A stretch of 64,000 nt of DNA, taken from NCBI GenBank assembly GCA_021414085.1, contig JAIOPC010000014.1, positions 744,001 to 808,000 of the forward strand. The letters run 5' to 3'. Each line of letters begins with the position of its first letter. Position 1 is the stretch's first letter. The notes beneath the pieces are model-generated. The model was not told where the DNA came from and ran no database searches. It saw only the letters and a program-made list of their open reading frames with translations. Of the stretch, positions 1 through 64,000 are shown piece after piece. Source of the stretch: Actinomycetes bacterium (GTDB lineage: Bacteria > Actinomycetota > Acidimicrobiia > Acidimicrobiales > Ilumatobacteraceae). Position numbers and translations under genes: made by a program.

Positions 1-133
1 CGCCGGCGATTAGACCGTCGTAGTCCTCAGCCTCACCCACGATCTGCAGGTCCGTCTGGCGCGACAACATCGCCCTCACCCCTTCGCGGATGAAGACGCT
101 GTCATCGGCGAGGAACACCGTGATCGCTTCCAT
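1..133 (-). CDS. Response regulator receiver domain, 5' end only
   Basis: The minus strand reads from an ATG at 131-133 into 44 codons that run off the left edge of the window. The peptide opens MEAITVFLADDSVFIREGV, which is the beta1-alpha1 segment of a two-component receiver domain; the adjacent Asp pair (residues 10-11) would form the Mg-binding acidic pocket. The following residues (AMLSRQTDLQIVGEAEDY) are typical of NarL/LuxR-type regulators. The phospho-acceptor Asp and any DNA-binding domain lie outside the window, so the output type is inferred only. No sensor kinase is visible on this side. The gene is divergent from the WD40-like lipoprotein gene that starts at 235. Confidence 0.8.
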   Translation of the reverse strand, partial: MEAITVFLADDSVFIREGVRAMLSRQTDLQIVGEAEDYDGLIAG

Positions 134-234
134 GGCGTGAATTCAATAGCACAATCGGTCCTGCGGGCTAGGGCGCAAGCCTGTGTCGCGGGGTGGTGCC
201 AGCCACACCCCAAGCCACCGTGCAAAACTGCCTC

Positions 235-1107
235 ATGCGCTCTTCGTTCCTGGTACTCCCGATCCTGCTCGTGGCTGCCTGCAGCGGCGACGACTCAGGT
301 GGGTCCGCGTCAACGACCACGCCGTCTCCAGCGCTGATCGCTGAAGTCGATCTGACTACTCAGACGGACAGCGCGTACGCCGTCGATTGGAGTGCCGACG
401 GCGCAACCCTGGCGGTGTCCGCGGGTGTCGAGCTGATCCTGCTGTACTCGGACCTGACGGAGATCTCCACGGTCACCCCATCGGGCGGTGCTATTGGTGC
501 AGCAGTCATTGCGGACGGGTTGAAGTACGCGACGGTTGGGGGAGTGCGTAACTCGACGATCACTGTTTGGGACTGGAACGCCGAAACCCAACTGACTTTG
601 GCCAGAGAGGTGGAAACTGGCGCTGATCAGTTCGCCGTCTCGTGGAGTCCCGACGAACGACTGGTGGCGTCGCTCGCCGGCGATCGCGACAGCACGATCC
701 AAGTGTGGGAAGCAAGCACGTGGAACTTGCTCGGCGAGTACGACCTGCCGTACACGAACTCGCGCCGCGCGTTGAATTGGAGTGCCGACAGCACGTTGAT
801 CTACGACGCCGGCGAGATCGACGGGGAGGTCGGCTATTTCTCGATCGACGCACAGGATGGCACCGTCACCGAGCTGGGCCGCTTGCCGCTCGAGCAGGTC
901 GTTGCCGCCGCCGTTGACGCCGACGGTTCGAGGATTGCGGTGGCCGACGCAACTGGCATGGTGCGCATATTCGATGTTGCTTCCGGTGCTGCGCTCGCCG
1001 AGTTTCAGTCGGTTGCGGATCCAGTCGATCTGGCCTGGAATGAGCCCGACGGCACGCTCGCCATCTTGAGCTACAACACCGCATTGCAACTCTGGTCCGT
1101 TTCCTAG
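235..1107 (+). CDS. WD40-like beta-propeller lipoprotein
   Basis: The ATG at 235 is chosen over an upstream GTG at 193 because it gives a clean lipoprotein signal: MRSSFLVLPILLVAAC, with the lipobox Cys at residue 16, followed by a Ser/Gly/Asp/Thr-rich linker. The 290-residue protein then shows repeated units ending in WD-like pairs (for example SADGATLAVS, ITVWDWN, IQVWEAS, VRIFDVASG, LQLWSVS), matching a WD40/YVTN-type propeller anchored outside the membrane. The function is probably protein binding or scaffolding; no catalytic motif is seen. It is followed closely (11 bp) by the convergent permease gene, so it is transcribed alone. Confidence 0.75.
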   Translation: MRSSFLVLPILLVAACSGDDSGGSASTTTPSPALIAEVDLTTQTDSAYAVDWSADGATLAVSAGVELILLYSDLTEISTVTPSGGAIGAAVIADGLKYATVGGVRNSTITVWDWNAETQLTLAREVETGADQFAVSWSPDERLVASLAGDRDSTIQVWEASTWNLLGEYDLPYTNSRRALNWSADSTLIYDAGEIDGEVGYFSIDAQDGTVTELGRLPLEQVVAAAVDADGSRIAVADATGMVRIFDVASGAALAEFQSVADPVDLAWNEPDGTLAILSYNTALQLWSVS

Positions 1108-1117
1108 AATCGTTCGA

Positions 1118-3529
1118 TCAGTCCGCGCGCAGCAGTTCAGCGAGGCGGCGCCGACCGGTGCGTCCTGACAGCGCGAGCGCGATCCCGAGCGCGCCGAGCG
1201 CCGCAATGACAGCCGACGCGACGATCGCTCCCATCGGGGTGCTATGCGACACCGCAACTCCTGCACCATGCGCGATCGCCGCCCACACGCCTCTGCCGAG
1301 CACCAGTCCCGCGGGAACGCCAACAAGAACAGCTATGAGGGCCACGGTCGCTGCCTGCCAACGAAGCGTCGATGCGCGCTCGTTGGGACGCAGCCCGAGC
1401 GCCCCGAGCACGGCCATCTGCCGCTCTTTCGCTCGCGACGACACGCCCAACAGGTACGCCAAGGCGGCGAGCCCAAGTCCGCCGAAGAAGAGGGCGAGCA
1501 AGCCAGGAAGTCCTTTAACGGGGATCAGGTTGACGACGACAGGAGGTGGGCGGTGGCGGTCGAGCCAGTGATACTCCTGATCCGTGAGGTATGCCGTCGC
1601 CTGCGCCTCGTCGACTCCGTCTGCCCAGGAGAGATACACCTGGTAGATGCGGTTGCTGTCGTCGAACCCGTCGAATCTGCGACTGCCTTCAGCAGTGATC
1701 GCTAAGCCGTCGTCGTAAGTGAAATCACCAATTGGGAAGACCACCTGGCCGACGACCCGGAAAAACCGTTCCACCCCGTTGAGGCTGACAGCTAGCTCGT
1801 CACCCAAACCCAAGTTGAGGCGTCTCATTGTGGTTCGGCCCATAGCAACCTCATCGGAAGCGAGCGGAGCTCGTCCGGCCAGCACCGTGAGAATTGGTTC
1901 GCCAATCCGCGCATCGAGAGCGACCGCGGTAGTGCTTGTCTCACCGACATCGGGGAAAAACACGGTCGCTCCGGTCAGCGCGCCCACACGCGCGTCGTTG
2001 CTGAGTTCCCCTAGTGCTGGGAGGAAGCCATCGGCCTGTTCTCCGCCTTCGCGCTCACCGAAGTCGATAACCAAATCGCCGCCAGCTCCCCACAATGCTG
2101 GCTGCGTCGGCAAACGGCGGACAGAGGCACCAACAGCCAAACTCGTGACGATCAGTGTCATGAGACAGACCGCGGTTACGACGGTGGCCCGCCCCCTCGG
2201 TCCCAAGGAGTCGCGTAGCCCCAGCGTGATCGGGATCGGGCGCTTTATGGCCGGGCTCAGGCGGAAGCGACGGTGCAGTCCGCTGTGCAGACCTGCTTGC
2301 GGTGCGGAGACGATCGGTGTTGATCGCCGCCGCAGCGGCGGCACCGCGCCCAGCAGGGTCACGGTTGCAAGGATGACAGCGCCGACAAGCAGCAACGGCC
2401 AGTCGAGAAAGATTCCACGATCAGGCTCGACCTGGCGGGCAAGGCCAAGCCTTGCTTGTGGGGCGAGCAATAGCGCACCGACGCATGACGCCGTCACGCC
2501 AAACACAATCACGGGCGCCAGCAACAAGGCGCCGTGCGCGGCTTGTCCGACACGTGTGACACCAAGAGAGGAGAGGACCTGTGCATCAGTCGAGAGCGCT
2601 CGCGCCAGACGCTTAATGATGAGCGACGTTGTGGCCAGGCCACTTACGAGCGCCACGATGGCGAAGATCCATAGCGCACTTGCGGCGACGCGCAATCCGT
2701 CGGTGACCTGCTGTTGGTCGCCCCATTGCGAACGGTAGATGCCGATTGCCGAGTCAAGTGCCGCGTCGCCGGTGTTGGGGGTCCCGATGCGCATCATCTC
2801 GGATGCCTCTGCTTCATCGGCCATACGGATGTCCGTGCGCGGAAACTGGGCAATCTGGTCGGCGTATGCGTCGCCGAAGGCCGTTGTCAGATAGACCGTG
2901 CCCGAAGGCGCGACGAAGTCGAGTGGACTAACGACAATTCCCGTAACCACAAACTCAAGTTGCGGACCGTCGGTCGGCCCAGAGTCGGCGCCTGAGAATG
3001 CCCGCTCGACCCAAGCGATCGAGGCCGACTCAAATGTGATCGACTCGCCAACCTGAACTCCGAGGAGTTTGGCGAACTGCTGGCTGACGGCAATCTCCAG
3101 GGCCGCGGTCTGATGTGGCAGCCTGCCAGTCAGAGCTACCGGCACGTTGATCGGATGTCCGAGCAATTGGCGTTGGACGATCGGGTAAATGTCGAACGTC
3201 GGAATCAACTGCGAGCCAACAGGGCTCACGAAGAATCGTTCCTCGATCGCTGCCCCTTCTGCGCCAACCCGCTGCAGCATCCGCGAGATCAACTCCGTGC
3301 TCGTAAGCCCCGGCTCGTCGGCGGCACCGACATCGAGATCGAAAACGGTTATCTGGGCAGCGGATGTGCGTTCATGAAGCCGGTCGAACGCGCTGGCAGC
3401 CCTGCGGGCGCCCATCGCCGCGCCAAGGGCCAAGACTCCGGTGAGGGCCAGAACAACCCAAGCGAGTGCGAGTGAGGGCCAGTGCCGTCGCCAGTTCGTC
3501 GTCGCCCACAGCTTGCCCGCGCCAGTCAT
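1118..3529 (-). CDS. FtsX-family ABC transporter permease (second of a pair)
   Basis: The 803-residue protein has an N-terminal membrane helix (about residues 17-40), a large extracytoplasmic MacB-PCD-like region, a cluster of helices from about residue 283, and a C-terminal FtsX domain with the typical cytoplasmic KERQMAVLGALGL segment between helices. The start at 3529 is chosen because the open frame upstream is antisense-like and a GAGGG ribosome site overlaps the stop of the preceding gene; only 10 bases separate the two permease genes. Members of this family move lipids or lipoproteins or act as mechanotransmitters with a separate ATPase. No ATPase gene is adjacent, so the partner and substrate are unknown. 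Confidence 0.85.
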   Translation of the reverse strand: MTGAGKLWATTNWRRHWPSLALAWVVLALTGVLALGAAMGARRAASAFDRLHERTSAAQITVFDLDVGAADEPGLTSTELISRMLQRVGAEGAAIEERFFVSPVGSQLIPTFDIYPIVQRQLLGHPINVPVALTGRLPHQTAALEIAVSQQFAKLLGVQVGESITFESASIAWVERAFSGADSGPTDGPQLEFVVTGIVVSPLDFVAPSGTVYLTTAFGDAYADQIAQFPRTDIRMADEAEASEMMRIGTPNTGDAALDSAIGIYRSQWGDQQQVTDGLRVAASALWIFAIVALVSGLATTSLIIKRLARALSTDAQVLSSLGVTRVGQAAHGALLLAPVIVFGVTASCVGALLLAPQARLGLARQVEPDRGIFLDWPLLLVGAVILATVTLLGAVPPLRRRSTPIVSAPQAGLHSGLHRRFRLSPAIKRPIPITLGLRDSLGPRGRATVVTAVCLMTLIVTSLAVGASVRRLPTQPALWGAGGDLVIDFGEREGGEQADGFLPALGELSNDARVGALTGATVFFPDVGETSTTAVALDARIGEPILTVLAGRAPLASDEVAMGRTTMRRLNLGLGDELAVSLNGVERFFRVVGQVVFPIGDFTYDDGLAITAEGSRRFDGFDDSNRIYQVYLSWADGVDEAQATAYLTDQEYHWLDRHRPPPVVVNLIPVKGLPGLLALFFGGLGLAALAYLLGVSSRAKERQMAVLGALGLRPNERASTLRWQAATVALIAVLVGVPAGLVLGRGVWAAIAHGAGVAVSHSTPMGAIVASAVIAALGALGIALALSGRTGRRRLAELLRAD

Positions 3530-3539
3530 CGACGCGCCC

Positions 3540-5861
3540 TCATTCCGCGCGCAGCACGGCGCCGGGGCGCGATCGTAAAGTGAGTGCACTTGTGATGGCG
3601 GCGACAACGACCATCGCGATTGCGGTTGCCCCAGCGACGCTCCAGACCGTGGTCGGCACGATGGTGTCGGCAAGCGCACCGACATCGTTCGCCAACTTGT
3701 GGTGAATCGCACGTGCAACGACGAAACCGATGAAACCGCCGATTGCACCGCCAACCAAAGTCGTGATCGCGTTCTGCCACAAGTGCGCACCGACGACTTG
3801 CGATGTCGTGAAGCCCAGCGCGCGATGTATAGCGATCTCGCGGCGAGCGCGGTTGATCGTCACAACGACGGCATTGAGCAGAGCAAAGAAGCCCAGCAGC
3901 AGCAGCAGTTGCGCAACGGAGCTCGGCAAACCGCCGAGCTCGCCGACATTGCCAACCTCCGATGGTGGAGCGACGGGGCTGATGAACAACCCGGGGTGTC
4001 GAGCGTTGACAGCAGCGGGGTCGGCTCCGGTGACGTAACGAACTGCGGTGCTGTCGACTGCGGGGTTGGTCAGTGCCTGGAGACCGTCGAGCGTCACGAT
4101 GAATCCATTGCCGGTGCTGTCGACGCCAGCCGTCAGCACTTCGCCAACGATCGTGAGCTGCACGGACCCCATAAGTCCTTCGATCGTCACTGACTCGCCG
4201 ATATCAACCCCGATTGCCTTCATCGCAACGCGTCCGAGTGCGACCTCGTCTGGCAGTAACGGTGTGCGGCCGTCAGTCACGACATTCGCGATTGTGCCCT
4301 TCACGCTCTCCAGCGCGCCCGGAACCAGATCCACCGCGCCGTCCGGCCCGCGCACCGACATCGTCGTCTCGTTGTCCGCGGTACCACTTGTCCACAGAGT
4401 GGCCACAGATTCGATGTCTGGGTCAGCAGCCAACTCGGCAGCAACCGTCAGTTCGTCGTTCGAGACCGCCTCGAAGACTTTCGCATCGAAGTCGGCGCCA
4501 TACAGCGAAGGGGTGGCGAGCATGTGGTCAATGGACCCGTCGAACGTCAGCGCACTGACGGCGCCCAAGGTCGCGACGAGGACGCCCAACACCGCGCCCC
4601 GACCAGGACCGGACGCAAGCCGGCCACCGAGGGAGACCACCGGGCCACCTCGGCTGGCGGTGCGGCGGAGCACGTCGGCGCGTCGGCGCACCACGATTGA
4701 ACAGGTGCCGGCAATGACCAGCGCGGTTGCGAGCACGACCAGGACGCCCCACCCGCCGATCGACCAATACCAATGCAAGCCCGGCTCGGGTTCGGCTCGG
4801 CGCGTAATCCCAACTGGGTCGAATGGGGACATTGCATACGCGATTCCGCCAGCACCCAACGCGCCGAGGACGACGGCTGGGACCATGATCGCGAATCGCC
4901 CGATTCGTGTCTCGCGCGGCGTCATCCCCAACGCGCGATGGCTGACGTCGACCAAGGTCAAAGATCGAACGAAACGCGCGCACGCGAGCAGCAATATCAA
5001 TGCGCCGGCGAACGCTGCGGTCAACGCCATCAGAATCCATGTCTTGACCTGCAACGAGACCGTATCGGCGAGGCGTCCCCCCAGATTCTCGGTCGGCGCG
5101 ACGATCGCAGCCGGATAGATCAAGGCCAGCTGTGCCGACACCTCAGCGATCGCGTCCGGGTGCGCGAGGACTTGCACGATGCAGCGACACGACCAGATTT
5201 GGTCGTCGTACTTTTCGTAGAAGGCCCGCGAGAAGAGCAGGAATGGATCTGGAGAGTCGCTGATCTCTTCGGGCGTGCGACCAACTCCAACGACGCGGAC
5301 ATCGATGTTCGGCCCTTCGGGCTCGCCCAACTCCACATCATCATTGATCGAAGCGAGGAATTGCTCGCTCGTTGCCGACTGCAACTGCAGATGGGTTCCT
5401 GGGTGCGCGTTCAGGAGATCGCGCATTGCTTCGTTGAGGAAAACCTCGTCGGCGCCCATGTCGCTGATGTGGTCAAGCGTGGGTCCCTCAACAAAGAACG
5501 GGCGCGAGGACTGACCGAGTTCCTCGATGTACGCAAACGAGAAGAAGTTCGGATGCTCGGGGGTGGAGACGGCCAGGAACGCAATTTCCGTTGCGCCTTG
5601 CACCCCGTCGATCTGCATTACTTGGTCGAGTAACGCAGGGTCGAGGTCGCCGATAGAAGCGTCGGTCAGCGCACTCACTTGCAGGTTGGGCTGGTTCGTC
5701 GCGACCAGCATCCGGTCGAACGCCGTGTCGGTTCGTCGTGCTGCCGCGACCGCCTCGATGGTTGGGCCGCCGACGATCGCGACAAGGGCCATCAGAAGCA
5801 GCAGTGAACCCCAGCGTCGCCGCCACTCGCTGCGCGCCCACATCATTACCCCGGCATTCAT
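3540..5861 (-). CDS. FtsX-family ABC transporter permease (first of a pair)
   Basis: The 773-residue permease is a paralogue of its downstream neighbour: an N-terminal helix (RRRWGSLLLLMALVAIVGG region), a long periplasmic-type domain, a central helix bundle and a C-terminal FtsX domain with RARREIAIHRALGF between helices. The start at 5861 has an AAAGG site just upstream; a second Met at 5846 is possible. It is co-transcribed with the gene ending at 1118. The upstream divergent region contains a palindrome and direct repeats (5912-5950) that may control it. The absence of a nucleotide-binding subunit nearby is unusual for a MacB-type system. Confidence 0.85.
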   Translation of the reverse strand: MNAGVMMWARSEWRRRWGSLLLLMALVAIVGGPTIEAVAAARRTDTAFDRMLVATNQPNLQVSALTDASIGDLDPALLDQVMQIDGVQGATEIAFLAVSTPEHPNFFSFAYIEELGQSSRPFFVEGPTLDHISDMGADEVFLNEAMRDLLNAHPGTHLQLQSATSEQFLASINDDVELGEPEGPNIDVRVVGVGRTPEEISDSPDPFLLFSRAFYEKYDDQIWSCRCIVQVLAHPDAIAEVSAQLALIYPAAIVAPTENLGGRLADTVSLQVKTWILMALTAAFAGALILLLACARFVRSLTLVDVSHRALGMTPRETRIGRFAIMVPAVVLGALGAGGIAYAMSPFDPVGITRRAEPEPGLHWYWSIGGWGVLVVLATALVIAGTCSIVVRRRADVLRRTASRGGPVVSLGGRLASGPGRGAVLGVLVATLGAVSALTFDGSIDHMLATPSLYGADFDAKVFEAVSNDELTVAAELAADPDIESVATLWTSGTADNETTMSVRGPDGAVDLVPGALESVKGTIANVVTDGRTPLLPDEVALGRVAMKAIGVDIGESVTIEGLMGSVQLTIVGEVLTAGVDSTGNGFIVTLDGLQALTNPAVDSTAVRYVTGADPAAVNARHPGLFISPVAPPSEVGNVGELGGLPSSVAQLLLLLGFFALLNAVVVTINRARREIAIHRALGFTTSQVVGAHLWQNAITTLVGGAIGGFIGFVVARAIHHKLANDVGALADTIVPTTVWSVAGATAIAMVVVAAITSALTLRSRPGAVLRAE

Positions 5862-5911
5862 TGCCTTTATCGAACCATGTTGGCGAGTTCGGGGGAGGGG
5901 CGCGAGTACCT

Positions 5912-5950
5912 ATCCCTGCAGGGATGCCAGCTACACCCTCGGGATGCCAG
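5912..5950. promoter_or_regulatory. Operator-like palindrome and direct repeats between divergent genes
   Basis: A perfect 14-bp palindrome ATCCCTGCAGGGAT lies at 5912-5925, and the 10-mer GGGATGCCAG occurs twice, at 5921-5930 and 5941-5950, exactly 20 bp apart (about two helical turns). The cluster sits in the 149-bp divergent gap between the permease operon and the cyclic-nucleotide-domain gene. This arrangement fits a dimeric regulator bound on one DNA face, but the regulator is unknown. Confidence 0.4.
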
Positions 5951-6010
5951 TTAGCGCACTGGAGCGCAAGACGTGGTTGGCGCACGATTGCGTCGAACGA
6001 GGAGGTTCAG

Positions 6011-7021
6011 ATGCGCATCGAACGAAGCATCAACACGGTGTCATGGATCCCGTCGGACTTGCTTGAGGGCATGGGCAAGATCGCGACGCGAATGAAGATG
6101 GCGCATCACGACCCGCCGCCGCCCGATTCGCTTGGCGCGGACGTGCCCGCTGCGGTCGAGGAGCTGCGAGTGAACGACCGATTCCGCTTCGCCAACGAGC
6201 TACGCGCCTTCATCGAGGTCGATGACGCGGGCAAGATCATCGACTTTGGGTATCGCGGCGGTGGCGTTATCGGTGGAACAACCGTCGGACTCGGCATCGG
6301 TTCGATCACCATCCCAGCCATGAAGCTGGACGACCGTCAGAGCGAGCCGGAAGTTGGCGCCACTTCCGTGAAGTTCACACAGACCGTCGGGGGACGAACC
6401 GGCGCTCCGATGCCGCGTGTTGTGAAGCAGGCGCCGTTCATCCAATACCACGCGCCAATCGTGTGGACGACACTGGAGTTAACGATCAACGCAGACGGGA
6501 CTCACACCGGTGCGATGGTTGGCGCATCCGGTTTCCCGCGCCATTGGTTGTTCGACGACTCGGGTGCCTTGGTCGCGAAGAGCAGCGTTGCCGAGTACAA
6601 GAACTGGATGAACGAGTCGTTCGGCCGGCGCACACCGTGGGGCGACGAAGACTCTCCGGCACTGGTCACCGAAGTGGAGACGCTGCTGGAGCGCGAGCTG
6701 CAAGGTGCCATCATGCGTGGAGGCAAGAAGCCGGAGATTCGCAAGCTGAAGGAGGGCAAGACACTCGTGGAGCAAGGTGCGATCAGCGACGAGCTCTTCT
6801 TGCTGCTGAACGGCGTGCTTGTCGTTGAGGTTGACGGCGAGAAGCTGGCCGAGATGGGCCCAGGTGCTGTGATGGGTGAGCGGGCTCTACTGGAAGGTGG
6901 TGCCCGCACTGCAACGCTGCGTGCCGTCACCGATTGCAAGGTCGCGGCAGTGAAGGCCGATGCGATCGACCTCGACAAGCTTGCCGAACTCGCGCAGGGT
7001 CATCGACGAGAGCACTCGTAG
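6011..7021 (+). CDS. Cyclic nucleotide-binding domain protein with unknown N-terminal domain
   Basis: A strong GAGGAGG site directly before the ATG at 6011 fixes the start. The 336-residue protein has an unrecognised N-terminal region (about residues 1-235, rich in Gly and beta-type segments, with PPPPDSLGADVP near residue 36) and a C-terminal cNMP-binding fold (about 245-330). The latter contains the phosphate-binding cassette GERALLEGGARTAT, close to the family pattern with the ligand Arg present. There is no signal peptide, so it is probably cytosolic. It leads a run of three genes (5 bp to the FAD oxidoreductase, then the methyltransferase). The N-terminal domain may be a lipid- or ligand-binding module under second-messenger control, but that is inference. 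Confidence 0.75.
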   Translation: MRIERSINTVSWIPSDLLEGMGKIATRMKMAHHDPPPPDSLGADVPAAVEELRVNDRFRFANELRAFIEVDDAGKIIDFGYRGGGVIGGTTVGLGIGSITIPAMKLDDRQSEPEVGATSVKFTQTVGGRTGAPMPRVVKQAPFIQYHAPIVWTTLELTINADGTHTGAMVGASGFPRHWLFDDSGALVAKSSVAEYKNWMNESFGRRTPWGDEDSPALVTEVETLLERELQGAIMRGGKKPEIRKLKEGKTLVEQGAISDELFLLLNGVLVVEVDGEKLAEMGPGAVMGERALLEGGARTATLRAVTDCKVAAVKADAIDLDKLAELAQGHRREHS

Positions 7022-7026
7022 GCCTA

Positions 7027-8457
7027 GTGGCGGCGCAGGACTACGACGCAGTCGTTATCGGGGCTGGGCCCAACGGGCTTGCTGCTGCGGTTCGGCTAGC
7101 GGAGGCCGGTCTCTCGACGTTGGTTCTTGAAGCCGCGGACACGATCGGCGGTGGCACTCGATCGGCGCAGCTGACGCTGCCCGGCTACACCCACGACGTC
7201 TGCGCGGCTGTGCACGCACTCGGCATGTCGTCGCCAGCGTTGTCGCGAGCGTCGCTCGGCGATCACGCGCCCACCTGGGTGTGGCCCGACATCCCGCTTG
7301 CGCACCCGCTCGATGGTGGTCGGGCAGGAGTGTTGCACCGCGACTTGGGTGAGACGGCCGATGGTCTCGGCGTAGACGGCCGGAAGTGGCGACGACTGTT
7401 CACGCCAATGCTCGACAACTGGGATGCATTGTCGCCACAGCTGCTCGCGCCCCTGTTGTCCGTGCCGCGCCACCCGATCGTGATGGCGCGTTTCGGAATC
7501 AAGGCGTTGCAGCCCGCCAGCCTGCTCGTTCGCCGATTCAAAACCGATGAGGCGGCCGCCTTGTTCGGTGGCTGCGCCGCTCACGCGTTCTTGCCGCTGA
7601 CCCGACCGTTGACTTCCGCGTTTGGGTTGATGCTTGCTGCATCAGGTCATGTTGGTGGCTGGCCGTTCGCTGCCGGTGGGTCACAGGCAGTGGCCGATGC
7701 GTTAGCCGCGCGGTTGATCGAGCTCGGTGGCGAGATCCGAACCGGCACCATGGTGCGCGACTTGGCGGAGTTGCCGCCGCATCGCGCGGTGCTGTTCGAC
7801 ACGACCCCGACTCAATTGGCATCGATCGCGGGCGACGCCTTGTCGCAGCGCTACCGCAAGCGGTTACGCAAGTTCCACCACGGCCCGGCCGCGTTCAAGG
7901 TCGACTACGCGCTCGACGCGCCCGTGCCGTGGACCAACGAAGCCTGTCGTCGCGCAGGGACCGTGCACGTAGTCGGTACGTTTGCCGAACTCGCTGCGGC
8001 CGAGAAAGCAATCAGCGCGGGCCGGATGCCCGAGCGCCCGTTTGTCTTGGTGGCGCAGCCGTCGCTGTTCGACTCCAGTCGAGCGCCGTCGGGCAAGCAC
8101 ACGCTGTGGGTCTACGCGCAAGTTCCGCACGGATACACCGGCGACGCGACGGAAGCCATCGAGCAACAGATCGAACGCTTCGCCCCTGGCTTTCGCGACA
8201 CGGTGTTGAAGCGACGTGTTGCATCGCCAGCCGCGTTGGAGGAGTACAACCCCAACTACATCGGCGGCGACATCGCTGGCGGCGCGCACACCGGCTTGCA
8301 GTTGGTGTTCCGCCCCACGATCGCGCGTCGTCCATACGTGACGCCGAACAAGGCACTGTTTCTGTGCTCGGCATCCACTCCGCCAGGCGCAGGGGTGCAC
8401 GGCATGTGCGGCTGGCACGCGGCCGAGCGAGTGCTGAACGGCGCGTTGCGTCGGTAG
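7027..8457 (+). CDS. NAD(P)/FAD-dependent oxidoreductase, phytoene-desaturase-like
   Basis: The 476-residue flavoprotein starts at a GTG at 7027, only 5 bp after the previous stop. Its N-terminus carries the dinucleotide-binding motif VVIGAGPNGLAAAVRLAEAG followed by the ribose-binding Glu (LEAAD) and the GGGTRS segment seen in CrtI/PYROXD2-like amine-oxidase-fold enzymes. The C-terminus (FLCSASTPPGAGVHGMCG) matches the second FAD-contact region of this family. The substrate is unknown; relatives act on carotenoids, sterols or other hydrophobic polyenes. Its position between a cNMP-domain protein and a methyltransferase suggests a small lipid- or pigment-related operon. Confidence 0.8.
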   Translation: MAAQDYDAVVIGAGPNGLAAAVRLAEAGLSTLVLEAADTIGGGTRSAQLTLPGYTHDVCAAVHALGMSSPALSRASLGDHAPTWVWPDIPLAHPLDGGRAGVLHRDLGETADGLGVDGRKWRRLFTPMLDNWDALSPQLLAPLLSVPRHPIVMARFGIKALQPASLLVRRFKTDEAAALFGGCAAHAFLPLTRPLTSAFGLMLAASGHVGGWPFAAGGSQAVADALAARLIELGGEIRTGTMVRDLAELPPHRAVLFDTTPTQLASIAGDALSQRYRKRLRKFHHGPAAFKVDYALDAPVPWTNEACRRAGTVHVVGTFAELAAAEKAISAGRMPERPFVLVAQPSLFDSSRAPSGKHTLWVYAQVPHGYTGDATEAIEQQIERFAPGFRDTVLKRRVASPAALEEYNPNYIGGDIAGGAHTGLQLVFRPTIARRPYVTPNKALFLCSASTPPGAGVHGMCGWHAAERVLNGALRR

Positions 8458-8479
8458 ATGCTCGTGTAAGAGTGTGGTG

Positions 8480-9094
8480 ATGGGCTTCTACGGCGACCGG
8501 GTCTTCCCCAGGATTCTGAACGTCGTGATGAATAGCAAGCAGACCCGACGAATCAGGTCCGAGGTTTGTGCCCCGCTCGCTGGTGAGGTTGTCGAAATCG
8601 GTTTCGGAACTGGCCTGAATCTTCCGCACATGCCAGAGGCTGTCGTTCGGCTGCAAGCCGTCGACCCGATGGAACGCGGACGGGCACTAGCGGCGACGCG
8701 GATCGCGGCGAGCGCGGTGCCCGTCGAGTTCATCGGACTCGACGGGCAGGAGTTGGCACTCGCCGACGCTTCCGTCGACGGCGTGCTGGCGACGTGGACA
8801 CTGTGCTCGATCCCCGACGCAGTCGCAGCTGTGCGTGAGATTCGCCGTGTGCTCAAGCCAGGAGGCAAGTTCCATTTCGTCGAGCACGGTCGGGCGCCGG
8901 ACGAGAAAGTGCGCAAGTGGCAGAACCGGATGAACCCCGTTCAGAAGCGCCTGGCGGGCGGATGCAACCTCAACCGCGATATCCCCGCGCTGATTGAGGG
9001 CGGCGGCTTGACCATCGAACGTCTCGACACCTTCTACGCCAAGGGCGAACCGAAGACGATGGGGTGGACCTATCAGGGCGTTGCTCACGCCTGA
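8480..9094 (+). CDS. Class I SAM-dependent methyltransferase
   Basis: The 204-residue protein has the class I core: motif I VVEIGFGTGLNLPHMP (about residue 37), an acidic motif II region (LQAVDPMERG), motif III-like VDGVLATWTLCSIPD, and the post-motif RRVLKPGGKFHFVEHG typical of Methyltransf_11/UbiE-like enzymes. The ATG at 8480 is used; GTG codons at 8474 and 8477 are alternatives. It follows the FAD oxidoreductase by 22 bp and is likely the last gene of that operon. The methyl acceptor cannot be told from sequence. Confidence 0.8.
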   Translation: MGFYGDRVFPRILNVVMNSKQTRRIRSEVCAPLAGEVVEIGFGTGLNLPHMPEAVVRLQAVDPMERGRALAATRIAASAVPVEFIGLDGQELALADASVDGVLATWTLCSIPDAVAAVREIRRVLKPGGKFHFVEHGRAPDEKVRKWQNRMNPVQKRLAGGCNLNRDIPALIEGGGLTIERLDTFYAKGEPKTMGWTYQGVAHA

Positions 9095-9125
9095 AACGGC
9101 GAACAGCGTGCACGACAGTCGACGG

Positions 9126-9806
9126 TCAGGCGCGACGAATGATGACGTAAGCCTTGCGGAATGTTGCCGAGACATCCCACCGCCCCTGAAAACCAGCGGG
9201 CGTGAACAGCACCGAACCGGGGCCGAGATCGAAGCGCATGCCATCGGTGCACGTGAGCGTTGCCGTTCCGGAAAGGCCGACGAATACCTCGTCGTAGCCG
9301 TCACGCTTGGCGGTGAATGATCCGGGTGTTGCTTCCCATACTCCGACGTCGATGCCGTTGTGGTTCCACAGCGAAGCGCTCGCTTCCATCGGATGACCGT
9401 CGAGCGCGTCGGCCCGCGGGGTCGGTGATTCGAGCGCCATGTGGTGCGCGTTCGCGAGATAGCCCGCCGGAGCCTTGCCTCCCGGCCGGTGGTCGATCAC
9501 GTACATCTTTCGAATGGTTTGGTGCACGTGCCAGGTCGACGGCCACTGACGCGGGGTAACCCACACCGTGCCGGGTGCAAGGTCGAAAGCGCCGTCGTCG
9601 TGGTCGATCGTGGCGCGGCCAGCCACCATCACCATGGCCTCGTCGAAGTCGCCTGGCGGACTTGCCGTGTCGCACGGTGAGCACTCCCAGATGCCGACCT
9701 CAACGCCGTCGTATCCCCACTCCCAGATCGATTGCGACGAGCCATCCGGAACAGAATCGGCGGGTATTGGTGTGATCGGTGCGGTCAGTATCTGTGGGGC
9801 ATACAT
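9126..9806 (-). CDS. Tandem cupin-domain protein (DUF861-like bicupin)
   Basis: The 226-residue protein consists of two similar beta-barrel halves, each with the pattern W-x-x-x-G-V-E/D-V-G-V/I-W-E ... D-E-A/V-M/F-V ... G-P/D-G-T/S-V ... P-x-x-W-P/Q (residues about 28-105 and 145-222). This resembles the Cupin_3 (DUF861) family. The usual metal-binding His residues are poorly represented in the second half, so catalysis is uncertain. The start at 9806 is supported by a -10-like box 7 nt upstream (9814-9819), implying a leaderless message. It faces the methyltransferase gene end to end. Confidence 0.7.
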   Translation of the reverse strand: MYAPQILTAPITPIPADSVPDGSSQSIWEWGYDGVEVGIWECSPCDTASPPGDFDEAMVMVAGRATIDHDDGAFDLAPGTVWVTPRQWPSTWHVHQTIRKMYVIDHRPGGKAPAGYLANAHHMALESPTPRADALDGHPMEASASLWNHNGIDVGVWEATPGSFTAKRDGYDEVFVGLSGTATLTCTDGMRFDLGPGSVLFTPAGFQGRWDVSATFRKAYVIIRRA

Positions 9807-9813
9807 CGCAGCG

Positions 9814-9819
9814 ACGCTA
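9814..9819 (-). promoter_or_regulatory. -10 box for the bicupin gene
   Basis: TAGCGT on the minus strand ends 7 nt before the ATG at 9806, the spacing expected if transcription begins at the start codon. It is one of a series of similarly placed TANNNT boxes in this window. Confidence 0.45.
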
Positions 9820-9852
9820 CAACGAGCCTGCAGCGAACATTGAGCCTGCTGG

Positions 9853-9858
9853 TAGTCT
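9853..9858 (+). promoter_or_regulatory. -10 box for tRNA-Gly
   Basis: TAGTCT, preceded by GG, ends 12 nt before the mature 5' end of the tRNA at 9871. This fits a short-leader tRNA promoter. Confidence 0.4.
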
Positions 9859-9870
9859 CGGGCGGTTCCT

Positions 9871-9944
<74 letters not shown>

Positions 9945-9945
9945 G

Positions 9946-10878
9946 TTAGTAAGGGTTGACCGTCGACTGAAACTTCTGCATCAGGTGCGGACCGGCTGCG
10001 ATTGGTGCGTACTTCGGCTCCTCGTTCAGCGGCAGGCATGTCGGCAGGCACTCGATCATTGCGTCCCAGTTCGCGTTGTGGAAGAAGGCGATCGACTGGC
10101 GGCGCTGGGTCGGCACTTGCACGCGATGCATCGTTGATCGCCAGCGATCATTCGTCCAACGTGCCATCGCATCACCAAGGTTGACCACAAACGAGCCGGG
10201 CACCGCTTCGACATCGCGCCAGGTGCCATCGATCCCTTCCAATTGCAAACCACCCACCATTGGGTCGGCGAGCAGGATCGTCAGCGTGCCGTAGTCAGTG
10301 TGTGCGCTGGCACCCAATCGCCCGTCTCCGCCTTCGATTCCCGGATAGTTGAGTGCTCGCATCGCGCTCGTGTGACGGTCGATCATCGGGTCGAAGTGAC
10401 CTTCGGGCAGACCCAGCCCGACGGCCATCAACCGCAGCAACCGCGCGGCCAGGTCGCTCATCGCGCGGAAGTACTTCTCCCAAGCGGGCTGCAATGTGGG
10501 CAGCGCGACCGGCCACAAGTTTTCGGACCATGCGAACGACTCGTCGGGGTCGGTGATCGTGTGTGTCGGTCGATCGACGGGGCCGATCGCGAAACTCTCC
10601 TTGAGGTCCGGCGCCGCAGCTTGACCCATCGAACGAGTCAGCGTCTCGCCCGCCATCGGCGAATAGCCGTATGGATAACCAGGTCGCGGCATCGCGACTT
10701 GCATGCGATCGGCGAGGGGCAAGTCGAAAAACGCGCGCGCCGTGTTCCATGCCTCCGCAACAACTGCATCTGCAACACCGTGGCCGACGATCGTGAGAAA
10801 GCCGGCTCGCTCGCATGCCTCGTCGATGAGACCCGGCGCGTTCTGGCTGCTGATGTCGACTACTGGCACCCAAGTCAT
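9946..10878 (-). CDS. 2-oxoglutarate/Fe(II) oxygenase, isopenicillin-N-synthase family
   Basis: The 310-residue protein starts VPVVDIS and contains GFLTIVGHGV, the DIOX_N signature. It also has the double-stranded beta-helix iron site HTDYGTLTILLAD (His and Asp of the HxD), the distal His in STMHRVQVP, and the 2-oxoglutarate Arg in RQSIAFF (RxS). All key residues are therefore present and it should be an active non-haem iron dioxygenase. The ATG at 10878 is used; a TTG one codon upstream is less likely. A TACGTT box 6 nt before the ATG suggests leaderless expression. Relatives hydroxylate or desaturate small metabolites; the substrate is unknown. Confidence 0.88.
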   Translation of the reverse strand: MTWVPVVDISSQNAPGLIDEACERAGFLTIVGHGVADAVVAEAWNTARAFFDLPLADRMQVAMPRPGYPYGYSPMAGETLTRSMGQAAAPDLKESFAIGPVDRPTHTITDPDESFAWSENLWPVALPTLQPAWEKYFRAMSDLAARLLRLMAVGLGLPEGHFDPMIDRHTSAMRALNYPGIEGGDGRLGASAHTDYGTLTILLADPMVGGLQLEGIDGTWRDVEAVPGSFVVNLGDAMARWTNDRWRSTMHRVQVPTQRRQSIAFFHNANWDAMIECLPTCLPLNEEPKYAPIAAGPHLMQKFQSTVNPY

Positions 10879-10884
10879 CAATCC

Positions 10885-10890
10885 AACGTA
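10885..10890 (-). promoter_or_regulatory. -10 box for the 2OG oxygenase gene
   Basis: TACGTT on the minus strand ends 6 nt before the ATG at 10878, the leaderless spacing seen repeatedly in the window. Confidence 0.35.
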
Positions 10891-10900
10891 CCTGGCGGAG

Positions 10901-12451
10901 TCAGTCGCGATCCGCCTGCATCCATCGTCGCAATCGCGGCTTCGACACTTCCGGCCACAACTTCAGGAACTCGCGACGCACGTCGGCAACCTCTTCACGT
11001 TGCAGCGTGTGCAGCATGCCTAACGCGAAAGCGGCTTGACCGCTGGCGCCGTCGCGCAAAGCCAGCTCGCGCGCCGCTTGCGCGGCAATGGCCGCGTCTT
11101 GATGGCGACCGAGCAGGTCTGTGACCTGTTCCAAGCTCTTGGCGAACCGAAGGGCGTCCTTCCCGAACACTGGTGCCAGAGCGTCGGTCGCATATCGCGC
11201 GCGTTTGGCGCGCAGCCGCGTCTCGTGCCACGGCTCGTCGGAGCCGCTGCGTTGCAGGTTGGAGGCGTCGCGCGCGAGCTTCTTCCAAGTGCTGCGCAAC
11301 AGCGGCGGCAAGGCCGTTGCGCACGGTTCGTTCGCAGCTTCAGTGAGGCGCGGCTGATTGGCAGCAACAACCAACAAATCGAGCAGCGCCAGATAGCGCG
11401 GCGATTCCACCGTCATGAGCAACTTCGTCAACGAGCCATTGGTGGCCGCGCCGTACTCCGCGCGAATCACGGCCATCGCGGCCGCTTTGTCGGAGCGTTC
11501 GGACTTCGTTTCAGCGAGTCCCGCAACGAGGCGAGCCTGCAACACCTCCACGTCGCGGGCGATGCCGAGTTCGTGGACGATCCAAGCCAACTCAGCATCG
11601 ACCTGCTGCGACCACTCGATGTCGATGAGTTCGTCGAACACTCGCAGCCCGCTGCGCAACCGTCGGGCGGCGACTCGCATTTGATGCACGGCGTCGGGCA
11701 GGCCACGGCGAAGCCGAATGTCCTGAGAGACGAAGCCCGCCACATTCCTGGCGAAGTGAGCGCGAACTGCGTCGGCGGCAGGATCGCTCGGTCGCACGCG
11801 CCCGGGGCGTGCGACATCGGCTGGAGCAGCGGCGGCGGCGCCCAGTGCGCGGCGGGCCTTTGAAGTGAATGTCGATGGCGTTGCTCCGGCGGCAATCAGC
11901 GCGGCCACAACCTCGGCGAACTCGCTCGCACTGCGCTTCGTCGCGGCTTCAACCTCAAACTCGCGGAATCGAAGACTGACATGGCCTTTTTGCAGCACCG
12001 CAACCCGGTCGTCGGTCACTTCGCAAAGCGGCGCGCCATCGCTGTCGAGGACGGCGAGTGAGCCGCGCGCCGTGCGGATTTTGGCGACCTCGGCGATGGG
12101 CGCACCACGGGTGACTGCAAGGACGAGCCCCGTTAGCGCCGCCGGCGGCGTCGTCTTTCCGTCTGGGGGAAGTTGCAGTTCGTCGCGTGCCAAATCGTCG
12201 CGGGAATCGGACGACTCGACCGGCAGCTTTAGGTGCCAGCCGGCGTCGGTTCCCCCCAGCCGCCGACGCAGCGTGATGCCGCTGCGTGCCAGCCGGAGAT
12301 CGGCCGTATCGAAGTAGTAGGCCGTGTGCCGAACTGTGGGCTGCGTGACAACTGAAGCCAATCCATTTACACCGGAAAAGTCGGGCATTCGGAAGCGCGC
12401 GGGAACGTCCAGTTTCTGCTCAATTTCGTGGTGGACTTTCGGTGCGGACAT
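10901..12451 (-). CDS. CYTH-CHAD domain protein
   Basis: The 516-residue protein begins with a CYTH (triphosphate tunnel metalloenzyme) domain: the ExExK signature is EIEQK at residues 8-12, followed by YYFDTADLRLARSGITLRRR and HLKLP strands to about residue 200. A CHAD domain follows (about 225-510) with helical His/Arg-rich segments such as VHQMRVAARRLRSGLRVF and ETRLRAKRARYATDAL. This fusion is common in actinobacteria and is linked to polyphosphate or triphosphate metabolism. A GGAG site precedes the ATG at 12451. It diverges from the SPFH gene across a 183-bp region containing a GC-rich hairpin. Confidence 0.9.
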   Translation of the reverse strand: MSAPKVHHEIEQKLDVPARFRMPDFSGVNGLASVVTQPTVRHTAYYFDTADLRLARSGITLRRRLGGTDAGWHLKLPVESSDSRDDLARDELQLPPDGKTTPPAALTGLVLAVTRGAPIAEVAKIRTARGSLAVLDSDGAPLCEVTDDRVAVLQKGHVSLRFREFEVEAATKRSASEFAEVVAALIAAGATPSTFTSKARRALGAAAAAPADVARPGRVRPSDPAADAVRAHFARNVAGFVSQDIRLRRGLPDAVHQMRVAARRLRSGLRVFDELIDIEWSQQVDAELAWIVHELGIARDVEVLQARLVAGLAETKSERSDKAAAMAVIRAEYGAATNGSLTKLLMTVESPRYLALLDLLVVAANQPRLTEAANEPCATALPPLLRSTWKKLARDASNLQRSGSDEPWHETRLRAKRARYATDALAPVFGKDALRFAKSLEQVTDLLGRHQDAAIAAQAARELALRDGASGQAAFALGMLHTLQREEVADVRREFLKLWPEVSKPRLRRWMQADRD

Positions 12452-12551
12452 CTCAGACTCCGCTCACCAGCCTGCCAGCGGGAAGCCGCGACAACAAGGG
12501 TCAAAGGCCCTGAAGGTGATGAGATCGACCGACTCGATTGGCGCGAACAGT

Positions 12552-12569
12552 CGGCGCGCCCTCGCGCCG
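12552..12569. repeat. Perfect GC-rich hairpin in a divergent intergenic region
   Basis: CGGCGCG and CGCGCCG form a 7-bp perfect stem with a CCCT loop. It lies between the CYTH-CHAD and SPFH genes, upstream of the predicted SPFH -10 box. It could be an operator or a structured 5' leader of the minus-strand gene. Apart from this and the -10 box, the 183-bp gap holds nothing recognisable. Confidence 0.4.
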
Positions 12570-12598
12570 CAGGTTACGTCGCCGCCCCAAATGCCGCA

Positions 12599-12604
12599 TA
12601 GACT
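12599..12604 (+). promoter_or_regulatory. -10 box for the SPFH-Rieske pair
   Basis: TAGACT lies 30 nt before the ATG at 12635, leaving a short leader that includes the strong TAGGAGG ribosome site at about 12620-12626. Confidence 0.4.
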
Positions 12605-12634
12605 GCTCGCCTTACCCTCTAGGAGGCAGTCGTC

Positions 12635-13591
12635 ATGTTCGCAGTCAGCGCAAGCACAGTCGCCGGCATCATTCTGATCATCCTTGTAGTGCTGGCCGTT
12701 CTCACCAGCCTGCGCACGGTCAACCAGGGCACGGTTGGCGTAACCACCATCTTCGGTAAGTACAAGCGCACCCTGCGACCTGGCCTCACAGTCGTCGTGC
12801 CCTTCGTCGAGAAGATCTTCCGTCGCATCAGCATCCAGAACCGCGCCGTTGAGCTGCAGTTCCAGGCGATCACCTCCGACCAGGCCAACGTCTACTTCAC
12901 GGCGATGATGGTCTACGGCGCGATTAGCGAGAGCGAAGAGACGATCAAGAACATCGCCTTCAAGTTCGTCAGCGAGAAGGATTTCCTGACGGCGCTTGTG
13001 CGCAGCGTGGAAGGCAGCACCCGTGGTTTCGTGGCCACCAAGAAGCAGGCCGAGATCCTCGCCCTGCGCGGCGAGATCGTGAAAGAGGTGAAAGAGAACC
13101 TCGACCATGTCATCGAGACATGGGGTTTCCACCTCATCGACTTGCAGCTCAACGACATCACGTTCGATCAGGCGATCACCACCTCCATGGCGCAGGTGGT
13201 GGCCAGCAACAACCTGAAGGCTGCCGCCACCAACGAGGGCGACGCGCTCTTGATCCGCAAGACCAAGGAAGCAGAAGCACTCGGTACCGCAGTGCGCATC
13301 GAGGCCGAGGCCGAGCGCACCGCCGCCCAGCTGCGCGGCCAAGGCGTGGCCCTGTTCCGCGAAGAAGTGGCACGCGGTCTCGCCCTGGCTGCTCGCGAGC
13401 TGGAGACCAACGCCGTCGACTCGTCGCTCATCTTGTTCTCGATGTGGACCGAGACGATCCGCCAGATGGCCGAGCACGGAAAGGGCAACGTTCTGTTCCT
13501 CGACGGGTCGCCAGAGGGCATGGAGAGCACCATGCGCAACCTGATGGCGATGCAACAACTGAACGTTTCGCACGACATTCCTGCGAAATGA
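12635..13591 (+). CDS. SPFH/Band 7 (stomatin-prohibitin-like) membrane protein
   Basis: The 318-residue protein has one N-terminal membrane helix (about residues 7-25) and then an SPFH domain: VNQGTVGVTTIFGKYKRTLRPGL and VVPFVEKI correspond to the family's opening strands. A long alanine/glutamate-rich helical tail (about 205-260) is the expected oligomerising coiled coil. Such proteins form large rings or cages in membrane microdomains and often scaffold proteases or oxidoreductases. A strong ribosome site precedes the start. Its stop overlaps the ATG of a Rieske oxygenase gene (ATGA), so the two are probably made together. Confidence 0.88.
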   Translation: MFAVSASTVAGIILIILVVLAVLTSLRTVNQGTVGVTTIFGKYKRTLRPGLTVVVPFVEKIFRRISIQNRAVELQFQAITSDQANVYFTAMMVYGAISESEETIKNIAFKFVSEKDFLTALVRSVEGSTRGFVATKKQAEILALRGEIVKEVKENLDHVIETWGFHLIDLQLNDITFDQAITTSMAQVVASNNLKAAATNEGDALLIRKTKEAEALGTAVRIEAEAERTAAQLRGQGVALFREEVARGLALAARELETNAVDSSLILFSMWTETIRQMAEHGKGNVLFLDGSPEGMESTMRNLMAMQQLNVSHDIPAK

Positions 13592-14622
13592 CGGGCCTGC
13601 AATCGCAGCCCGTCGCTGCCGAACTCACCGAAACACTGCCAGCACGCTGGTACAAAGACCCCGAAATCTGGCAGCGCGAGCGCTGGCCAATCTTCGGTAG
13701 CAACTGGATTCACGTCGCCTACGACCACCAGCTACGCAACACGGGCGACTACGTCACCGAGAACCTGGCTGGTTGGCCGATCTTCATTCGCCGCACCGAT
13801 GACGGCGCGCTGACAGCCTTCTACAACTTGTGTCCGCATCGTGCAGGGCCGTTGGTGTTCGATGGCGAGGGTTGCTCAAAGAACCTGGTGTGCAAGTACC
13901 ACGGCTGGGCGTTCAATGCGGAGGGCAAGCTGCTGAGCGCACGAGATTTTGGCGCGCCTGCACCCGACAACATGGACCTCACCACCATCCAAGTGGCGTC
14001 GTGGCGCGGCATGGTGTTTGTGTGCCTGAACCCGGCCACCCCGCCGTTGCTTGAATGGCTTGGCGACTTCCCCAAGGAAATCGAAGGCGTTCCGCTGGAG
14101 AGCTACCGCTACCACAGCAAGAGCGTGCGCCGTGTCGCTTGTAACTGGAAGACATACGGCGACAACTTCGTCGAGGGGTACCACCTGCCCACGACCCACC
14201 CGGCGATGAGCCGCGATGCCGACGCGCTGAACTACAAAGTGGAGTTCAAGGGCGACTTGCGCTGGAACATCCACACGATGCCGCCGCGCGACGAGAGCAC
14301 GTTCAGCGTGTTCGGCTACTTCTGGCCATGCTTCGCGTTCGACGTGTTTCCCGGCGGGTTCGCGATCGAGCGCTGGTTGCCCCGCGGGCACACGCACAGC
14401 GATCTGATCTTCGAGTACTTCTTCGCCGACGACGCGAAAGAGATTGAAGAGACCGTGAAGTTCAGTGAAGAGGTAGCCGACGAAGATGCCCGCATGTGCG
14501 AACACGTGCAGCGCAACCTCGACGCGGGTAACTACAACACCGGCCTGTTGAGCCCGAAGTGGGAGTACGGGGTCGGCGTGTTTCACGACCTCATCCGCGA
14601 CGCCGTCGGCCCAATCGATTAA
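13588..14622 (+). CDS. Rieske non-haem iron oxygenase, catalytic alpha subunit
   Basis: The 344-residue protein has a Rieske [2Fe-2S] site CPHRAGP ... CKYHGW (about residues 76-105) and a C-terminal catalytic domain with the mononuclear iron motif DNFVEGYHLPTTH (two His; a Glu where many relatives have Asp). It resembles ring-hydroxylating and N- or O-demethylating oxygenases. No reductase or ferredoxin gene is adjacent, so electrons must come from elsewhere. The start is fixed by the ATGA overlap with the SPFH gene. The 3' end, including the stop codon, lies in the first unit of a 16-bp tandem repeat. The substrate is unknown. Confidence 0.88.
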   Translation: MTGLQSQPVAAELTETLPARWYKDPEIWQRERWPIFGSNWIHVAYDHQLRNTGDYVTENLAGWPIFIRRTDDGALTAFYNLCPHRAGPLVFDGEGCSKNLVCKYHGWAFNAEGKLLSARDFGAPAPDNMDLTTIQVASWRGMVFVCLNPATPPLLEWLGDFPKEIEGVPLESYRYHSKSVRRVACNWKTYGDNFVEGYHLPTTHPAMSRDADALNYKVEFKGDLRWNIHTMPPRDESTFSVFGYFWPCFAFDVFPGGFAIERWLPRGHTHSDLIFEYFFADDAKEIEETVKFSEEVADEDARMCEHVQRNLDAGNYNTGLLSPKWEYGVGVFHDLIRDAVGPID

Positions 14623-14671
14623 CGGCCCAATTGATTAACGGCTTGGTCGATTAACGGCCCAATCGGTTAAC
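14608..14671. repeat. Tandem repeat, four 16-bp units
   Basis: Four contiguous units at 14608, 14624, 14640 and 14656 read GGCCCAATCGATTAAC, GGCCCAATTGATTAAC, GGCTTGGTCGATTAAC and GGCCCAATCGGTTAAC. The first overlaps the last codons and stop of the Rieske gene. The array ends 2 bp before the 3' end of tRNA-Pro. The last 8 bases (CGATTAAC-like) are the most conserved part. Confidence 0.9.
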
Positions 14672-14673
14672 AG

Positions 14674-14745
14674 TCGGGGAGGGGAGACTCGAACTCCCGA
14701 CCTCCCGCTCCCAAAGCGGGAGCGCTACCGCTGCGCCACTCCCCG
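14674..14745 (-). tRNA. tRNA-Pro(UGG), CCA not encoded
   Basis: On the minus strand, acceptor CGGGGAG pairs with CTCCCCG, the D arm contains GCAGCGGTAGC, and the anticodon stem CCCGC/GCGGG holds the loop TTTGGGA with anticodon TGG. The T arm contains GTTCGAGTC and the discriminator is A. No CCA follows. It is flanked at its 3' side by the 16-bp tandem repeat. Confidence 0.93.
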
Positions 14746-14754
14746 GTAGCAGTG

Positions 14755-14760
14755 ATGCTA
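14755..14760 (-). promoter_or_regulatory. -10 box for tRNA-Pro
   Basis: TAGCAT on the minus strand ends 9 nt before the mature tRNA 5' end at 14745. Confidence 0.4.
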
Positions 14761-14788
14761 TCGGCGAGTGCCTGTCAGTGGTTGCCGA

Positions 14789-15676
14789 TCAGTGTGTCCG
14801 AATGACGGCCACTGGGCACGGCGAGTGCTGCACCACTGTGCGGCTGACCGAACCCAACAACAATGCGCCGAAACCGCCGCGACCGCGAGATCCGACGACC
14901 ACGAGGTCGCCATCCACTGCGGCGTCGATGATCGCCTTCGCCGCGTTCTCTTCGCTAATCACCGAACGGCAGCGCACGCCGGGTGCGACATCGACGACGT
15001 TTGCCATCGCAGTTTCAAGAGTGCGCATCGCGTCCAGGCGCATGTCGTCGCGTGGCTCGCTGACGCCCGTGCGAACTCCGACGTATGGGTAGACCCAACC
15101 GTGAACGAGCAATAGCTCGGCGCCGCAGCGCTCTGCCTGATCGATCGCCCACGTGGTCGCTTGGTCGCTGCCCGGAGAGCCATCGACTCCAACAACGATG
15201 CGCTTGATGGCGTTGTCGGAGCGGGGCACGCCGTGCACAACCACCACCGGGCATATCGCGCGATGGGTTACCACCGTTGCCACCGAACCGAGCATGTCGG
15301 TGAGTCGCCCGGGGTGCCCAGTTGCACCAACAACCAGAATGTCGTTTTCGTTGGCCGCGCCGACCAAGGCGTAGGGCGGCGCACCGAGGATGGTTTCGCC
15401 TCCCACCTTGACGTTGTGGCCTAGGCCGAACGAACGAGCCAAGTCGACCGCTCGTTGGTTGACGCCCTCCTGGTCCTTGACGATCGCGTCCATCGCCGAA
15501 CCAGCGAATCCACCAACTCCGACCATCCCGACCTCAACCGCCATCGGGAGTTGCGCACAGGTCACGACTTGCAACGGCCATCCGCGGCGGGCGGCTTCGT
15601 GAGCCGCCCACCGCAACGCGACCAGTGAACCTTCGGAGCCGTCGACCCCGACGACGACCTGTGCCTGGTCGGTCAT
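14789..15676 (-). CDS. Universal stress protein, two UspA domains
   Basis: The 295-residue protein contains two UspA folds in tandem. Each starts with VVGVDGS and keeps the ATP-binding type of glycine motif (VVGATGHPG in the first half; VVGSRGRGGFGALLLGS in the second, which matches G-2x-G-9x-G-S). It is cytosolic and probably binds ATP. It starts only 4 bp after the multicopper oxidase stop, so it is co-expressed with that enzyme, consistent with a stress or redox role. Confidence 0.92.
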   Translation of the reverse strand: MTDQAQVVVGVDGSEGSLVALRWAAHEAARRGWPLQVVTCAQLPMAVEVGMVGVGGFAGSAMDAIVKDQEGVNQRAVDLARSFGLGHNVKVGGETILGAPPYALVGAANENDILVVGATGHPGRLTDMLGSVATVVTHRAICPVVVVHGVPRSDNAIKRIVVGVDGSPGSDQATTWAIDQAERCGAELLLVHGWVYPYVGVRTGVSEPRDDMRLDAMRTLETAMANVVDVAPGVRCRSVISEENAAKAIIDAAVDGDLVVVGSRGRGGFGALLLGSVSRTVVQHSPCPVAVIRTH

Positions 15677-15680
15677 CAGA

Positions 15681-17051
15681 TCACCTCTCGACGATCAGCG
15701 CGGTCACCATGTACCGCATTCCGGTCGGCGTCTCGGCGTGGTTGAGGATGTGGCAGTGCCACGCCCACACGCCCGGCTCTTGGCCCATGTACAAGACGGT
15801 GTAGCGCTCGCCGGGGGCGATCAGCACCGTATCGGTCGGTGTTGGCTCGTCGAGCGGCACACCATCCTTGGCGATGATCCAACCCGACGGCTGGTGCAAG
15901 TGCATTGGGTGGACGAGCAAACCTTCGTTGAGGTAGTTCACCTGCATTACTTGGCCGACCCGCAACGTGTAGGGCTCAGTTGCGGGGAAGCTCTTGCCGT
16001 TCAGGCTCAGCCCGATGACACCCGCGTCGTTGAGCACCATGTTGACCTTCTTGGTGACCTCGGTGTAGCCCTTGTCGATCAGCTTCTGCGGGATCGGCAT
16101 CTCATCGATCGTGAAGGCTCCGAACATGCCGTTGGGAATCTGCTCTTGCGCGTTGTGGTGCGAGTGATAGATGCCGACCGCGGGACCCTTGGCGACGAAC
16201 TCGTACACGTGCTCGCCACCTGGCGTGGTCGGTGCTTCGGTGTACGGATCGACGCCGTCCATCACGTTCGGTACTTGAATGCCGTGCAAGTGCAACGAGG
16301 TGCTGTCCGGCAGCTCGTTCTGGAGCACCAAGCGCACCTTGTCGCCGGTGAGCACATGAATCTCGGGTGCCGGCACAACGCCGTTGTACGTCCAGGCATC
16401 AACGATCAGGCCCGGCTCGACTTCCCACTTCACGACCTTGGCGACGATGACGAACTCCTTGGTGCCATCGGGAAGGATGGTCGGCTCCATCACGTCGCCG
16501 CCGTGCCCTTCGGTCACCGCCGGGTATTGCTGAGCGACTGCCAACATCAGCGCGTCCATCTGCGACGCAGTCATCTGGTCGGAGGTCAGAACGCCGCCGT
16601 GCGGGGCTGAGGCGTCGGTACTAGTACCGGAGCCGGAGTCGGTGACAATCAGCGTGCCGGTCATTCCGGCACTGGCGTGCCCCGCCTGCGGGCATTGGAA
16701 TTCGTACTCGCCCGCCGCGAAAGGCCCGATCTCCCAATCAATCTGGCTTTGGCCAGCGACGACCGGACTCGTCAGTCCGAAGTTCGGGATCGTCATGTTG
16801 TGGACGGAGGTGCCTTCGTTGACGAGGCGAATGATCGCCCCATCAGTTGGGATGGTGATGGTGTTCGGCGTAAACGTGAAGTTGTCCGCCATCGTGATCG
16901 TGATGGTGGGCTTACCCCCGCCATCGCCACCTGCACTCGAAGCTGCGGTCTCACCTCCATTGTCGCTCACGCCGACAATGGCGACGACGAGCGCGGCCAT
17001 TGCTGCTGCAAATGCGAACCAACTGACGACTGATCGATCCTGGTTACTCAT
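15681..17051 (-). CDS. Multicopper oxidase with an extra N-terminal cupredoxin domain
   Basis: The 456-residue protein has a signal-anchor helix (about residues 9-29). A first cupredoxin domain follows (about 48-130) with type-1 copper ligands in SVHN and CPQAGHASAGM. Two more cupredoxin domains carry the four multicopper motifs LHLHG, YHSHH, HPMHLH and HCHILNHAE with a following Met. The layout is therefore a two-domain-laccase-type core plus a fused electron-transfer cupredoxin. It should act outside the membrane on phenolics, metal ions or nitrite; the exact reaction cannot be assigned. The Met at 17051 is preferred over 17060 because the helix then starts naturally. It heads a pair with the universal stress gene. 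Confidence 0.88.
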   Translation of the reverse strand: MSNQDRSVVSWFAFAAAMAALVVAIVGVSDNGGETAASSAGGDGGGKPTITITMADNFTFTPNTITIPTDGAIIRLVNEGTSVHNMTIPNFGLTSPVVAGQSQIDWEIGPFAAGEYEFQCPQAGHASAGMTGTLIVTDSGSGTSTDASAPHGGVLTSDQMTASQMDALMLAVAQQYPAVTEGHGGDVMEPTILPDGTKEFVIVAKVVKWEVEPGLIVDAWTYNGVVPAPEIHVLTGDKVRLVLQNELPDSTSLHLHGIQVPNVMDGVDPYTEAPTTPGGEHVYEFVAKGPAVGIYHSHHNAQEQIPNGMFGAFTIDEMPIPQKLIDKGYTEVTKKVNMVLNDAGVIGLSLNGKSFPATEPYTLRVGQVMQVNYLNEGLLVHPMHLHQPSGWIIAKDGVPLDEPTPTDTVLIAPGERYTVLYMGQEPGVWAWHCHILNHAETPTGMRYMVTALIVER

Positions 17052-17137
17052 GCTGACCATCGTGCGGGTATGCGAGCCTTGCCCATAGGGCACCGAAGCA
17101 CACTCAACCCGGGACCAAAGTCCCTGTTGTTACACGG

Positions 17138-18304
17138 TCAGGACGAGGTTGCGAGGCGCTCGACGACGCGTAACAGGCGCTCGACGTCGGCCGGTTCGAG
17201 GTAGCGCGAGATGCCGGCGCGCACGACGCCGCCCTTGTCGGCCAGGCCCAGTTGATCCACGACCTCGACCGCGTAGTTGTGCCCATCCCAGACGGCGACC
17301 TTCTCGGCGGCCAAAGCCTGCGACACCTCAGCGGGGGCGCAGCCAGCAACGGTGAATGCTGCGGTCGGGGTGCGGCCGACCAGACCCTTCACACCCCAGA
17401 CCGTGACCCCGTTGATCGCGTTGAGACCATCGAGCAGCGGAGCAAAGAGTTCGTTCTCGGCGGCCTGGATGCGGTCCATGCCTTCTTCGAGCAAGAACCG
17501 GGCTGCTGCATCGACGCCTGCGATGGCCTCGTAGTTGGGCATGCCGGTCTCGAAGCGCCGCGGTCCGTGGTCGTATGACGGTCGCACCTTGAACACGGGC
17601 AGGGCGTCAAGTAGTTCGGGCTCCATCCACAGCATTCCGGAGTGCGGCGCATACCACTTATAAGGCGACGTGACGAGCGCGTCGCAGCCAAGCTCGGCGA
17701 TGTTGATTCGATGGTGGGGGGCCAAGGCAACCGCGTCGATAAAAACTCGAGCTCCAACCGCGTGCGCGGCGTCGATGATTGGTTTCAAATCCGGTGCGGT
17801 TCCGAGAAGGTTGCTCGCACCGGGCAATGTGACCCACTTGGTTCTCTCGTCGATGAGCGCAATCACGTTCTCGGGCGGCAGCGTGCCGGTGGCCGGATCG
17901 AACGGTGCCAGCACGTGCTGCGCGCCAGCTTGATCGGCAGCGCGTCGCCACGGCGTGACGTTGGCATCGTGATCGAGGCGGGTGCCAACGATGCGATCAC
18001 CAGACTTGAGCGTGGCGCCGATCGCGCGCGAGATAGCAAATGTGATCGAGGTCATGTTCGGGCCGAACGCGACCCCGGCCGGGTCGGCGCCGAACAGTTG
18101 TGCAACGGTGGCGCGCGAGCGCTCGACCATTTCGTCGGCTGCTTGCGCGGCCGCGAAGTATCCGCCCCCGCAACCATTGGAACCATCCGACAACCAGTTG
18201 GTCATCGCCGTGATGGCGGTGTCGACAACCTGCGTTCCGGCCGGGCCGTCGAATCGCGCCCAGCCGTCGGACACTCCAGGGAATCTGTGTTTTAACGAAG
18301 TCAT
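17138..18304 (-). CDS. Class V aminotransferase / cysteine desulfurase-like protein
   Basis: The 388-residue PLP enzyme has the class V features: FDGPAGTQV near the N-terminus, LDHDANVTPW (the His stacking on PLP), FIDAVALAPHH (the PLP-contacting Asp) and the Schiff-base Lys in SPYKWYAPHSG. These phrases match the VC1184-like cysteine-desulfurase-like subfamily rather than IscS or SufS; I do not see the IscS-type active-site Cys loop, so sulfur transfer is uncertain. It follows the cupredoxin membrane protein gene by 9 bp and precedes the multicopper oxidase by 86 bp, all on the same strand. Confidence 0.85.
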   Translation of the reverse strand: MTSLKHRFPGVSDGWARFDGPAGTQVVDTAITAMTNWLSDGSNGCGGGYFAAAQAADEMVERSRATVAQLFGADPAGVAFGPNMTSITFAISRAIGATLKSGDRIVGTRLDHDANVTPWRRAADQAGAQHVLAPFDPATGTLPPENVIALIDERTKWVTLPGASNLLGTAPDLKPIIDAAHAVGARVFIDAVALAPHHRINIAELGCDALVTSPYKWYAPHSGMLWMEPELLDALPVFKVRPSYDHGPRRFETGMPNYEAIAGVDAAARFLLEEGMDRIQAAENELFAPLLDGLNAINGVTVWGVKGLVGRTPTAAFTVAGCAPAEVSQALAAEKVAVWDGHNYAVEVVDQLGLADKGGVVRAGISRYLEPADVERLLRVVERLATSS

Positions 18305-18313
18305 CCGTGCGTT

Positions 18314-19078
18314 CTAGCCGGTAACGACCACAGTGCCCGTCATCGACCCGTGAATGCCGCAGACGTAAGCGAACGTGCCCGCCGTATCGAACGTCGTCGT
18401 GAACGACTCGCCAGTGCCCAACGAGTCGCTGTGGAAGGCGCCGTCCGTGGCGACGATCGAGTGCGCGAAGCCGTCGCCATTGGTCCACGTGACATCCGAT
18501 CCGGCTGTCACGAACACCTCCGACTCGTGAAACGCGAAGTCGCTCATGCTGACGGTGCCCGGGGTGTTCGTGGTGGCTGAAGCGCCCGAGTCCTGCGCCC
18601 ACAGCACGCTCAGCACGACCGCCCCCACAGCGAAGATGCCAGCGGCGGGAACGCCAAGACGCCGGTCGATGGTGTTACCGCCACCGACTTTGGGAAGGAA
18701 CGAGAACGCGAGGGCTGCGATTGCAGCAACTTCGGCGATCAGTGCAATCAGTGCTTGCGGTGAAGGGTTCAGGCCGGTTTCGCGTAGTCCGAAGACGCCA
18801 TCGCCCCTGCGGCTCATTGCGAACGCGCCGAGCGTGCCGAGCGCAACACCGATGCCGGCCAAGCGCACGAGCGCATCGCGACGTACAACCAGCGCTGCGG
18901 CGATGAGCACCGACGCGACGCCGTTGGCGACGAAGGAGCGCCCGAGGTTGGCGTCGGGAAGGTGCCGATAACCATCGAAATAGAGCTGTAGGTGCACGAG
19001 GCCGCCCACGAGTAACGCAATTGCGGCCGACAGCCGACTGACGGTTGCGGGGTTGAGCGTGCTGGTGGGAGTGTCCAT
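18314..19078 (-). CDS. Membrane protein with C-terminal cupredoxin domain
   Basis: The 254-residue protein has about five membrane helices (within residues 12-150) followed by an exported plastocyanin/amicyanin-like domain (about 170-254). This domain has the type-1 copper ligands His in GFAHSIV and Cys-His-Met in VCGIHGSM. It should be a membrane-tethered blue-copper electron carrier. The ATG at 19078 is chosen because the helices begin shortly after it; the open frame further upstream is antisense to the trigger factor gene. It is close to the class V aminotransferase and the multicopper oxidase, making two copper-domain proteins in one minus-strand run. Confidence 0.85.
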   Translation of the reverse strand: MDTPTSTLNPATVSRLSAAIALLVGGLVHLQLYFDGYRHLPDANLGRSFVANGVASVLIAAALVVRRDALVRLAGIGVALGTLGAFAMSRRGDGVFGLRETGLNPSPQALIALIAEVAAIAALAFSFLPKVGGGNTIDRRLGVPAAGIFAVGAVVLSVLWAQDSGASATTNTPGTVSMSDFAFHESEVFVTAGSDVTWTNGDGFAHSIVATDGAFHSDSLGTGESFTTTFDTAGTFAYVCGIHGSMTGTVVVTG

Positions 19079-19098
19079 ACTTCGAGGTTCGAAGTCGG

Positions 19099-19365
19099 TC
19101 ACGTTTTGGATGCCTGTTTCGCGATTCGTTTTGCAGCGCGACCCGTGGGTTCGATGTTGCGCTGATCGAGGTCGCCAAGCTCGACGCCGTTGGTGAACAG
19201 CACCCGATACCGCTGCCAGTTGAAGCCGTTGGCCAAGATCACCTTGCCCTCGGTGCCGGCGGCCACGCCCTGCAAGTCGACTGTGCTGAGCACCCGATCG
19301 CCCATGCGAAGATCGAGCTGATTTGCGTGCGGCTTGGCCAAAGCGTGCGGCTTCCAGAACGTCAT
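19099..19365 (-). CDS. Small conserved-looking protein of unknown function
   Basis: The 88-residue product is basic at both ends and rich in beta-type segments in the middle (MGDRVLSTVDLQGVAAGTEG, VILANGFNWQRYRVLF). This looks like a small SH3/KOW-like barrel, an impression from pattern only. The ATG at 19365 is chosen; another at 19374 is possible. It lies 20 bp upstream of the cupredoxin gene on the same strand and is divergent from tig. I do not recognise a family. Confidence 0.55.
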   Translation of the reverse strand: MTFWKPHALAKPHANQLDLRMGDRVLSTVDLQGVAAGTEGKVILANGFNWQRYRVLFTNGVELGDLDQRNIEPTGRAAKRIAKQASKT

Positions 19366-19429
19366 GTGCAACATTCTGCCCGACGCGCGCGGCCCGGTGG
19401 GCATTCGGCAGGAAAGGAGGCCGCCACGG

Positions 19430-19435
19430 TAGAGT
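19430..19435 (+). promoter_or_regulatory. -10 box for tig
   Basis: TAGAGT, preceded by GG, ends 9 nt before the GTG at 19445. An in-frame TAG at 19430 excludes any earlier start. The AAAGGAGG at about 19413-19420 is about 24 nt from the GTG, too far to be its ribosome site, so a leaderless or nearly leaderless message is likely. Confidence 0.45.
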
Positions 19436-19444
19436 CGACGCTCT

Positions 19445-20938
<1,494 letters not shown>

Positions 20939-20940
20939 GC

Positions 20941-21579
20941 ATGGAGCAACTTCCACGGATGTCGGGCTACACGATCCCGAGCGTTATCGAACAAACCAGC
21001 CGCGGCGAGCGCTACTCAGATCTCTACAGCCGCCTGCTGCGCGACAACATCATCTGGCTCGATTCGCCGATCGACGACGGCACGGCCAGCCTGACGTGCG
21101 CCAAGTTGGTGTATCTCGAGAGCGAGAACCCCGACAAAGACATCAGCCTCTACATCAACAGCCCCGGTGGCGACATCACTGCGCTGTTCGCGATCTACGA
21201 CACGATGCAGTTCATCAAGAACGACATTGCCACCATCTGCCTCGGCCAGGCGGCCTCGGCGGCGGCGGTATTGCTGGCTGCCGGCACCAAGGGCAAGCGC
21301 ATGGCCTTGCCGCACAGCCGCATCTTGTTGCACCAGCCACACGGTCAGGTCGGCTACTCGCAAGTCACCGACCTCGAGCTGGCAGCCAAGGAAATGCTGC
21401 GTATGCGCGACCTAATGGAGGAATTGTTGGCCCTACACACCGGGCAAACAATGGAGCGCATCCACAACGACACCGACCGCGATTTCGTGATGGAAGCATC
21501 TGAGGCCCTCGCGTATGGCATCATCGATGATGTCATCACGTCGCGCGATGTCGTGGACCGCACCGGTCCGATCCGTTAA
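20941..21579 (+). CDS. clpP: ATP-dependent Clp protease proteolytic subunit
   Basis: The 212-residue serine peptidase has the catalytic triad in expected contexts: Ser106 in GQAASAA, His131 in LLHQPHG and Asp181 in DTDRDF. It also has the SPGGDI substrate-binding loop and the family ending EALAYGIID. It forms the barrel of the ClpXP protease in the cytosol. GAGGGG precedes the ATG at 20941, which follows the tig stop by 2 bp; clpX comes 35 bp later. Only one clpP is present here, whereas many actinobacteria carry clpP1-clpP2 side by side. Confidence 0.95.
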
Positions 21580-21614
21580 CCAGATTTGCCGTTGAACTAA
21601 GAGGGGGTGCTGCT

Positions 21615-22891
<1,277 letters not shown>

Positions 22892-22895
<4 letters not shown>

Positions 22896-24184
22896 GCTAC
22901 ACCGACGCACTCGCGTACCTCGAGTCGCACTCCAACTACGACGTCACCGGGCGAATCACTTCGCCGACGCTGGAGCGGATGCAGACGTTGATGAGCGCGA
23001 TGGGCGACCCGCAGTCGACGTACCCGGTGATTCACATCACCGGAACCAACGGCAAGGGCTCAACGACGCAGATGATTACGCGCTTGTTGATGGCCCATGG
23101 TCTGACGGTTGGCACTTACACCAGCCCGCACCTCGAGCGACTGAACGAGCGGATCAGCCGCAATTGCGAGCCGATCAGCGACCACGACTTCGCTGAGCAA
23201 GTTGCGGCCGTTGCCGATCTTGAGGCGCTCACGGGCGTCCGTCCGAGCTACTTCGAGGCGGTGACAGCAGCCGCGTTGCGCTGGTTCGCGGATGTTGCGA
23301 TCGATGTGGCCGTGGTTGAGGTCGGCCTACTAGGTCGTTGGGACGCGACCAACGTGTGCGACGCGCAGGTTGCAGTGATCACCAACATCGCGGTCGATCA
23401 CACGGAGTACGCAGGCCCGACCAAGCGACACATCGCAATCGAGAAGTCGGGCATCATCAAGCCCGGCAGCGCGGTGGTAATCGGCGAGACCGAGCCCGCG
23501 CTGGCGCAGGTGTTTGCCGGTGCCGGTGGAGCAACGAGCCTGCAGCGTGGGGAACAGTTCGATGTGCTCGAGAACCAGCTGGCGCTCGGTGGTCGATTGG
23601 TCGATCTGCGCACACCAACGACCGTGTACACCGATGTGTTTGTGCCGTTGCACGGGCGGCATCAGGGCGACAACGCAGTGGTGGCGCTGACAGCTGTCGA
23701 AGCGTTCTTCGCCTCGCCGGTGCCGGGCGACTTGGTGACCGAGGGTTTTGCGCAGGTCGTGATGCCAGGTCGTTTCGAAGCGATGGGCCATCAGCCACTC
23801 GTGATCATCGATGGTGCGCACAATCCCGCGGGTGCCGACGTGTGTGCGTCGGTGTTCTTCGACGACTTCGATCCTTCGGGCCGCCGCATCCTTGTCGTCG
23901 GGTTCCTGATGGGCCGCGATCCACGCGAGATGTTGTCGGCACTGCGCGCCGACGAGTTCGACGTGGTGATCACGTGCACCGCACCGTCGTCGCGCGGCAT
24001 GCCCGCCGGCGAGATCACCGCCGCCGCGCGGGCGCTCGGCTGCGACGAGGTCATCGAGTTACCCGTGCTCGAGGAAGCGATCGACCGGGCGCGGGCAATT
24101 GCCGGAAACGACGACGCGGTGTTGATCACCGGCTCGCTCTACGTCATCGGCAACGCCAGGCCCCACCTCCGTAAAACCCTTTGA
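22892..24184 (+). CDS. folC: Folylpolyglutamate/dihydrofolate synthase
   Basis: The 430-residue Mur-ligase-fold enzyme adds glutamate to folates (and may make dihydrofolate). It carries the P-loop [10 protein letters not shown], the region [27 protein letters not shown] and the C-terminal DGAHNP motif. The TTG at 22892 overlaps the clpX stop and gives [16 protein letters not shown], the usual family N-terminus, so translational coupling is likely. In many actinobacteria valS lies between clpX and folC; here it does not. A hairpin follows the stop. Confidence 0.94.
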
Positions 24185-24199
24185 CCCAAACGCTGGGTC
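24183..24199 (+). terminator. Hairpin after folC, possible terminator
   Basis: GACCCA and TGGGTC form a 6-bp perfect stem with loop AACGC, starting in the folC stop codon. No U-tract follows, so it may be a weak factor-independent terminator or part of the ndk promoter region. Confidence 0.35.
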
Positions 24200-24219
24200 G
24201 GGTGAGGGGGAGGTGGCGA

Positions 24220-24225
24220 TAGCCT
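24220..24225 (+). promoter_or_regulatory. -10 box for ndk
   Basis: TAGCCT ends 7 nt before the ATG at 24233, the leaderless spacing. Confidence 0.5.
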
Positions 24226-24232
24226 CGGCGGA

Positions 24233-24643
24233 ATGTCTGATCGCACTCTCGTACTCCTGAAGCCCGACACCGTTGAGCGCGGCTTGATCGGTGAGGTTCT
24301 TGGCCGCTTTGAGGCGAAGGGGCTGACGATCGTGGCGCTGGAACTGCGCACGCTCGACGCCGCCATCTTGGCTCGCCACTACGAAGAGCACGTCGGCAAG
24401 GGTTTCTACGCCGATCTCGTCGAGTTCATGAGCCGCGGGCCGGTCGTTTCGCTGGTGCTGGAAGGCCCCGAGAACACTTGGGAAGTCGTGCGCAGCATGA
24501 TGGGCGCCACCAACCCGCGCACCGCGGCACCGGGCACCATCCGTGGCGACCTCGGCATCTTGTTCACCGAAAACCTCGTCCACGGAAGCGACTCGCTGGC
24601 CTCCGCTGCCCGCGAAATCGAGACCTTCTTCCCGAACCTGTAA
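24233..24643 (+). CDS. ndk: Nucleoside diphosphate kinase
   Basis: The 136-residue enzyme exchanges terminal phosphates between nucleoside tri- and diphosphates. It starts DRTLVLLKPDTVERGLIGEV as expected, has NPRTAAPGTIRGD before the active site, and keeps the phospho-acceptor His in NLVHGSDS. The length is normal. It stands alone behind a probable leaderless promoter between folC and mreB, a position conserved in several actinobacteria. Confidence 0.96.
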   Translation: MSDRTLVLLKPDTVERGLIGEVLGRFEAKGLTIVALELRTLDAAILARHYEEHVGKGFYADLVEFMSRGPVVSLVLEGPENTWEVVRSMMGATNPRTAAPGTIRGDLGILFTENLVHGSDSLASAAREIETFFPNL

Positions 24644-24659
24644 CAAATACGGCACCCGC

Positions 24660-24665
24660 TACACT
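24660..24665 (+). promoter_or_regulatory. -10 box for the mre operon
   Basis: TACACT begins 90 nt before the mreB ATG at 24750, giving a leader of about 78 nt that carries the AGGAGG ribosome site at 24738-24743. Confidence 0.35.
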
Positions 24666-24749
24666 GAATCCGATGTGGGCCGCTCGGTCGGCACGCCGCC
24701 CGGTCGGCCGGAACCGTGAGCGCAGGACAGCCAGGACAGGAGGTACGTG

Positions 24750-25784
<1,035 letters not shown>

Positions 25785-25799
25785 CCCAATCGGATTCTT

Positions 25800-26828
25800 A
25801 TGTTCGCCTCTCTGAGTCGTCGCCGGGTCATTCTCTTAGTCGTACTCACGTGCCTGTTGCTGATCACACTCGATAAGCGTGGCAACCCCGTCATCGATCG
25901 AGCACGCGGTGTCTTTGCGACCCTGATCATGCGGCCGGTCGACACGGCAACAAACACCGTGGTGTTGCCGCTGGAACGTGCGTGGGATGGCATCACCAAC
26001 TACGACGACTTGAAGAAGGAGCGCGACGCGCTCTACGACCAGGTGCAACACATGCGCGGCAACGACGTGAAGGCGCAGACGGCGATTCTCGAAGCGCAAG
26101 AGCTTCTACGTGTCACTGAGCTTTCCGACGCCCTCGGTTACACGGCGGTAGTCGCGCAGGTGGTCGGCGACTCGCCAAGCAATTTCCAGAACACGGTCGA
26201 AATCAACGTTGGCACGGCGCGGGGCGTCAAGGTTGGAATGCCTGTTACCGACGGTGCTGGGTTGATCGGCAAGATCACGAAGGTGTTTCCCGATCACAGC
26301 ATTGTGTTGCTCGCCACCGACCCGTCGTATGCGATTGCGGCGCAGATCCTCGCGACTCCAGAGGAAGTCGCCGCCGAGACTGAGGTGTCGACGCCGTCGG
26401 GCATCTTCGTGCCCGACTCGACAACGACCTCCAGCACGACGACGCTGCCGTTCGATCTACCCGATCCAGCCATCAGCACGACAACGACGTCGTCAACGCT
26501 GCCACCGGTGACAACCACGACGATCCTGCAGATCATCCGCGAGACTGGTGCGCTGGAAGGGCAAGGCATCGGCCGCCCCCTTGTGCTGCGTTTCACCGAC
26601 AGCTCATCGGCGGTGACCAGCGTGCGCGTCGGCTCGATCGTCGACACTGCCGGTGGTAACAGCAGCCTTGCTCCGCACGGCATTCCTATCGGGATCGTCA
26701 CCCGTGTGGTCACCGAGACGGGCAGCAGCAACGCTGTCGTTGAGGTCACGCTCAACGCGCGCCTCGAGCGTCTCAACTTCGTCGCTGTCTTGCTCTTCGA
26801 ACCGAACCAGAACGCGGTGGGTCGCTGA
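25800..26828 (+). CDS. mreC: Rod-shape determining protein MreC
   Basis: The 342-residue bitopic protein has a short cytosolic N-terminus, one membrane helix (about residues 9-24), a coiled-coil stretch (about 65-105, YDDLKKERDALYDQV) and the paired beta domains. Between the two beta domains, at about residues 206-243, lies a Thr/Ser/Pro-rich low-complexity segment not present in model MreC proteins. The second beta domain ends with HGIPIGIV as usual. It links MreB filaments to PBP2 outside the membrane. It follows mreB by 15 bp and precedes mreD by 3 bp. Confidence 0.92.
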   Translation: MFASLSRRRVILLVVLTCLLLITLDKRGNPVIDRARGVFATLIMRPVDTATNTVVLPLERAWDGITNYDDLKKERDALYDQVQHMRGNDVKAQTAILEAQELLRVTELSDALGYTAVVAQVVGDSPSNFQNTVEINVGTARGVKVGMPVTDGAGLIGKITKVFPDHSIVLLATDPSYAIAAQILATPEEVAAETEVSTPSGIFVPDSTTTSSTTTLPFDLPDPAISTTTTSSTLPPVTTTTILQIIRETGALEGQGIGRPLVLRFTDSSSAVTSVRVGSIVDTAGGNSSLAPHGIPIGIVTRVVTETGSSNAVVEVTLNARLERLNFVAVLLFEPNQNAVGR

Positions 26829-26831
26829 TCG

Positions 26832-27356
26832 ATGCCGCGCGTTCTGTTCGGCCCGGCCCTTCGCCTACTTCCAATCGGATTGCTTGCGCTCTCACTGCAG
26901 CGTTTGGTGTTCGCGGTGCACCCGGTCCACGACGTCAAGTTGCAGTTTGTGTTGGCATTAGTTGTTGCCGCTGGTGCAGCTGGTGGCCCTGACCGCGGCG
27001 CTGTCGCCGGGTTCGTGCTGGGGCTGCTGTACGACCTCAATGGCACCACTCCTCTCGGTCTCGTTGCGCTGGCCTACGGATTCGGCGGCATGACAGCTGG
27101 CTACGTGCGCACGCTGGTGTCGGAACCGCAATGGTGGATTGCGTCGTTCTTTGCAGCCGTCGGCGCAGCGGTCGGCGAACTTTCGGTGCCGTTTCTCGGG
27201 CAAATGATCGGCGACGACGGCTGGATTACCTCGCGGTTGCTGGTGGAGATACCGATCGTGGCTGGCGCTGCGGCGCTGCTCTGCCCGGCGCTGATGCCGA
27301 TTGCTCGATGGATGGTGGGAGTAAAGCGCAAGAAGTGGAAGGTGATGGTCGAGTGA
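26832..27356 (+). CDS. mreD: Rod-shape determining membrane protein MreD
   Basis: The 174-residue, very hydrophobic protein shows about five membrane helices and the MreD-like pattern GPDRGAVAGFVLGLLYDL in the middle. Such proteins form part of the elongasome with MreC and PBP2. The identification rests on hydropathy, length and position directly after mreC. A possible terminator-like hairpin lies just after its stop, before mrdA. Confidence 0.85.
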   Translation: MPRVLFGPALRLLPIGLLALSLQRLVFAVHPVHDVKLQFVLALVVAAGAAGGPDRGAVAGFVLGLLYDLNGTTPLGLVALAYGFGGMTAGYVRTLVSEPQWWIASFFAAVGAAVGELSVPFLGQMIGDDGWITSRLLVEIPIVAGAAALLCPALMPIARWMVGVKRKKWKVMVE

Positions 27357-27357
27357 G

Positions 27358-27390
27358 TTGGTCCCGAGGACTGTGGGCGCGACCAATTTT
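27358..27390 (+). terminator. Weak hairpin plus T-run between mreD and mrdA
   Basis: TTGGTC (27358-27363) and GACCAA (27381-27386) form a 6-bp stem with a 17-nt loop and are followed by TTTT. It could attenuate transcription into mrdA. The box AAGACT 6 nt before the mrdA ATG may provide a secondary start. Both readings are tentative. Confidence 0.25.
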
Positions 27391-27416
27391 GTGGTCCCAC
27401 GCACAAGACTGTGGCC

Positions 27417-29777
27417 ATGGCAGTCGATAAACGCTCTAAGCGCCTGGGCGTACTCGCCACCTTTGCTCTCGTGCTGATTGGTTTGCTCGGCGCCCGACTG
27501 TGGTTTCTACAGGGCGTTAGTGCCGCCGAGTACGAGCAGAAGGTCGTTTCGGCGCGGCTGCGTACCGTGTACATCCCGCCCGAGCGTGGGCGCATCTTCG
27601 ACACCGATGGTCGCGTCCTCGCCGACAACCGCCAGATCCTGACCGTCACCGTCGACTGGGCAACGGTGCGTCGGTTGAGTACCCGGCGAGAGTTGTTCGA
27701 GCGTCTTTCTGGCCCCCTCGACACGCCCGTCGACGATCTCATGCGCCGCTATAACCCGTGTTATCCCGAGCAGCGTGACTGCACCGACAAGACAAAGCCG
27801 TACTACAAACCGAACGCAGGCCAGCTCTTCGACACCCTGTTGCCGCTGCCGCTGAAGGAAGACGTGTCGGAGGAAACGGTCGCATTCCTGCTCGAGCGCG
27901 CCGAGGACTATCCCGGTGTCGACGTGACGGTGCAGTACAAGCGCGTCTACCCGTATGCGCCGTTGGCGTCACACGTCGTCGGTTTCATGGGAGCGATCAG
28001 CGCCGAGCGGTTGAGCAGCTATCTGAATCAGGGTTACAAGCGCAACGAGCGTGTCGGTCAATTCGGCGTCGAGCTGAGCATGGAACGCGAGCTGCACGGC
28101 CGGTGGGGTAAACGCGTCTACGAAGTCGACGCGGCCGGCACCATCGTTCGAGAGCTTGTCGAACAGCGCATCGAGCCAATTGCCGGTTTCGATGTGCAGT
28201 TGACGATCGACCTCGACATTCAGCAATACGCCGAACAGGCGCTGGAGACGGAGCTGCGTAATCGCCGCGACTTACCCGAGGACATCTATAACAGCGACTC
28301 GGCGCCGCATAACCCGCGCGACCGGTTGACCAACTTCACGTCGCGCGTATACGGCATCGATCTGCCAGAAGGTGGCCGATTGGAGTTCCCCGAGTGGGTG
28401 CAACACAAGGCCCCGGCCGGCTCTGTTGTGGTGATGAACTACGAAACCGGACAGGTCGTCGCGATGGCGAGTTACCCGACCTTCGACAATCGCTGGATGG
28501 AAGCAGGTATCACCGGCGAGAAGTACGCCCAATTGTTCCCAGCGTTCGAGGCCGACGGCGTGACGCCGATCGGTTCTGACGAATCGATTCTCGTCAACCG
28601 CGCGGTACAAGGCAACTACAACCTCGGTTCGTCGATTAAGCCGTTTGTTGCATGGAGCGCGTTGCACGCAGGCATCATCGATAAGGACACGGTGTACCTC
28701 GATCAAGGCGAGTACCACGTGCGCACGATTGAAGACAAGACGCCAGAGAAATGCCAGCACAACGGCGGAGTGCAGCGGTGCATCTTCAAGAACGCGACTA
28801 ACAAACGTTCATTGAAGCCAAGCGAGTACGGGCCGCTGACAGTTGCCGATGCACTCGCTGTTTCAAGCGACACCTTCTTCTACAACATCGGCGAAGAGAT
28901 GTATATCCAAAGTCGCAGTAGCGACGGTGGCGAGTATCTGCTCAAGACGAACCTTGAACGCTTCGGGTTCGGCAAGAAGACCGGCATTCAACTTCCTTAC
29001 GAGTGGGGAGGGCGAGTTCCCGACGACTCAGTGAAGGCGGAACTGGTCGATCTCGGGGTGCTCTCCAAGGGTGAGGTACCGCGGCTGGTCGCTGGTGACT
29101 CGCTACAGGTGGCCATTGGGCAGGGTCTGATGGCGGCGACTCCGTTGCAGTTGGCCAACGCTTATTCCACGTTGGCAGACGGTGGCTTCTTGAAGGAGCC
29201 GAGCATCATCCGGAACATCTACGCGCCGCTGACGCCTGATCGTGCCCCAGGCCTAGCGAACCTCGTCGCCGGCACCATCGTGAAGAGCTACGAGCAAGCG
29301 GTGCCGGTCGACCAATTGGAGATGCCGCCGGAGATCTATAACCCAATCATCGAGGGTGTTACGCGCGTTATCCGCGGCCCGGGCACGACGTACGACTTCT
29401 ATCACGAGACCACTGGTGAGAGATTGTTCCGCGACTTCCCGGTGCAGATCGCAGGCAAGACCGGAACGGTGCAGGGCACCGGTAAGTACCCGTGGAACGA
29501 CTCGTCGGTGTTCGGCGCATTCGGTCTGCCCGCGACCGCCGACGACACCAGCAGCCCAGTGCCCTACACCGTGGTCGCCTTCTTGGAGAAGAGCGGCTAC
29601 GGATCGAAGGCCGCCGCGCCGGTCGTGAAGTGCATGTTCCTTGCGCTGGCCGGTCTCGCGAACATGGATCCCGTGCTGCTGTCCGATCCGTTAGATCCCA
29701 CCTCAAACGAAGCGGCGCCTGAGGTGGAACTTTCGCAGCCGAAGTGCCTCGGCGGAAGCGCGGGCGGGAGAGACTGA
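27417..29777 (+). CDS. mrdA: Penicillin-binding protein 2 (elongation transpeptidase)
   Basis: The class B PBP is about 786 residues long, larger than the roughly 630 of Escherichia coli PBP2. It has one N-terminal helix (about residues 10-28), a dimerisation/pedestal domain (about 50-260) and a transpeptidase domain. The domain has SxxK as SSIK (nucleophile near residue 405), the second motif SSDTFF and KTG as GKTGT (Lys near 681). It cross-links peptidoglycan during elongation together with RodA, encoded directly downstream. ATG at 27417 is chosen; GTG at 27411 is in frame. The extra length includes insertions between the SxxK and SxD motifs. Confidence 0.93.
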   Translation: MAVDKRSKRLGVLATFALVLIGLLGARLWFLQGVSAAEYEQKVVSARLRTVYIPPERGRIFDTDGRVLADNRQILTVTVDWATVRRLSTRRELFERLSGPLDTPVDDLMRRYNPCYPEQRDCTDKTKPYYKPNAGQLFDTLLPLPLKEDVSEETVAFLLERAEDYPGVDVTVQYKRVYPYAPLASHVVGFMGAISAERLSSYLNQGYKRNERVGQFGVELSMERELHGRWGKRVYEVDAAGTIVRELVEQRIEPIAGFDVQLTIDLDIQQYAEQALETELRNRRDLPEDIYNSDSAPHNPRDRLTNFTSRVYGIDLPEGGRLEFPEWVQHKAPAGSVVVMNYETGQVVAMASYPTFDNRWMEAGITGEKYAQLFPAFEADGVTPIGSDESILVNRAVQGNYNLGSSIKPFVAWSALHAGIIDKDTVYLDQGEYHVRTIEDKTPEKCQHNGGVQRCIFKNATNKRSLKPSEYGPLTVADALAVSSDTFFYNIGEEMYIQSRSSDGGEYLLKTNLERFGFGKKTGIQLPYEWGGRVPDDSVKAELVDLGVLSKGEVPRLVAGDSLQVAIGQGLMAATPLQLANAYSTLADGGFLKEPSIIRNIYAPLTPDRAPGLANLVAGTIVKSYEQAVPVDQLEMPPEIYNPIIEGVTRVIRGPGTTYDFYHETTGERLFRDFPVQIAGKTGTVQGTGKYPWNDSSVFGAFGLPATADDTSSPVPYTVVAFLEKSGYGSKAAAPVVKCMFLALAGLANMDPVLLSDPLDPTSNEAAPEVELSQPKCLGGSAGGRD

Positions 29778-29778
29778 C

Positions 29779-30960
29779 GTGCCGCTCGGGTTACTGCAAC
29801 GGAAGCCCGACTCTGGTCTCGGCAACATTCGGTCGAGCCCCAGTTCGCCGACGCGCAACATCGATTGGGTACTCATGTTGTCGGTCGGCCTGCTGTCGCT
29901 GATCGGCCTCGCCATCGTTTACTCCGCCTCGCGAACGAAGTTCGCCCCAAAGGCGCCAGAGCCGTACGGGTTTCAGTTTGTGACGCGGCAAGAGATCTTT
30001 CTCATCATCGCTGTGATCGCGCTGATTGTCGTGATGAGCTTCGACTATGAGTGGTGGAAGGATCACGCCCGCTTCCTCTACGGCGTGACCGTCATGCTGC
30101 TGGTGCTGGTGCTGCTGGTCGGTGCCGTCAGTGGTGGCGCGGCGTTGAGCTTCGACCTCGGTGCGTTCAAACTGCAGCCCGCCGAGTTCGCAAAGTTCAC
30201 GGTGCTGCTGACGTTGGTCGCCTACCTCGCCGAGGATCGCGCCGAGGAACTTGCGTATCACCGGTTCATCGTCGGCCTGTTCATCGTCGGCGTTCCAATC
30301 ACGTTGATCATCCTCCAACCCGACCTTGGGGGCACGTCGGTGCTTGTTGCGATGGTGATGGGCGCCATGCTCGTCGCCGGCGCGAAGGCCCGCTACATCG
30401 CGTTGATCTCGGTGCTCTCGGCCACCACGGTTGGCGCCGCCCTGCTGACGGGGTTGGTCAACGAGTACCAGCTGCGTCGCTTCACGGCCTTCTTCAACCA
30501 GGACAGCACCGAGCTGGCGCTGCGCGACTACGTGTACCAAGGTCGCAACGCCATCAGCGCTCTGGCGACCGGCGGGCTGACCGGCAAGGGCTGGTTGCAG
30601 GGGCCGATCACGGCGGCAAAAAGCGACATTCCTGTGCAGTGGGCCGACTTCCCGTTCTCGGCGATTGGCGAGGAGTTCGGGCTCGTGGGCTGTGCCGTCG
30701 TTTTGGGCCTGTTCGCGATCGTCTTGCTGCGCATCTGGCGTATCGCCCACCTTTCGCGCGACCTACTGGGCACCTATATATGCGTCGGGGTGTTCACGAT
30801 CCTGCTCTGGCAGGTCTTCCAAAACGTCGCGATGACCGTGGGCGTGATGCCGATTACCGGATTGCCGCTGCCGTTTATCTCCTACGGCGGGTCCGGAATT
30901 GTGACCTTTTTTGCCCTGATTGGGCTGGTTCAGAACGTCCACATGCGTCGTTACCGCTAA
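29779..30960 (+). CDS. rodA: Peptidoglycan glycosyltransferase RodA (SEDS family)
   Basis: The 393-residue polytopic protein carries the SEDS signatures FKLQPAEFAKFTVLL, IILQPDLGGTSVLV and, near the end, TGLPLPFISYGGSG. Ten or so membrane helices are visible. It polymerises lipid II with PBP2. The GTG at 29779 lies 1 bp after the mrdA stop, so translation is coupled. It ends the mre operon; a new promoter for rng begins 3 bp later. Confidence 0.95.
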   Translation: MPLGLLQRKPDSGLGNIRSSPSSPTRNIDWVLMLSVGLLSLIGLAIVYSASRTKFAPKAPEPYGFQFVTRQEIFLIIAVIALIVVMSFDYEWWKDHARFLYGVTVMLLVLVLLVGAVSGGAALSFDLGAFKLQPAEFAKFTVLLTLVAYLAEDRAEELAYHRFIVGLFIVGVPITLIILQPDLGGTSVLVAMVMGAMLVAGAKARYIALISVLSATTVGAALLTGLVNEYQLRRFTAFFNQDSTELALRDYVYQGRNAISALATGGLTGKGWLQGPITAAKSDIPVQWADFPFSAIGEEFGLVGCAVVLGLFAIVLLRIWRIAHLSRDLLGTYICVGVFTILLWQVFQNVAMTVGVMPITGLPLPFISYGGSGIVTFFALIGLVQNVHMRRYR

Positions 30961-30963
30961 CGG

Positions 30964-30969
30964 TAGGCT
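30964..30969 (+). promoter_or_regulatory. -10 box for rng
   Basis: TAGGCT, preceded by GG, lies just after the rodA stop. A start about 7 nt downstream would give a leader of roughly 110 nt before the rng ATG at 31087. Confidence 0.4.
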
Positions 30970-31010
30970 GACGGCAAATGACCTTTCGATTAACTCGAAT
31001 GCAACCGATC

Positions 31011-31067
31011 GTGCCCCGGAATCATCCCGGCACATCTCGTTGCCCCGCGCGCACCCCTGGAGCGCGC
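31011..31067 (+). promoter_or_regulatory. Two hairpins in the rng leader
   Basis: GTGCC (31011-31015) pairs with GGCAC (31029-31033), and GCGCGC (31047-31052) pairs with GCGCGC (31062-31067). The second ends 19 nt before the rng ATG. Structured leaders are known to mediate RNase E autoregulation in enterobacteria; a similar role here is only a suggestion. Confidence 0.35.
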
Positions 31068-31086
31068 ATGAGAAGGGAACGCACCA

Positions 31087-33087
31087 ATGAACAACTCGGA
31101 ACCCGACGTCGGCATCGACGTCGCGGCATCACCTTCGCGCGCAGCGGCCCCCCGGGAGCTGGCGGAGTCAGCGCCAGCGGCTGAGGCCCCCGAAAGCGAA
31201 GCTACGGCCAACACCGAACAACCGGAAGGCACGGGCCCTCGTCCCGCCGCGCGTAAGCGTCGCCGCGGGTCGCGCGGTGGCCGCAATCGCAAGAAGCCCG
31301 CACGCCCTGTCGGTGAAGGCGCTGCCGACGCTGACGTTGACGGTGAAGTTGACGACGAGCTCGATGGCGACTTCGAAGACGACGAGCTTGACGACGACCA
31401 TGACAGCGCCGGCCATGGCCACGAGTCCGGTGTCGACCACGGTGACGACGACCATGATGTCGAACAAGCCGCTCGGCCGGAGTTGCCGGATCGCATCAGC
31501 GAGAACCGCCCGTCCGCCGAAGCTGCAAGTAAGGCGCTCGTGCGCAAGCCGCAGATTGGCGACACCCGGCCAGCTGCACCGTCCAGTCCTTCAACGGCTG
31601 CGTTGGCAACGCCGACGATGCCCGGCCAGCGCCAGCAGGGCCAACCGCGCGAAGGCGGGGGCGACGGCCCGAAGAAGAAGCGTCGGCGCGGTGGCAAGGG
31701 TCGCGGTACCGGCGGTGGGGGAGGCGGTGGCGGTGGCCCGCGTCATGAGGCTCCGCTGTCCGAACTGGATGCCGACGTGCTTGAGCGTCGTCGCGGTCGC
31801 GAGCGCAATGGTCGCCCCGTCGGTCGCTACCTCATGTGCGTGCAGGTGCGCCCGACGCTGACGCAGGTCGCCGTGCTGGAAGGTCGCACGCTGATCGAGC
31901 ATTACGTCAGCCGCCCAGCCGACGATGTCAGCCAAATCCACGGCAACATCTATGTCGGCAAGGTGCAGAACGTGCTGCCCGGCATGGAAGCCGCGTTCGT
32001 CGACATCGGTACGCCGAAGAACGCCGTGTTGTATCGCGGCGATGTGCAGTACGACGCGGAAGACATTGTGGAGAAGTCGTCGCACCCGCGCATCGAGCAG
32101 ATGTTGCGCTCGAAGCAACTGATCGTGTGCCAGGTCACGAAGAATCCGATTGGTGCCAAGGGTGCGCGGTTGACCCAAGAGGTTTCGATGCCGGGTCGCT
32201 TCGTGGTGCTCATCCCCAACTCGAATACGTACGGCATCTCCAAGCGTTTGCCCGACGATGTGCGCAAGCGTTTGCGCAACATTCTCGACCGGCTGAAGCC
32301 GGAAGAACACGGCCTGATCGTGCGCACCGCGGCTGAACACGCCACCGAACACGAACTGCGCGCCGATATGGGCCGCCTGCTTGATCAGTGGAACGCGATC
32401 GAGGCGAAGGCGAAGAAGGCACAGGGCCCGACGCTGCTGTACCGCGAGCCCGAGCTCGCCGTGCGCGTCATTCGCGAGGAATTTAACGCCGACTATCGCG
32501 GTGTCGTGATCGACGATCAGCGCCTATTCGACGACGTCCACGACTACGTGAACGCGTTCAACCCGGAACTTGCCGATCGCGTCGAGTTCTACGACGCAGT
32601 CGAGGACGGTCTGCCGGTTTACGAGCGGTTCCACATCCACGAGCAGCTACACAAGGCGCTCGATCGCAAAGTGTGGTTGCCTAGCGGTGGTTCGCTGATC
32701 ATCGAGCACACCGAGGCGCTCACCGTCATCGACGTCAACACCGGCAAGAACGTCGGCACCTCCAACCTTGAGGAAACCGTCTACCGCAACAACCTGGAAG
32801 CGGCCGAAGAAGTGGCAAAGCAGCTACGCCTGCGCGACATTGGCGGCATCGTCGTCATCGACTTCATCGACATGGAGATCCGCGAGAACCGTCGCCGGGT
32901 GGTCGATGCCTTCCGGTCCGCGTTGGCCCGCGACAAGACCCGCACACAGGTTTTCGAGATCGGCGAGTTGGGCTTGCTGGAGATGACCCGCAAGCGCATC
33001 GGCGAGGGTCTATTGGTCAGCTTCGCCGACATTTGCCCCAATTGCCTGGGCCGCGGCGTGATTATCGATCACGACCTGTTGGCTTAG
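31087..33087 (+). CDS. rng: Ribonuclease E/G family endoribonuclease
   Basis: The 666-residue enzyme has a long disordered N-terminus (residues about 1-240) with a basic KRRRGSRGGRNRKK patch, a very acidic Asp/Glu stretch and Gly-rich basic segments. The catalytic core follows: S1 domain (about 246-330, GNIYVGKVQNVLPGMEAAFVD), DNase-I-like region with metal Asp in TVIDVNTGK (D549) and VVIDFIDME (D592), and the zinc-link CPNCLGRG. It initiates mRNA decay and rRNA or tRNA processing. The N-terminal arrangement of scaffold before core is typical of actinobacterial RNase E/G. AAGGGAA precedes the ATG. Confidence 0.94.
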   Translation: MNNSEPDVGIDVAASPSRAAAPRELAESAPAAEAPESEATANTEQPEGTGPRPAARKRRRGSRGGRNRKKPARPVGEGAADADVDGEVDDELDGDFEDDELDDDHDSAGHGHESGVDHGDDDHDVEQAARPELPDRISENRPSAEAASKALVRKPQIGDTRPAAPSSPSTAALATPTMPGQRQQGQPREGGGDGPKKKRRRGGKGRGTGGGGGGGGGPRHEAPLSELDADVLERRRGRERNGRPVGRYLMCVQVRPTLTQVAVLEGRTLIEHYVSRPADDVSQIHGNIYVGKVQNVLPGMEAAFVDIGTPKNAVLYRGDVQYDAEDIVEKSSHPRIEQMLRSKQLIVCQVTKNPIGAKGARLTQEVSMPGRFVVLIPNSNTYGISKRLPDDVRKRLRNILDRLKPEEHGLIVRTAAEHATEHELRADMGRLLDQWNAIEAKAKKAQGPTLLYREPELAVRVIREEFNADYRGVVIDDQRLFDDVHDYVNAFNPELADRVEFYDAVEDGLPVYERFHIHEQLHKALDRKVWLPSGGSLIIEHTEALTVIDVNTGKNVGTSNLEETVYRNNLEAAEEVAKQLRLRDIGGIVVIDFIDMEIRENRRRVVDAFRSALARDKTRTQVFEIGELGLLEMTRKRIGEGLLVSFADICPNCLGRGVIIDHDLLA

Positions 33088-33156
33088 CGATTGGCCGGTA
33101 CCCCCTTGGGCCACGTGCTCAATTGGGTTGGGGATATCACTTTTTCCGACTACTCG

Positions 33157-33186
33157 TTGACAATGCGTAGTAACTTGCGAGATCGT
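33157..33186 (+). promoter_or_regulatory. Possible promoter of the RHS gene
   Basis: A consensus -35 TTGACA at 33157-33162 is followed after 18 bp by GATCGT (33181-33186), a weak -10. The ribosome site GGAGG at 33211-33215 lies 5 nt before the GTG. The rest of the 133-bp gap after rng holds a weak hairpin (TGGCC at 33092 with GGCCA at 33109). Confidence 0.35.
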
Positions 33187-33220
33187 TGGAGGCATTCGGT
33201 CGACTAGGTCGGAGGCCTTT

Positions 33221-36200
33221 GTGAAGCGATTCCGTCGTGTTGTCTCGTTGCTGATTGTTTCTGCGCTGGTGTTTGAAACCTCGGGGGGAGTAGCGACGGC
33301 TGAGCCAGCCTCTTCGTCGCCTGCGGTCGCTGGCCCGGTTGAGGTGCCACCGCTTGGTGTGTCGGGTACGCCGGTCGGTGAGGTGGCGAAGTCGGAGGAG
33401 TTGCCGAAGGATGTGTTGACCGAACCGCCGACTGATGCGGTGCCGGTGAAGGAGTCGTGGGCGACCAGGCTGAAGCGTGAGCAGGCCGCGGCGGCGAAGC
33501 CATCGGTGGTCGGTTTTGATGAGGCATTGTCGGTGGAGGATGAGTCTGCTCGGTCTGCCTACGGGACGACCTTTACCAACGCTGATGGCACGCAGACCAC
33601 TGTGATCGATGATCACTTGGTCCACTATCTGGTTGACGGTAAGTGGCAGCCGATCGATCCGCGGGTGGTGCAGTCGGGCGATGGTGTGTGGGTGACGAAG
33701 GCGAATGATCGGGTGGCGACGTTTTCGTCGAAGGCGATTGAGTTGGCTTCGCCGCGGGGCGCTGTTCGATGGGTGCCTGAGGGTGTGTCGTTGCCTGAGC
33801 CAGAGGTATCGAAGGACGGGTTGACCGTCACGTATCGGCAGGTGTGGCCCGGTGTCGATTTGGTGTATCGGTTGGAGACCGACATGGTCAAGGAGGAGAT
33901 CGTGATCTCTGACTTGGCATCGGTGCCCGCTGACGGCTCGTTTGCGTTTGAGGTATCAGGTCCGGGGTTGCAAGTCGATAGCAAGGATGCTCTTTCGTTT
34001 GAGGGCGAGCTCGGGACTGATTTGTTCTTCGGTGCTGTGGAGGTGTTGAACGCGGGTCGTCTGCCGATTTCGACGCCAGAGGTGGTTTCAGTTGAGGTGG
34101 CGGACCGTCGCATCAGTGGTAGTTCGAAAGTTGACTCGTTGCGCGTGGGGATTGATCCTGAGTGGGCGGCGGGTTTGCCAGCCACCGCGTTTCCGTTGAT
34201 TGTTGATCCAACTACCGGGTGGGGTAGTTGGATCCAGAATGCGGAGGCGAGCAACTACGCGTTCTGTGGGACCAACCCGTTTTGCAACAAGGCACGCGTC
34301 GGCAACTTCTACTGGTCGGGTGTGAACAGCTACTGGCACACCGGCCTCGGCTTCGATTACTCGGCGTATCTTCCGACGTCCACGGTGGCTTCGCAGCTGC
34401 AAGCGGCGTCGTTGCATATGTCGTTCTCGTGGGGTGACGGTTCGGCGCAGCCGATCGCGGTGCGCCACGCGACGTCGTATTCGTATTGCGGCACGAATTA
34501 CAACAATGATTGCAATCAGGGTACGACGCCGTATTTGCCGTTGCAATGGATGTCGACGGGCGCGGTGTACTACGACGTGATGTCATTCGTCAATCCGTAT
34601 TGGTATGCGGGTGCATCAACGATTGGGTTTGCGGTGTCGTCGAGCGAGAATCCTGGCCAGTTCACTTACAAGGAACTGAACACTGCCTTGTACTTGACCT
34701 ACAACCGGCTTCCGATCCCGCAACAGGCGAACATGTCCCCGGGGAACCCGTACACGTTTCATTCGTCGGCGTCGGGCATCAGCCTCTCGATCAATCAGCT
34801 CACTGATCCTGATGGTGAGGCGTTGTACTACCGATACCTATTGTGCACCGCGGTTGGTTGCCCGGGGGGATCTACGATTGCCGATGACTCGGGCTGGGAT
34901 TCGGTGGGTGTGCCAGATTCGACTCCCTGGACGTACACCTCGGCTCTGTATCCGCCGGGGCCAGGGTTGACTGCCTGGTTTTACAATCGGCAATTGTATT
35001 GGCAGGTGATGGTGTCCAACTCGTCGACGGGCGCCGGGTTCATCGCGTATTCGCCGTGGAACGCGTGGAGGCTGGTTAACAATTGTCCGGCGCCACCAGC
35101 GATGTCAGATCCAGCAACGGGCTCGGGTGGTTTCACGTGGGCACCGAATAATCCGCCGACATTGACGATCACGCCCTACGCGGATCCCGACGGCGACGGC
35201 GCGCGATACAGGTTCGTCATTCGCGAGAAGGGGAGTAATGGGCTGACCTATACCTCGGACTGGACTGCGATGTCATTGTCGGTGGCACCGATCAGTTTCA
35301 CCGTTCCGGCGGATGCCTCGCTGCAGCCCGGCGTGTCGTATGAGTGGTCGGCAGAAGCGCGCGATTCGACGACGGAGTTTCATTGGTACTACTACAAGGG
35401 TGCGCCGTGTTCGGCGGCGTCGTCGTTCCGGGCGGCGGAGTTCGAAGCGCGTCTCGGTACGGGTGGCCCGTCACCGACACAATCGCTCGGCCCCGTTGCG
35501 GTGAACTTGGCAACCGGCAACGTGACCACTGCGATCACAACCCCGCAAGTTGCGACACTGGGCGGCACGATGGGTGCGTCGCTGGCGTACAACTCGCGAG
35601 CAAATGACATCGGGCTCAGAGCGCGGCTGTATAACGACGCAAACGGGAATGGCGTTCTCGACGTTGGCGAACCCTTGGTGACGTCGCGAGTGGATCGTGA
35701 GATGTCGTTCACTTGGGCGACCCCTGGTGCCGCTCCCGGCATCACTAACTTCGTCGGCACGTGGACCGGCTATCTGACCGTGCCAACCGCGGGGACCTAC
35801 CATATAGCGGGTGCGGTCGGTGCCGACGAACGCGTGGAAGTCAAAGTCGGTACGGGTTACACGATGCAAGCCAACTACGTGAACCCGGCGGCGATCGGGC
35901 TCGATGACGTTCCGAGCCTCAGCCCGGGCTCCTACAACGCAAGGCCAAACGTCTCGGCCACTGCCGGCGGATTCACCACAACCTCCGCGTTCCAGACGTT
36001 GCCGATAACCGTCACCTACCGCAACCCAACCGGGGCTGGCTACCTGGCGTTGTATTTGTCAACGAACAGCGGCTACTACACGGACCTGCCAACCACTTGG
36101 TTGTCACCCGACGTGCGCGTCGTGCCGCGCGGCTGGACGTTCAATCACCTCGGCGGTGCCGGGGCTTCGTATACGTCGGCCCGTGTGGAAGCAACCGAGA

Positions 36201-39200
36201 TTGTGCTGACTCGTTCCGACGGATCAACCGTGTCGTACGCGCGTAACGCGACCGGTGGCTACACACCGCCACCCGACAAGAACGACATCGTCTCGTTCGC
36301 TGGCGGCAAGGTGACTGTGATCGACGAAGGCGGTTCAGTGCATCAGTTCAACGCTGACGGACTGCTTGACACTGTGACCGCGCCAGCAGACACCAAGACT
36401 CCAGCGGCACCGACACCGGTATGGACCAGTGTCACTCTGCCCGGTTCAACGGTTGCCACCACGCGCATGACTGCGCTCGCCGACCCGATTTCTACCCGTC
36501 AGGTGACCTTCAAGTATCAAGACGTCAGCAGCTTCAACTGTGACACCGCTGGCGGGTTTGCTGCAGTGCCCTCCGGGATGCTGTGCCAGATCAACTATCC
36601 CGACGGGTCATCCACGAAGCTGTTCTACATCAGCGACGGGCAAGGTTCGGTGCAACTGGCGCGTGTCCAAAACCCTGGCGATGCGACACTCGGCTATCCG
36701 ACACTCGATTTCGGCTACTCGCAAGTCTCGATGCCCGCACCGTCGGGAGGCACGTACACCGTGCCGCTGCTCTCCAGCGTGCGCGACCCGCTCGTCAACG
36801 ACGCAATCGCAGCCGGGCTGATCAGTGCGTCAACTGACTACGTGACAGCGATCGCCTACGACTCCAACGGCCGCGTGCTGTCAGTGACTGCGCCGAAGCC
36901 CTCAGCATCGGCGACGTTCCGCCAGCAAGTGTTCGTTGACTATCAGACCGTCGGTGGAGTGACGTTCAACGAAACCCGACTACGCGTCCTCGGTTTGGAT
37001 GACATCGTTTCGACGACCGACTGGGACCGAAAAGTGCTCTTCGACTCCACGGCTCGAACCACTTCGGACTATCAGGCGTTGAACGCGACGTCGACTCAGT
37101 TTGTGCTCTCCGAGTACGGCTGGGACGGCAACAGCACCGCCGACCGTTTGCTGTGGACGAAATCTGCCAATCAGATCACGAGCTACGTGTACTCGCCGGA
37201 AGGATGGCGGACGGACACCTTTGGGCCAGCCAACGCGAACTGTTTCAACACGGTCGGCCTTACCAAGGTCGTCAACGGGTCATGCACCAACCCGGCAGTT
37301 CCGCACACTTCAAGCGTCTACGACGGCGGCCTCAGTGGGCTGTCAGTGACGGTGTGGCCGAACAACACCTTTAGCGGTCCACCATCGAACATGACCACAG
37401 GGCTCGCCGGCTCGAGTTCGTTGTCTTATGGATGGCTGCTCAGTGGCCCTGCAGAAGCAACGAACGCGGTGGGCACCCAGCTGACTGACAACTTTTCGTT
37501 GCGCTTCACGGGTTCGATCGTGTTCCCGAGTACCGGCACCTACACGTTCAGCACGACTGGTGCGGATGATGTGTTGAACGTGTACATCGATGACCAGCTC
37601 GTCTTCGCCGCTACCTGCTGTGGTGCGACCTCCGGGACGTTCTATCTGCCCGCGGGATCGTCGCTGACCAGACGAATCCGTCTCGACTACGTCGAGTACA
37701 CCGGTGGCGCGTCGTTCAACCTACGCTGGAACGGCACCGGCACCGGCGGCACAGTCGCCGTTCCCATCAGCGCGCTGAAACCGCGCTACGGGCTCGTCAC
37801 CAGCACGACCGTCGAGGACTCCGGCGGCGTGACGCCGTCGTCGACCTCAACCATCTCCTATTCAGCGACCGGTCTCGACCCGGTGTATGGACTCCCTACG
37901 AATGTCACATCCGGTGGATTGACGACAACTACGGCCTACGAGACTGGCGGCTACCGGCGGCGCACCTCGCGTACCCTGCCAGCTGGAAATCAGACCAGCT
38001 ACGAGTACTACGCGAACGCGGCGACGGCCGACAATCCGTGCACGATCGCGGCTGACCCGGTCAACCAAGGCGGGCTGTTGCGATACACGATCGACCCGCT
38101 CGCGCAGACCGGCAAACAGATCATGTCCGAACAGATCTACGACATGCTGTCGCGCCCGGTCGCTTCCCGACGTGGTACTCGCACTTCGGGCGTCGATACC
38201 TGGGAGTCGACCTGGACATGCATCACGTACGACGCTCGTAATCGGCCAACCACCGTGACGATCCCGAACAACGCTGGCACGGCAGTCGAGCGCACCGTAA
38301 CGACCAACTACGCAGTCGGTGGAGACCCTCGCAAATCGTCCGTCACCGATCCTGCTGGCACGATCACCGCCGAGTCGGACCTGCTCGGCCGCGGCGTCAG
38401 CTACACCGACGTGTGGGGCACGGTGACGACCTCAAGCTACGACGCGACCGGTGAACCCGGCCGACTAGGCCAGACGACCGTCACGACTTGGACTGGTGGT
38501 AGCAACCTGCTGGCCGCGACTCACGCGTGGGATTACGACCGCGCCGGGCGACTGACACGTCAGTACCTCGATGGAGAGACGATCGCGATCCCGACCTACA
38601 ACACGCCGGGCTCCGCGAATGAGCACACGTTGGCGAGCGTGTCGTATCCGTCGGGCGTGGGCAACGCCGGTAACGGCACGTCGCTAGCCGCGATCACCCG
38701 TGACACCAATGGCGCGGTGACCTCGACGACGTGGAATCAGGGTGCCGGCGCGTTCTTCACGAACACCGTGACGCGTTCGCAGACCGGGCGTGTGGTCACC
38801 GATTCGGTGAACGGGCAGAGCACATCGTCGTTTGAGTACGACACCGCTGGCAGGTTGAAGAAGGCGACGCAACCCGGGCATGTACTCGAGTACCAGTTCG
38901 GCACAACCGCCTGCGGAGGAACCAACCCGCTCAACAACGCCGGGTCCAACAGCAACCGCACCGCGTTGATCGACAACACCGTCACGATCGCGACCTATTG
39001 CTACGACAACGCAGACCGACTGATCTCGACCACTGCGGCCGGTTACGGTGGCGGTATCACCTACGACGATCATGGCAACACCACCACCCTGGCTGGTGAA
39101 ACCCTCGCCTATGACGGTGCCGATCGGCACATGTCGACCACTGCGAACGGTGTCACAGTCAGCTACACCCGTGATGCGACTGATCGGATTGTTGCTCGCA

Positions 39201-40738
39201 CGATCCCGGCGCCGGGAGCGACTCCCGTGTTCCGCGACGCAGGCACAACGGCTGATAACGGCAGCGGATCAACCAGCCTGGCGTTGGATCGTCCAGTGAC
39301 CGCAGCGGCGGGGGATGTGTTGCTGGCGACGGTGGCGACGGTCGGCGCAACGGTGACCGCACCGTCGGGGTGGACGGCTGTCGCGTCGGCATCGAACACC
39401 GATGTCGCGACGACAGTGTTTTGGCGGTTGGCGACCGGTGGAGACCCGTCGTCGTGGACGTTCGCGCTCTCCGCGTCGCAGAAAGCTGCCGGCCAGATCG
39501 TCGCCTACAGCGGTGTACACGCAACATTCCCGGTCGACGTCATCGCAACCGCCGCGACAGCATCCGGAACAACGCATACGGCACCGCAGGTAACGTCGAC
39601 TGAGGACAACCGCCTCCTGCTCACCGTGGCAGCGACAGCGATCGACACGACATGGACACCATCAGCCGGCGCAACCGAACGCACCGACGCCGCTGCTGTG
39701 ACTGGCGCACCGACGGTGTCGGTCGAGGTCGCCGAGCACGAGCAAACCGTTGCAGGGCTCTCGACCGTCCAGTCACCAACGTCAGCAGCCGCGGCTGTCG
39801 GCGCGACAATGACGATCGCGCTGCGGCCAGCGAACTCGACGATCGCGACCAAAACGTTGCGCTACTCGTATTCAGGCGGTGCCGACGCCACTGCGCTCAC
39901 AATGACGAATGCGAACGTGCTGCTGGATCGCACGATCACGCTTCCGGGTGGTGCGGTGTGCAGTGGACTGACCGCCGCGACGGCGGTGTGGGCGTACCCG
40001 AACATCCACGGCGATGTCACCTACACCATCAACCCGGCCGGCACGCCGAGCGGGCCGTACCTGTACGACCCGTACGGGCAGGTGTTGACCGGCAACACGA
40101 ACACGAGTCCCGGTGATTTCGATAACGGCTGGCTCGGCCAACACCAACGCCCCACCGAACAGCAACCCGAACTCAAACAAACCATCCAAATGGGAGCGCG
40201 GCCCTACCGCCCAGACCTCGGCCGCTTCCTACGAATCGACCCCATCGACGGCGGAGCCACCTCCAGCGACTATGGATACGTCGTCGACCCCATCAATGTG
40301 TTCGACTTAACTGGGGAGCGGTGTTCCGGCCGGGAAGGCAGCAAGGGTAGCTGCGGGGTCGACTTCAACGGCTCCAGCAAATTGACTAAGCACGGGTCGG
40401 TCAAAGGCCTCACGAACGAGATTCCGGGCTTTTTCGACACCGTTGGGCAGGTGGCCCACCCGGCAACCCATTGGATTAAGGACCATGCATGGCAGATTGC
40501 TACGGCGGCTACTGGCTACGCATGCATCGTGGGCGCATTTACGGCTGGTGCAATCTGCCTTGTCGTAACAACGGCACTCCTTATCGCCAAGACTGCGGCG
40601 ACCTCATCGGCTGGAGGCAGCGGAGGGGACCACGCTTGGAACGTGGTCACGACATTCATCTTTATGGCGCCCGGGGGCGAATGGGTGACCTTGCTGTGTA
40701 GCTTGTCAAGCAAGTGTTCGAATCCGGGTCTCCCGTGA
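33221..40738 (+). CDS. Giant secreted RHS-repeat protein with C-terminal toxin-like tip
   Basis: The 2505-residue protein begins with a signal peptide (about residues 1-28, basic start then LLIVSALVF). Visible modules are an N-terminal region to about 330, a DNRLRE-like beta domain (about 333-494), fibronectin-like repeats (about 505-735) and a first PA14-like domain (about 800-970). A second PA14-like domain (about 1370-1520) and YD/RHS repeats (about 1530-2000) follow. An inserted beta-rich module (about 2000-2205) precedes the RHS core ending PDLGRFLRIDPI ... NVFDLTGE (about 2277-2366). The last 139 residues (40319-40735) differ in style, carry two hydrophobic segments and several Cys, and look like a polymorphic toxin tip. 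A rare Leu TTA codon sits at the junction (40307). It is inserted between rng and rplU. Confidence 0.88.
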   Translation: MKRFRRVVSLLIVSALVFETSGGVATAEPASSSPAVAGPVEVPPLGVSGTPVGEVAKSEELPKDVLTEPPTDAVPVKESWATRLKREQAAAAKPSVVGFDEALSVEDESARSAYGTTFTNADGTQTTVIDDHLVHYLVDGKWQPIDPRVVQSGDGVWVTKANDRVATFSSKAIELASPRGAVRWVPEGVSLPEPEVSKDGLTVTYRQVWPGVDLVYRLETDMVKEEIVISDLASVPADGSFAFEVSGPGLQVDSKDALSFEGELGTDLFFGAVEVLNAGRLPISTPEVVSVEVADRRISGSSKVDSLRVGIDPEWAAGLPATAFPLIVDPTTGWGSWIQNAEASNYAFCGTNPFCNKARVGNFYWSGVNSYWHTGLGFDYSAYLPTSTVASQLQAASLHMSFSWGDGSAQPIAVRHATSYSYCGTNYNNDCNQGTTPYLPLQWMSTGAVYYDVMSFVNPYWYAGASTIGFAVSSSENPGQFTYKELNTALYLTYNRLPIPQQANMSPGNPYTFHSSASGISLSINQLTDPDGEALYYRYLLCTAVGCPGGSTIADDSGWDSVGVPDSTPWTYTSALYPPGPGLTAWFYNRQLYWQVMVSNSSTGAGFIAYSPWNAWRLVNNCPAPPAMSDPATGSGGFTWAPNNPPTLTITPYADPDGDGARYRFVIREKGSNGLTYTSDWTAMSLSVAPISFTVPADASLQPGVSYEWSAEARDSTTEFHWYYYKGAPCSAASSFRAAEFEARLGTGGPSPTQSLGPVAVNLATGNVTTAITTPQVATLGGTMGASLAYNSRANDIGLRARLYNDANGNGVLDVGEPLVTSRVDREMSFTWATPGAAPGITNFVGTWTGYLTVPTAGTYHIAGAVGADERVEVKVGTGYTMQANYVNPAAIGLDDVPSLSPGSYNARPNVSATAGGFTTTSAFQTLPITVTYRNPTGAGYLALYLSTNSGYYTDLPTTWLSPDVRVVPRGWTFNHLGGAGASYTSARVEATEIVLTRSDGSTVSYARNATGGYTPPPDKNDIVSFAGGKVTVIDEGGSVHQFNADGLLDTVTAPADTKTPAAPTPVWTSVTLPGSTVATTRMTALADPISTRQVTFKYQDVSSFNCDTAGGFAAVPSGMLCQINYPDGSSTKLFYISDGQGSVQLARVQNPGDATLGYPTLDFGYSQVSMPAPSGGTYTVPLLSSVRDPLVNDAIAAGLISASTDYVTAIAYDSNGRVLSVTAPKPSASATFRQQVFVDYQTVGGVTFNETRLRVLGLDDIVSTTDWDRKVLFDSTARTTSDYQALNATSTQFVLSEYGWDGNSTADRLLWTKSANQITSYVYSPEGWRTDTFGPANANCFNTVGLTKVVNGSCTNPAVPHTSSVYDGGLSGLSVTVWPNNTFSGPPSNMTTGLAGSSSLSYGWLLSGPAEATNAVGTQLTDNFSLRFTGSIVFPSTGTYTFSTTGADDVLNVYIDDQLVFAATCCGATSGTFYLPAGSSLTRRIRLDYVEYTGGASFNLRWNGTGTGGTVAVPISALKPRYGLVTSTTVEDSGGVTPSSTSTISYSATGLDPVYGLPTNVTSGGLTTTTAYETGGYRRRTSRTLPAGNQTSYEYYANAATADNPCTIAADPVNQGGLLRYTIDPLAQTGKQIMSEQIYDMLSRPVASRRGTRTSGVDTWESTWTCITYDARNRPTTVTIPNNAGTAVERTVTTNYAVGGDPRKSSVTDPAGTITAESDLLGRGVSYTDVWGTVTTSSYDATGEPGRLGQTTVTTWTGGSNLLAATHAWDYDRAGRLTRQYLDGETIAIPTYNTPGSANEHTLASVSYPSGVGNAGNGTSLAAITRDTNGAVTSTTWNQGAGAFFTNTVTRSQTGRVVTDSVNGQSTSSFEYDTAGRLKKATQPGHVLEYQFGTTACGGTNPLNNAGSNSNRTALIDNTVTIATYCYDNADRLISTTAAGYGGGITYDDHGNTTTLAGETLAYDGADRHMSTTANGVTVSYTRDATDRIVARTIPAPGATPVFRDAGTTADNGSGSTSLALDRPVTAAAGDVLLATVATVGATVTAPSGWTAVASASNTDVATTVFWRLATGGDPSSWTFALSASQKAAGQIVAYSGVHATFPVDVIATAATASGTTHTAPQVTSTEDNRLLLTVAATAIDTTWTPSAGATERTDAAAVTGAPTVSVEVAEHEQTVAGLSTVQSPTSAAAAVGATMTIALRPANSTIATKTLRYSYSGGADATALTMTNANVLLDRTITLPGGAVCSGLTAATAVWAYPNIHGDVTYTINPAGTPSGPYLYDPYGQVLTGNTNTSPGDFDNGWLGQHQRPTEQQPELKQTIQMGARPYRPDLGRFLRIDPIDGGATSSDYGYVVDPINVFDLTGERCSGREGSKGSCGVDFNGSSKLTKHGSVKGLTNEIPGFFDTVGQVAHPATHWIKDHAWQIATAATGYACIVGAFTAGAICLVVTTALLIAKTAATSSAGGSGGDHAWNVVTTFIFMAPGGEWVTLLCSLSSKCSNPGLP

Positions 40739-41193
40739 GCAGCAACGAGCTGTACCTCAGAGGTTCTTCGTCTCAGCGATGGGTGATGGTCACGTTTTCG
40801 GTGATCGCCATGTTGGCCATGTACGGCTTCCTGTGGTGGTCGCTGAGTGCATCTAAGCCGGTTGCGGCAGCTGTTTTGGTTTCGATGTTCGGCGCTGCGC
40901 TTTTCACGGAGCTTGTACGACGCGCATGGCGTGCCGGGGCAATCGCGACTGTGCACGGTCTGCAACTTCGCGGACTACTGCGAACGCGACGATTCGGGTG
41001 GAATGAGATATCGAGTTTCGAAATCTGGGATTGGTTTGGCTCGCCGGCCCTCTGGGTCGAGTTGAACGACGATCGCAAGCGTCGGGTCTTTCCATTCTTC
41101 GGCCAGACCGGCCGATATCAGCGAGAGGTTCCCGACTACCTGAAGAATTTGCGCGATGAGTTGCTTCAGTTTCGGGCGCAGATAGGACCATGA
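40735..41193 (+). CDS. Small PH-like membrane protein, putative immunity protein
   Basis: The GTG at 40735 overlaps the RHS stop (GTGA), so the 152-residue protein is translated with the toxin-tip gene. It has two membrane helices (about residues 17-38 and 43-60) and then a cytosolic bacterial PH-like fold (VHGLQLRGLLRTRRFGWNEI, SFEIWDW, LWVELNDDRKRRVFPF). A GTG at 40714 would add 7 residues. Position and coupling are those of an immunity gene behind an RHS toxin; the membrane location fits a tip that has hydrophobic segments. The role is inferred from context; the fold call is by eye. Confidence 0.65.
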   Translation: MSSNELYLRGSSSQRWVMVTFSVIAMLAMYGFLWWSLSASKPVAAAVLVSMFGAALFTELVRRAWRAGAIATVHGLQLRGLLRTRRFGWNEISSFEIWDWFGSPALWVELNDDRKRRVFPFFGQTGRYQREVPDYLKNLRDELLQFRAQIGP

Positions 41194-41399
41194 CTCATCC
41201 TTCGGCCTCGGCGGCGACCCGTGGCTCCTCCGTGATGAATCCGGCACGCGTACTCGGACCAGCACGGCGAGTTGCCCGTTGCGCGTCCGTCCAAACACAC
41301 GGACGTCTCCGTTGTGAGTTTACGAAAATCGCTGGTACCCAACTCGAAGACGGTTTGGCTGGCGTAATCCGGCGGGGCAGCCGCTAGGATCGCAGGGCT
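41194..41399 (+). other. Intergenic region before rplU
   Basis: This 206-bp stretch separates the RHS module from the ribosomal protein genes. I see only the rplU -10 box at its right end. A 65-codon open frame starting at 41190 has an Arg/Ala-rich, non-protein-like composition and is not called. Confidence 0.5.
41385..41390 (+). promoter_or_regulatory. -10 box for rplU-rpmA
   Basis: TAGGAT ends 9 nt before the ATG at 41400, consistent with a leaderless or near-leaderless transcript. Confidence 0.45.
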
Positions 41400-41711
41400 A
41401 TGTACGCAGTCATCGCATCTGGCGGGAAGCAATCCCGCGTCGCCGAAGGTCAGCAAGTTCATGTCGAATTGCTCGACGCCGAGCAGGGTTCCAGCGTGTC
41501 GCTGACCCCTGTGCTGGTCGTCGACGGCGACACTGTGCTGGCCACCCCCGCTCAGTTGAAGGGTGCCTCGGTCACGGCCAAGGTCGTCGGCTGGGCAAGC
41601 GGCCCGAAGATCGACGGCTTCACCTACAAGCGCCGCACCAACCAGCGCAAGCGCTACGGGCATCGTCAGAAGTACCACGTCATCGAGATCACCTCGATCA
41701 AGAAGGGCTGA
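41400..41711 (+). CDS. rplU: 50S ribosomal protein L21
   Basis: The 103-residue protein begins MYAVIASGGKQSRVAEGQ and ends with the L21 signature KRRTNQRKRYGHRQKYHVIEI. It binds 23S rRNA. The length is normal. It is followed after 3 bp by rpmA, the universal pair. Confidence 0.97.
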   Translation: MYAVIASGGKQSRVAEGQQVHVELLDAEQGSSVSLTPVLVVDGDTVLATPAQLKGASVTAKVVGWASGPKIDGFTYKRRTNQRKRYGHRQKYHVIEITSIKKG

Positions 41712-41714
41712 GCC

Positions 41715-41969
41715 ATGTCGAAGACAAAAGGCGGCGGGTCAACCCGCAACGGTCGCGATTCCAACGCACAGCGCCTCGGCGTGAAGGTGTTCGGCGGCAG
41801 CAAGGTGAACGCGGGCACGATCATCGTGCGCCAGCGCGGCACGCGCTTCCACCCCGGCAACAACGTCGGTATCGGTGGCGACGACACGCTGTTCTCGCTG
41901 GCCGAAGGCACCGTTCAGTTCGGCGAGCGCAAGGGCCGCAAGGTCGTTGACGTTCAGCCCAGTGCGTGA
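41715..41969 (+). CDS. rpmA: 50S ribosomal protein L27
   Basis: The 84-residue protein starts [21 protein letters not shown], with no cleavable N-terminal extension of the Firmicutes type, and contains [19 protein letters not shown]. It sits at the peptidyl-transferase centre. A perfect 7-bp hairpin overlaps its stop codon and is a likely terminator. Confidence 0.97.
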
Positions 41970-41986
41970 CGATTCACTGGGCGTTT
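41958..41986 (+). terminator. Probable terminator of rplU-rpmA
   Basis: CCCAGTG (41958-41964) and CACTGGG (41975-41981) form a perfect 7-bp stem with a 10-nt loop that includes the rpmA stop; CGTTTG follows. Confidence 0.55.
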
Positions 41987-42028
41987 GTGTCAGCGCATAA
42001 AGCGACACAACGTCTGTGAGCTGACACA
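41985..42028. repeat. Nested inverted repeats between convergent rpmA and dgt
   Basis: TTGTGTC (41985-41991) is complementary to GACACAA (42004-42010), and TGTGTCAGC (41986-41994) is complementary to GCTGACACA (42020-42028). The two pairings are mutually exclusive. Being between convergent genes, they probably form a bidirectional terminator. Confidence 0.5.
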
Positions 42029-42050
42029 GAACTGGGCAAGAGGCAAGCCT

Positions 42051-43184
42051 TCAGAGCGGCGTGTCGATTCCTCGCGGTAGTTGATCGAGCGGCCAATCGA
42101 GCAACGCGATGCCTTGGCGGCATGCGAACCGGTCGGTCATTCCACCGACGTAGGTGACGGCGGCATGTAACGCGTCAGCGCTGCTCGGCGCGTGGTCCTG
42201 TCCACTTGGTAGGAGCGCTGGGTGTTTCGCGTAGTGCTCCACCAACGCGCGCAGTAGAGCGATTACGGAGTTGGCTTGTGTCACGGATTCGGGTCGTAGG
42301 TAGATGTGCTCGTAGTTGAATTTGCGGAACTGTGCGAGCGCCTCGGCCTGCGCCTCCGTCATTCCGATGCGATTGCTCGCCTTGGCGGCGTCGATCATTC
42401 CGTAGATGAACGCGCCCAGCTGCTCGCGTCGCTCGATGCCGCAGCGATCGCGCACAGTTGCGGGCAGCGAGTCAGCGGCTACGACGCCAGTGGCTACCGC
42501 GTCTTCGAAGTCGTGGCACACGTATGCGATGCGGTCGGCCCAACTGACCACTTCGCCCTCAGGCGTCGCGGGCGCCGGCCGGCTCCAGCTGTGGTTGCGT
42601 ATTCCGTCGAGCGTCTCTTCGCACAAGTTGAGGCCAACGAGCGTGACGTTGGCACCCCACAACGCATGGTCGAAGCCACCAGGCACGAACGGCGACAGCG
42701 CGTCTTCGCTGGCGTGGCCACCGGGGCCGTGCCCGCAGTCGTGCCCCAGCGCGATTGCCTCGGTGAGCGCGACGTTGAGGCCGAGCGCGCGTGCAACAGA
42801 AGTGGCGACCTGGGCAACCTCCAACGCGTGTGTGAGGCGGGTGCGCTGATGATCGTCGGGGAACACGAACACCTGCGTTTTGCCGGCTAGGCGGCGGAAG
42901 GAGGTCGCGTGCAGGATGCGGTCGCGGTCGCGTTCGAAGCAGGTGCGCCACTCGTCGGGGGCCTCCTCGATGGCTCGTTGTCCACCGCCGAATGCCTTCG
43001 TGGCCAGCGTGGCCTGCGTTGCGGCTTGGCGTTCCTCGCGGGCCTCGCGCGACACCAATAGGCGACTGCCGCTGCCCGCCCAAGAGTCGGCATGCGCGAA
43101 GTGAATGGCATCGACGCCTTCACCCACGACGTGACCAGACATGGTTGCGGCCCAACGCTCGGCACGCTCGTCAATCCGGCTCAT
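42051..43184 (-). CDS. dgt: Deoxyguanosinetriphosphate triphosphohydrolase-like protein
   Basis: The 377-residue HD-domain hydrolase has RDRILHATSFRRLAGKTQVF, typical of the dGTPase family, then the metal motif RLTHALEVAQ (His) and ALGHDCGHGPGGH (His-Asp). It would hydrolyse dNTPs to nucleosides and triphosphate. The ATG at 43184 is chosen because a TACCCT box lies 7 nt upstream and the longer reading frame is antisense to obgE. It diverges from obgE with only 46 bp between the start codons. Confidence 0.9.
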   Translation of the reverse strand: MSRIDERAERWAATMSGHVVGEGVDAIHFAHADSWAGSGSRLLVSREAREERQAATQATLATKAFGGGQRAIEEAPDEWRTCFERDRDRILHATSFRRLAGKTQVFVFPDDHQRTRLTHALEVAQVATSVARALGLNVALTEAIALGHDCGHGPGGHASEDALSPFVPGGFDHALWGANVTLVGLNLCEETLDGIRNHSWSRPAPATPEGEVVSWADRIAYVCHDFEDAVATGVVAADSLPATVRDRCGIERREQLGAFIYGMIDAAKASNRIGMTEAQAEALAQFRKFNYEHIYLRPESVTQANSVIALLRALVEHYAKHPALLPSGQDHAPSSADALHAAVTYVGGMTDRFACRQGIALLDWPLDQLPRGIDTPL

Positions 43185-43191
43185 CAATCGA

Positions 43192-43197
43192 AGGGTA
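43192..43197 (-). promoter_or_regulatory. -10 box for dgt
   Basis: TACCCT on the minus strand ends 7 nt before the dgt ATG, the leaderless spacing. It lies back to back with the obgE -10 box. Confidence 0.4.
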
Positions 43198-43214
43198 CCG
43201 CCCTGGCACAGGGG

Positions 43215-43220
43215 TAGCCT
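43215..43220 (+). promoter_or_regulatory. -10 box for obgE
   Basis: TAGCCT, preceded by GGGG, ends 10 nt before the obgE ATG at 43231. Only 17 bp separate it from the oppositely oriented dgt box. Confidence 0.4.
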
Positions 43221-43230
43221 GGAACGTCCT

Positions 43231-44463
43231 ATGAGCGGGTTCGTCGATGAAGCGCAACTGAATGCCCGCGGTGGCGATGGTGGCGCTGGCTGTGTCGCGT
43301 TCCGGCGAGAAGGCCCTGTCGCGATGGGCGGCCCCAACGGCGGCGATGGTGGCAAGGGTGGCGACGTCTGGCTGGTAGCCAGTCGCAACTGCGCATCGCT
43401 GCTTGCCTTTCGCGATCATCCGCATCGGCGCGCGATGGACGGCGTGCACGGGATGGGTAAAGACCTGCACGGCAAGCGCGGCAAAGATCTGGAGGTCGAG
43501 GTTCCGGAAGGAACGGTCGTCACCGACCTCTACACCGGCGTGTTGATGGCCGATTTGGCTCGTCACGGCGACCGCTGGATGGCCGCGGCCGGTGGGCGCG
43601 GCGGACGCGGCAATGCGAAGTTCCTTTCCAACCGGCGCAAAGAGCCGACGTTCGCCGAACAAGGCGAGCACGGCGAAGAGCAATGGTTGAAGCTCGACCT
43701 CAAGCTGATGGCCGATGTTGCGCTCGTTGGCTTCCCCAACGTGGGCAAGAGCACGCTGATCAGTGTGATCAGCGCGGCGAAACCGAAGATCGCCGATTAT
43801 CCGTTTACCACGCTCGAACCAAACCTTGGTGTCGTGCGTTACAACGACGCCGAGTTTGTGGTCGCCGATATTCCCGGATTGATCGAAGGTGCCAGCGAGG
43901 GCCGCGGTCTCGGGCATCAGTTCTTGAAGCACATCGAGCGCGCACGTGCGCTGCTGGTAATGGTCGACCTGGCGGCGATCGACGGTGTCGACCCGCAAGA
44001 ACAAGAACGTGTGTTGCTCGAGGAACTTGCGGCGTATCGGCCAGAGCTGCTTGAACGGCCGCGGCTTGTCGTTGGAACCAAGAGCGACTCTGCTGTTTAC
44101 GACTGGGATGGCGAGCAGATCTCGTCGATCACGAACCAGGGCATCCGCGAACTCGTTGGCCGCTTGGCGACGATGGTGCAACGCGCCCGCCAGGCGGAGC
44201 CCGAGAGCGAGGGTGTCGTCATCCTGCGCCCGCACGCCGACGGAGCGCGCGTCGAGCGCCTCGGCGACCACGAGTTTCGTCTCGTCGGCCGCCAGGTGGA
44301 ACGCATCGTTGCGCTCAACGACGTGAGCACACCGGAAGCGTTGTCGTACATCGATCATCAGCTGAAGCGCATTGGGGTGCCGCGGTTGCTCACGCGCGCG
44401 GGCGCCGCATACGGCGACACAGTGAGGATCGCCACCTTCAGCTTCGAGTACCGCGAGGACTAA
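43231..44463 (+). CDS. obgE: GTPase Obg
   Basis: The 410-residue protein has the Gly-rich Obg fold (residues 1-158, NARGGDGGAGCVAFRRE, GGPNGGDGGKGGDVW), then the G domain with G1 GFPNVGKST, the switch PFTTLEPNLG, G3 DIPGLIEGA and G4 VGTKSD. A C-terminal OCT domain follows (about 345-410). It is an essential ribosome-assembly and stringent-response GTPase. The ATG at 43231 gives MSGFVDEAQLN, the usual N-terminus. proB follows after 19 bp, a conserved order. Confidence 0.96.
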   Translation: MSGFVDEAQLNARGGDGGAGCVAFRREGPVAMGGPNGGDGGKGGDVWLVASRNCASLLAFRDHPHRRAMDGVHGMGKDLHGKRGKDLEVEVPEGTVVTDLYTGVLMADLARHGDRWMAAAGGRGGRGNAKFLSNRRKEPTFAEQGEHGEEQWLKLDLKLMADVALVGFPNVGKSTLISVISAAKPKIADYPFTTLEPNLGVVRYNDAEFVVADIPGLIEGASEGRGLGHQFLKHIERARALLVMVDLAAIDGVDPQEQERVLLEELAAYRPELLERPRLVVGTKSDSAVYDWDGEQISSITNQGIRELVGRLATMVQRARQAEPESEGVVILRPHADGARVERLGDHEFRLVGRQVERIVALNDVSTPEALSYIDHQLKRIGVPRLLTRAGAAYGDTVRIATFSFEYRED

Positions 44464-44482
44464 CTGTGAATCTGAGCCGCTC

Positions 44483-45568
44483 ATGCGCGTCGTAGCGAAG
44501 ATCGGTACCTCGTCGCTCACCAACCAACTGGGTGTGATCGACAATCAGGTCATCGATTCACTGTGCGATCAGTTGGCTGCGTTGCGCGCTGCTGGCAACG
44601 AAGTGGTGCTGGTCAGCTCTGGCGCTGTTTCCGCCGGTGTCGCGGCGCTGGGAATGACCGCCCGCCCGAACGATGTGGTCACGCTGCAAGCGATCTCCGC
44701 TGCTGGTCAAAGCCGGTTGATGGAGACGTATAACCGGTCGCTGGCTCGCCACGAGTTGGTCGCTGCGCAGGTGTTGTTGGTGCCGCACGACTTCGTTGAT
44801 CGCCGCCAATACCTGCACGCGCGGCAAACGCTCGTGAGATTGCTCGAGCTCGGCTGCATTCCGATTGTCAACGAGAACGACGCGATCGCCAGCGACGAGA
44901 TTCGCTACGGCGACAACGATCGCATCGCTGCGCTGGTCGCGCACAACGTCGCGGCCGATGTCTTGGTGCTGCTCACTGATACGCCCGGCCTCTTCACCAG
45001 CGATCCGCGGCTGGATCCCACCGCAACGCTCGTGGAAGTGGTCTCCGCCGACGATCCATTGCTGTCAGTAGCTGCGACCTCGTCGAGCGACACGCGTGGA
45101 AGTGGCGGAATGGCGTCGAAGCTGTCGGCGGCCCGGATGGCTTCGTGGTCGGGAGTGCGGGCCGTGATCGCGAAAGCGTCGCGCCCCCACGTGCTGGTCG
45201 ACGCGGTGGCCGGTGTCTCGGTGGGTACGACCTTCTTGGCGAGCAGCCGCAATCTGCCGGCACGCAAACTGTGGATCGGATTCGCTACCAACGTCGAAGG
45301 AGCGATCGTGGTGGACGACGGTGCGCGACGTGCGCTGGTCGAGCGCGGTACGTCGTTGCTGCCAGCGGGCGTCGTCGACGTGGTTGGCGATTTCGTCGAA
45401 GGCGACGTGGTGGAGGTGCGCGATCAGTCGGGGGTGACGGTCGCCCGCGGCATTTCGCTGAGCGACGCCGACGTATTGCGCGAAGTCAAGGGGCAGCGCA
45501 CCCCCGACTTGCCGTTGCACGTCGCACACGAGGTCATCCATCGCGACGACTTGTTGGTGCTGGCCTGA
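44483..45568 (+). CDS. proB: Glutamate 5-kinase with PUA domain
   Basis: The 361-residue enzyme performs the first step of proline synthesis. It has the N-terminal VAKIGTSSLTN, VLVSSGAVSAGVAALG, the NENDAIASDEIRYGDND substrate loop and GSGGMASKLSAARMA of the amino-acid-kinase fold. A PUA domain follows (about 270-350, KLWIGFATNVEGAIVVDDGA). Its last 35 bp overlap the 3' end of the convergent murJ gene. proA is not adjacent. Confidence 0.95.
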   Translation: MRVVAKIGTSSLTNQLGVIDNQVIDSLCDQLAALRAAGNEVVLVSSGAVSAGVAALGMTARPNDVVTLQAISAAGQSRLMETYNRSLARHELVAAQVLLVPHDFVDRRQYLHARQTLVRLLELGCIPIVNENDAIASDEIRYGDNDRIAALVAHNVAADVLVLLTDTPGLFTSDPRLDPTATLVEVVSADDPLLSVAATSSSDTRGSGGMASKLSAARMASWSGVRAVIAKASRPHVLVDAVAGVSVGTTFLASSRNLPARKLWIGFATNVEGAIVVDDGARRALVERGTSLLPAGVVDVVGDFVEGDVVEVRDQSGVTVARGISLSDADVLREVKGQRTPDLPLHVAHEVIHRDDLLVLA

Positions 45569-47129
45569 GCTTGTTGCGCAGCGCTTGTAGCTCCGGAGCA
45601 CCCAGCAGCGACAACACACCGATGTAGACGGCGATTCCTACCGTTCCGGCCACAACCACGCGTACGAGCGCAGGCAGGCCGGCATTGCCGCCCACCGAAC
45701 GAGCCACCGCCCACGCGGCCTCGGCCATGACTGCCGCCGCAAGCGTCATGCGGTACAGCGCCGCGAGCAGCGGCCGCAGCGGGAAGCCCGGCACCTTGTA
45801 CGACAGGATTTGCAGCGTCCACAGCGCGGCGACGACGTACGCGATTGCGAACGCGGCGGCGATGCCAAGCACGCCGAAACGTTCATAGAGTGCGAAGGCC
45901 AGCACGATGTTGAGGACGTTCTCGCCAAGGTTGATCATGTAAGCGGTGCGCGGATCGTGGTGCGCATAGAACGCGCGCAAGGCGAACAGGTACACCGAGA
46001 AGGCGCCGAGCCCCAGCGCGAAACCAGCGAGCGCGCGACTGGCAATCAATGCATCGGCGCCCGTGTACTCGCCGTGTTGCAGCGCCAGACCGATGATCGG
46101 CCGACGCAGCACGAACAATCCGAAGCCCGCGGGAATGGTGAGCATGGCGACGAGTCGCAACCCGAGATCAGTCCGATCGATCAGCCGCTCGCGGCGGCGC
46201 TCGGCAACGGCTTGCGACATCTCCGGCAAGAACGTGGTGACGATCGACATCGCCAAAAGTCCGTGAGGCAGCATGAGGAACGTGAACGCGTTGGTGTACG
46301 CCGTCTGGTTGCCTTCGCCGCTGCGCACCAGCAGGTTCTGCACCACGATGATCGCCAATTGGTTCATGGCGACGTAGCCGAGCGCCCAGCCCGAGAGCTT
46401 GCGCAGCTGTTGCACCGCCGGGTCGCGAAACGCTGGGCGGAAGCCGAGCGGCGCACCCGACTTGGCCAGTGCCGGCAGCAGGGTCACCGCCATCACCGCA
46501 ATGCCAGCGGTGGCACCGAGCCCCAAGGTCCAACGCAGCCGATCGTTGGCCAGTACCTCGCCCAAGTCGGCTGTGGCGTCGCCGAGTGCGCTCGGCACCA
46601 ACAACAGCGACGCAATGATGACCACGTTCGACAGTGCTGGTGCCCATGCGGCGGCGAAGTACTGCTTGCGGGCATGTAACTCGGCGGTGGCCAGCGCGTT
46701 CACTCCGTAGAAGAAGATCTGCACCAAGAAGAACGCGGCGAGGGTGCCGCCGACCTTGTGGTACAGAGTGAGGTCGACGCCCTCGGCGGTTGCAGAGGCG
46801 TACAGCCCGAATAGCCATGGCGCGCACACCACGGCGAGGGCGGTGACGCCAGCAATCACTACGAGTGCGACCGAACGGACGGCGACCTCGCCACGCTCGT
46901 CCTTGTCGTGGCGTAGTTGTGTAAACAGGGGCACGAGCGCGGAAGAGAGGATGCCGCCAATCACCAACTCGTAGATCAGGTTCGGTGTCGCGTTGGCCTG
47001 GTTGTAGGCATCTGTCAGCGCCGACTTGCCAAGCACGGCTCCGAAGATGGCAACCCTGATCAGGCCAGTTCCACGTGACAGCGCAGTGCCGGTCGCGACT
47101 GCCACATTTGATCGCAGCAGGCCAGCCAT
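45534..47129 (-). CDS. murJ: Lipid II flippase MurJ/MviN family
   Basis: The 531-residue membrane protein has about 14 helices. It shows the MviN family opening GLLRSNVAVATGTALSRGTGLIRV and the conserved QANATPNLIYELVIGGILSSALVPLF stretch. It should flip lipid-linked peptidoglycan precursor across the membrane. ATG at 47129 is preferred over upstream starts because TACCCT ends 8 nt before it. The gene overlaps proB tail to tail by 35 bp and diverges from the MoxR gene. Confidence 0.92.
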   Translation of the reverse strand: MAGLLRSNVAVATGTALSRGTGLIRVAIFGAVLGKSALTDAYNQANATPNLIYELVIGGILSSALVPLFTQLRHDKDERGEVAVRSVALVVIAGVTALAVVCAPWLFGLYASATAEGVDLTLYHKVGGTLAAFFLVQIFFYGVNALATAELHARKQYFAAAWAPALSNVVIIASLLLVPSALGDATADLGEVLANDRLRWTLGLGATAGIAVMAVTLLPALAKSGAPLGFRPAFRDPAVQQLRKLSGWALGYVAMNQLAIIVVQNLLVRSGEGNQTAYTNAFTFLMLPHGLLAMSIVTTFLPEMSQAVAERRRERLIDRTDLGLRLVAMLTIPAGFGLFVLRRPIIGLALQHGEYTGADALIASRALAGFALGLGAFSVYLFALRAFYAHHDPRTAYMINLGENVLNIVLAFALYERFGVLGIAAAFAIAYVVAALWTLQILSYKVPGFPLRPLLAALYRMTLAAAVMAEAAWAVARSVGGNAGLPALVRVVVAGTVGIAVYIGVLSLLGAPELQALRNKLRPAPTSRRDG

Positions 47130-47137
47130 TCTCTGTG

Positions 47138-47143
47138 AGGGTA
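47138..47143 (-). promoter_or_regulatory. -10 box for murJ
   Basis: TACCCT on the minus strand ends 8 nt before the murJ ATG at 47129. Confidence 0.4.
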
Positions 47144-47179
47144 TCGCAGGCCGATTGATGGCTCCGTGCAACACGAAAG

Positions 47180-47185
47180 TAGGCT
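47180..47185 (+). promoter_or_regulatory. -10 box for the MoxR-VWA operon
   Basis: TAGGCT ends 6 nt before the ATG at 47192; a TTGATG at 47155-47160, 19 bp upstream, could be the -35. Confidence 0.5.
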
Positions 47186-47191
47186 GGACCC

Positions 47192-48058
47192 ATGGCTCAT
47201 CGATTCGAGAGCGTTCAGCAGGTCCGCGATGGGCTCAAGAGCGTCAACTACCTAGCCGACGAAGGCATTGCCGGCGTCGTGTTCATTGCCGATCGTCTGG
47301 GCAAACCAGTGCTCATCGAGGGTCCTGCCGGCACGGGCAAGACGCAGCTGGCCAAGAGCATCGCCGAGACCACTGGCGCGCGGCTCATCCGTCTGCAGTG
47401 CTACGAAGGCCTCGACGAGAGCAAGGCGCTGTACGAGTGGAACTACAAGAAGCAACTGTTGCGCATTCAGGCCGACAAGAACAGCGACTCGTGGAGCGAT
47501 GTGCACGACGACATCTTCAGCGACGAGTTCCTGCTCACGCGTCCGTTGTTGGAGGCGATCACTGCCGACGACCCGGTGGTGCTGCTGATCGACGAAGTCG
47601 ACCGCGTTGAGGTCGAGACCGAAGCGTTGCTGCTCGAGATCCTCTCGGAGTATCAGGTGTCGATTCCCGAGCTGGGCACCATCACTGCCAAGCAAATCCC
47701 GCTGGTTTTCCTCACGTCTAACAACACTCGCGAACTCAGCGAGGCGTTGAAGCGTCGTTGCCTGTACCTGCATGTCGATTACCCGGATATGGATCGCGAG
47801 AAGGAAATCGTCCTCACCAAGGTTCCTGGCGTGAGTGAGAACCTGGCCGATCAGATTGCGCGAATTGTGCGCAGCATCCGCCAGCTCGATCTGAAGAAGG
47901 CACCGAGCGTCAGCGAAACCATCGACTGGGCGCGCACGTTGGTGTTGCTTGGCATCGAAAGCATCGATGCGCAACAGGCGAAGGAAACGCTGCACATCTT
48001 GCTGAAGTACCAGACCGACATCGCGAAGGCTGCCAAAGAGCTTTCCGTCGACAAGTAG
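47192..48058 (+). CDS. MoxR-type AAA+ ATPase
   Basis: The 288-residue ATPase has Walker A EGPAGTGKTQLAK, Walker B VLLIDEVDRVE, sensor 1 FLTSNNTRELSEALKRRC with the Arg finger region, and a C-terminal helical lid. It resembles the MoxR/CoxD group, whose members work with VWA proteins to activate metalloenzymes or complexes. The next gene (24 bp on) encodes exactly such a VWA partner. No carbon monoxide dehydrogenase genes are seen, so the client is unknown. Confidence 0.9.
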   Translation: MAHRFESVQQVRDGLKSVNYLADEGIAGVVFIADRLGKPVLIEGPAGTGKTQLAKSIAETTGARLIRLQCYEGLDESKALYEWNYKKQLLRIQADKNSDSWSDVHDDIFSDEFLLTRPLLEAITADDPVVLLIDEVDRVEVETEALLLEILSEYQVSIPELGTITAKQIPLVFLTSNNTRELSEALKRRCLYLHVDYPDMDREKEIVLTKVPGVSENLADQIARIVRSIRQLDLKKAPSVSETIDWARTLVLLGIESIDAQQAKETLHILLKYQTDIAKAAKELSVDK

Positions 48059-48082
48059 TCGACTCTTCAACAACGCCACATC

Positions 48083-49516
48083 ATGCTCGATCTCCTCGCC
48101 GGTTTCGTCTCGGAGTTACGCAGCGCGGGCTTGCCCGTCAGCCTGACCGAGAACCTCGACGCGATGGAGGCGGTGCAGCACATTCCGATCGAGGATCGGC
48201 AGGCGTTTAAGTACGCCCTCGGTGCGACGCTGGTGAAGAACAACGCGCACTGGCGCGCGTTCGAAACCGTTTTCGAGGTGTACTTCAGCCTGCGCGGGCC
48301 CGAGTACAGCATCGCCGAGGGCGACGGCGAGTTCGACGACATGTGGCGCGAGATGCAAGAGCAAATGCGCGAAGGCGATGGCAAGGGTGCTCAAGGCGGC
48401 GGGCTCGACAGCCTGACGCCCGAGGAACTGGCGCAGTTGCTGATGCAGGCGCTGATGAACGGCGACCAGGCAATGATGCGGGCGCTCGCCCGTCAGGCCG
48501 TGCAGCGATTCGCCGGGATGGAGCCTGGCCGCCCGGTTGGTGGCACCTATTACCTCTACCGCACGCTGCGCAACCTCGACCTCGAGGCGATGCTCGAGAA
48601 GCTGATGGAGGCCAGCCGACAACAGGCGGGGGAGTTGACCGACCTCGAAGAACGGCTCGAACACGACGAGTACAACCATCGCATCGAGGAGTTCAAGAAG
48701 GAGATCGAGGCCGAGATTCGTCGTCGGCTAGTCGCCGATCGCGGTGCGGAGGCCATGGCCAAGACGCTGCGCAAGCCGCTGCCGGAAGATGTGGAGTTCA
48801 TGCACGCCTCGCGCGACGAGATGCAGAACCTGAAGAAGGCGTTGCAACCGCTGACGCGCAAGCTGGCCGCGCGGCTGGCGCGCAAGCGTCGCCATGGCCG
48901 CAAGGGTGCGCTCGACTTTCGCAACACCGTGCGCCACTCGCTCAGCTACGGCGGTGTACCCGCAGAACCGAAGTTCAAGTACCCACGGCCGGCCAAGCCC
49001 GAGCTGATGGTGATCGCCGACATTTCCGGGTCTGTCGCCGCCTTTGCGCGTTTCACGCTGATGCTGGTGTACGCGATGCAGGGCCAGTTCTCGAAGGTGC
49101 GTTCGTTCGTCTTCATCGACGGCATCGATGAGGTCACTGACTACTTCAAGGGCGAGGAAGACATCGCACAAGCGATTCATCGCGTGAACACTGAAGCCGA
49201 CGTGGTGTGGGTCGATGGGCACAGCGACTACGGCCATGCGTTTGAAGACTTCTGGGAGCGCTACGGCAAGGGAATTGGTCCGAAGACCACAGTGCTGCTG
49301 CTGGGCGATGCGCGCAACAACTATCACGCCAGCCAGGCGTGGGTCGTCAAGGAGATGCGCCAAAAGGCGCGCCACGTGTACTGGCTAAACCCCGAGCCGC
49401 GCAGTTACTGGAACACCGGTGATTCGATTGTCGGCGACTACGGCACACACACCGATGGCGTCTTCGAGTGTCGTAACCTGCGCCAGTTGGAAGCTTTCGT
49501 GGAGAAGTTGGCATGA
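48083..49516 (+). CDS. VWA domain protein, CoxE-like
   Basis: The 477-residue protein begins with a helical region (LLAGFVSELRSAGLPVSLTENLDAM) and has a central charged helical part. It ends with a von Willebrand A domain whose MIDAS motif is DISGSVA (near residue 314) and whose later metal residues fit GDARNNY. It pairs with the MoxR ATPase directly upstream, the usual chaperone-adaptor arrangement for cofactor insertion or complex remodelling in the cytosol. Its stop overlaps the ATG of the glyoxalase-fold gene by 4 bp. Confidence 0.88.
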   Translation: MLDLLAGFVSELRSAGLPVSLTENLDAMEAVQHIPIEDRQAFKYALGATLVKNNAHWRAFETVFEVYFSLRGPEYSIAEGDGEFDDMWREMQEQMREGDGKGAQGGGLDSLTPEELAQLLMQALMNGDQAMMRALARQAVQRFAGMEPGRPVGGTYYLYRTLRNLDLEAMLEKLMEASRQQAGELTDLEERLEHDEYNHRIEEFKKEIEAEIRRRLVADRGAEAMAKTLRKPLPEDVEFMHASRDEMQNLKKALQPLTRKLAARLARKRRHGRKGALDFRNTVRHSLSYGGVPAEPKFKYPRPAKPELMVIADISGSVAAFARFTLMLVYAMQGQFSKVRSFVFIDGIDEVTDYFKGEEDIAQAIHRVNTEADVVWVDGHSDYGHAFEDFWERYGKGIGPKTTVLLLGDARNNYHASQAWVVKEMRQKARHVYWLNPEPRSYWNTGDSIVGDYGTHTDGVFECRNLRQLEAFVEKLA

Positions 49517-49968
49517 GCATTGCACCACCGAGTCTGTTGACCCACATCGCACTGCCGGTTCGCGATCTTGACGCAACGCTCGCGTTCTACGAGAAGTACA
49601 CGACGCTGGCCAAGATCCACCAACGTCACGACCCCACGACGGGTCTCAGTTCGGTTTGGCTGGCCAACGAGCGCGATGTCACCACCGAGGGAGCGGCCCG
49701 CTTCGTGATCGTGTTGATCTGTGGCAAGTTGCCGACCAAGATCACCGGCGACATCAAAGAGGAGTACGGATTCCTGCGCTCGATCTCGCATCTCGGAATC
49801 TCGCTGAACACTCGCGACGAAGTCGACCAGATTGCGGCGATGGCCAAAGAGGAAGGTTGCCTGTTGCTCGGCCCGATGTATCGCAACGAGGTCGTCGGCT
49901 ACATCTGCGTGATCACGGATCCTGATGGCAACAACGTCGAGTTCTCCGTCGAGCAAGTACTCGGCTAG
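49513..49968 (+). CDS. Glyoxalase/VOC superfamily protein
   Basis: The 151-residue protein has the VOC beta-alpha-beta-beta-beta fold signature: LTHIALPVRDLDATLAFYEKY at the start and VITDPDGNNVEFSV at the end, with a likely metal His near residue 11 and Glu near residue 145. It may be a dioxygenase, lyase or binding protein. The ATGA overlap with the VWA gene makes it the third member of that operon, which is an uncommon partner for MoxR-VWA pairs. Confidence 0.85.
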   Translation: MSIAPPSLLTHIALPVRDLDATLAFYEKYTTLAKIHQRHDPTTGLSSVWLANERDVTTEGAARFVIVLICGKLPTKITGDIKEEYGFLRSISHLGISLNTRDEVDQIAAMAKEEGCLLLGPMYRNEVVGYICVITDPDGNNVEFSVEQVLG

Positions 49969-49993
49969 TTCGTTGAGCTAGTTGTCGTTCGGG

Positions 49994-51118
49994 TCAGACG
50001 GCGAATTCGTCGGCAGCGAGTGGCGTTGCGACATCGGCTCGGACGAGCTTCATGACGTGCGCCGCACGGCCTTCCCAAGTCGTCGGCGGGCCGACGCGGT
50101 AGAACGGCGATCGTAAGTTGTCCATCAGGACGGTCACCATGTCGGTGTCTTCTTTGTTGGTCAGTTCTAGGTTCACCATGTCTGCTTCTTGCTCTTCTGG
50201 CGACTTCCCGACGCCATAGATGCGCGACACCAACCGCGTTCTATCTGGCGCCAACGGGTCGGCGCGCACGAGGATCAGCAGGGTTGCGTACGGCAGCGGC
50301 GTGAGGTTCGGATAGATGAAGTCGGCGTAATGCCCACGTAGATCTTCTTCGGCCATATCGGTTCGTCCACCAGTCGTATCGAACGACTCGGGGTGTGGCT
50401 TGTACCCGCTGCAGGTGCGGCCTTCGAAACGGACGACAGTGTCGAGTTGCTTGCGTTGCGCATTAATGCGGCGGTGGACGAAACGCACGTGATAGTCGTC
50501 GTTCGAGTTCTCGACGAAGACCTTCCAGTTCATTGAGTAGGTCTCGTCGAGTTGGCGGGGGTAGCGCTGGAAAGTCTCGAAGTTATACCGGTCGTAACGA
50601 TCCGCGATCGGCGCAATCCACTCCCTAAACGACGGTGCTTTGCGGGAAAGGCAGCCGAAGACGAGTTTGTTCCACGCGACTTCGATTCGGATCGGTACCA
50701 AGCCAAAATCTTCCATCGCGATGCCGTCGGGGTACATCCGCACCCGATCGGGGATGCCGATCAACTGGCCGTCGAGGCTGTACGCCCAGTTGTGATACGG
50801 GCACACCATTGAAGATCCGCAGTTGCCGCCAGGTGCGGTCACCACGGTCGATGCCCGATGGCGACAGTTGTTGAGAAAGCCCTTGATCTCGCCGTTAGCG
50901 GTGCGCACGACGACAATTGGTTGTGAGCCGATCGTGCCGGTGATGTAGTCGCCTGGCTGCTGCAGGTCGTCGGTATCGCCCAGCCACACCCACGACCTCG
51001 CGAAGACGCGCACCATTTCGAGATCGAAGAGTTCGCGGTCGAATACCTCCCACGGTTGCAGCATGGGCGACGAGAGCGGTGAGTTGACCAGCCCGTCGGT
51101 TTCAGAGGCCCGAGTCAT
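49994..51118 (-). CDS. Rieske non-haem iron oxygenase, catalytic subunit (cluster member)
   Basis: The 374-residue oxygenase has the Rieske ligands in CRHRAST and CPYHNW (about residues 74-100). The mononuclear iron site is ENSNDDYHVRFVH, with two His and an upstream Asp. The start at 51118 is fixed by a 4-bp ATGA overlap with the preceding oxidoreductase gene. It is the last gene of the long minus-strand catabolic cluster. Relatives perform ring dihydroxylation or O-/N-demethylation with a separate reductase, none of which is encoded nearby. Confidence 0.88.
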   Translation of the reverse strand: MTRASETDGLVNSPLSSPMLQPWEVFDRELFDLEMVRVFARSWVWLGDTDDLQQPGDYITGTIGSQPIVVVRTANGEIKGFLNNCRHRASTVVTAPGGNCGSSMVCPYHNWAYSLDGQLIGIPDRVRMYPDGIAMEDFGLVPIRIEVAWNKLVFGCLSRKAPSFREWIAPIADRYDRYNFETFQRYPRQLDETYSMNWKVFVENSNDDYHVRFVHRRINAQRKQLDTVVRFEGRTCSGYKPHPESFDTTGGRTDMAEEDLRGHYADFIYPNLTPLPYATLLILVRADPLAPDRTRLVSRIYGVGKSPEEQEADMVNLELTNKEDTDMVTVLMDNLRSPFYRVGPPTTWEGRAAHVMKLVRADVATPLAADEFAV

Positions 51119-52149
51119 GGCCGCAGAATGATCTTGCCGAAGACATCGTTGCGTTCCAACTTGTCCTGTGCCGCCGCTGCCTCGGCGAGTGCGAACTCGG
51201 AGTCGACCAGCGTCGGGAAACCGCCCTCGCAGAACGTCGACCACAGCGGGCCAAACTCGTCGGGGCGGTAGGGGTCGGAGCCGATGATCGAGATGCCGGA
51301 GTGGAAGAGATACCCGAGAGACGGAATCGTTGCGCTGTCGCCGGAGGAGTTGCCACAACTGACCAATCGTCCCTTGATGCCCAGTGCAAACAATGACGGG
51401 CCGAACAGCGCGGTGCCCACGTGATCGAAAACCATGTTGACGCCAGCGCCAGAGGTCACCTGGCGAGCCCAGCCGGCGACATCGCCAGTCCGGTTGTTCA
51501 GAACGTGATCCGCCCCGAGCGTGCGAGCTTTCTCACACTTCTCGTCGGTTCCCGCCGTCGCGAGGACAGTCGCGCCGGCGTTCTTCGCCAACTGGATGCC
51601 AGCTACCGACACACCTGAGCCGGCGGCGTGGATCAGCACGGTCTCGCCAGCTCGTAAGTTGCCGACCTCGAACAGTGCATGCCCGGCGGTTAACCAACAG
51701 GTTGGAAACTGTGCTGCGTGAGCGAAATCCATGGTGTCGGGAATGCGGTAGACGTGGGTCGCTGGGGCGGCACACAACTGCGCATAACCGCCGTCCTCGG
51801 TGGCACCGATGACGGCCAACTCGCCGAACAGTTCGCCTTTACCGCTGAACTTCGAACCCGCGGCTACGCCCGACAGCGATGGGTCGATGACCACACGATC
51901 ACCGATCTTCACTGAGCGCACGTCGCTACCGACTTGCTCAACGACACCCGCCACATCCATTCCAGGAATGTGCGGATAGCTGAACCCGGGCATTTGGTAA
52001 TAGCCAGCCCGTTGCACGATGTCGAGTCGGTTCAGCGCGCACGCCTGGACGCGTACGACGACATCGGCCGCGCCGGGCGAAGGGTCGGCAACGTCGCAGA
52101 ACTCCAGCACGCCGGAGTCGCCGGTGCGGTGATAAAGAACTGCCTTCAT
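51115..52149 (-). CDS. MDR-family zinc-independent oxidoreductase (quinone-oxidoreductase-like)
   Basis: The 344-residue protein has a GroES-like N-terminal domain (ACALNRLDIVQRAGYY, PGMDVAGVVEQVG) and a Rossmann domain with the NADPH motif HAAGSGVSVAGIQLAK. The structural-zinc Cys cluster of classical alcohol dehydrogenases is not apparent. It could reduce an enoyl or quinone intermediate. It overlaps its neighbours on both sides by 4 bp (a permease gene upstream, the Rieske gene downstream), which ties it to the transporter-catabolic unit. Confidence 0.87.
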   Translation of the reverse strand: MKAVLYHRTGDSGVLEFCDVADPSPGAADVVVRVQACALNRLDIVQRAGYYQMPGFSYPHIPGMDVAGVVEQVGSDVRSVKIGDRVVIDPSLSGVAAGSKFSGKGELFGELAVIGATEDGGYAQLCAAPATHVYRIPDTMDFAHAAQFPTCWLTAGHALFEVGNLRAGETVLIHAAGSGVSVAGIQLAKNAGATVLATAGTDEKCEKARTLGADHVLNNRTGDVAGWARQVTSGAGVNMVFDHVGTALFGPSLFALGIKGRLVSCGNSSGDSATIPSLGYLFHSGISIIGSDPYRPDEFGPLWSTFCEGGFPTLVDSEFALAEAAAAQDKLERNDVFGKIILRP

Positions 52150-53081
52150 TTCAACCCGCGGATGAAGGGTCGTGCGAGTGCTGCCGGCTGCCGGACGCGT
52201 TTTGCGAACATTGTCATGGCGACGACGGTGACGACGTTAGGGGCCATTGCCAAGAATGCGGGATCGATGGCCTTGTAGCCAAGCGACGGAATCGTCAGCA
52301 CGAACGAGCCGACCAATCCAAACGCGACGCAGCCCGCGACGGAGCCCTTGAGCGTCCAGCCGCCAAAGATGACAGCTGCAATCGCGATGTAACCGCGGCC
52401 ACCGATGAGTGAGTCTTCGAAGCGACCCGACCGTGCGTACAAGAAGTAACCGCCAGCGATCCCCGCCAGTACACCGGTGAGGTAGATCGTCTGGCGACGA
52501 AGCTTGTTGACGCTGAGTCCCGAGACATCCGATGCGTTCGGATCTTCGCCGATGGCGCGTACCTCGAGCCCCCAGCGGGTGCGGTAGAGCAGGAACCAAA
52601 TGGCGGGCACAACCGGGTAAACGAGATAGAGCACCCACGGCTGGTCGAACAGTGCCGGCCCGATGAGCGGAATCTCAGAGAGCACCGGAACCTTCAAGCG
52701 ATCAACGACATGCGACTCAGGTTCGTTGGAGCCGACGAGGAAGCCCACGATGCCCAGTACGAGAACGTTGAGCACGAGGCCGACGACGAATTGGTCGGCG
52801 GAGAGGCGGTGACTCATGTTGGCTTGGACCGCTGCCACCAGCAGCCCGGCGAGCGCGGCTAACAGCAACCCGCCCCAGACTCCGCCACGCGCCTGCCCAA
52901 CTGCGGCGGCGTAGGCGCCGCCCAACATCATTGCTTCCAGTGAGATGTTGATCGTGCCCGCCTTCTCGGCAACTAGCTCGCCCGAGGCCGCGAACATCAG
53001 CACCACCGCGACGATCATGGCGTTGCGATACAGACTCTCGTTGGTGAAGATGTCGGCGAGCGCGGAAAAGAAGTTGCCCAT
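52146..53081 (-). CDS. ABC transporter permease, BMP/nucleoside type (second)
   Basis: The 311-residue membrane protein has about eight to nine helices and the inner-membrane permease signature of the branched-chain/sugar (BPD_transp_2) family: AEKAGTINISLEAMMLGGAYAA, and the EAA-like GEDPNASDVSGLSVNKLR loop. It resembles the NupQ/YufQ-type partner of nucleoside importers. It starts 1 bp after the preceding permease gene and overlaps the next gene by 4 bp. Confidence 0.88.
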   Translation of the reverse strand: MGNFFSALADIFTNESLYRNAMIVAVVLMFAASGELVAEKAGTINISLEAMMLGGAYAAAVGQARGGVWGGLLLAALAGLLVAAVQANMSHRLSADQFVVGLVLNVLVLGIVGFLVGSNEPESHVVDRLKVPVLSEIPLIGPALFDQPWVLYLVYPVVPAIWFLLYRTRWGLEVRAIGEDPNASDVSGLSVNKLRRQTIYLTGVLAGIAGGYFLYARSGRFEDSLIGGRGYIAIAAVIFGGWTLKGSVAGCVAFGLVGSFVLTIPSLGYKAIDPAFLAMAPNVVTVVAMTMFAKRVRQPAALARPFIRGLK

Positions 53082-53082
53082 G

Positions 53083-54225
53083 TCAGGTCCTCGAGCTCGT
53101 GGCGGCGATCGCCCGGCGGCGAGCACGCAGGTAGAGGATCGCGGGTGGTAGCAACATGGCCAGCACGAGCGTTCCCTGGACGACGTCGGCAATTCGGGCC
53201 GACACTCCGGTAGCGCGCAGGAACCCCGACCCAGTGCGCAAACCGGCGAAGAGGAAAGCGATGAAGATCAGCAGCAGTGCTCGCTGGCGTGCGACGAGCG
53301 CGGCGAGCAATCCGGCGAAGCCGATGCCAGCACCGAAGTTGGCGACGAGCTGGTAATCACCGAAGTCGCCGCCCGCGAGCATCACACCCCCCGCCAAACC
53401 AGCAAACCCGCCGGACACCAGCATTGCCCCGATTCCGTAGCGCTTCTGGTCGACGCCAGAGCGCTGCGCCGTACGTGCGTTACGTCCGAGCATTCGTAAC
53501 CGGAATCCGACCACCGTGCGACCCAGCACGAGCCAGACCACAAACGCAAGCACTAGCGCCAGCACGATGCTCAGTGGGAACTCGTTGCCAAAGAGCTCTA
53601 CGCGCGGGATGCGCCGATCAGTCCTGAGTGGAAGGCTGACCTGGTTGCGATTGGCGCGGCCTTCCGGGGGAGCGAGCAGCAAGAAGCGGTTGCGCAACCC
53701 CCATCCGACGAGGTTGGCGGCGACCGTTCCCATCAGCAGAGTCGTCAGCACTTCCGGCACGTTGCGCCAGAAGCGCAAGGCACCAGCGATACCCGCCCAT
53801 AAGGCGCCGCCGATGACAGCACACAGGAGCGTGAGAGCGAGCGCGAGTGGGCCGGGGCCGCCGATGCGCACGCCGACGTACGTGGCGCAGCCAGCGCCGA
53901 TTACCAACTGGCCTTCCTGGCCGATGTTGACCAGTCCGGCGCGGCCGCTGACGATCGTGCCCAGTCCGACGAGCAAGATTGGCGCAGCGATGCCGAGCGT
54001 GAGCCCCCAGCGACCGGGCTTGCGCACCGCACCGTCGAGAATCACCGTGTACACGCTGGACCACGAACCTTTGTCGGAAGCGAACTCGACCAGCAACGCG
54101 GCAAGTGCCAGCGCAACGAACAAGCAGATCGCGTAAAGCGTCAGCACCTCTGACACGGAAGCGAGTTTTGATCGCTGACCGGGTTCGGGGGTTACGTTCT
54201 CGACCGGTTCCGGAGTTTCACTCAT
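53083..54225 (-). CDS. ABC transporter permease, BMP/nucleoside type (first)
   Basis: The 380-residue permease has an N-terminal cytosolic stretch rich in Pro/Glu, then about nine helices with the family motifs GRAGLVNIGQEGQLVIGA and GRNARTAQRSGVDQKR. AGGAG lies 7 nt before the ATG at 54225. It overlaps the ATPase gene by 8 bp. Together with the other permease it would form the membrane channel of an importer for nucleosides, purines or similar small molecules. Confidence 0.88.
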   Translation of the reverse strand: MSETPEPVENVTPEPGQRSKLASVSEVLTLYAICLFVALALAALLVEFASDKGSWSSVYTVILDGAVRKPGRWGLTLGIAAPILLVGLGTIVSGRAGLVNIGQEGQLVIGAGCATYVGVRIGGPGPLALALTLLCAVIGGALWAGIAGALRFWRNVPEVLTTLLMGTVAANLVGWGLRNRFLLLAPPEGRANRNQVSLPLRTDRRIPRVELFGNEFPLSIVLALVLAFVVWLVLGRTVVGFRLRMLGRNARTAQRSGVDQKRYGIGAMLVSGGFAGLAGGVMLAGGDFGDYQLVANFGAGIGFAGLLAALVARQRALLLIFIAFLFAGLRTGSGFLRATGVSARIADVVQGTLVLAMLLPPAILYLRARRRAIAATSSRT

Positions 54226-55837
54226 GCGATTCTCCTGCACCGGTCATCAACATGCCGAGCCGCTCGACATCGACGTGGCCCTTCGACATCTCTCCGACAA
54301 TACGTCCGTTGTAGATCACGACGATTCGATCGGAGAGATCGAGAACTTCCTCCAACTCGGTTGAGATCAGTAGCACGCCTACGCCGGTTGCCGCCGCGTT
54401 CCGCAATTGCTCCGACATGTACTCGATGGCGCCGACGTCGAGTCCGTGCGTCGGTTGTGCGGCGACAAGCACCTTCGGGTCGTGCGCCAGCTCGCGTGCC
54501 ATCACGACGCGCTGTTGGTTGCCGCCCGACAGCGACCACATCGGAGCGTTTGGACCGGTGCAGTTGATTGAGAACTGTCGGATGAGCACTTCGGCACGCT
54601 GGCGCATAGTCGCAACGTTCATGAAGCCGCGCCGCGAGACGCGATCCGGGTCGGCGATAAACAGGTTCTCGGCCACCGTGAAGTCGAGCACACATCCAGA
54701 GTCGTGACGGTCTTCGGGAATGACGCCAATTCCGGCCTTCGCCATCGCGCCTGCCCTGCCGGTCGCGACTCCGATGCCAGCTACTTCGACCTTGCCCGAG
54801 TCGAGGGCGACGAGACTAGAGAGCACATCGCCGAGGGTCCGCTGGCCGTTGTCCTCGACACCGGCAACACCGACGATTTCGCCCGGGTAGACATCGAGAG
54901 TTAGGCCGCTCAGTAGGGCTCGACCATCGCGGCCGGTGATGTGAAGGTCGACGAGTCGCAGCGCAGGCGATGGCGAAGGTGCTGCTGCTGTGGTTGCGAC
55001 GGGCGAGGGAGTCGGCTTGTCGTTGATGTCCATCACGCCGAACGCGGCATGTTCGCGGCGCAGTACGACATCGCGGCCCACCATGGCGCGCGCCAATTCG
55101 CTGGCGGCTGTTCCGGCGGTTTCACCAGCGCGCACCACTTTTCCGTCGCGCATGATGGTGACCTCATCGGTCACCGACAAGATCTCCGGCAATTTGTGGC
55201 TGACCAGCGCCACCGCCTTACCTTCTTCCTGCACTACTCGCCGCAACGCGGCGAACAAGAACTCGGACTCCGACGGCGAGAGCACCGATGTCGGTTCGTC
55301 GAAGACGAGAACCTGCGGATCGCGGCGGAGGCATTTGATGATCTCGACTCGTTGGCGCATGCCCGCGGACAAGTCGGAGATTCTGTCGTCGGGATTGATG
55401 TGCAGCCCATAGTGCTCGCTGATCTGTGCCACTCGCTCACGGACGTGGCGGTGATCGAGGCGACCCACGTCGCCGAGCGCGACGTTCTCCCAAACGGTGA
55501 GTGCCTCGACGAGGCTGAAGTGCTGGTGCACCATGGCGATCCCGTGCGTGGCTGCATCAATCGGGTCGGTGATCTGCACAGGTTTTCCGTGCAGGCGAAT
55601 CTGCCCCGCATCGGGCAAGACCAATCCGATGAGCACCTTCATCAGCGTTGATTTGCCGGCACCGTTCTCGCCCAGGATGCCGTGAATTTTTCCGCTGCGC
55701 AGGGTCAGGCTCACGCGGTCGCACGCGACGATCTGCCCGAAACGCTTGGTGATATCGATCAACTCCACAGTGGGTGGGGAGCTGTGCTCCCCACCCACCA
55801 TGTCGTTTTGAAACGAGGCGTCAGATGTTGACGTCAT
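54218..55837 (-). CDS. ABC transporter ATPase with two nucleotide-binding domains
   Basis: The 539-residue protein contains two ATPase halves. The first has Walker A GENGAGKST, the signature LSAGMRQRVEI and Walker B VLVFDEPTS; the second has a degenerate Walker A region (GVEDNGQRT) but a good signature LSGGNQQRVVMAREL. This asymmetry is normal for the sugar/nucleoside (RbsA/NupO) class. The gene follows the binding-protein gene by 15 bp and overlaps the first permease gene, completing the importer. Confidence 0.92.
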   Translation of the reverse strand: MTSTSDASFQNDMVGGEHSSPPTVELIDITKRFGQIVACDRVSLTLRSGKIHGILGENGAGKSTLMKVLIGLVLPDAGQIRLHGKPVQITDPIDAATHGIAMVHQHFSLVEALTVWENVALGDVGRLDHRHVRERVAQISEHYGLHINPDDRISDLSAGMRQRVEIIKCLRRDPQVLVFDEPTSVLSPSESEFLFAALRRVVQEEGKAVALVSHKLPEILSVTDEVTIMRDGKVVRAGETAGTAASELARAMVGRDVVLRREHAAFGVMDINDKPTPSPVATTAAAPSPSPALRLVDLHITGRDGRALLSGLTLDVYPGEIVGVAGVEDNGQRTLGDVLSSLVALDSGKVEVAGIGVATGRAGAMAKAGIGVIPEDRHDSGCVLDFTVAENLFIADPDRVSRRGFMNVATMRQRAEVLIRQFSINCTGPNAPMWSLSGGNQQRVVMARELAHDPKVLVAAQPTHGLDVGAIEYMSEQLRNAAATGVGVLLISTELEEVLDLSDRIVVIYNGRIVGEMSKGHVDVERLGMLMTGAGESHE

Positions 55838-55852
55838 GAATTGCTTTCATTC

Positions 55853-56989
55853 TCAGGAGAACGCCCGTCCAGCGATTTCTCCGAAGAGTGCGTCAAGCTC
55901 GCCGGCCGCGATCTGCTCGTACAGCGCGTCCATTGCGGTTTGCTGGTCTGCTGTTGGATCGCAGAGAACGGCACCCGGCTCTGGATCGACGCCGACCTTG
56001 AACACCTTGATGTCACCCTCCTTGAGAGTGCCGTCGATGATCTCGGCCATGACGGCGCGCAGATAGTCGCCGCCGTCGAAGCGGACTGCGATGTCGTAGT
56101 GCAATTCCTCGGCGTCACCGCAAACTGTCGACGAGCCAGCGCTCATCGTGATGATGCCCGCTTCGTTGGCTGCCTGTACGACCGGCCGATGTGCGCCACC
56201 CAGGTACGGATAGACGGCATCGGAGCCTTCATCGACAGCCGTCTGGAGGGCGGCGGTCGCGTTGGCTGTGTTGTCGAAGTCGTATGGGAAATCGCCCGTC
56301 TGGACGTAGGTCATCGTGTATGCCGCATCTACGGCTTGCAGGCCAGCCTCGAAGGCGATGTAGCTCTGCTTCTCGAAACCGAGATCGCAGCAACCGATGA
56401 AGGTTGTCGAGTCGCCACCGTTGGCCTGCAACAGCAGGCCCGTCGCGTAGCCGGCCGTGTAGCCGATCTCTGCGCCGTTGTCTGTGCTCTGTGCCAGACC
56501 GGGGTTCTCCGGGAAGCCGGCGCCGCAGTTGCAGTACCAGTAGATGTCCGGGTATTCCTCGATCAGTGCGGGCAACGGCTCGGCAATCTCCGAGGCGCCC
56601 ACGATGATGACGTCGACACCCTGCTGGGCAAGGTCGCCCATCAGTGTCGCCGCGTCAGCAGCCTGAATGTTGTCGACGACGATTGGATCCGCGAAGCCGT
56701 TTTCGGCTGACAGTTCCTTCGCCGAGTCGACGACTGCCTGATAGTACGCACCGTCGTCGGCGGGGCCGGCAGCGGCGATACCGAACACGACTTGACCATC
56801 ACCGTTGAAATCCAGCGGGCTGTCCGCTGGCGCATCGGTGCTGGGAGCATCGGTCGTGGGTGCATCCGTTGTTGGTGCATCCGTCGCCGGTGCCGCCGTC
56901 GTATCGGCAGTTTTGTCGTCGTCGCCACATGAAGCGGCGACGAGTCCTAGGGCAGCAATTGCTGCCACGAGCAATTTCGATGTTCTCAT
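55853..56989 (-). CDS. BMP-family substrate-binding lipoprotein
   Basis: The 378-residue protein has a lipoprotein signal (MRTSKLLVAAIAALGLVAASC), then a linker made of TDAPT-like 5-residue repeats (about residues 28-50), then a periplasmic-binding fold. The fold contains VVFGIAAAGPADDGAYYQAV, typical of the BMP (PnrA/Med) family that binds purine nucleosides and other ligands. GGGGAGAAAC precedes the ATG. It is unusually Cys-rich for this family (CNC, a CC pair, and two further Cys). A palindrome overlaps its leader. It captures the substrate for the importer encoded downstream. Confidence 0.88.
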   Translation of the reverse strand: MRTSKLLVAAIAALGLVAASCGDDDKTADTTAAPATDAPTTDAPTTDAPSTDAPADSPLDFNGDGQVVFGIAAAGPADDGAYYQAVVDSAKELSAENGFADPIVVDNIQAADAATLMGDLAQQGVDVIIVGASEIAEPLPALIEEYPDIYWYCNCGAGFPENPGLAQSTDNGAEIGYTAGYATGLLLQANGGDSTTFIGCCDLGFEKQSYIAFEAGLQAVDAAYTMTYVQTGDFPYDFDNTANATAALQTAVDEGSDAVYPYLGGAHRPVVQAANEAGIITMSAGSSTVCGDAEELHYDIAVRFDGGDYLRAVMAEIIDGTLKEGDIKVFKVGVDPEPGAVLCDPTADQQTAMDALYEQIAAGELDALFGEIAGRAFS

Positions 56990-56999
56990 GTTTCTCCCC

Positions 57000-57013
57000 C
57001 CGGAGATCTCCGG
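57000..57013. promoter_or_regulatory. Perfect palindrome in the binding-protein leader
   Basis: CCGGAGATCTCCGG is a perfect 14-bp palindrome ending about 10 bp before the lipoprotein start codon and adjoining its ribosome site. It is a good operator candidate for a dimeric repressor, or an RNA hairpin hiding the ribosome site. Confidence 0.45.
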
Positions 57014-57030
57014 TGTTGATGTTTTGACTG

Positions 57031-57052
57031 GCTCTACCGACGCGATGCGTCG
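57031..57052 (-). promoter_or_regulatory. -10-like box and adjoining inverted repeat before the transporter genes
   Basis: On the minus strand TAGAGC (57031-57036) could be a -10. Immediately upstream CGACGC (57038-57043) and GCGTCG (57047-57052) form a 6-bp inverted repeat with a 3-bp centre. This suggests an internal, regulated promoter inside the 94-bp gap between the RraA-like gene and the importer genes. Confidence 0.35.
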
Positions 57053-57083
57053 CTCACTACGGGCGTGTCTCACGCAGCCCCAA

Positions 57084-57731
57084 TCACCTCCCCAACTCTT
57101 CGGTGATTGCTTTCTTGTGGCGGTACGCCCGGGCGAGGGGTTCACCCTCGTTGAGCGCCTTGACCACGAGATCTTCTGCTGCCGCGTACCGCTGCGCTGC
57201 TTGCAGCACGGCGTCGGCATTGGCCGCTCGCACACGAACGCAACCGGTGGCGTCAACCACGATGAGATCGTCTGCGCCGATTTCGACCTTGTTGACTGTG
57301 ACCGGCGCTTCGACGGCCACGATCTGTGCAAGTCCGTTTGGGCCAACCACATGTTCGCCGCACGCGTAGATCGGCATGCCGAGCGTGTTGACTTCCGGCA
57401 AGTCGCGAACCCAGCCATCGACCAGTACGGCGCTCGCTCCCTGCTGCAGCGCTGCGCGCGTGAGGATCTCACCCCACACGGCGCCGGGCACCGCCGAGGC
57501 ACCGGCGAGCAGCAGCACGCGACCGGTTAGGTCGGTGGAGAGCACGTCGTAGATCGGTGCGAATCCGGGGCCGGTTGGTCCGGCCGTGACCGTCAGCGTC
57601 AGCACGCGACCGACGACCGCGTTGGCAGCGGGGACGACGGGGTGCAAGGGGGGAGTCAACCAGCCGTCCTCGTTCCAGAGCGCGAGCACATCCGCGATCG
57701 CCGAAACAGGTGCGTGCGTGGTCGTTATCAC
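57084..57731 (-). CDS. RraA-like family protein (aldolase/decarboxylase-like)
   Basis: The 215-residue protein contains the RraA-fold segments GRVLLLAGASAVPGAVWGEILTRAA (glycine-rich loop), GASAVLVDGWVRDLPEV with the conserved RD, and IGADDLIVVDATGCVRV. The family includes RNase E regulators but also 4-hydroxy-4-methyl-2-oxoglutarate aldolases and oxaloacetate decarboxylases; in a catabolic cluster the enzyme role is more likely. The start is a GTG at 57731 that shares one base with the Rieske stop (TAGTG), so translation is coupled. The N-terminal 30 residues are not matched to known motifs. Confidence 0.8.
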   Translation of the reverse strand: MITTTHAPVSAIADVLALWNEDGWLTPPLHPVVPAANAVVGRVLTLTVTAGPTGPGFAPIYDVLSTDLTGRVLLLAGASAVPGAVWGEILTRAALQQGASAVLVDGWVRDLPEVNTLGMPIYACGEHVVGPNGLAQIVAVEAPVTVNKVEIGADDLIVVDATGCVRVRAANADAVLQAAQRYAAAEDLVVKALNEGEPLARAYRHKKAITEELGR

Positions 57732-58909
57732 TACGTGCCGCTCACTTGTGACGCCCAATGCTTGCGGTATCGCTGCACCAGCCACTTGTTGAACTGCACG
57801 TGGCTCTCTTCTTGCCACGAGTAACGCCCGCGCGGCGCATGGTGGCTCTTCATGCCCACTTGCACTTTTGCGGTCGCGTCTTGGTCTTGGGCCACGAACA
57901 CCTGCACACCCGCGTCGCTCATCTTGAGTAGGTGATCGAACATCGGATGTTCCGGCGCGGACGGGTGAAACAGGTATCCGATCTCGACGTCGATTGTTGC
58001 CGCAGTCTTGGGCCGCACGATGAAGAAGAACGCCTGATCGGGAGCGGTGCCAAAACACAGCGTCGGCGGCATTAGCGCGAACGTCGATCGCGTGCGTTCC
58101 TCCTCGGTCAGGTTGGGGAAGATCGGCATCAGCGCTTTAGTCGTGGCGTTGAAGCCGCCATCGATGTGAACGTAACCATTCGTTCGGAAGATGACGTTCG
58201 ACTCCGGCGTCCACTCCACGGGAAACGCCGCCAACTCGCTGGGGCAAAAGTCCTGGATGGTGTGGTGCAACTTGTTTGCGTGGTAGCCATCGTTGAAGTT
58301 CTCGAACATGACCTTCCAGTTCCAGGGCATGTCGGTGAGGGTGAAGGTGCCGGGGCAGAAGGTCGCTTCCAGGTCGTAGTTCTTCAGATATGGCTCGTAC
58401 GTCGCGAGGGTCGGAGCGAGCGGCGCGGCGTTCACGTCGGAGTGCACAAAAACGAATCCCTGCCACTGCTCAACCGCTAACGCCGGCAGCGGGTAATCCT
58501 TCTTCTCAAAGTTCTCCGTGCGCTCCATCGCCGGCGCTCCCAGCAGGCGCCCGGTGAGGTCGTAGCTCCAGAGGTGATACAGGCAGGTGAACTTGGTGCA
58601 GTTACCCGCATCGTCGGCGACCTGCATCCCGCGGTGCTGACAAATCGACGAGAAGGCGTGGACAGAACGATCCTTGGCGCGGGCGACGATGATTGGGTCA
58701 CCGTTGACGGTCGTCGTGAAATAGTCGCCGACCTCAGGAATGCGGCTGGCGCGACCGACACACTGCCATTCACTCGCGAACAAAGCCTCCCGCTCGAATT
58801 CCAAGAACTCGTCGGATGTGTAGATCACCGGTGGCATGGTGATTGCTGTGGCGACATTGGTGACCGATGCGTCGAACGAGGCCAGCAGTGCTTCGGTGAG
58901 GATTGTCAT
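57731..58909 (-). CDS. Rieske non-haem iron oxygenase, catalytic subunit (cluster member)
   Basis: The 392-residue oxygenase has Rieske ligands in CQHRGMQ and CLYHLW (about residues 90-113) and the iron site ENFNDGYHANKLHH. It is clearly different from the other two Rieske proteins of this window, so it should act on another step or substrate. The ATG at 58909 overlaps the acyl-CoA synthetase stop by 4 bp, and its own stop touches the RraA-like start. No reductase gene is linked. Confidence 0.9.
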   Translation of the reverse strand: MTILTEALLASFDASVTNVATAITMPPVIYTSDEFLEFEREALFASEWQCVGRASRIPEVGDYFTTTVNGDPIIVARAKDRSVHAFSSICQHRGMQVADDAGNCTKFTCLYHLWSYDLTGRLLGAPAMERTENFEKKDYPLPALAVEQWQGFVFVHSDVNAAPLAPTLATYEPYLKNYDLEATFCPGTFTLTDMPWNWKVMFENFNDGYHANKLHHTIQDFCPSELAAFPVEWTPESNVIFRTNGYVHIDGGFNATTKALMPIFPNLTEEERTRSTFALMPPTLCFGTAPDQAFFFIVRPKTAATIDVEIGYLFHPSAPEHPMFDHLLKMSDAGVQVFVAQDQDATAKVQVGMKSHHAPRGRYSWQEESHVQFNKWLVQRYRKHWASQVSGT

Positions 58910-60429
58910 ACTGAAACCCTTTCAGCTGAGGGGTCGCGTAACAGAAACTTACGAATCTTGCCCACGCTGGTGCGAGGCAGTTCCTCGACCAGCGTGATAT
59001 CGCGTGGCCGCTTCGCCTTCGTCAGTCGCGCAGCACACCAGGCGTGCAGCTCTTCAACAGTGGGAGGGTGCGACTTGTCGGCGGCAACCACAAAGCCAAC
59101 CGGTACTTCGTCGCGGATGTCATCGGCCATGCCAACCACGGCTGCCTCGAGCACGGCCGGATGTGCCGAGAGCACCTGCTCGACTTCGACCGTCGACACG
59201 TTCTCGCCGGCGACTTTCAATACGTCCGCACGGCGACCATCGAAGAAGAAGCGTCCCGACTCGTCGCGTCGCGCGCGGTCGCCGGTGAGGAGCCAGTCGT
59301 TGCGGAACGATGCGGCAGTGGTGGCGGGGTCGTCGAGGTAGCCCGCGAACAACGTGATACCGCGCTCGCCGCCGACAACGACTTCGCCGACTTCGCCGGC
59401 GGCGGTCGTGGTGCCGTCGGCGCGTTGCACATCGACCTTGCAACCGTCGGTTACGAAACCCATCGACGACGGCACCGGTTGCTGCGGGCGGTCGGTGAGC
59501 ACCGCTGGGATCGTCTCGGTCATGCCGTACAACTGTCGTGGGCGGCAGCCGAGCAAGCCGCTGAGCACCTCGTACTGATCGTCGCTGATGTTCATTGCGT
59601 ACCAGCAATGTTCGAGGCGCAACCCTGTTACCGGCGTCGCGCCACGACTGAGGATCATCCGGATCGGTGCCGCGAACAGACTGGCGTGCGTCGCGCCGTG
59701 CCGTGCCGCCTGCGTGAGGAAGCGAGTGGCCGAGAACGTATGCATCAGCGCCACCGACGCGCCAGCCGCGACCGCAGAGGCGATGCTGTAGTACTGCGCG
59801 TTCGCGTGGAATACAGGCAACACGACGAGTTGGCGATGGTGGGGCTGCAAGCCAGCGGCTGCGGCCATTGTCGCCCCAGCGAACGCGTAGTTGGCCTGTG
59901 TGATCTCGACACCCTTGGGTGCGCCGGTGGTGCCAGAAGTGAACATGACCGCCGCCCGATCGCGAAGTTCGGCGACCGGCCAGCTAGTGAGCGCCGCCGT
60001 CCCGAACACCGCAAGCGTGGCGTCGGCTTCGTCGACTTCAACGACGGGCATGTTGTTGGCTGCTTCGTAGTAGGTCTGCGCCCGATCCGCAGAGCAGAAC
60101 CCGATCACTGGAGAAGTACGCGCCAGGTGTCCCGATAGCTCGGCCACGGTGCCCATTGGGTCGGAGGGGACGATCCAAGCGCGAAGACGGGTGGCTGCCA
60201 GCCAAACGGCGACGAACGTTGGCGAGTTGGTGAGCGCGAGATGCACCGCGCTGTGGGCCACTACGCCGTGTTGTTGCAGATAGGCGGCGACTCGCGCCAC
60301 GATGGCATCGAATTCGCCGTAGCTCCACGTTGTTGTCGTTCCGTCGGGCGCCTCGAAGACGAGGAACGATGCCGTGGGGTCGCGGCGAACTGCCGCCTGC
60401 CAACAATCCGAGAACGTGGAGGGAGTCAA
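58906..60429 (-). CDS. AMP-dependent acyl-CoA synthetase/ligase
   Basis: The 507-residue adenylate-forming enzyme has the P-loop MFTSGTTGAPKGVEI, motif YGMTETIPA, the hinge LTGDRARRDESGRFFFDGR and the C-terminal catalytic Lys in TSVGKIRKFLL. It would activate a carboxylic acid as its CoA thioester via an acyl-adenylate. It overlaps hyuB upstream and the Rieske gene downstream by 4 bp each. The acid is presumably an intermediate of the cluster's pathway; its identity is unknown. Confidence 0.92.
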   Translation of the reverse strand: MTPSTFSDCWQAAVRRDPTASFLVFEAPDGTTTTWSYGEFDAIVARVAAYLQQHGVVAHSAVHLALTNSPTFVAVWLAATRLRAWIVPSDPMGTVAELSGHLARTSPVIGFCSADRAQTYYEAANNMPVVEVDEADATLAVFGTAALTSWPVAELRDRAAVMFTSGTTGAPKGVEITQANYAFAGATMAAAAGLQPHHRQLVVLPVFHANAQYYSIASAVAAGASVALMHTFSATRFLTQAARHGATHASLFAAPIRMILSRGATPVTGLRLEHCWYAMNISDDQYEVLSGLLGCRPRQLYGMTETIPAVLTDRPQQPVPSSMGFVTDGCKVDVQRADGTTTAAGEVGEVVVGGERGITLFAGYLDDPATTAASFRNDWLLTGDRARRDESGRFFFDGRRADVLKVAGENVSTVEVEQVLSAHPAVLEAAVVGMADDIRDEVPVGFVVAADKSHPPTVEELHAWCAARLTKAKRPRDITLVEELPRTSVGKIRKFLLRDPSAERVSV

Positions 60430-61988
60430 TTCTTCTCCCCGTACCCGCCACCACCAGGCAGATCGAGCCGCACCATGTCGCCGGGCTTCAGGGCGACGCG
60501 TGCCTGAGTACGCACAGGCTCACCGTTGACGGTAAACGCCCCCGCAGCGCCGGGCTCGCCACCGAAGATGCCGTGCGGCGCCTCCGACAAGCGGGAGGTG
60601 ACCGCGTTCAGTTGCCACCCGCGATCAGTGTCGACAGTGAACTCGATCGTCTGGCCGAGGCCGCCGGTTTGAGCACCCGCACCGCCGCTGCCACGGCGCA
60701 ACTCCTTGCGCAAGAAGTGGATGGGTGCCGATGCCTCGACGACCTCCACCGGAACCGCAGATATGCCCGTGGGGTAGGAGCAGGCCGAGAGACCGGGCTT
60801 TGTTGCGCGCGCACCAACTCCACCGGCATAGGTGAACATTGCTGTGATGAAGGGTGCGCCATCCGGATAGTTGCCGCTGACCTGCATCGTCCATACCGCG
60901 CCCGATCCTTCGGCCATCGATTGCAGCGGACGAATCTGCGCCAGTGCCTTCAACAGCGCGTTCGGTAAGAACATCCCCACCACATGACGGGCGGTTCCGG
61001 GCTGCGGCTTCACTGCGTTAACGATCGAGCCCTCGGGGGCTTCCATTTTGATCGGTGCCAGACTGCCGTGGTTGTTGGGTAGGTCGGGGTTGAGCACGGA
61101 GCGCACCGTGAAGGTGGTGTATGCGTGCGTGTAGTTCTTGACGACGTTGATGCCGTGCGGGCTGGCCGGCGACGAGCCTGCGTAGTCGACGACAATCTCG
61201 CCGGCCACGTTGTCGACGGTGATGGCGCAAACGATGTTGATGATGCTGCCGTCGGCGAGGTCGAGCACGGCGCTGCCGTGATACGTGCCAGCCGGCAGCT
61301 CGCGGATGCTGGCACGGGTCGCGGCCTCGGAGCGGCTGATGATTTCGTCTGCTAGGTCTTCGATGTCGGCGAGGCCGTGGCGCGCGCAGAGCGCCAACAA
61401 TCGCTGTGCGCCAACTTCGCCGCTCGCCATCTGCGCGTGCAGGTCGCCCGCCATGTGGTCGGGCTGGCGCACGTTCGAGAGGATGAACTTCCAAGCGTCG
61501 GTGTTGCGTTCGCCGGCGATCATCAATCGGATGATCGGAATCCACAAGCCTTCTTCGAAACAGTCGCGCCCACCGGCGCCGATCCCGTAACCGCCGACAT
61601 CGGTGTGATGGATCGTGGAACCGAAGAACGCGATCACGCGGCCGTTCAGGAACACCGGGCTCAACACCGTCACATCGAGCAATTGCCCCGCCGTCTTGTA
61701 CGGATCGTTGGTGATCAGGACGTCGCCTTCGACCAGCGTGTCGGTCGGGAATTCTTCAAGCATCGCGGCACCCGCGCGGGCGAGCGAGTTGATGTGCCCG
61801 GGCGTGCCGGTGATGGCCTGGGCCACCATGCGTCCACGGCGATCGAACAACGCGTTGGCCAAGTCGCCGGCTTCGCGAACAATGGGAGAGAACGCGGCGC
61901 GCTGTAACGCTTTGGCCTGCTCGTTGACTGTGGCGATCAGGCTCTGCCACAGCACCTCAAGTTCGATTGGATCGAAGGTTTTCATCAT
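60426..61988 (-). CDS. Hydantoinase B/oxoprolinase family subunit
   Basis: The 520-residue protein has the HyuB signatures: FSPIVREAGDLANALFD, VLITNDPYKTAGQLLDVTVL and FGSTIHHTDVGG with the paired His, and a Gly-rich C-terminus (DLPGGGGYG). With HyuA it forms ATP-dependent hydrolases (N-methylhydantoinase, 5-oxoprolinase) or carboxylases (acetone, acetophenone). The first ATG at 61988 overlaps the hyuA stop (ATGATGA arrangement); a second ATG is at 61985. Confidence 0.92.
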   Translation of the reverse strand: MMKTFDPIELEVLWQSLIATVNEQAKALQRAAFSPIVREAGDLANALFDRRGRMVAQAITGTPGHINSLARAGAAMLEEFPTDTLVEGDVLITNDPYKTAGQLLDVTVLSPVFLNGRVIAFFGSTIHHTDVGGYGIGAGGRDCFEEGLWIPIIRLMIAGERNTDAWKFILSNVRQPDHMAGDLHAQMASGEVGAQRLLALCARHGLADIEDLADEIISRSEAATRASIRELPAGTYHGSAVLDLADGSIINIVCAITVDNVAGEIVVDYAGSSPASPHGINVVKNYTHAYTTFTVRSVLNPDLPNNHGSLAPIKMEAPEGSIVNAVKPQPGTARHVVGMFLPNALLKALAQIRPLQSMAEGSGAVWTMQVSGNYPDGAPFITAMFTYAGGVGARATKPGLSACSYPTGISAVPVEVVEASAPIHFLRKELRRGSGGAGAQTGGLGQTIEFTVDTDRGWQLNAVTSRLSEAPHGIFGGEPGAAGAFTVNGEPVRTQARVALKPGDMVRLDLPGGGGYGEKN

Positions 61989-64000
61989 GCACCCGTTCCT
62001 CGTTCGGCAACCAGCGAGCCGTCGGCGGTGACGTGTGCCACCCAGTGCGGTCGGATGACAGCGGTCGTCTCGCGTTCCTCGACGATTGCTGGCCCCACGA
62101 TGCGCTGTCCGAGCCCGAGCTCGACACGGCGGTAGACCGGAGTGTCCACGGGGTCGACGCCGCGTGCAAAGCGCACTGGGCGCGAGTGATGAGGCGCGGC
62201 TTCGGTGGTCGAAACGATGGTGCGCGGCTCGACCGGCGACGCGTCGGCGAATGCCGACAGGCGCCAGGTCACGGCCTCAACGCCGACGTCGGGGATTGTC
62301 ATGCCGTAGATACGGCGGTAGTCGGCTTCGAACAGCTCGACGACCTGCGCGTACGTCACCGGCCAGTTGTTGCCTTCGCCGACCCAAATTGTGATCTCGT
62401 TGCCCTGCCCGAGGTAGCGGGCATCGACGCCGTAACGGAAGCGGATGTTCTGCGACGCGACACCAGCCGCGGACAACACTCGGCTGCCTTCGTCGCGAAG
62501 CTCCGTCAGCAAGTGGTCGCGCTCGCTGAGGTCGGTACCCGCGTGATCGAAGTTCTCCATCGGGCGAACCATGCTGCGGGCGAGGTCGATGCGCACCGGT
62601 GTGACGAGCGTGCCGAACGCTGAGAGCACACTGGCGTTCACAGGGAACACAACGCGAGGCGATTCGAGCAGCTCGGCGACCCCACAGGCGTGCAACGGGC
62701 CAGCGCCGCCGAAGGCGAGCACCGTGATGCCGCGTAGGTCGGCGCCTTGTTCGACGGCGTGCATGCGTGACGCGGCCGCCATGTTCTCGTTGACCAGCTC
62801 GTGGATGCCTGCCGCGGTGTCGGCCGCAGAAAGGCCGAGGGGATTGGCGACGGAGTCGATGGCGACGCTGCAAGCCTTCGCGTCGAGGGTCATGTCGCCA
62901 CCGAGGAAGAAGGAAGCATCGAGATAGCCGAGTGTCAGATCGGCGTCGGTGACCGCTGGCTTGGTGCCGCCGCGGCCGTAGCACGCTGGCCCAGGATCGG
63001 CGCCGGCGGACTCGGGCCCAACCTTCAGCAGGCCGAGCTCGTCGATGCGTGCAAGGCTGCCGCCACCCGCGCCGATCTCGACGAGGTCGACCGATGGCGC
63101 TGAAACGGGGAAACCGGAACCCTTCTTGAAGCGATAGACGCGCGCGACCTCGAACGTGTTGGTCAATTCGGGCTCGCCGTTCACGATGAGGCACGACTTG
63201 GCGGTAGTTCCACCCATGTCGAAGCACAGCAAACGCTCTTCGCCCATACGGCGCGCGAACCAACTGCCAGCCAAAGCCCCCGCGGCGGGGCCCGATTCGA
63301 CGAGACGAATCGGGGCTCGGGCAGCATCGTCGGCAGACACGACGCCACCGTTGGACAGCATCATCAACACCGACCCACCGAAGCCCTCTGCTGATAGCCA
63401 CTTCTGCAACTCGTCTAGGTAGGGCCCGATGACGGGCATTGTTGCCGCATTGCAGGCGGTCGTGATCATGCGCGGGTATTCCCTGATCTGCGGCGAGATC
63501 TCCGACGACATGCACACGGGTACGCGTAGCTCGCGGCGTAGATGTTCCGCGACCACGCGTTCGTTGGCTGGGTTTGCGTAGGAGTTGATCAGGCACACGC
63601 CAACCGCTTCGACTCCAGCGGCGCGCAATTGCTCGGTAACCGCCTTCAGGTCGGCCTCGCTTGGTGCCGATCGAACGACGCCTTGGGGCGTCGTGCGTTC
63701 GGCGAGTTCCATCACGCGGTCGCGCGGCACTGGGGGAGCGGGGAACTCGATCTGCAGGTCGTACATGTCGTAGCGGTGCTCGTTGCGAATCAGCAGCGTG
63801 TCGCCGAAGCCGGTCGTGGTGACGATTCCGGCGCGGCCGATCTTGCCTTCGATGAGCGCGTTCGTAATCAGCGTTGTCGCGTGCACGATCGGGGCGGTGA
63901 TGTCGGTCGGGCGAACGCCAGCCTTCGCCAGCAGTTGATGAACTCCCGTACGGACACCGTCGAGCGGTGCTGCGGGTGTAGTCAGCGTCTTATCGACGAC
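61985..64000 (-). CDS. Hydantoinase A/oxoprolinase family subunit, 5' end outside window
   Basis: The minus-strand frame is open to the right edge, giving 671 codons before the stop. The visible part begins at KTLTTPAAP and IVHATTLITNALIEG, close to the family N-terminus, so only some tens of residues are missing. It contains the ASKHA-type motif LCFDMGGTTAKSCLI, GAGGGSLARIDELGLLKVGP and DPGPACYGRGG. It is the ATP-binding partner of the HyuB protein encoded downstream. Substrates of the family range from hydantoins and oxoproline to ketones for carboxylation. Confidence 0.92.
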   Translation of the reverse strand, partial: VVDKTLTTPAAPLDGVRTGVHQLLAKAGVRPTDITAPIVHATTLITNALIEGKIGRAGIVTTTGFGDTLLIRNEHRYDMYDLQIEFPAPPVPRDRVMELAERTTPQGVVRSAPSEADLKAVTEQLRAAGVEAVGVCLINSYANPANERVVAEHLRRELRVPVCMSSEISPQIREYPRMITTACNAATMPVIGPYLDELQKWLSAEGFGGSVLMMLSNGGVVSADDAARAPIRLVESGPAAGALAGSWFARRMGEERLLCFDMGGTTAKSCLIVNGEPELTNTFEVARVYRFKKGSGFPVSAPSVDLVEIGAGGGSLARIDELGLLKVGPESAGADPGPACYGRGGTKPAVTDADLTLGYLDASFFLGGDMTLDAKACSVAIDSVANPLGLSAADTAAGIHELVNENMAAASRMHAVEQGADLRGITVLAFGGAGPLHACGVAELLESPRVVFPVNASVLSAFGTLVTPVRIDLARSMVRPMENFDHAGTDLSERDHLLTELRDEGSRVLSAAGVASQNIRFRYGVDARYLGQGNEITIWVGEGNNWPVTYAQVVELFEADYRRIYGMTIPDVGVEAVTWRLSAFADASPVEPRTIVSTTEAAPHHSRPVRFARGVDPVDTPVYRRVELGLGQRIVGPAIVEERETTAVIRPHWVAHVTADGSLVAERGTGA

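What the first reader, a model, noticed from the sequence alone, without database searches (positions are those of the whole stretch)
40307..41193. Candidate new membrane-acting RHS tip with a PH-like immunity partner
After the RHS core ending FDLTGE, 139 residues with two hydrophobic stretches and five Cys form a separate tip; I recognise no known toxin family in it. The junction is marked by a rare TTA codon. The next gene begins inside the tip stop (GTGA) and encodes a two-helix membrane protein with a PH-like domain, as expected for immunity to a membrane-active effector.
Basis: partly seen in the sequence, partly recalled or inferred. Interest (0 to 1): 0.6.

Follow-up and report, generated by a model that had tools for sequence, protein, structure and literature searches.

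The report
RHS antibacterial toxin tip with guard
A huge secreted RHS protein of an uncultured actinobacterium ends in an exchangeable, unclassified 139-residue tip that probably damages the membranes of rival bacteria, and the overlapping next gene probably makes the membrane-anchored protein that protects the producer.

Summary
The anatomy described is real, with corrections: six cysteines, not five, and one strong hydrophobic stretch (31 uncharged residues) plus a weak one. The gene is a 2505-residue RHS polymorphic-toxin protein with an export-type N-terminus, two PA14 stretches and a significant Rhs-associated core. That core, 45-57% identical in related actinobacteria, is followed by a different tip almost every time: 122 tips in 83 clusters. 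Some carry known toxin domains (phospholipase A2, Ntox17, Ntox21). The window's tip and partner matched nothing above cutoff in Pfam, NCBIfam, PHROGs, PADLOC, plasmids or several hundred genomes. The core's catalytic aspartate pair is invariant, so the tip is probably cut off at E|R (base 40319). The partner is modelled as two membrane helices, six strands and a C-terminal helix; structural matches are PH/PTB/FERM-type at moderate confidence. Weak bPH_6 signals occur in two more partners of this core. The pair sits in an 8.3-kb insert between rne and rplU, which adjoin in 11 of 14 congeners. Best reading: a Tse5/Tsi5-like membrane-active tip with a membrane immunity protein. Membrane action, toxicity and neutralisation are inferred; tip and partner hydrophobicity were not significantly associated across the census. 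New member of a known kind.

The parts
33221..40738 (+). RHS polymorphic-toxin protein, 2505 aa, export-type N-terminus (KRFRRVVSLLIVSALVF...ATA), two PA14 stretches, RHS core, variable tip
   Evidence: PA14 2.9e-15; Rhs_assc_core TIGR03696 1.9e-9, 37.9 bits, above cutoff 32.5; signal sequence by inspection only
39929..40318 (+). C-terminal core/plug region shared with relatives (45-57% identity), ends FDLTGE
40238..40240 (+). First predicted catalytic Asp of the self-cleaving aspartyl protease (counterpart of Tse5 D1141)
   Evidence: Invariant in 19 aligned cores; motif from PMC10684867
40304..40306 (+). Second predicted catalytic Asp (counterpart of Tse5 D1164); cleavage expected four residues on, between E (40316-40318) and R (40319-40321)
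   Evidence: Invariant in 19 aligned cores; Tse5 is cut between L1168 and I1169
40307..40309 (+). Only TTA codon of the RHS gene, at the core/tip junction
40319..40738 (+). Variable tip, 139 aa plus stop, six Cys, no relative found; predicted membrane-active toxin
40496..40588 (+). 31-residue uncharged hydrophobic stretch IATAATGYACIVGAFTAGAICLVVTTALLIA with two Cys
40643..40699 (+). Weak second hydrophobic stretch around tip residues 108-126
   Evidence: Kyte-Doolittle maximum 1.45, below the usual 1.6
40735..41193 (+). Partner gene, 152 aa, GTG start inside the tip stop (GTGA); candidate immunity protein. An in-frame upstream GTG at 40714 would give 159 aa
   Evidence: no close relative
40762..40932 (+). 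Two-helix membrane hairpin of the partner (model helices 10-40 and 43-66)
   Evidence: AF2 model; Kyte-Doolittle; Arg after helix 2 suggests N-in/C-in
40936..41184 (+). PH-like domain of the partner: six strands (68-117) and C-terminal helix (131-150)
   Evidence: AF2 pLDDT 68, pTM 0.54; VIA Z up to 8.7 to PH/PTB/FERM folds; bPH_6 E 0.014, below cutoff
33088..41399 (+). 8.3-kb stretch between rne and rplU that holds the RHS gene and partner; rne and rplU lie 49-80 bp apart in 11 of 14 congeneric genomes

Best explanation
An exported RHS polymorphic toxin whose variable C-terminal tip is a small membrane-active, probably pore-forming or depolarising, antibacterial domain, with an immunity protein encoded by the overlapping next gene. 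Proposed steps: (1) the protein is exported through Sec and held at the cell surface (inferred from the N-terminus and PA14 domains); (2) the RHS shell encloses the tip and its plug aspartates cut after ...DLTGE (inferred from the invariant Asp pair and Tse5 structures); (3) on contact the freed tip inserts its 31-residue hydrophobic stretch into a rival's membrane and collapses ion gradients (inferred); (4) the partner, a two-helix hairpin with a probably cytoplasmic PH-like domain, sits in the producer's own membrane and blocks insertion or assembly of its cognate tip (inferred). Shown by data: modular tip swapping, toxin domains on sibling tips, overlapping partner gene, insertion of the unit into a housekeeping gene row, hydrophobicity of both proteins.
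For: Rhs core above the curated cutoff. Same core with 122 distinct tips in 83 clusters, the window's tip unlike all. Sibling tips carry Phospholip_A2_3 (8e-10), Ntox21 (3e-7), Ntox17 (5e-6) and PT-HINT. Tip length 138 lies at the lower quartile of the census (138-166), so it does not look truncated. Partner start overlaps the tip stop; 67 of 109 sibling partners do too, 21 by exactly four bases. Asp pair invariant, matching the self-cleaving dyad of Tse5. Hydrophobic stretch beyond shuffles. Two-helix plus PH-like model; weak bPH_6 in two other partners of this core. Empty site in 11 of 14 congeners. Precedent: Tse5-CT, a 149-residue Rhs tip, forms pores and is neutralised by two-helix Tsi5.
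Against: No sequence or structural relative of the tip, and its AF2 model is meaningless (pLDDT 38). No glycine zipper. One strong hydrophobic segment could be a translocation element or a buried core instead. Hydrophobic tips are not significantly enriched for membrane partners (21/39 v 14/38, p = 0.17; stricter subsets p = 0.14 and 1.0). Partners with at least two membrane segments (35 of 77) are only somewhat above local background ORFs (7 of 26). Tip-partner co-inheritance cannot be tested with a single instance.
Confidence: 0.55

Rival explanations
1. The tip is a toxin but not a pore: an unrecognised enzyme or inhibitor acting at the cell surface (for example on lipids or cell-wall precursors), with the hydrophobic stretch serving entry or anchoring. 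The partner is immunity at the membrane.
For: Sibling tips of the same core include a phospholipase A2; the PLA2-like tip L128 has a neighbour with three hydrophobic segments, so membrane partners may also guard enzymatic tips. Many sibling tips with hydrophobic stretches carry extra non-hydrophobic sequence.
Against: No family hit in the 139 residues; too few related sequences to look for a catalytic motif.
Confidence: 0.25
2. The tip is a membrane anchor or translocation segment that fixes the RHS protein in the producer's envelope, and is not a toxin. The partner is an assembly factor or unrelated.
For: One long hydrophobic stretch, the most that is shown directly; PA14 domains suit a surface adhesin.
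Against: An anchor should be conserved among relatives with the same core, whereas the tips are unrelated and several are known toxin domains. No sorting signal seen by inspection.
Confidence: 0.1
3. A degenerate or non-functional leftover tip with a chance downstream ORF.
For: Tip and partner have lower codon-usage scores than the rest of the RHS gene (0.55 and 0.45 against a mean of 0.61 for RHS windows); no relatives.
Against: Intact frame, typical tip length, coding-type third-position GC (0.69 and 0.66), four-base overlap, coherent two-helix plus domain partner model.
Confidence: 0.08

Closest known systems
Tse5/Tsi5 of Pseudomonas aeruginosa (Rhs pore-forming effector and two-helix immunity; PMC9637101, PMC10684867)
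   Same: Rhs shell with C-terminal Asp pair (22 residues apart here, 23 in Tse5), released small C-terminal part (139 v 149 aa) with hydrophobic segments, two-helix membrane partner
   Different: No detectable sequence similarity in the tip, Sec-type rather than T6SS/PAAR delivery, PA14 domains, partner carries an added PH-like domain, actinobacterial
WapA/Sec-exported RHS polymorphic toxins (Zhang et al. 2012, PMC3482391)
   Same: Export signal, long RHS protein, exchangeable C-terminal domain, adjacent immunity gene
   Different: Tip and partner belong to none of the families scanned; a two-helix plus PH-like immunity was not found in the passages of that survey I searched (it names Imm-CdiI and Imm17 as two-helix families)
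Glycine-zipper and ionophore toxins with membrane immunity (EsxX PMC12744356; CDI ionophores PMC11630599)
   Same: Small hydrophobic C-terminal toxin domains; neutralisation often by membrane proteins
   Different: No glycine zipper and no five-helix bundle shown here; different delivery; no sequence relation found
Tox-WTIP (two-helix predicted pore-forming tip; PMC3482391)
   Same: Small hydrophobic polymorphic-toxin tip predicted to insert in membranes
   Different: RxxR and W-[ST]IP motifs are not apparent here by eye; described as limited to proteobacteria

Membership tests
RHS polymorphic toxin | Rhs-associated core domain | tested here: met
   TIGR03696 1.9e-9, 37.9 bits v cutoff 32.5, residues 2282-2365
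RHS polymorphic toxin | Conserved core followed by exchangeable, unrelated C-terminal domains | tested here: met
   122 tips, 83 clusters, same core
RHS polymorphic toxin | Known toxin domains on tips of the same core | tested here: met
   PLA2, Ntox17, Ntox21, PT-HINT
RHS polymorphic toxin | Self-cleavage Asp pair (DPxG-x18/19-DPxG type) | tested here: met
   D and D 22 residues apart, invariant in 19 cores; the second DPxG reads DLTG here; cleavage itself not shown
RHS polymorphic toxin | N-terminal export signal | tested here: inconclusive
   Typical Sec-type n/h/c regions by inspection; no predictor run
RHS polymorphic toxin | Toxic tip neutralised by the adjacent gene product | not testable with these tools
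   Needs expression experiments; gene order and overlap fit
Tse5-type pore-forming Rhs tip | Sequence relation to Tse5-CT | tested here: not met
   No match of the tip among PDB chain sequences up to E 5
Tse5-type pore-forming Rhs tip | T6SS PAAR-like N-terminus | tested here: not met
   No PAAR hit in Pfam or NCBIfam scans
Tse5-type pore-forming Rhs tip | Hydrophobic membrane-inserting segments | tested here: inconclusive
   One strong and one weak segment; insertion not tested
Tse5-type pore-forming Rhs tip | Ion conductance or depolarisation | not testable with these tools
   Needs bilayer or flow-cytometry assay
Glycine-zipper toxins (EsxX/TelE type) | Glycine zipper GxxxGxxx[GST] or [GAS]xxxGxxxG | tested here: not met
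   No match in the tip
bPH_6 bacterial PH domain (partner) | Pfam gathering score 22 bits | tested here: not met
   15.8 bits, E 0.014
PH-like fold (partner) | Strand sheets capped by a C-terminal helix | tested here: inconclusive
   Six strands and C-terminal helix in a pLDDT 68 model; most top VIA rows are PH/PTB/FERM, best Z 8.7; Foldseek best E only 0.1

The most novel reading that the evidence does not exclude
Actinobacteria deploy a class of Sec-exported RHS proteins with small membrane-active tips, guarded by a recurring immunity design not described in the literature searched: a two-helix membrane hairpin that carries a cytoplasmic PH-like domain. The window's pair would be one member, with a toxin family of its own.
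Probability: 0.3. Interest if true: 0.55.

Novelty: new member of a known kind. Interest (0 to 1): 0.38.

Why it matters
Most tips behind this core match no Pfam family, so actinobacterial RHS proteins are a large unread store of antibacterial domains. Tse5 shows that an Rhs tip can form pores; a Sec-exported actinobacterial case would extend this beyond T6SS delivery. If the partner neutralises the tip, a PH-like domain fused to a membrane hairpin would be a new immunity layout and give a searchable handle on other membrane-acting tips.

Tried and rejected
Family libraries for tip and partner: nothing above cutoffs. Direct relatives of the tip in genome contigs, 61 relatives, 395 class genomes, 396 phylum genomes, plasmids and viral contigs: none convincing; the hits near E 1e-3 that were read out (L002-L004, L006, L007) lay in implausible frames or an unrelated membrane protein; the E 8e-4 hit in G072 was not examined. 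Partner: none. AF2 of the tip without relatives: pLDDT 38, discarded. Test that hydrophobic tips go with membrane partners: not significant. Search for older cassette remnants between partner and rplU: nothing convincing; the one low E-value came from a 210-base database. TTA codon as a regulatory or boundary mark: noted, not used. Glycine zipper: absent. An early regex scan for tips missed several loci and was replaced by tblastn. Paper searches for PH-domain immunity proteins listed none that I recognised as such, which does not prove there are none.

Full report
Observation. The RHS reading frame runs from 33221 to 40738 on the + strand (2505 residues), and the next frame starts at the GTG that shares bases with its TGA stop (GTGA, 40735-40738) and ends at 41193. 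After FDLTGE there are 139 residues. They contain six cysteines, not five. A 31-residue stretch without charged or strongly polar residues lies at tip residues 59-89; its 19-residue Kyte-Doolittle maximum of 2.24 is reached by 14 of 2000 shuffles of the same tip. A second stretch near residue 108 reaches only 1.45. The TTA at 40307 is the only TTA of the gene.

Identity of the carrier. NCBIfam places the Rhs-associated core at residues 2282-2365 above its cutoff, and Pfam finds two PA14 stretches. The N-terminus looks like a Sec signal by inspection. The last 131 residues before the tip are 45-57% identical in the closer actinobacterial relatives: 10 of 61 relatives and 23 of 395 class genomes match at the thresholds used, and 76 loci in genome contigs, among them Microthrixaceae and other Acidimicrobiales MAGs, Cellulomonas, Curtobacterium, Nocardia and Streptomyces. 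Contig lengths tie one congener to the groundwater MAG contig JACQZZ010000037 and one genome of the same order to Actinobacteria bacterium IMCC26207, so the host is probably an uncultured acidimicrobial-type actinobacterium (inference).

Tip swapping. Reading on from the core in these loci gave 122 distinct tips in 83 clusters, median 154 residues; the window's tip resembles none. Pfam recognises toxin-type domains on a few: prokaryotic phospholipase A2, Ntox21, Ntox17, Ntox37 and a pretoxin HINT domain. Some loci hold several cores in a row, each with its own tip (IMCC26207). This is the mark of a polymorphic toxin system and is the strongest evidence that the window's tip is a toxin.

Release. 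The core alignment keeps two aspartates in all 19 sequences (window 40238-40240 and 40304-40306). They match in spacing (22 against 23) the catalytic pair of Tse5, which is cut four residues after the second Asp (PMC10684867). The cut is therefore expected between E (40316-40318) and R (40319-40321), freeing the 139 residues. This is inference by analogy.

Partner. Pfam gives only a sub-threshold bPH_6 match (E 0.014), just after the second hydrophobic segment. Two other partners of this core show the same weak match (L056 E 0.0097, L082 E 0.062). An AF2 model from a three-row alignment has two long helices, six strands and a C-terminal helix, pLDDT 68, pTM 0.54. Foldseek finds no significant match (best E 0.1), but most of the best VIA alignments are PH, PTB or FERM-F3 domains, Z up to 8.7, a level the tool warns may reflect only a common arrangement. 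Arginines after helix 2 suggest that both ends face the cytoplasm.

Mobility. rne and rplU lie 49-80 bases apart in 11 of 14 congeneric genomes; in the window they are separated by 8312 bases holding the RHS gene and partner. Two of the other three have inserts of roughly 670-810 bases there; the third shows about 970 bases upstream of rplU without rne. Codon usage of tip and partner scores lower than the rest of the gene (0.55 and 0.45 against 0.61).

Mechanism. The closest worked example is Tse5: a 149-residue Rhs tip that enters membranes, forms ion-conducting pores and is neutralised by the two-helix protein Tsi5 (PMC9637101). The anatomy here fits that pattern. The direct test available, whether tips with a membrane-like segment tend to have membrane partners, did not reach significance (21/39 against 14/38, p = 0.17; stricter subsets p = 0.14 and 1.0). 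A sibling tip with phospholipase A2-like sequence also has a multi-helix partner. The partner's membrane helices therefore show where immunity probably acts, not that the tip is a pore.

Novelty. Unclassified tips are the rule behind this core, so one more is a new member of a known kind. The less ordinary point is a two-helix plus PH-like partner that may recur. The 2012 survey of polymorphic toxins names two two-helix immunity families and, in the text searched, mentions a PH-like fold only for EsaC; searches for PH-domain immunity proteins listed none that I recognised. Three sub-threshold hits and one moderate model are not enough to call it a family.

Noticed in passing
L049, L064 and L099 (G415:C5 and G335:C3): Rows of two or three core copies, each followed by a different tip and its own downstream ORF: arrays of spare tips in acidimicrobial genomes.
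   Followed up: partly
L128:3615-4067 (+) and its partner 4067-4426: A tip with phospholipase A2-like motifs, probably the one behind Pfam's Phospholip_A2_3 match, whose overlapping partner has three hydrophobic segments: a membrane-acting enzyme with a membrane partner.
   Followed up: partly
L010, L018, L027, L069, L080 and L132 tips: Several tips share a Gly-rich pattern with closely spaced Cys (such as GCALICAGVSWQHG), often with small two-helix partners: a possible second tip family.
   Followed up: no
L144, L151 and L157 (upstream of rplU): Other, unrelated sequence lies between rne and rplU in two congeners and possibly a third, so this junction may be a favoured insertion site.
   Followed up: partly
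41191-41399: About 210 bases between the partner and rplU hold short open stretches in all forward frames but no gene that could be identified.
   Followed up: partly
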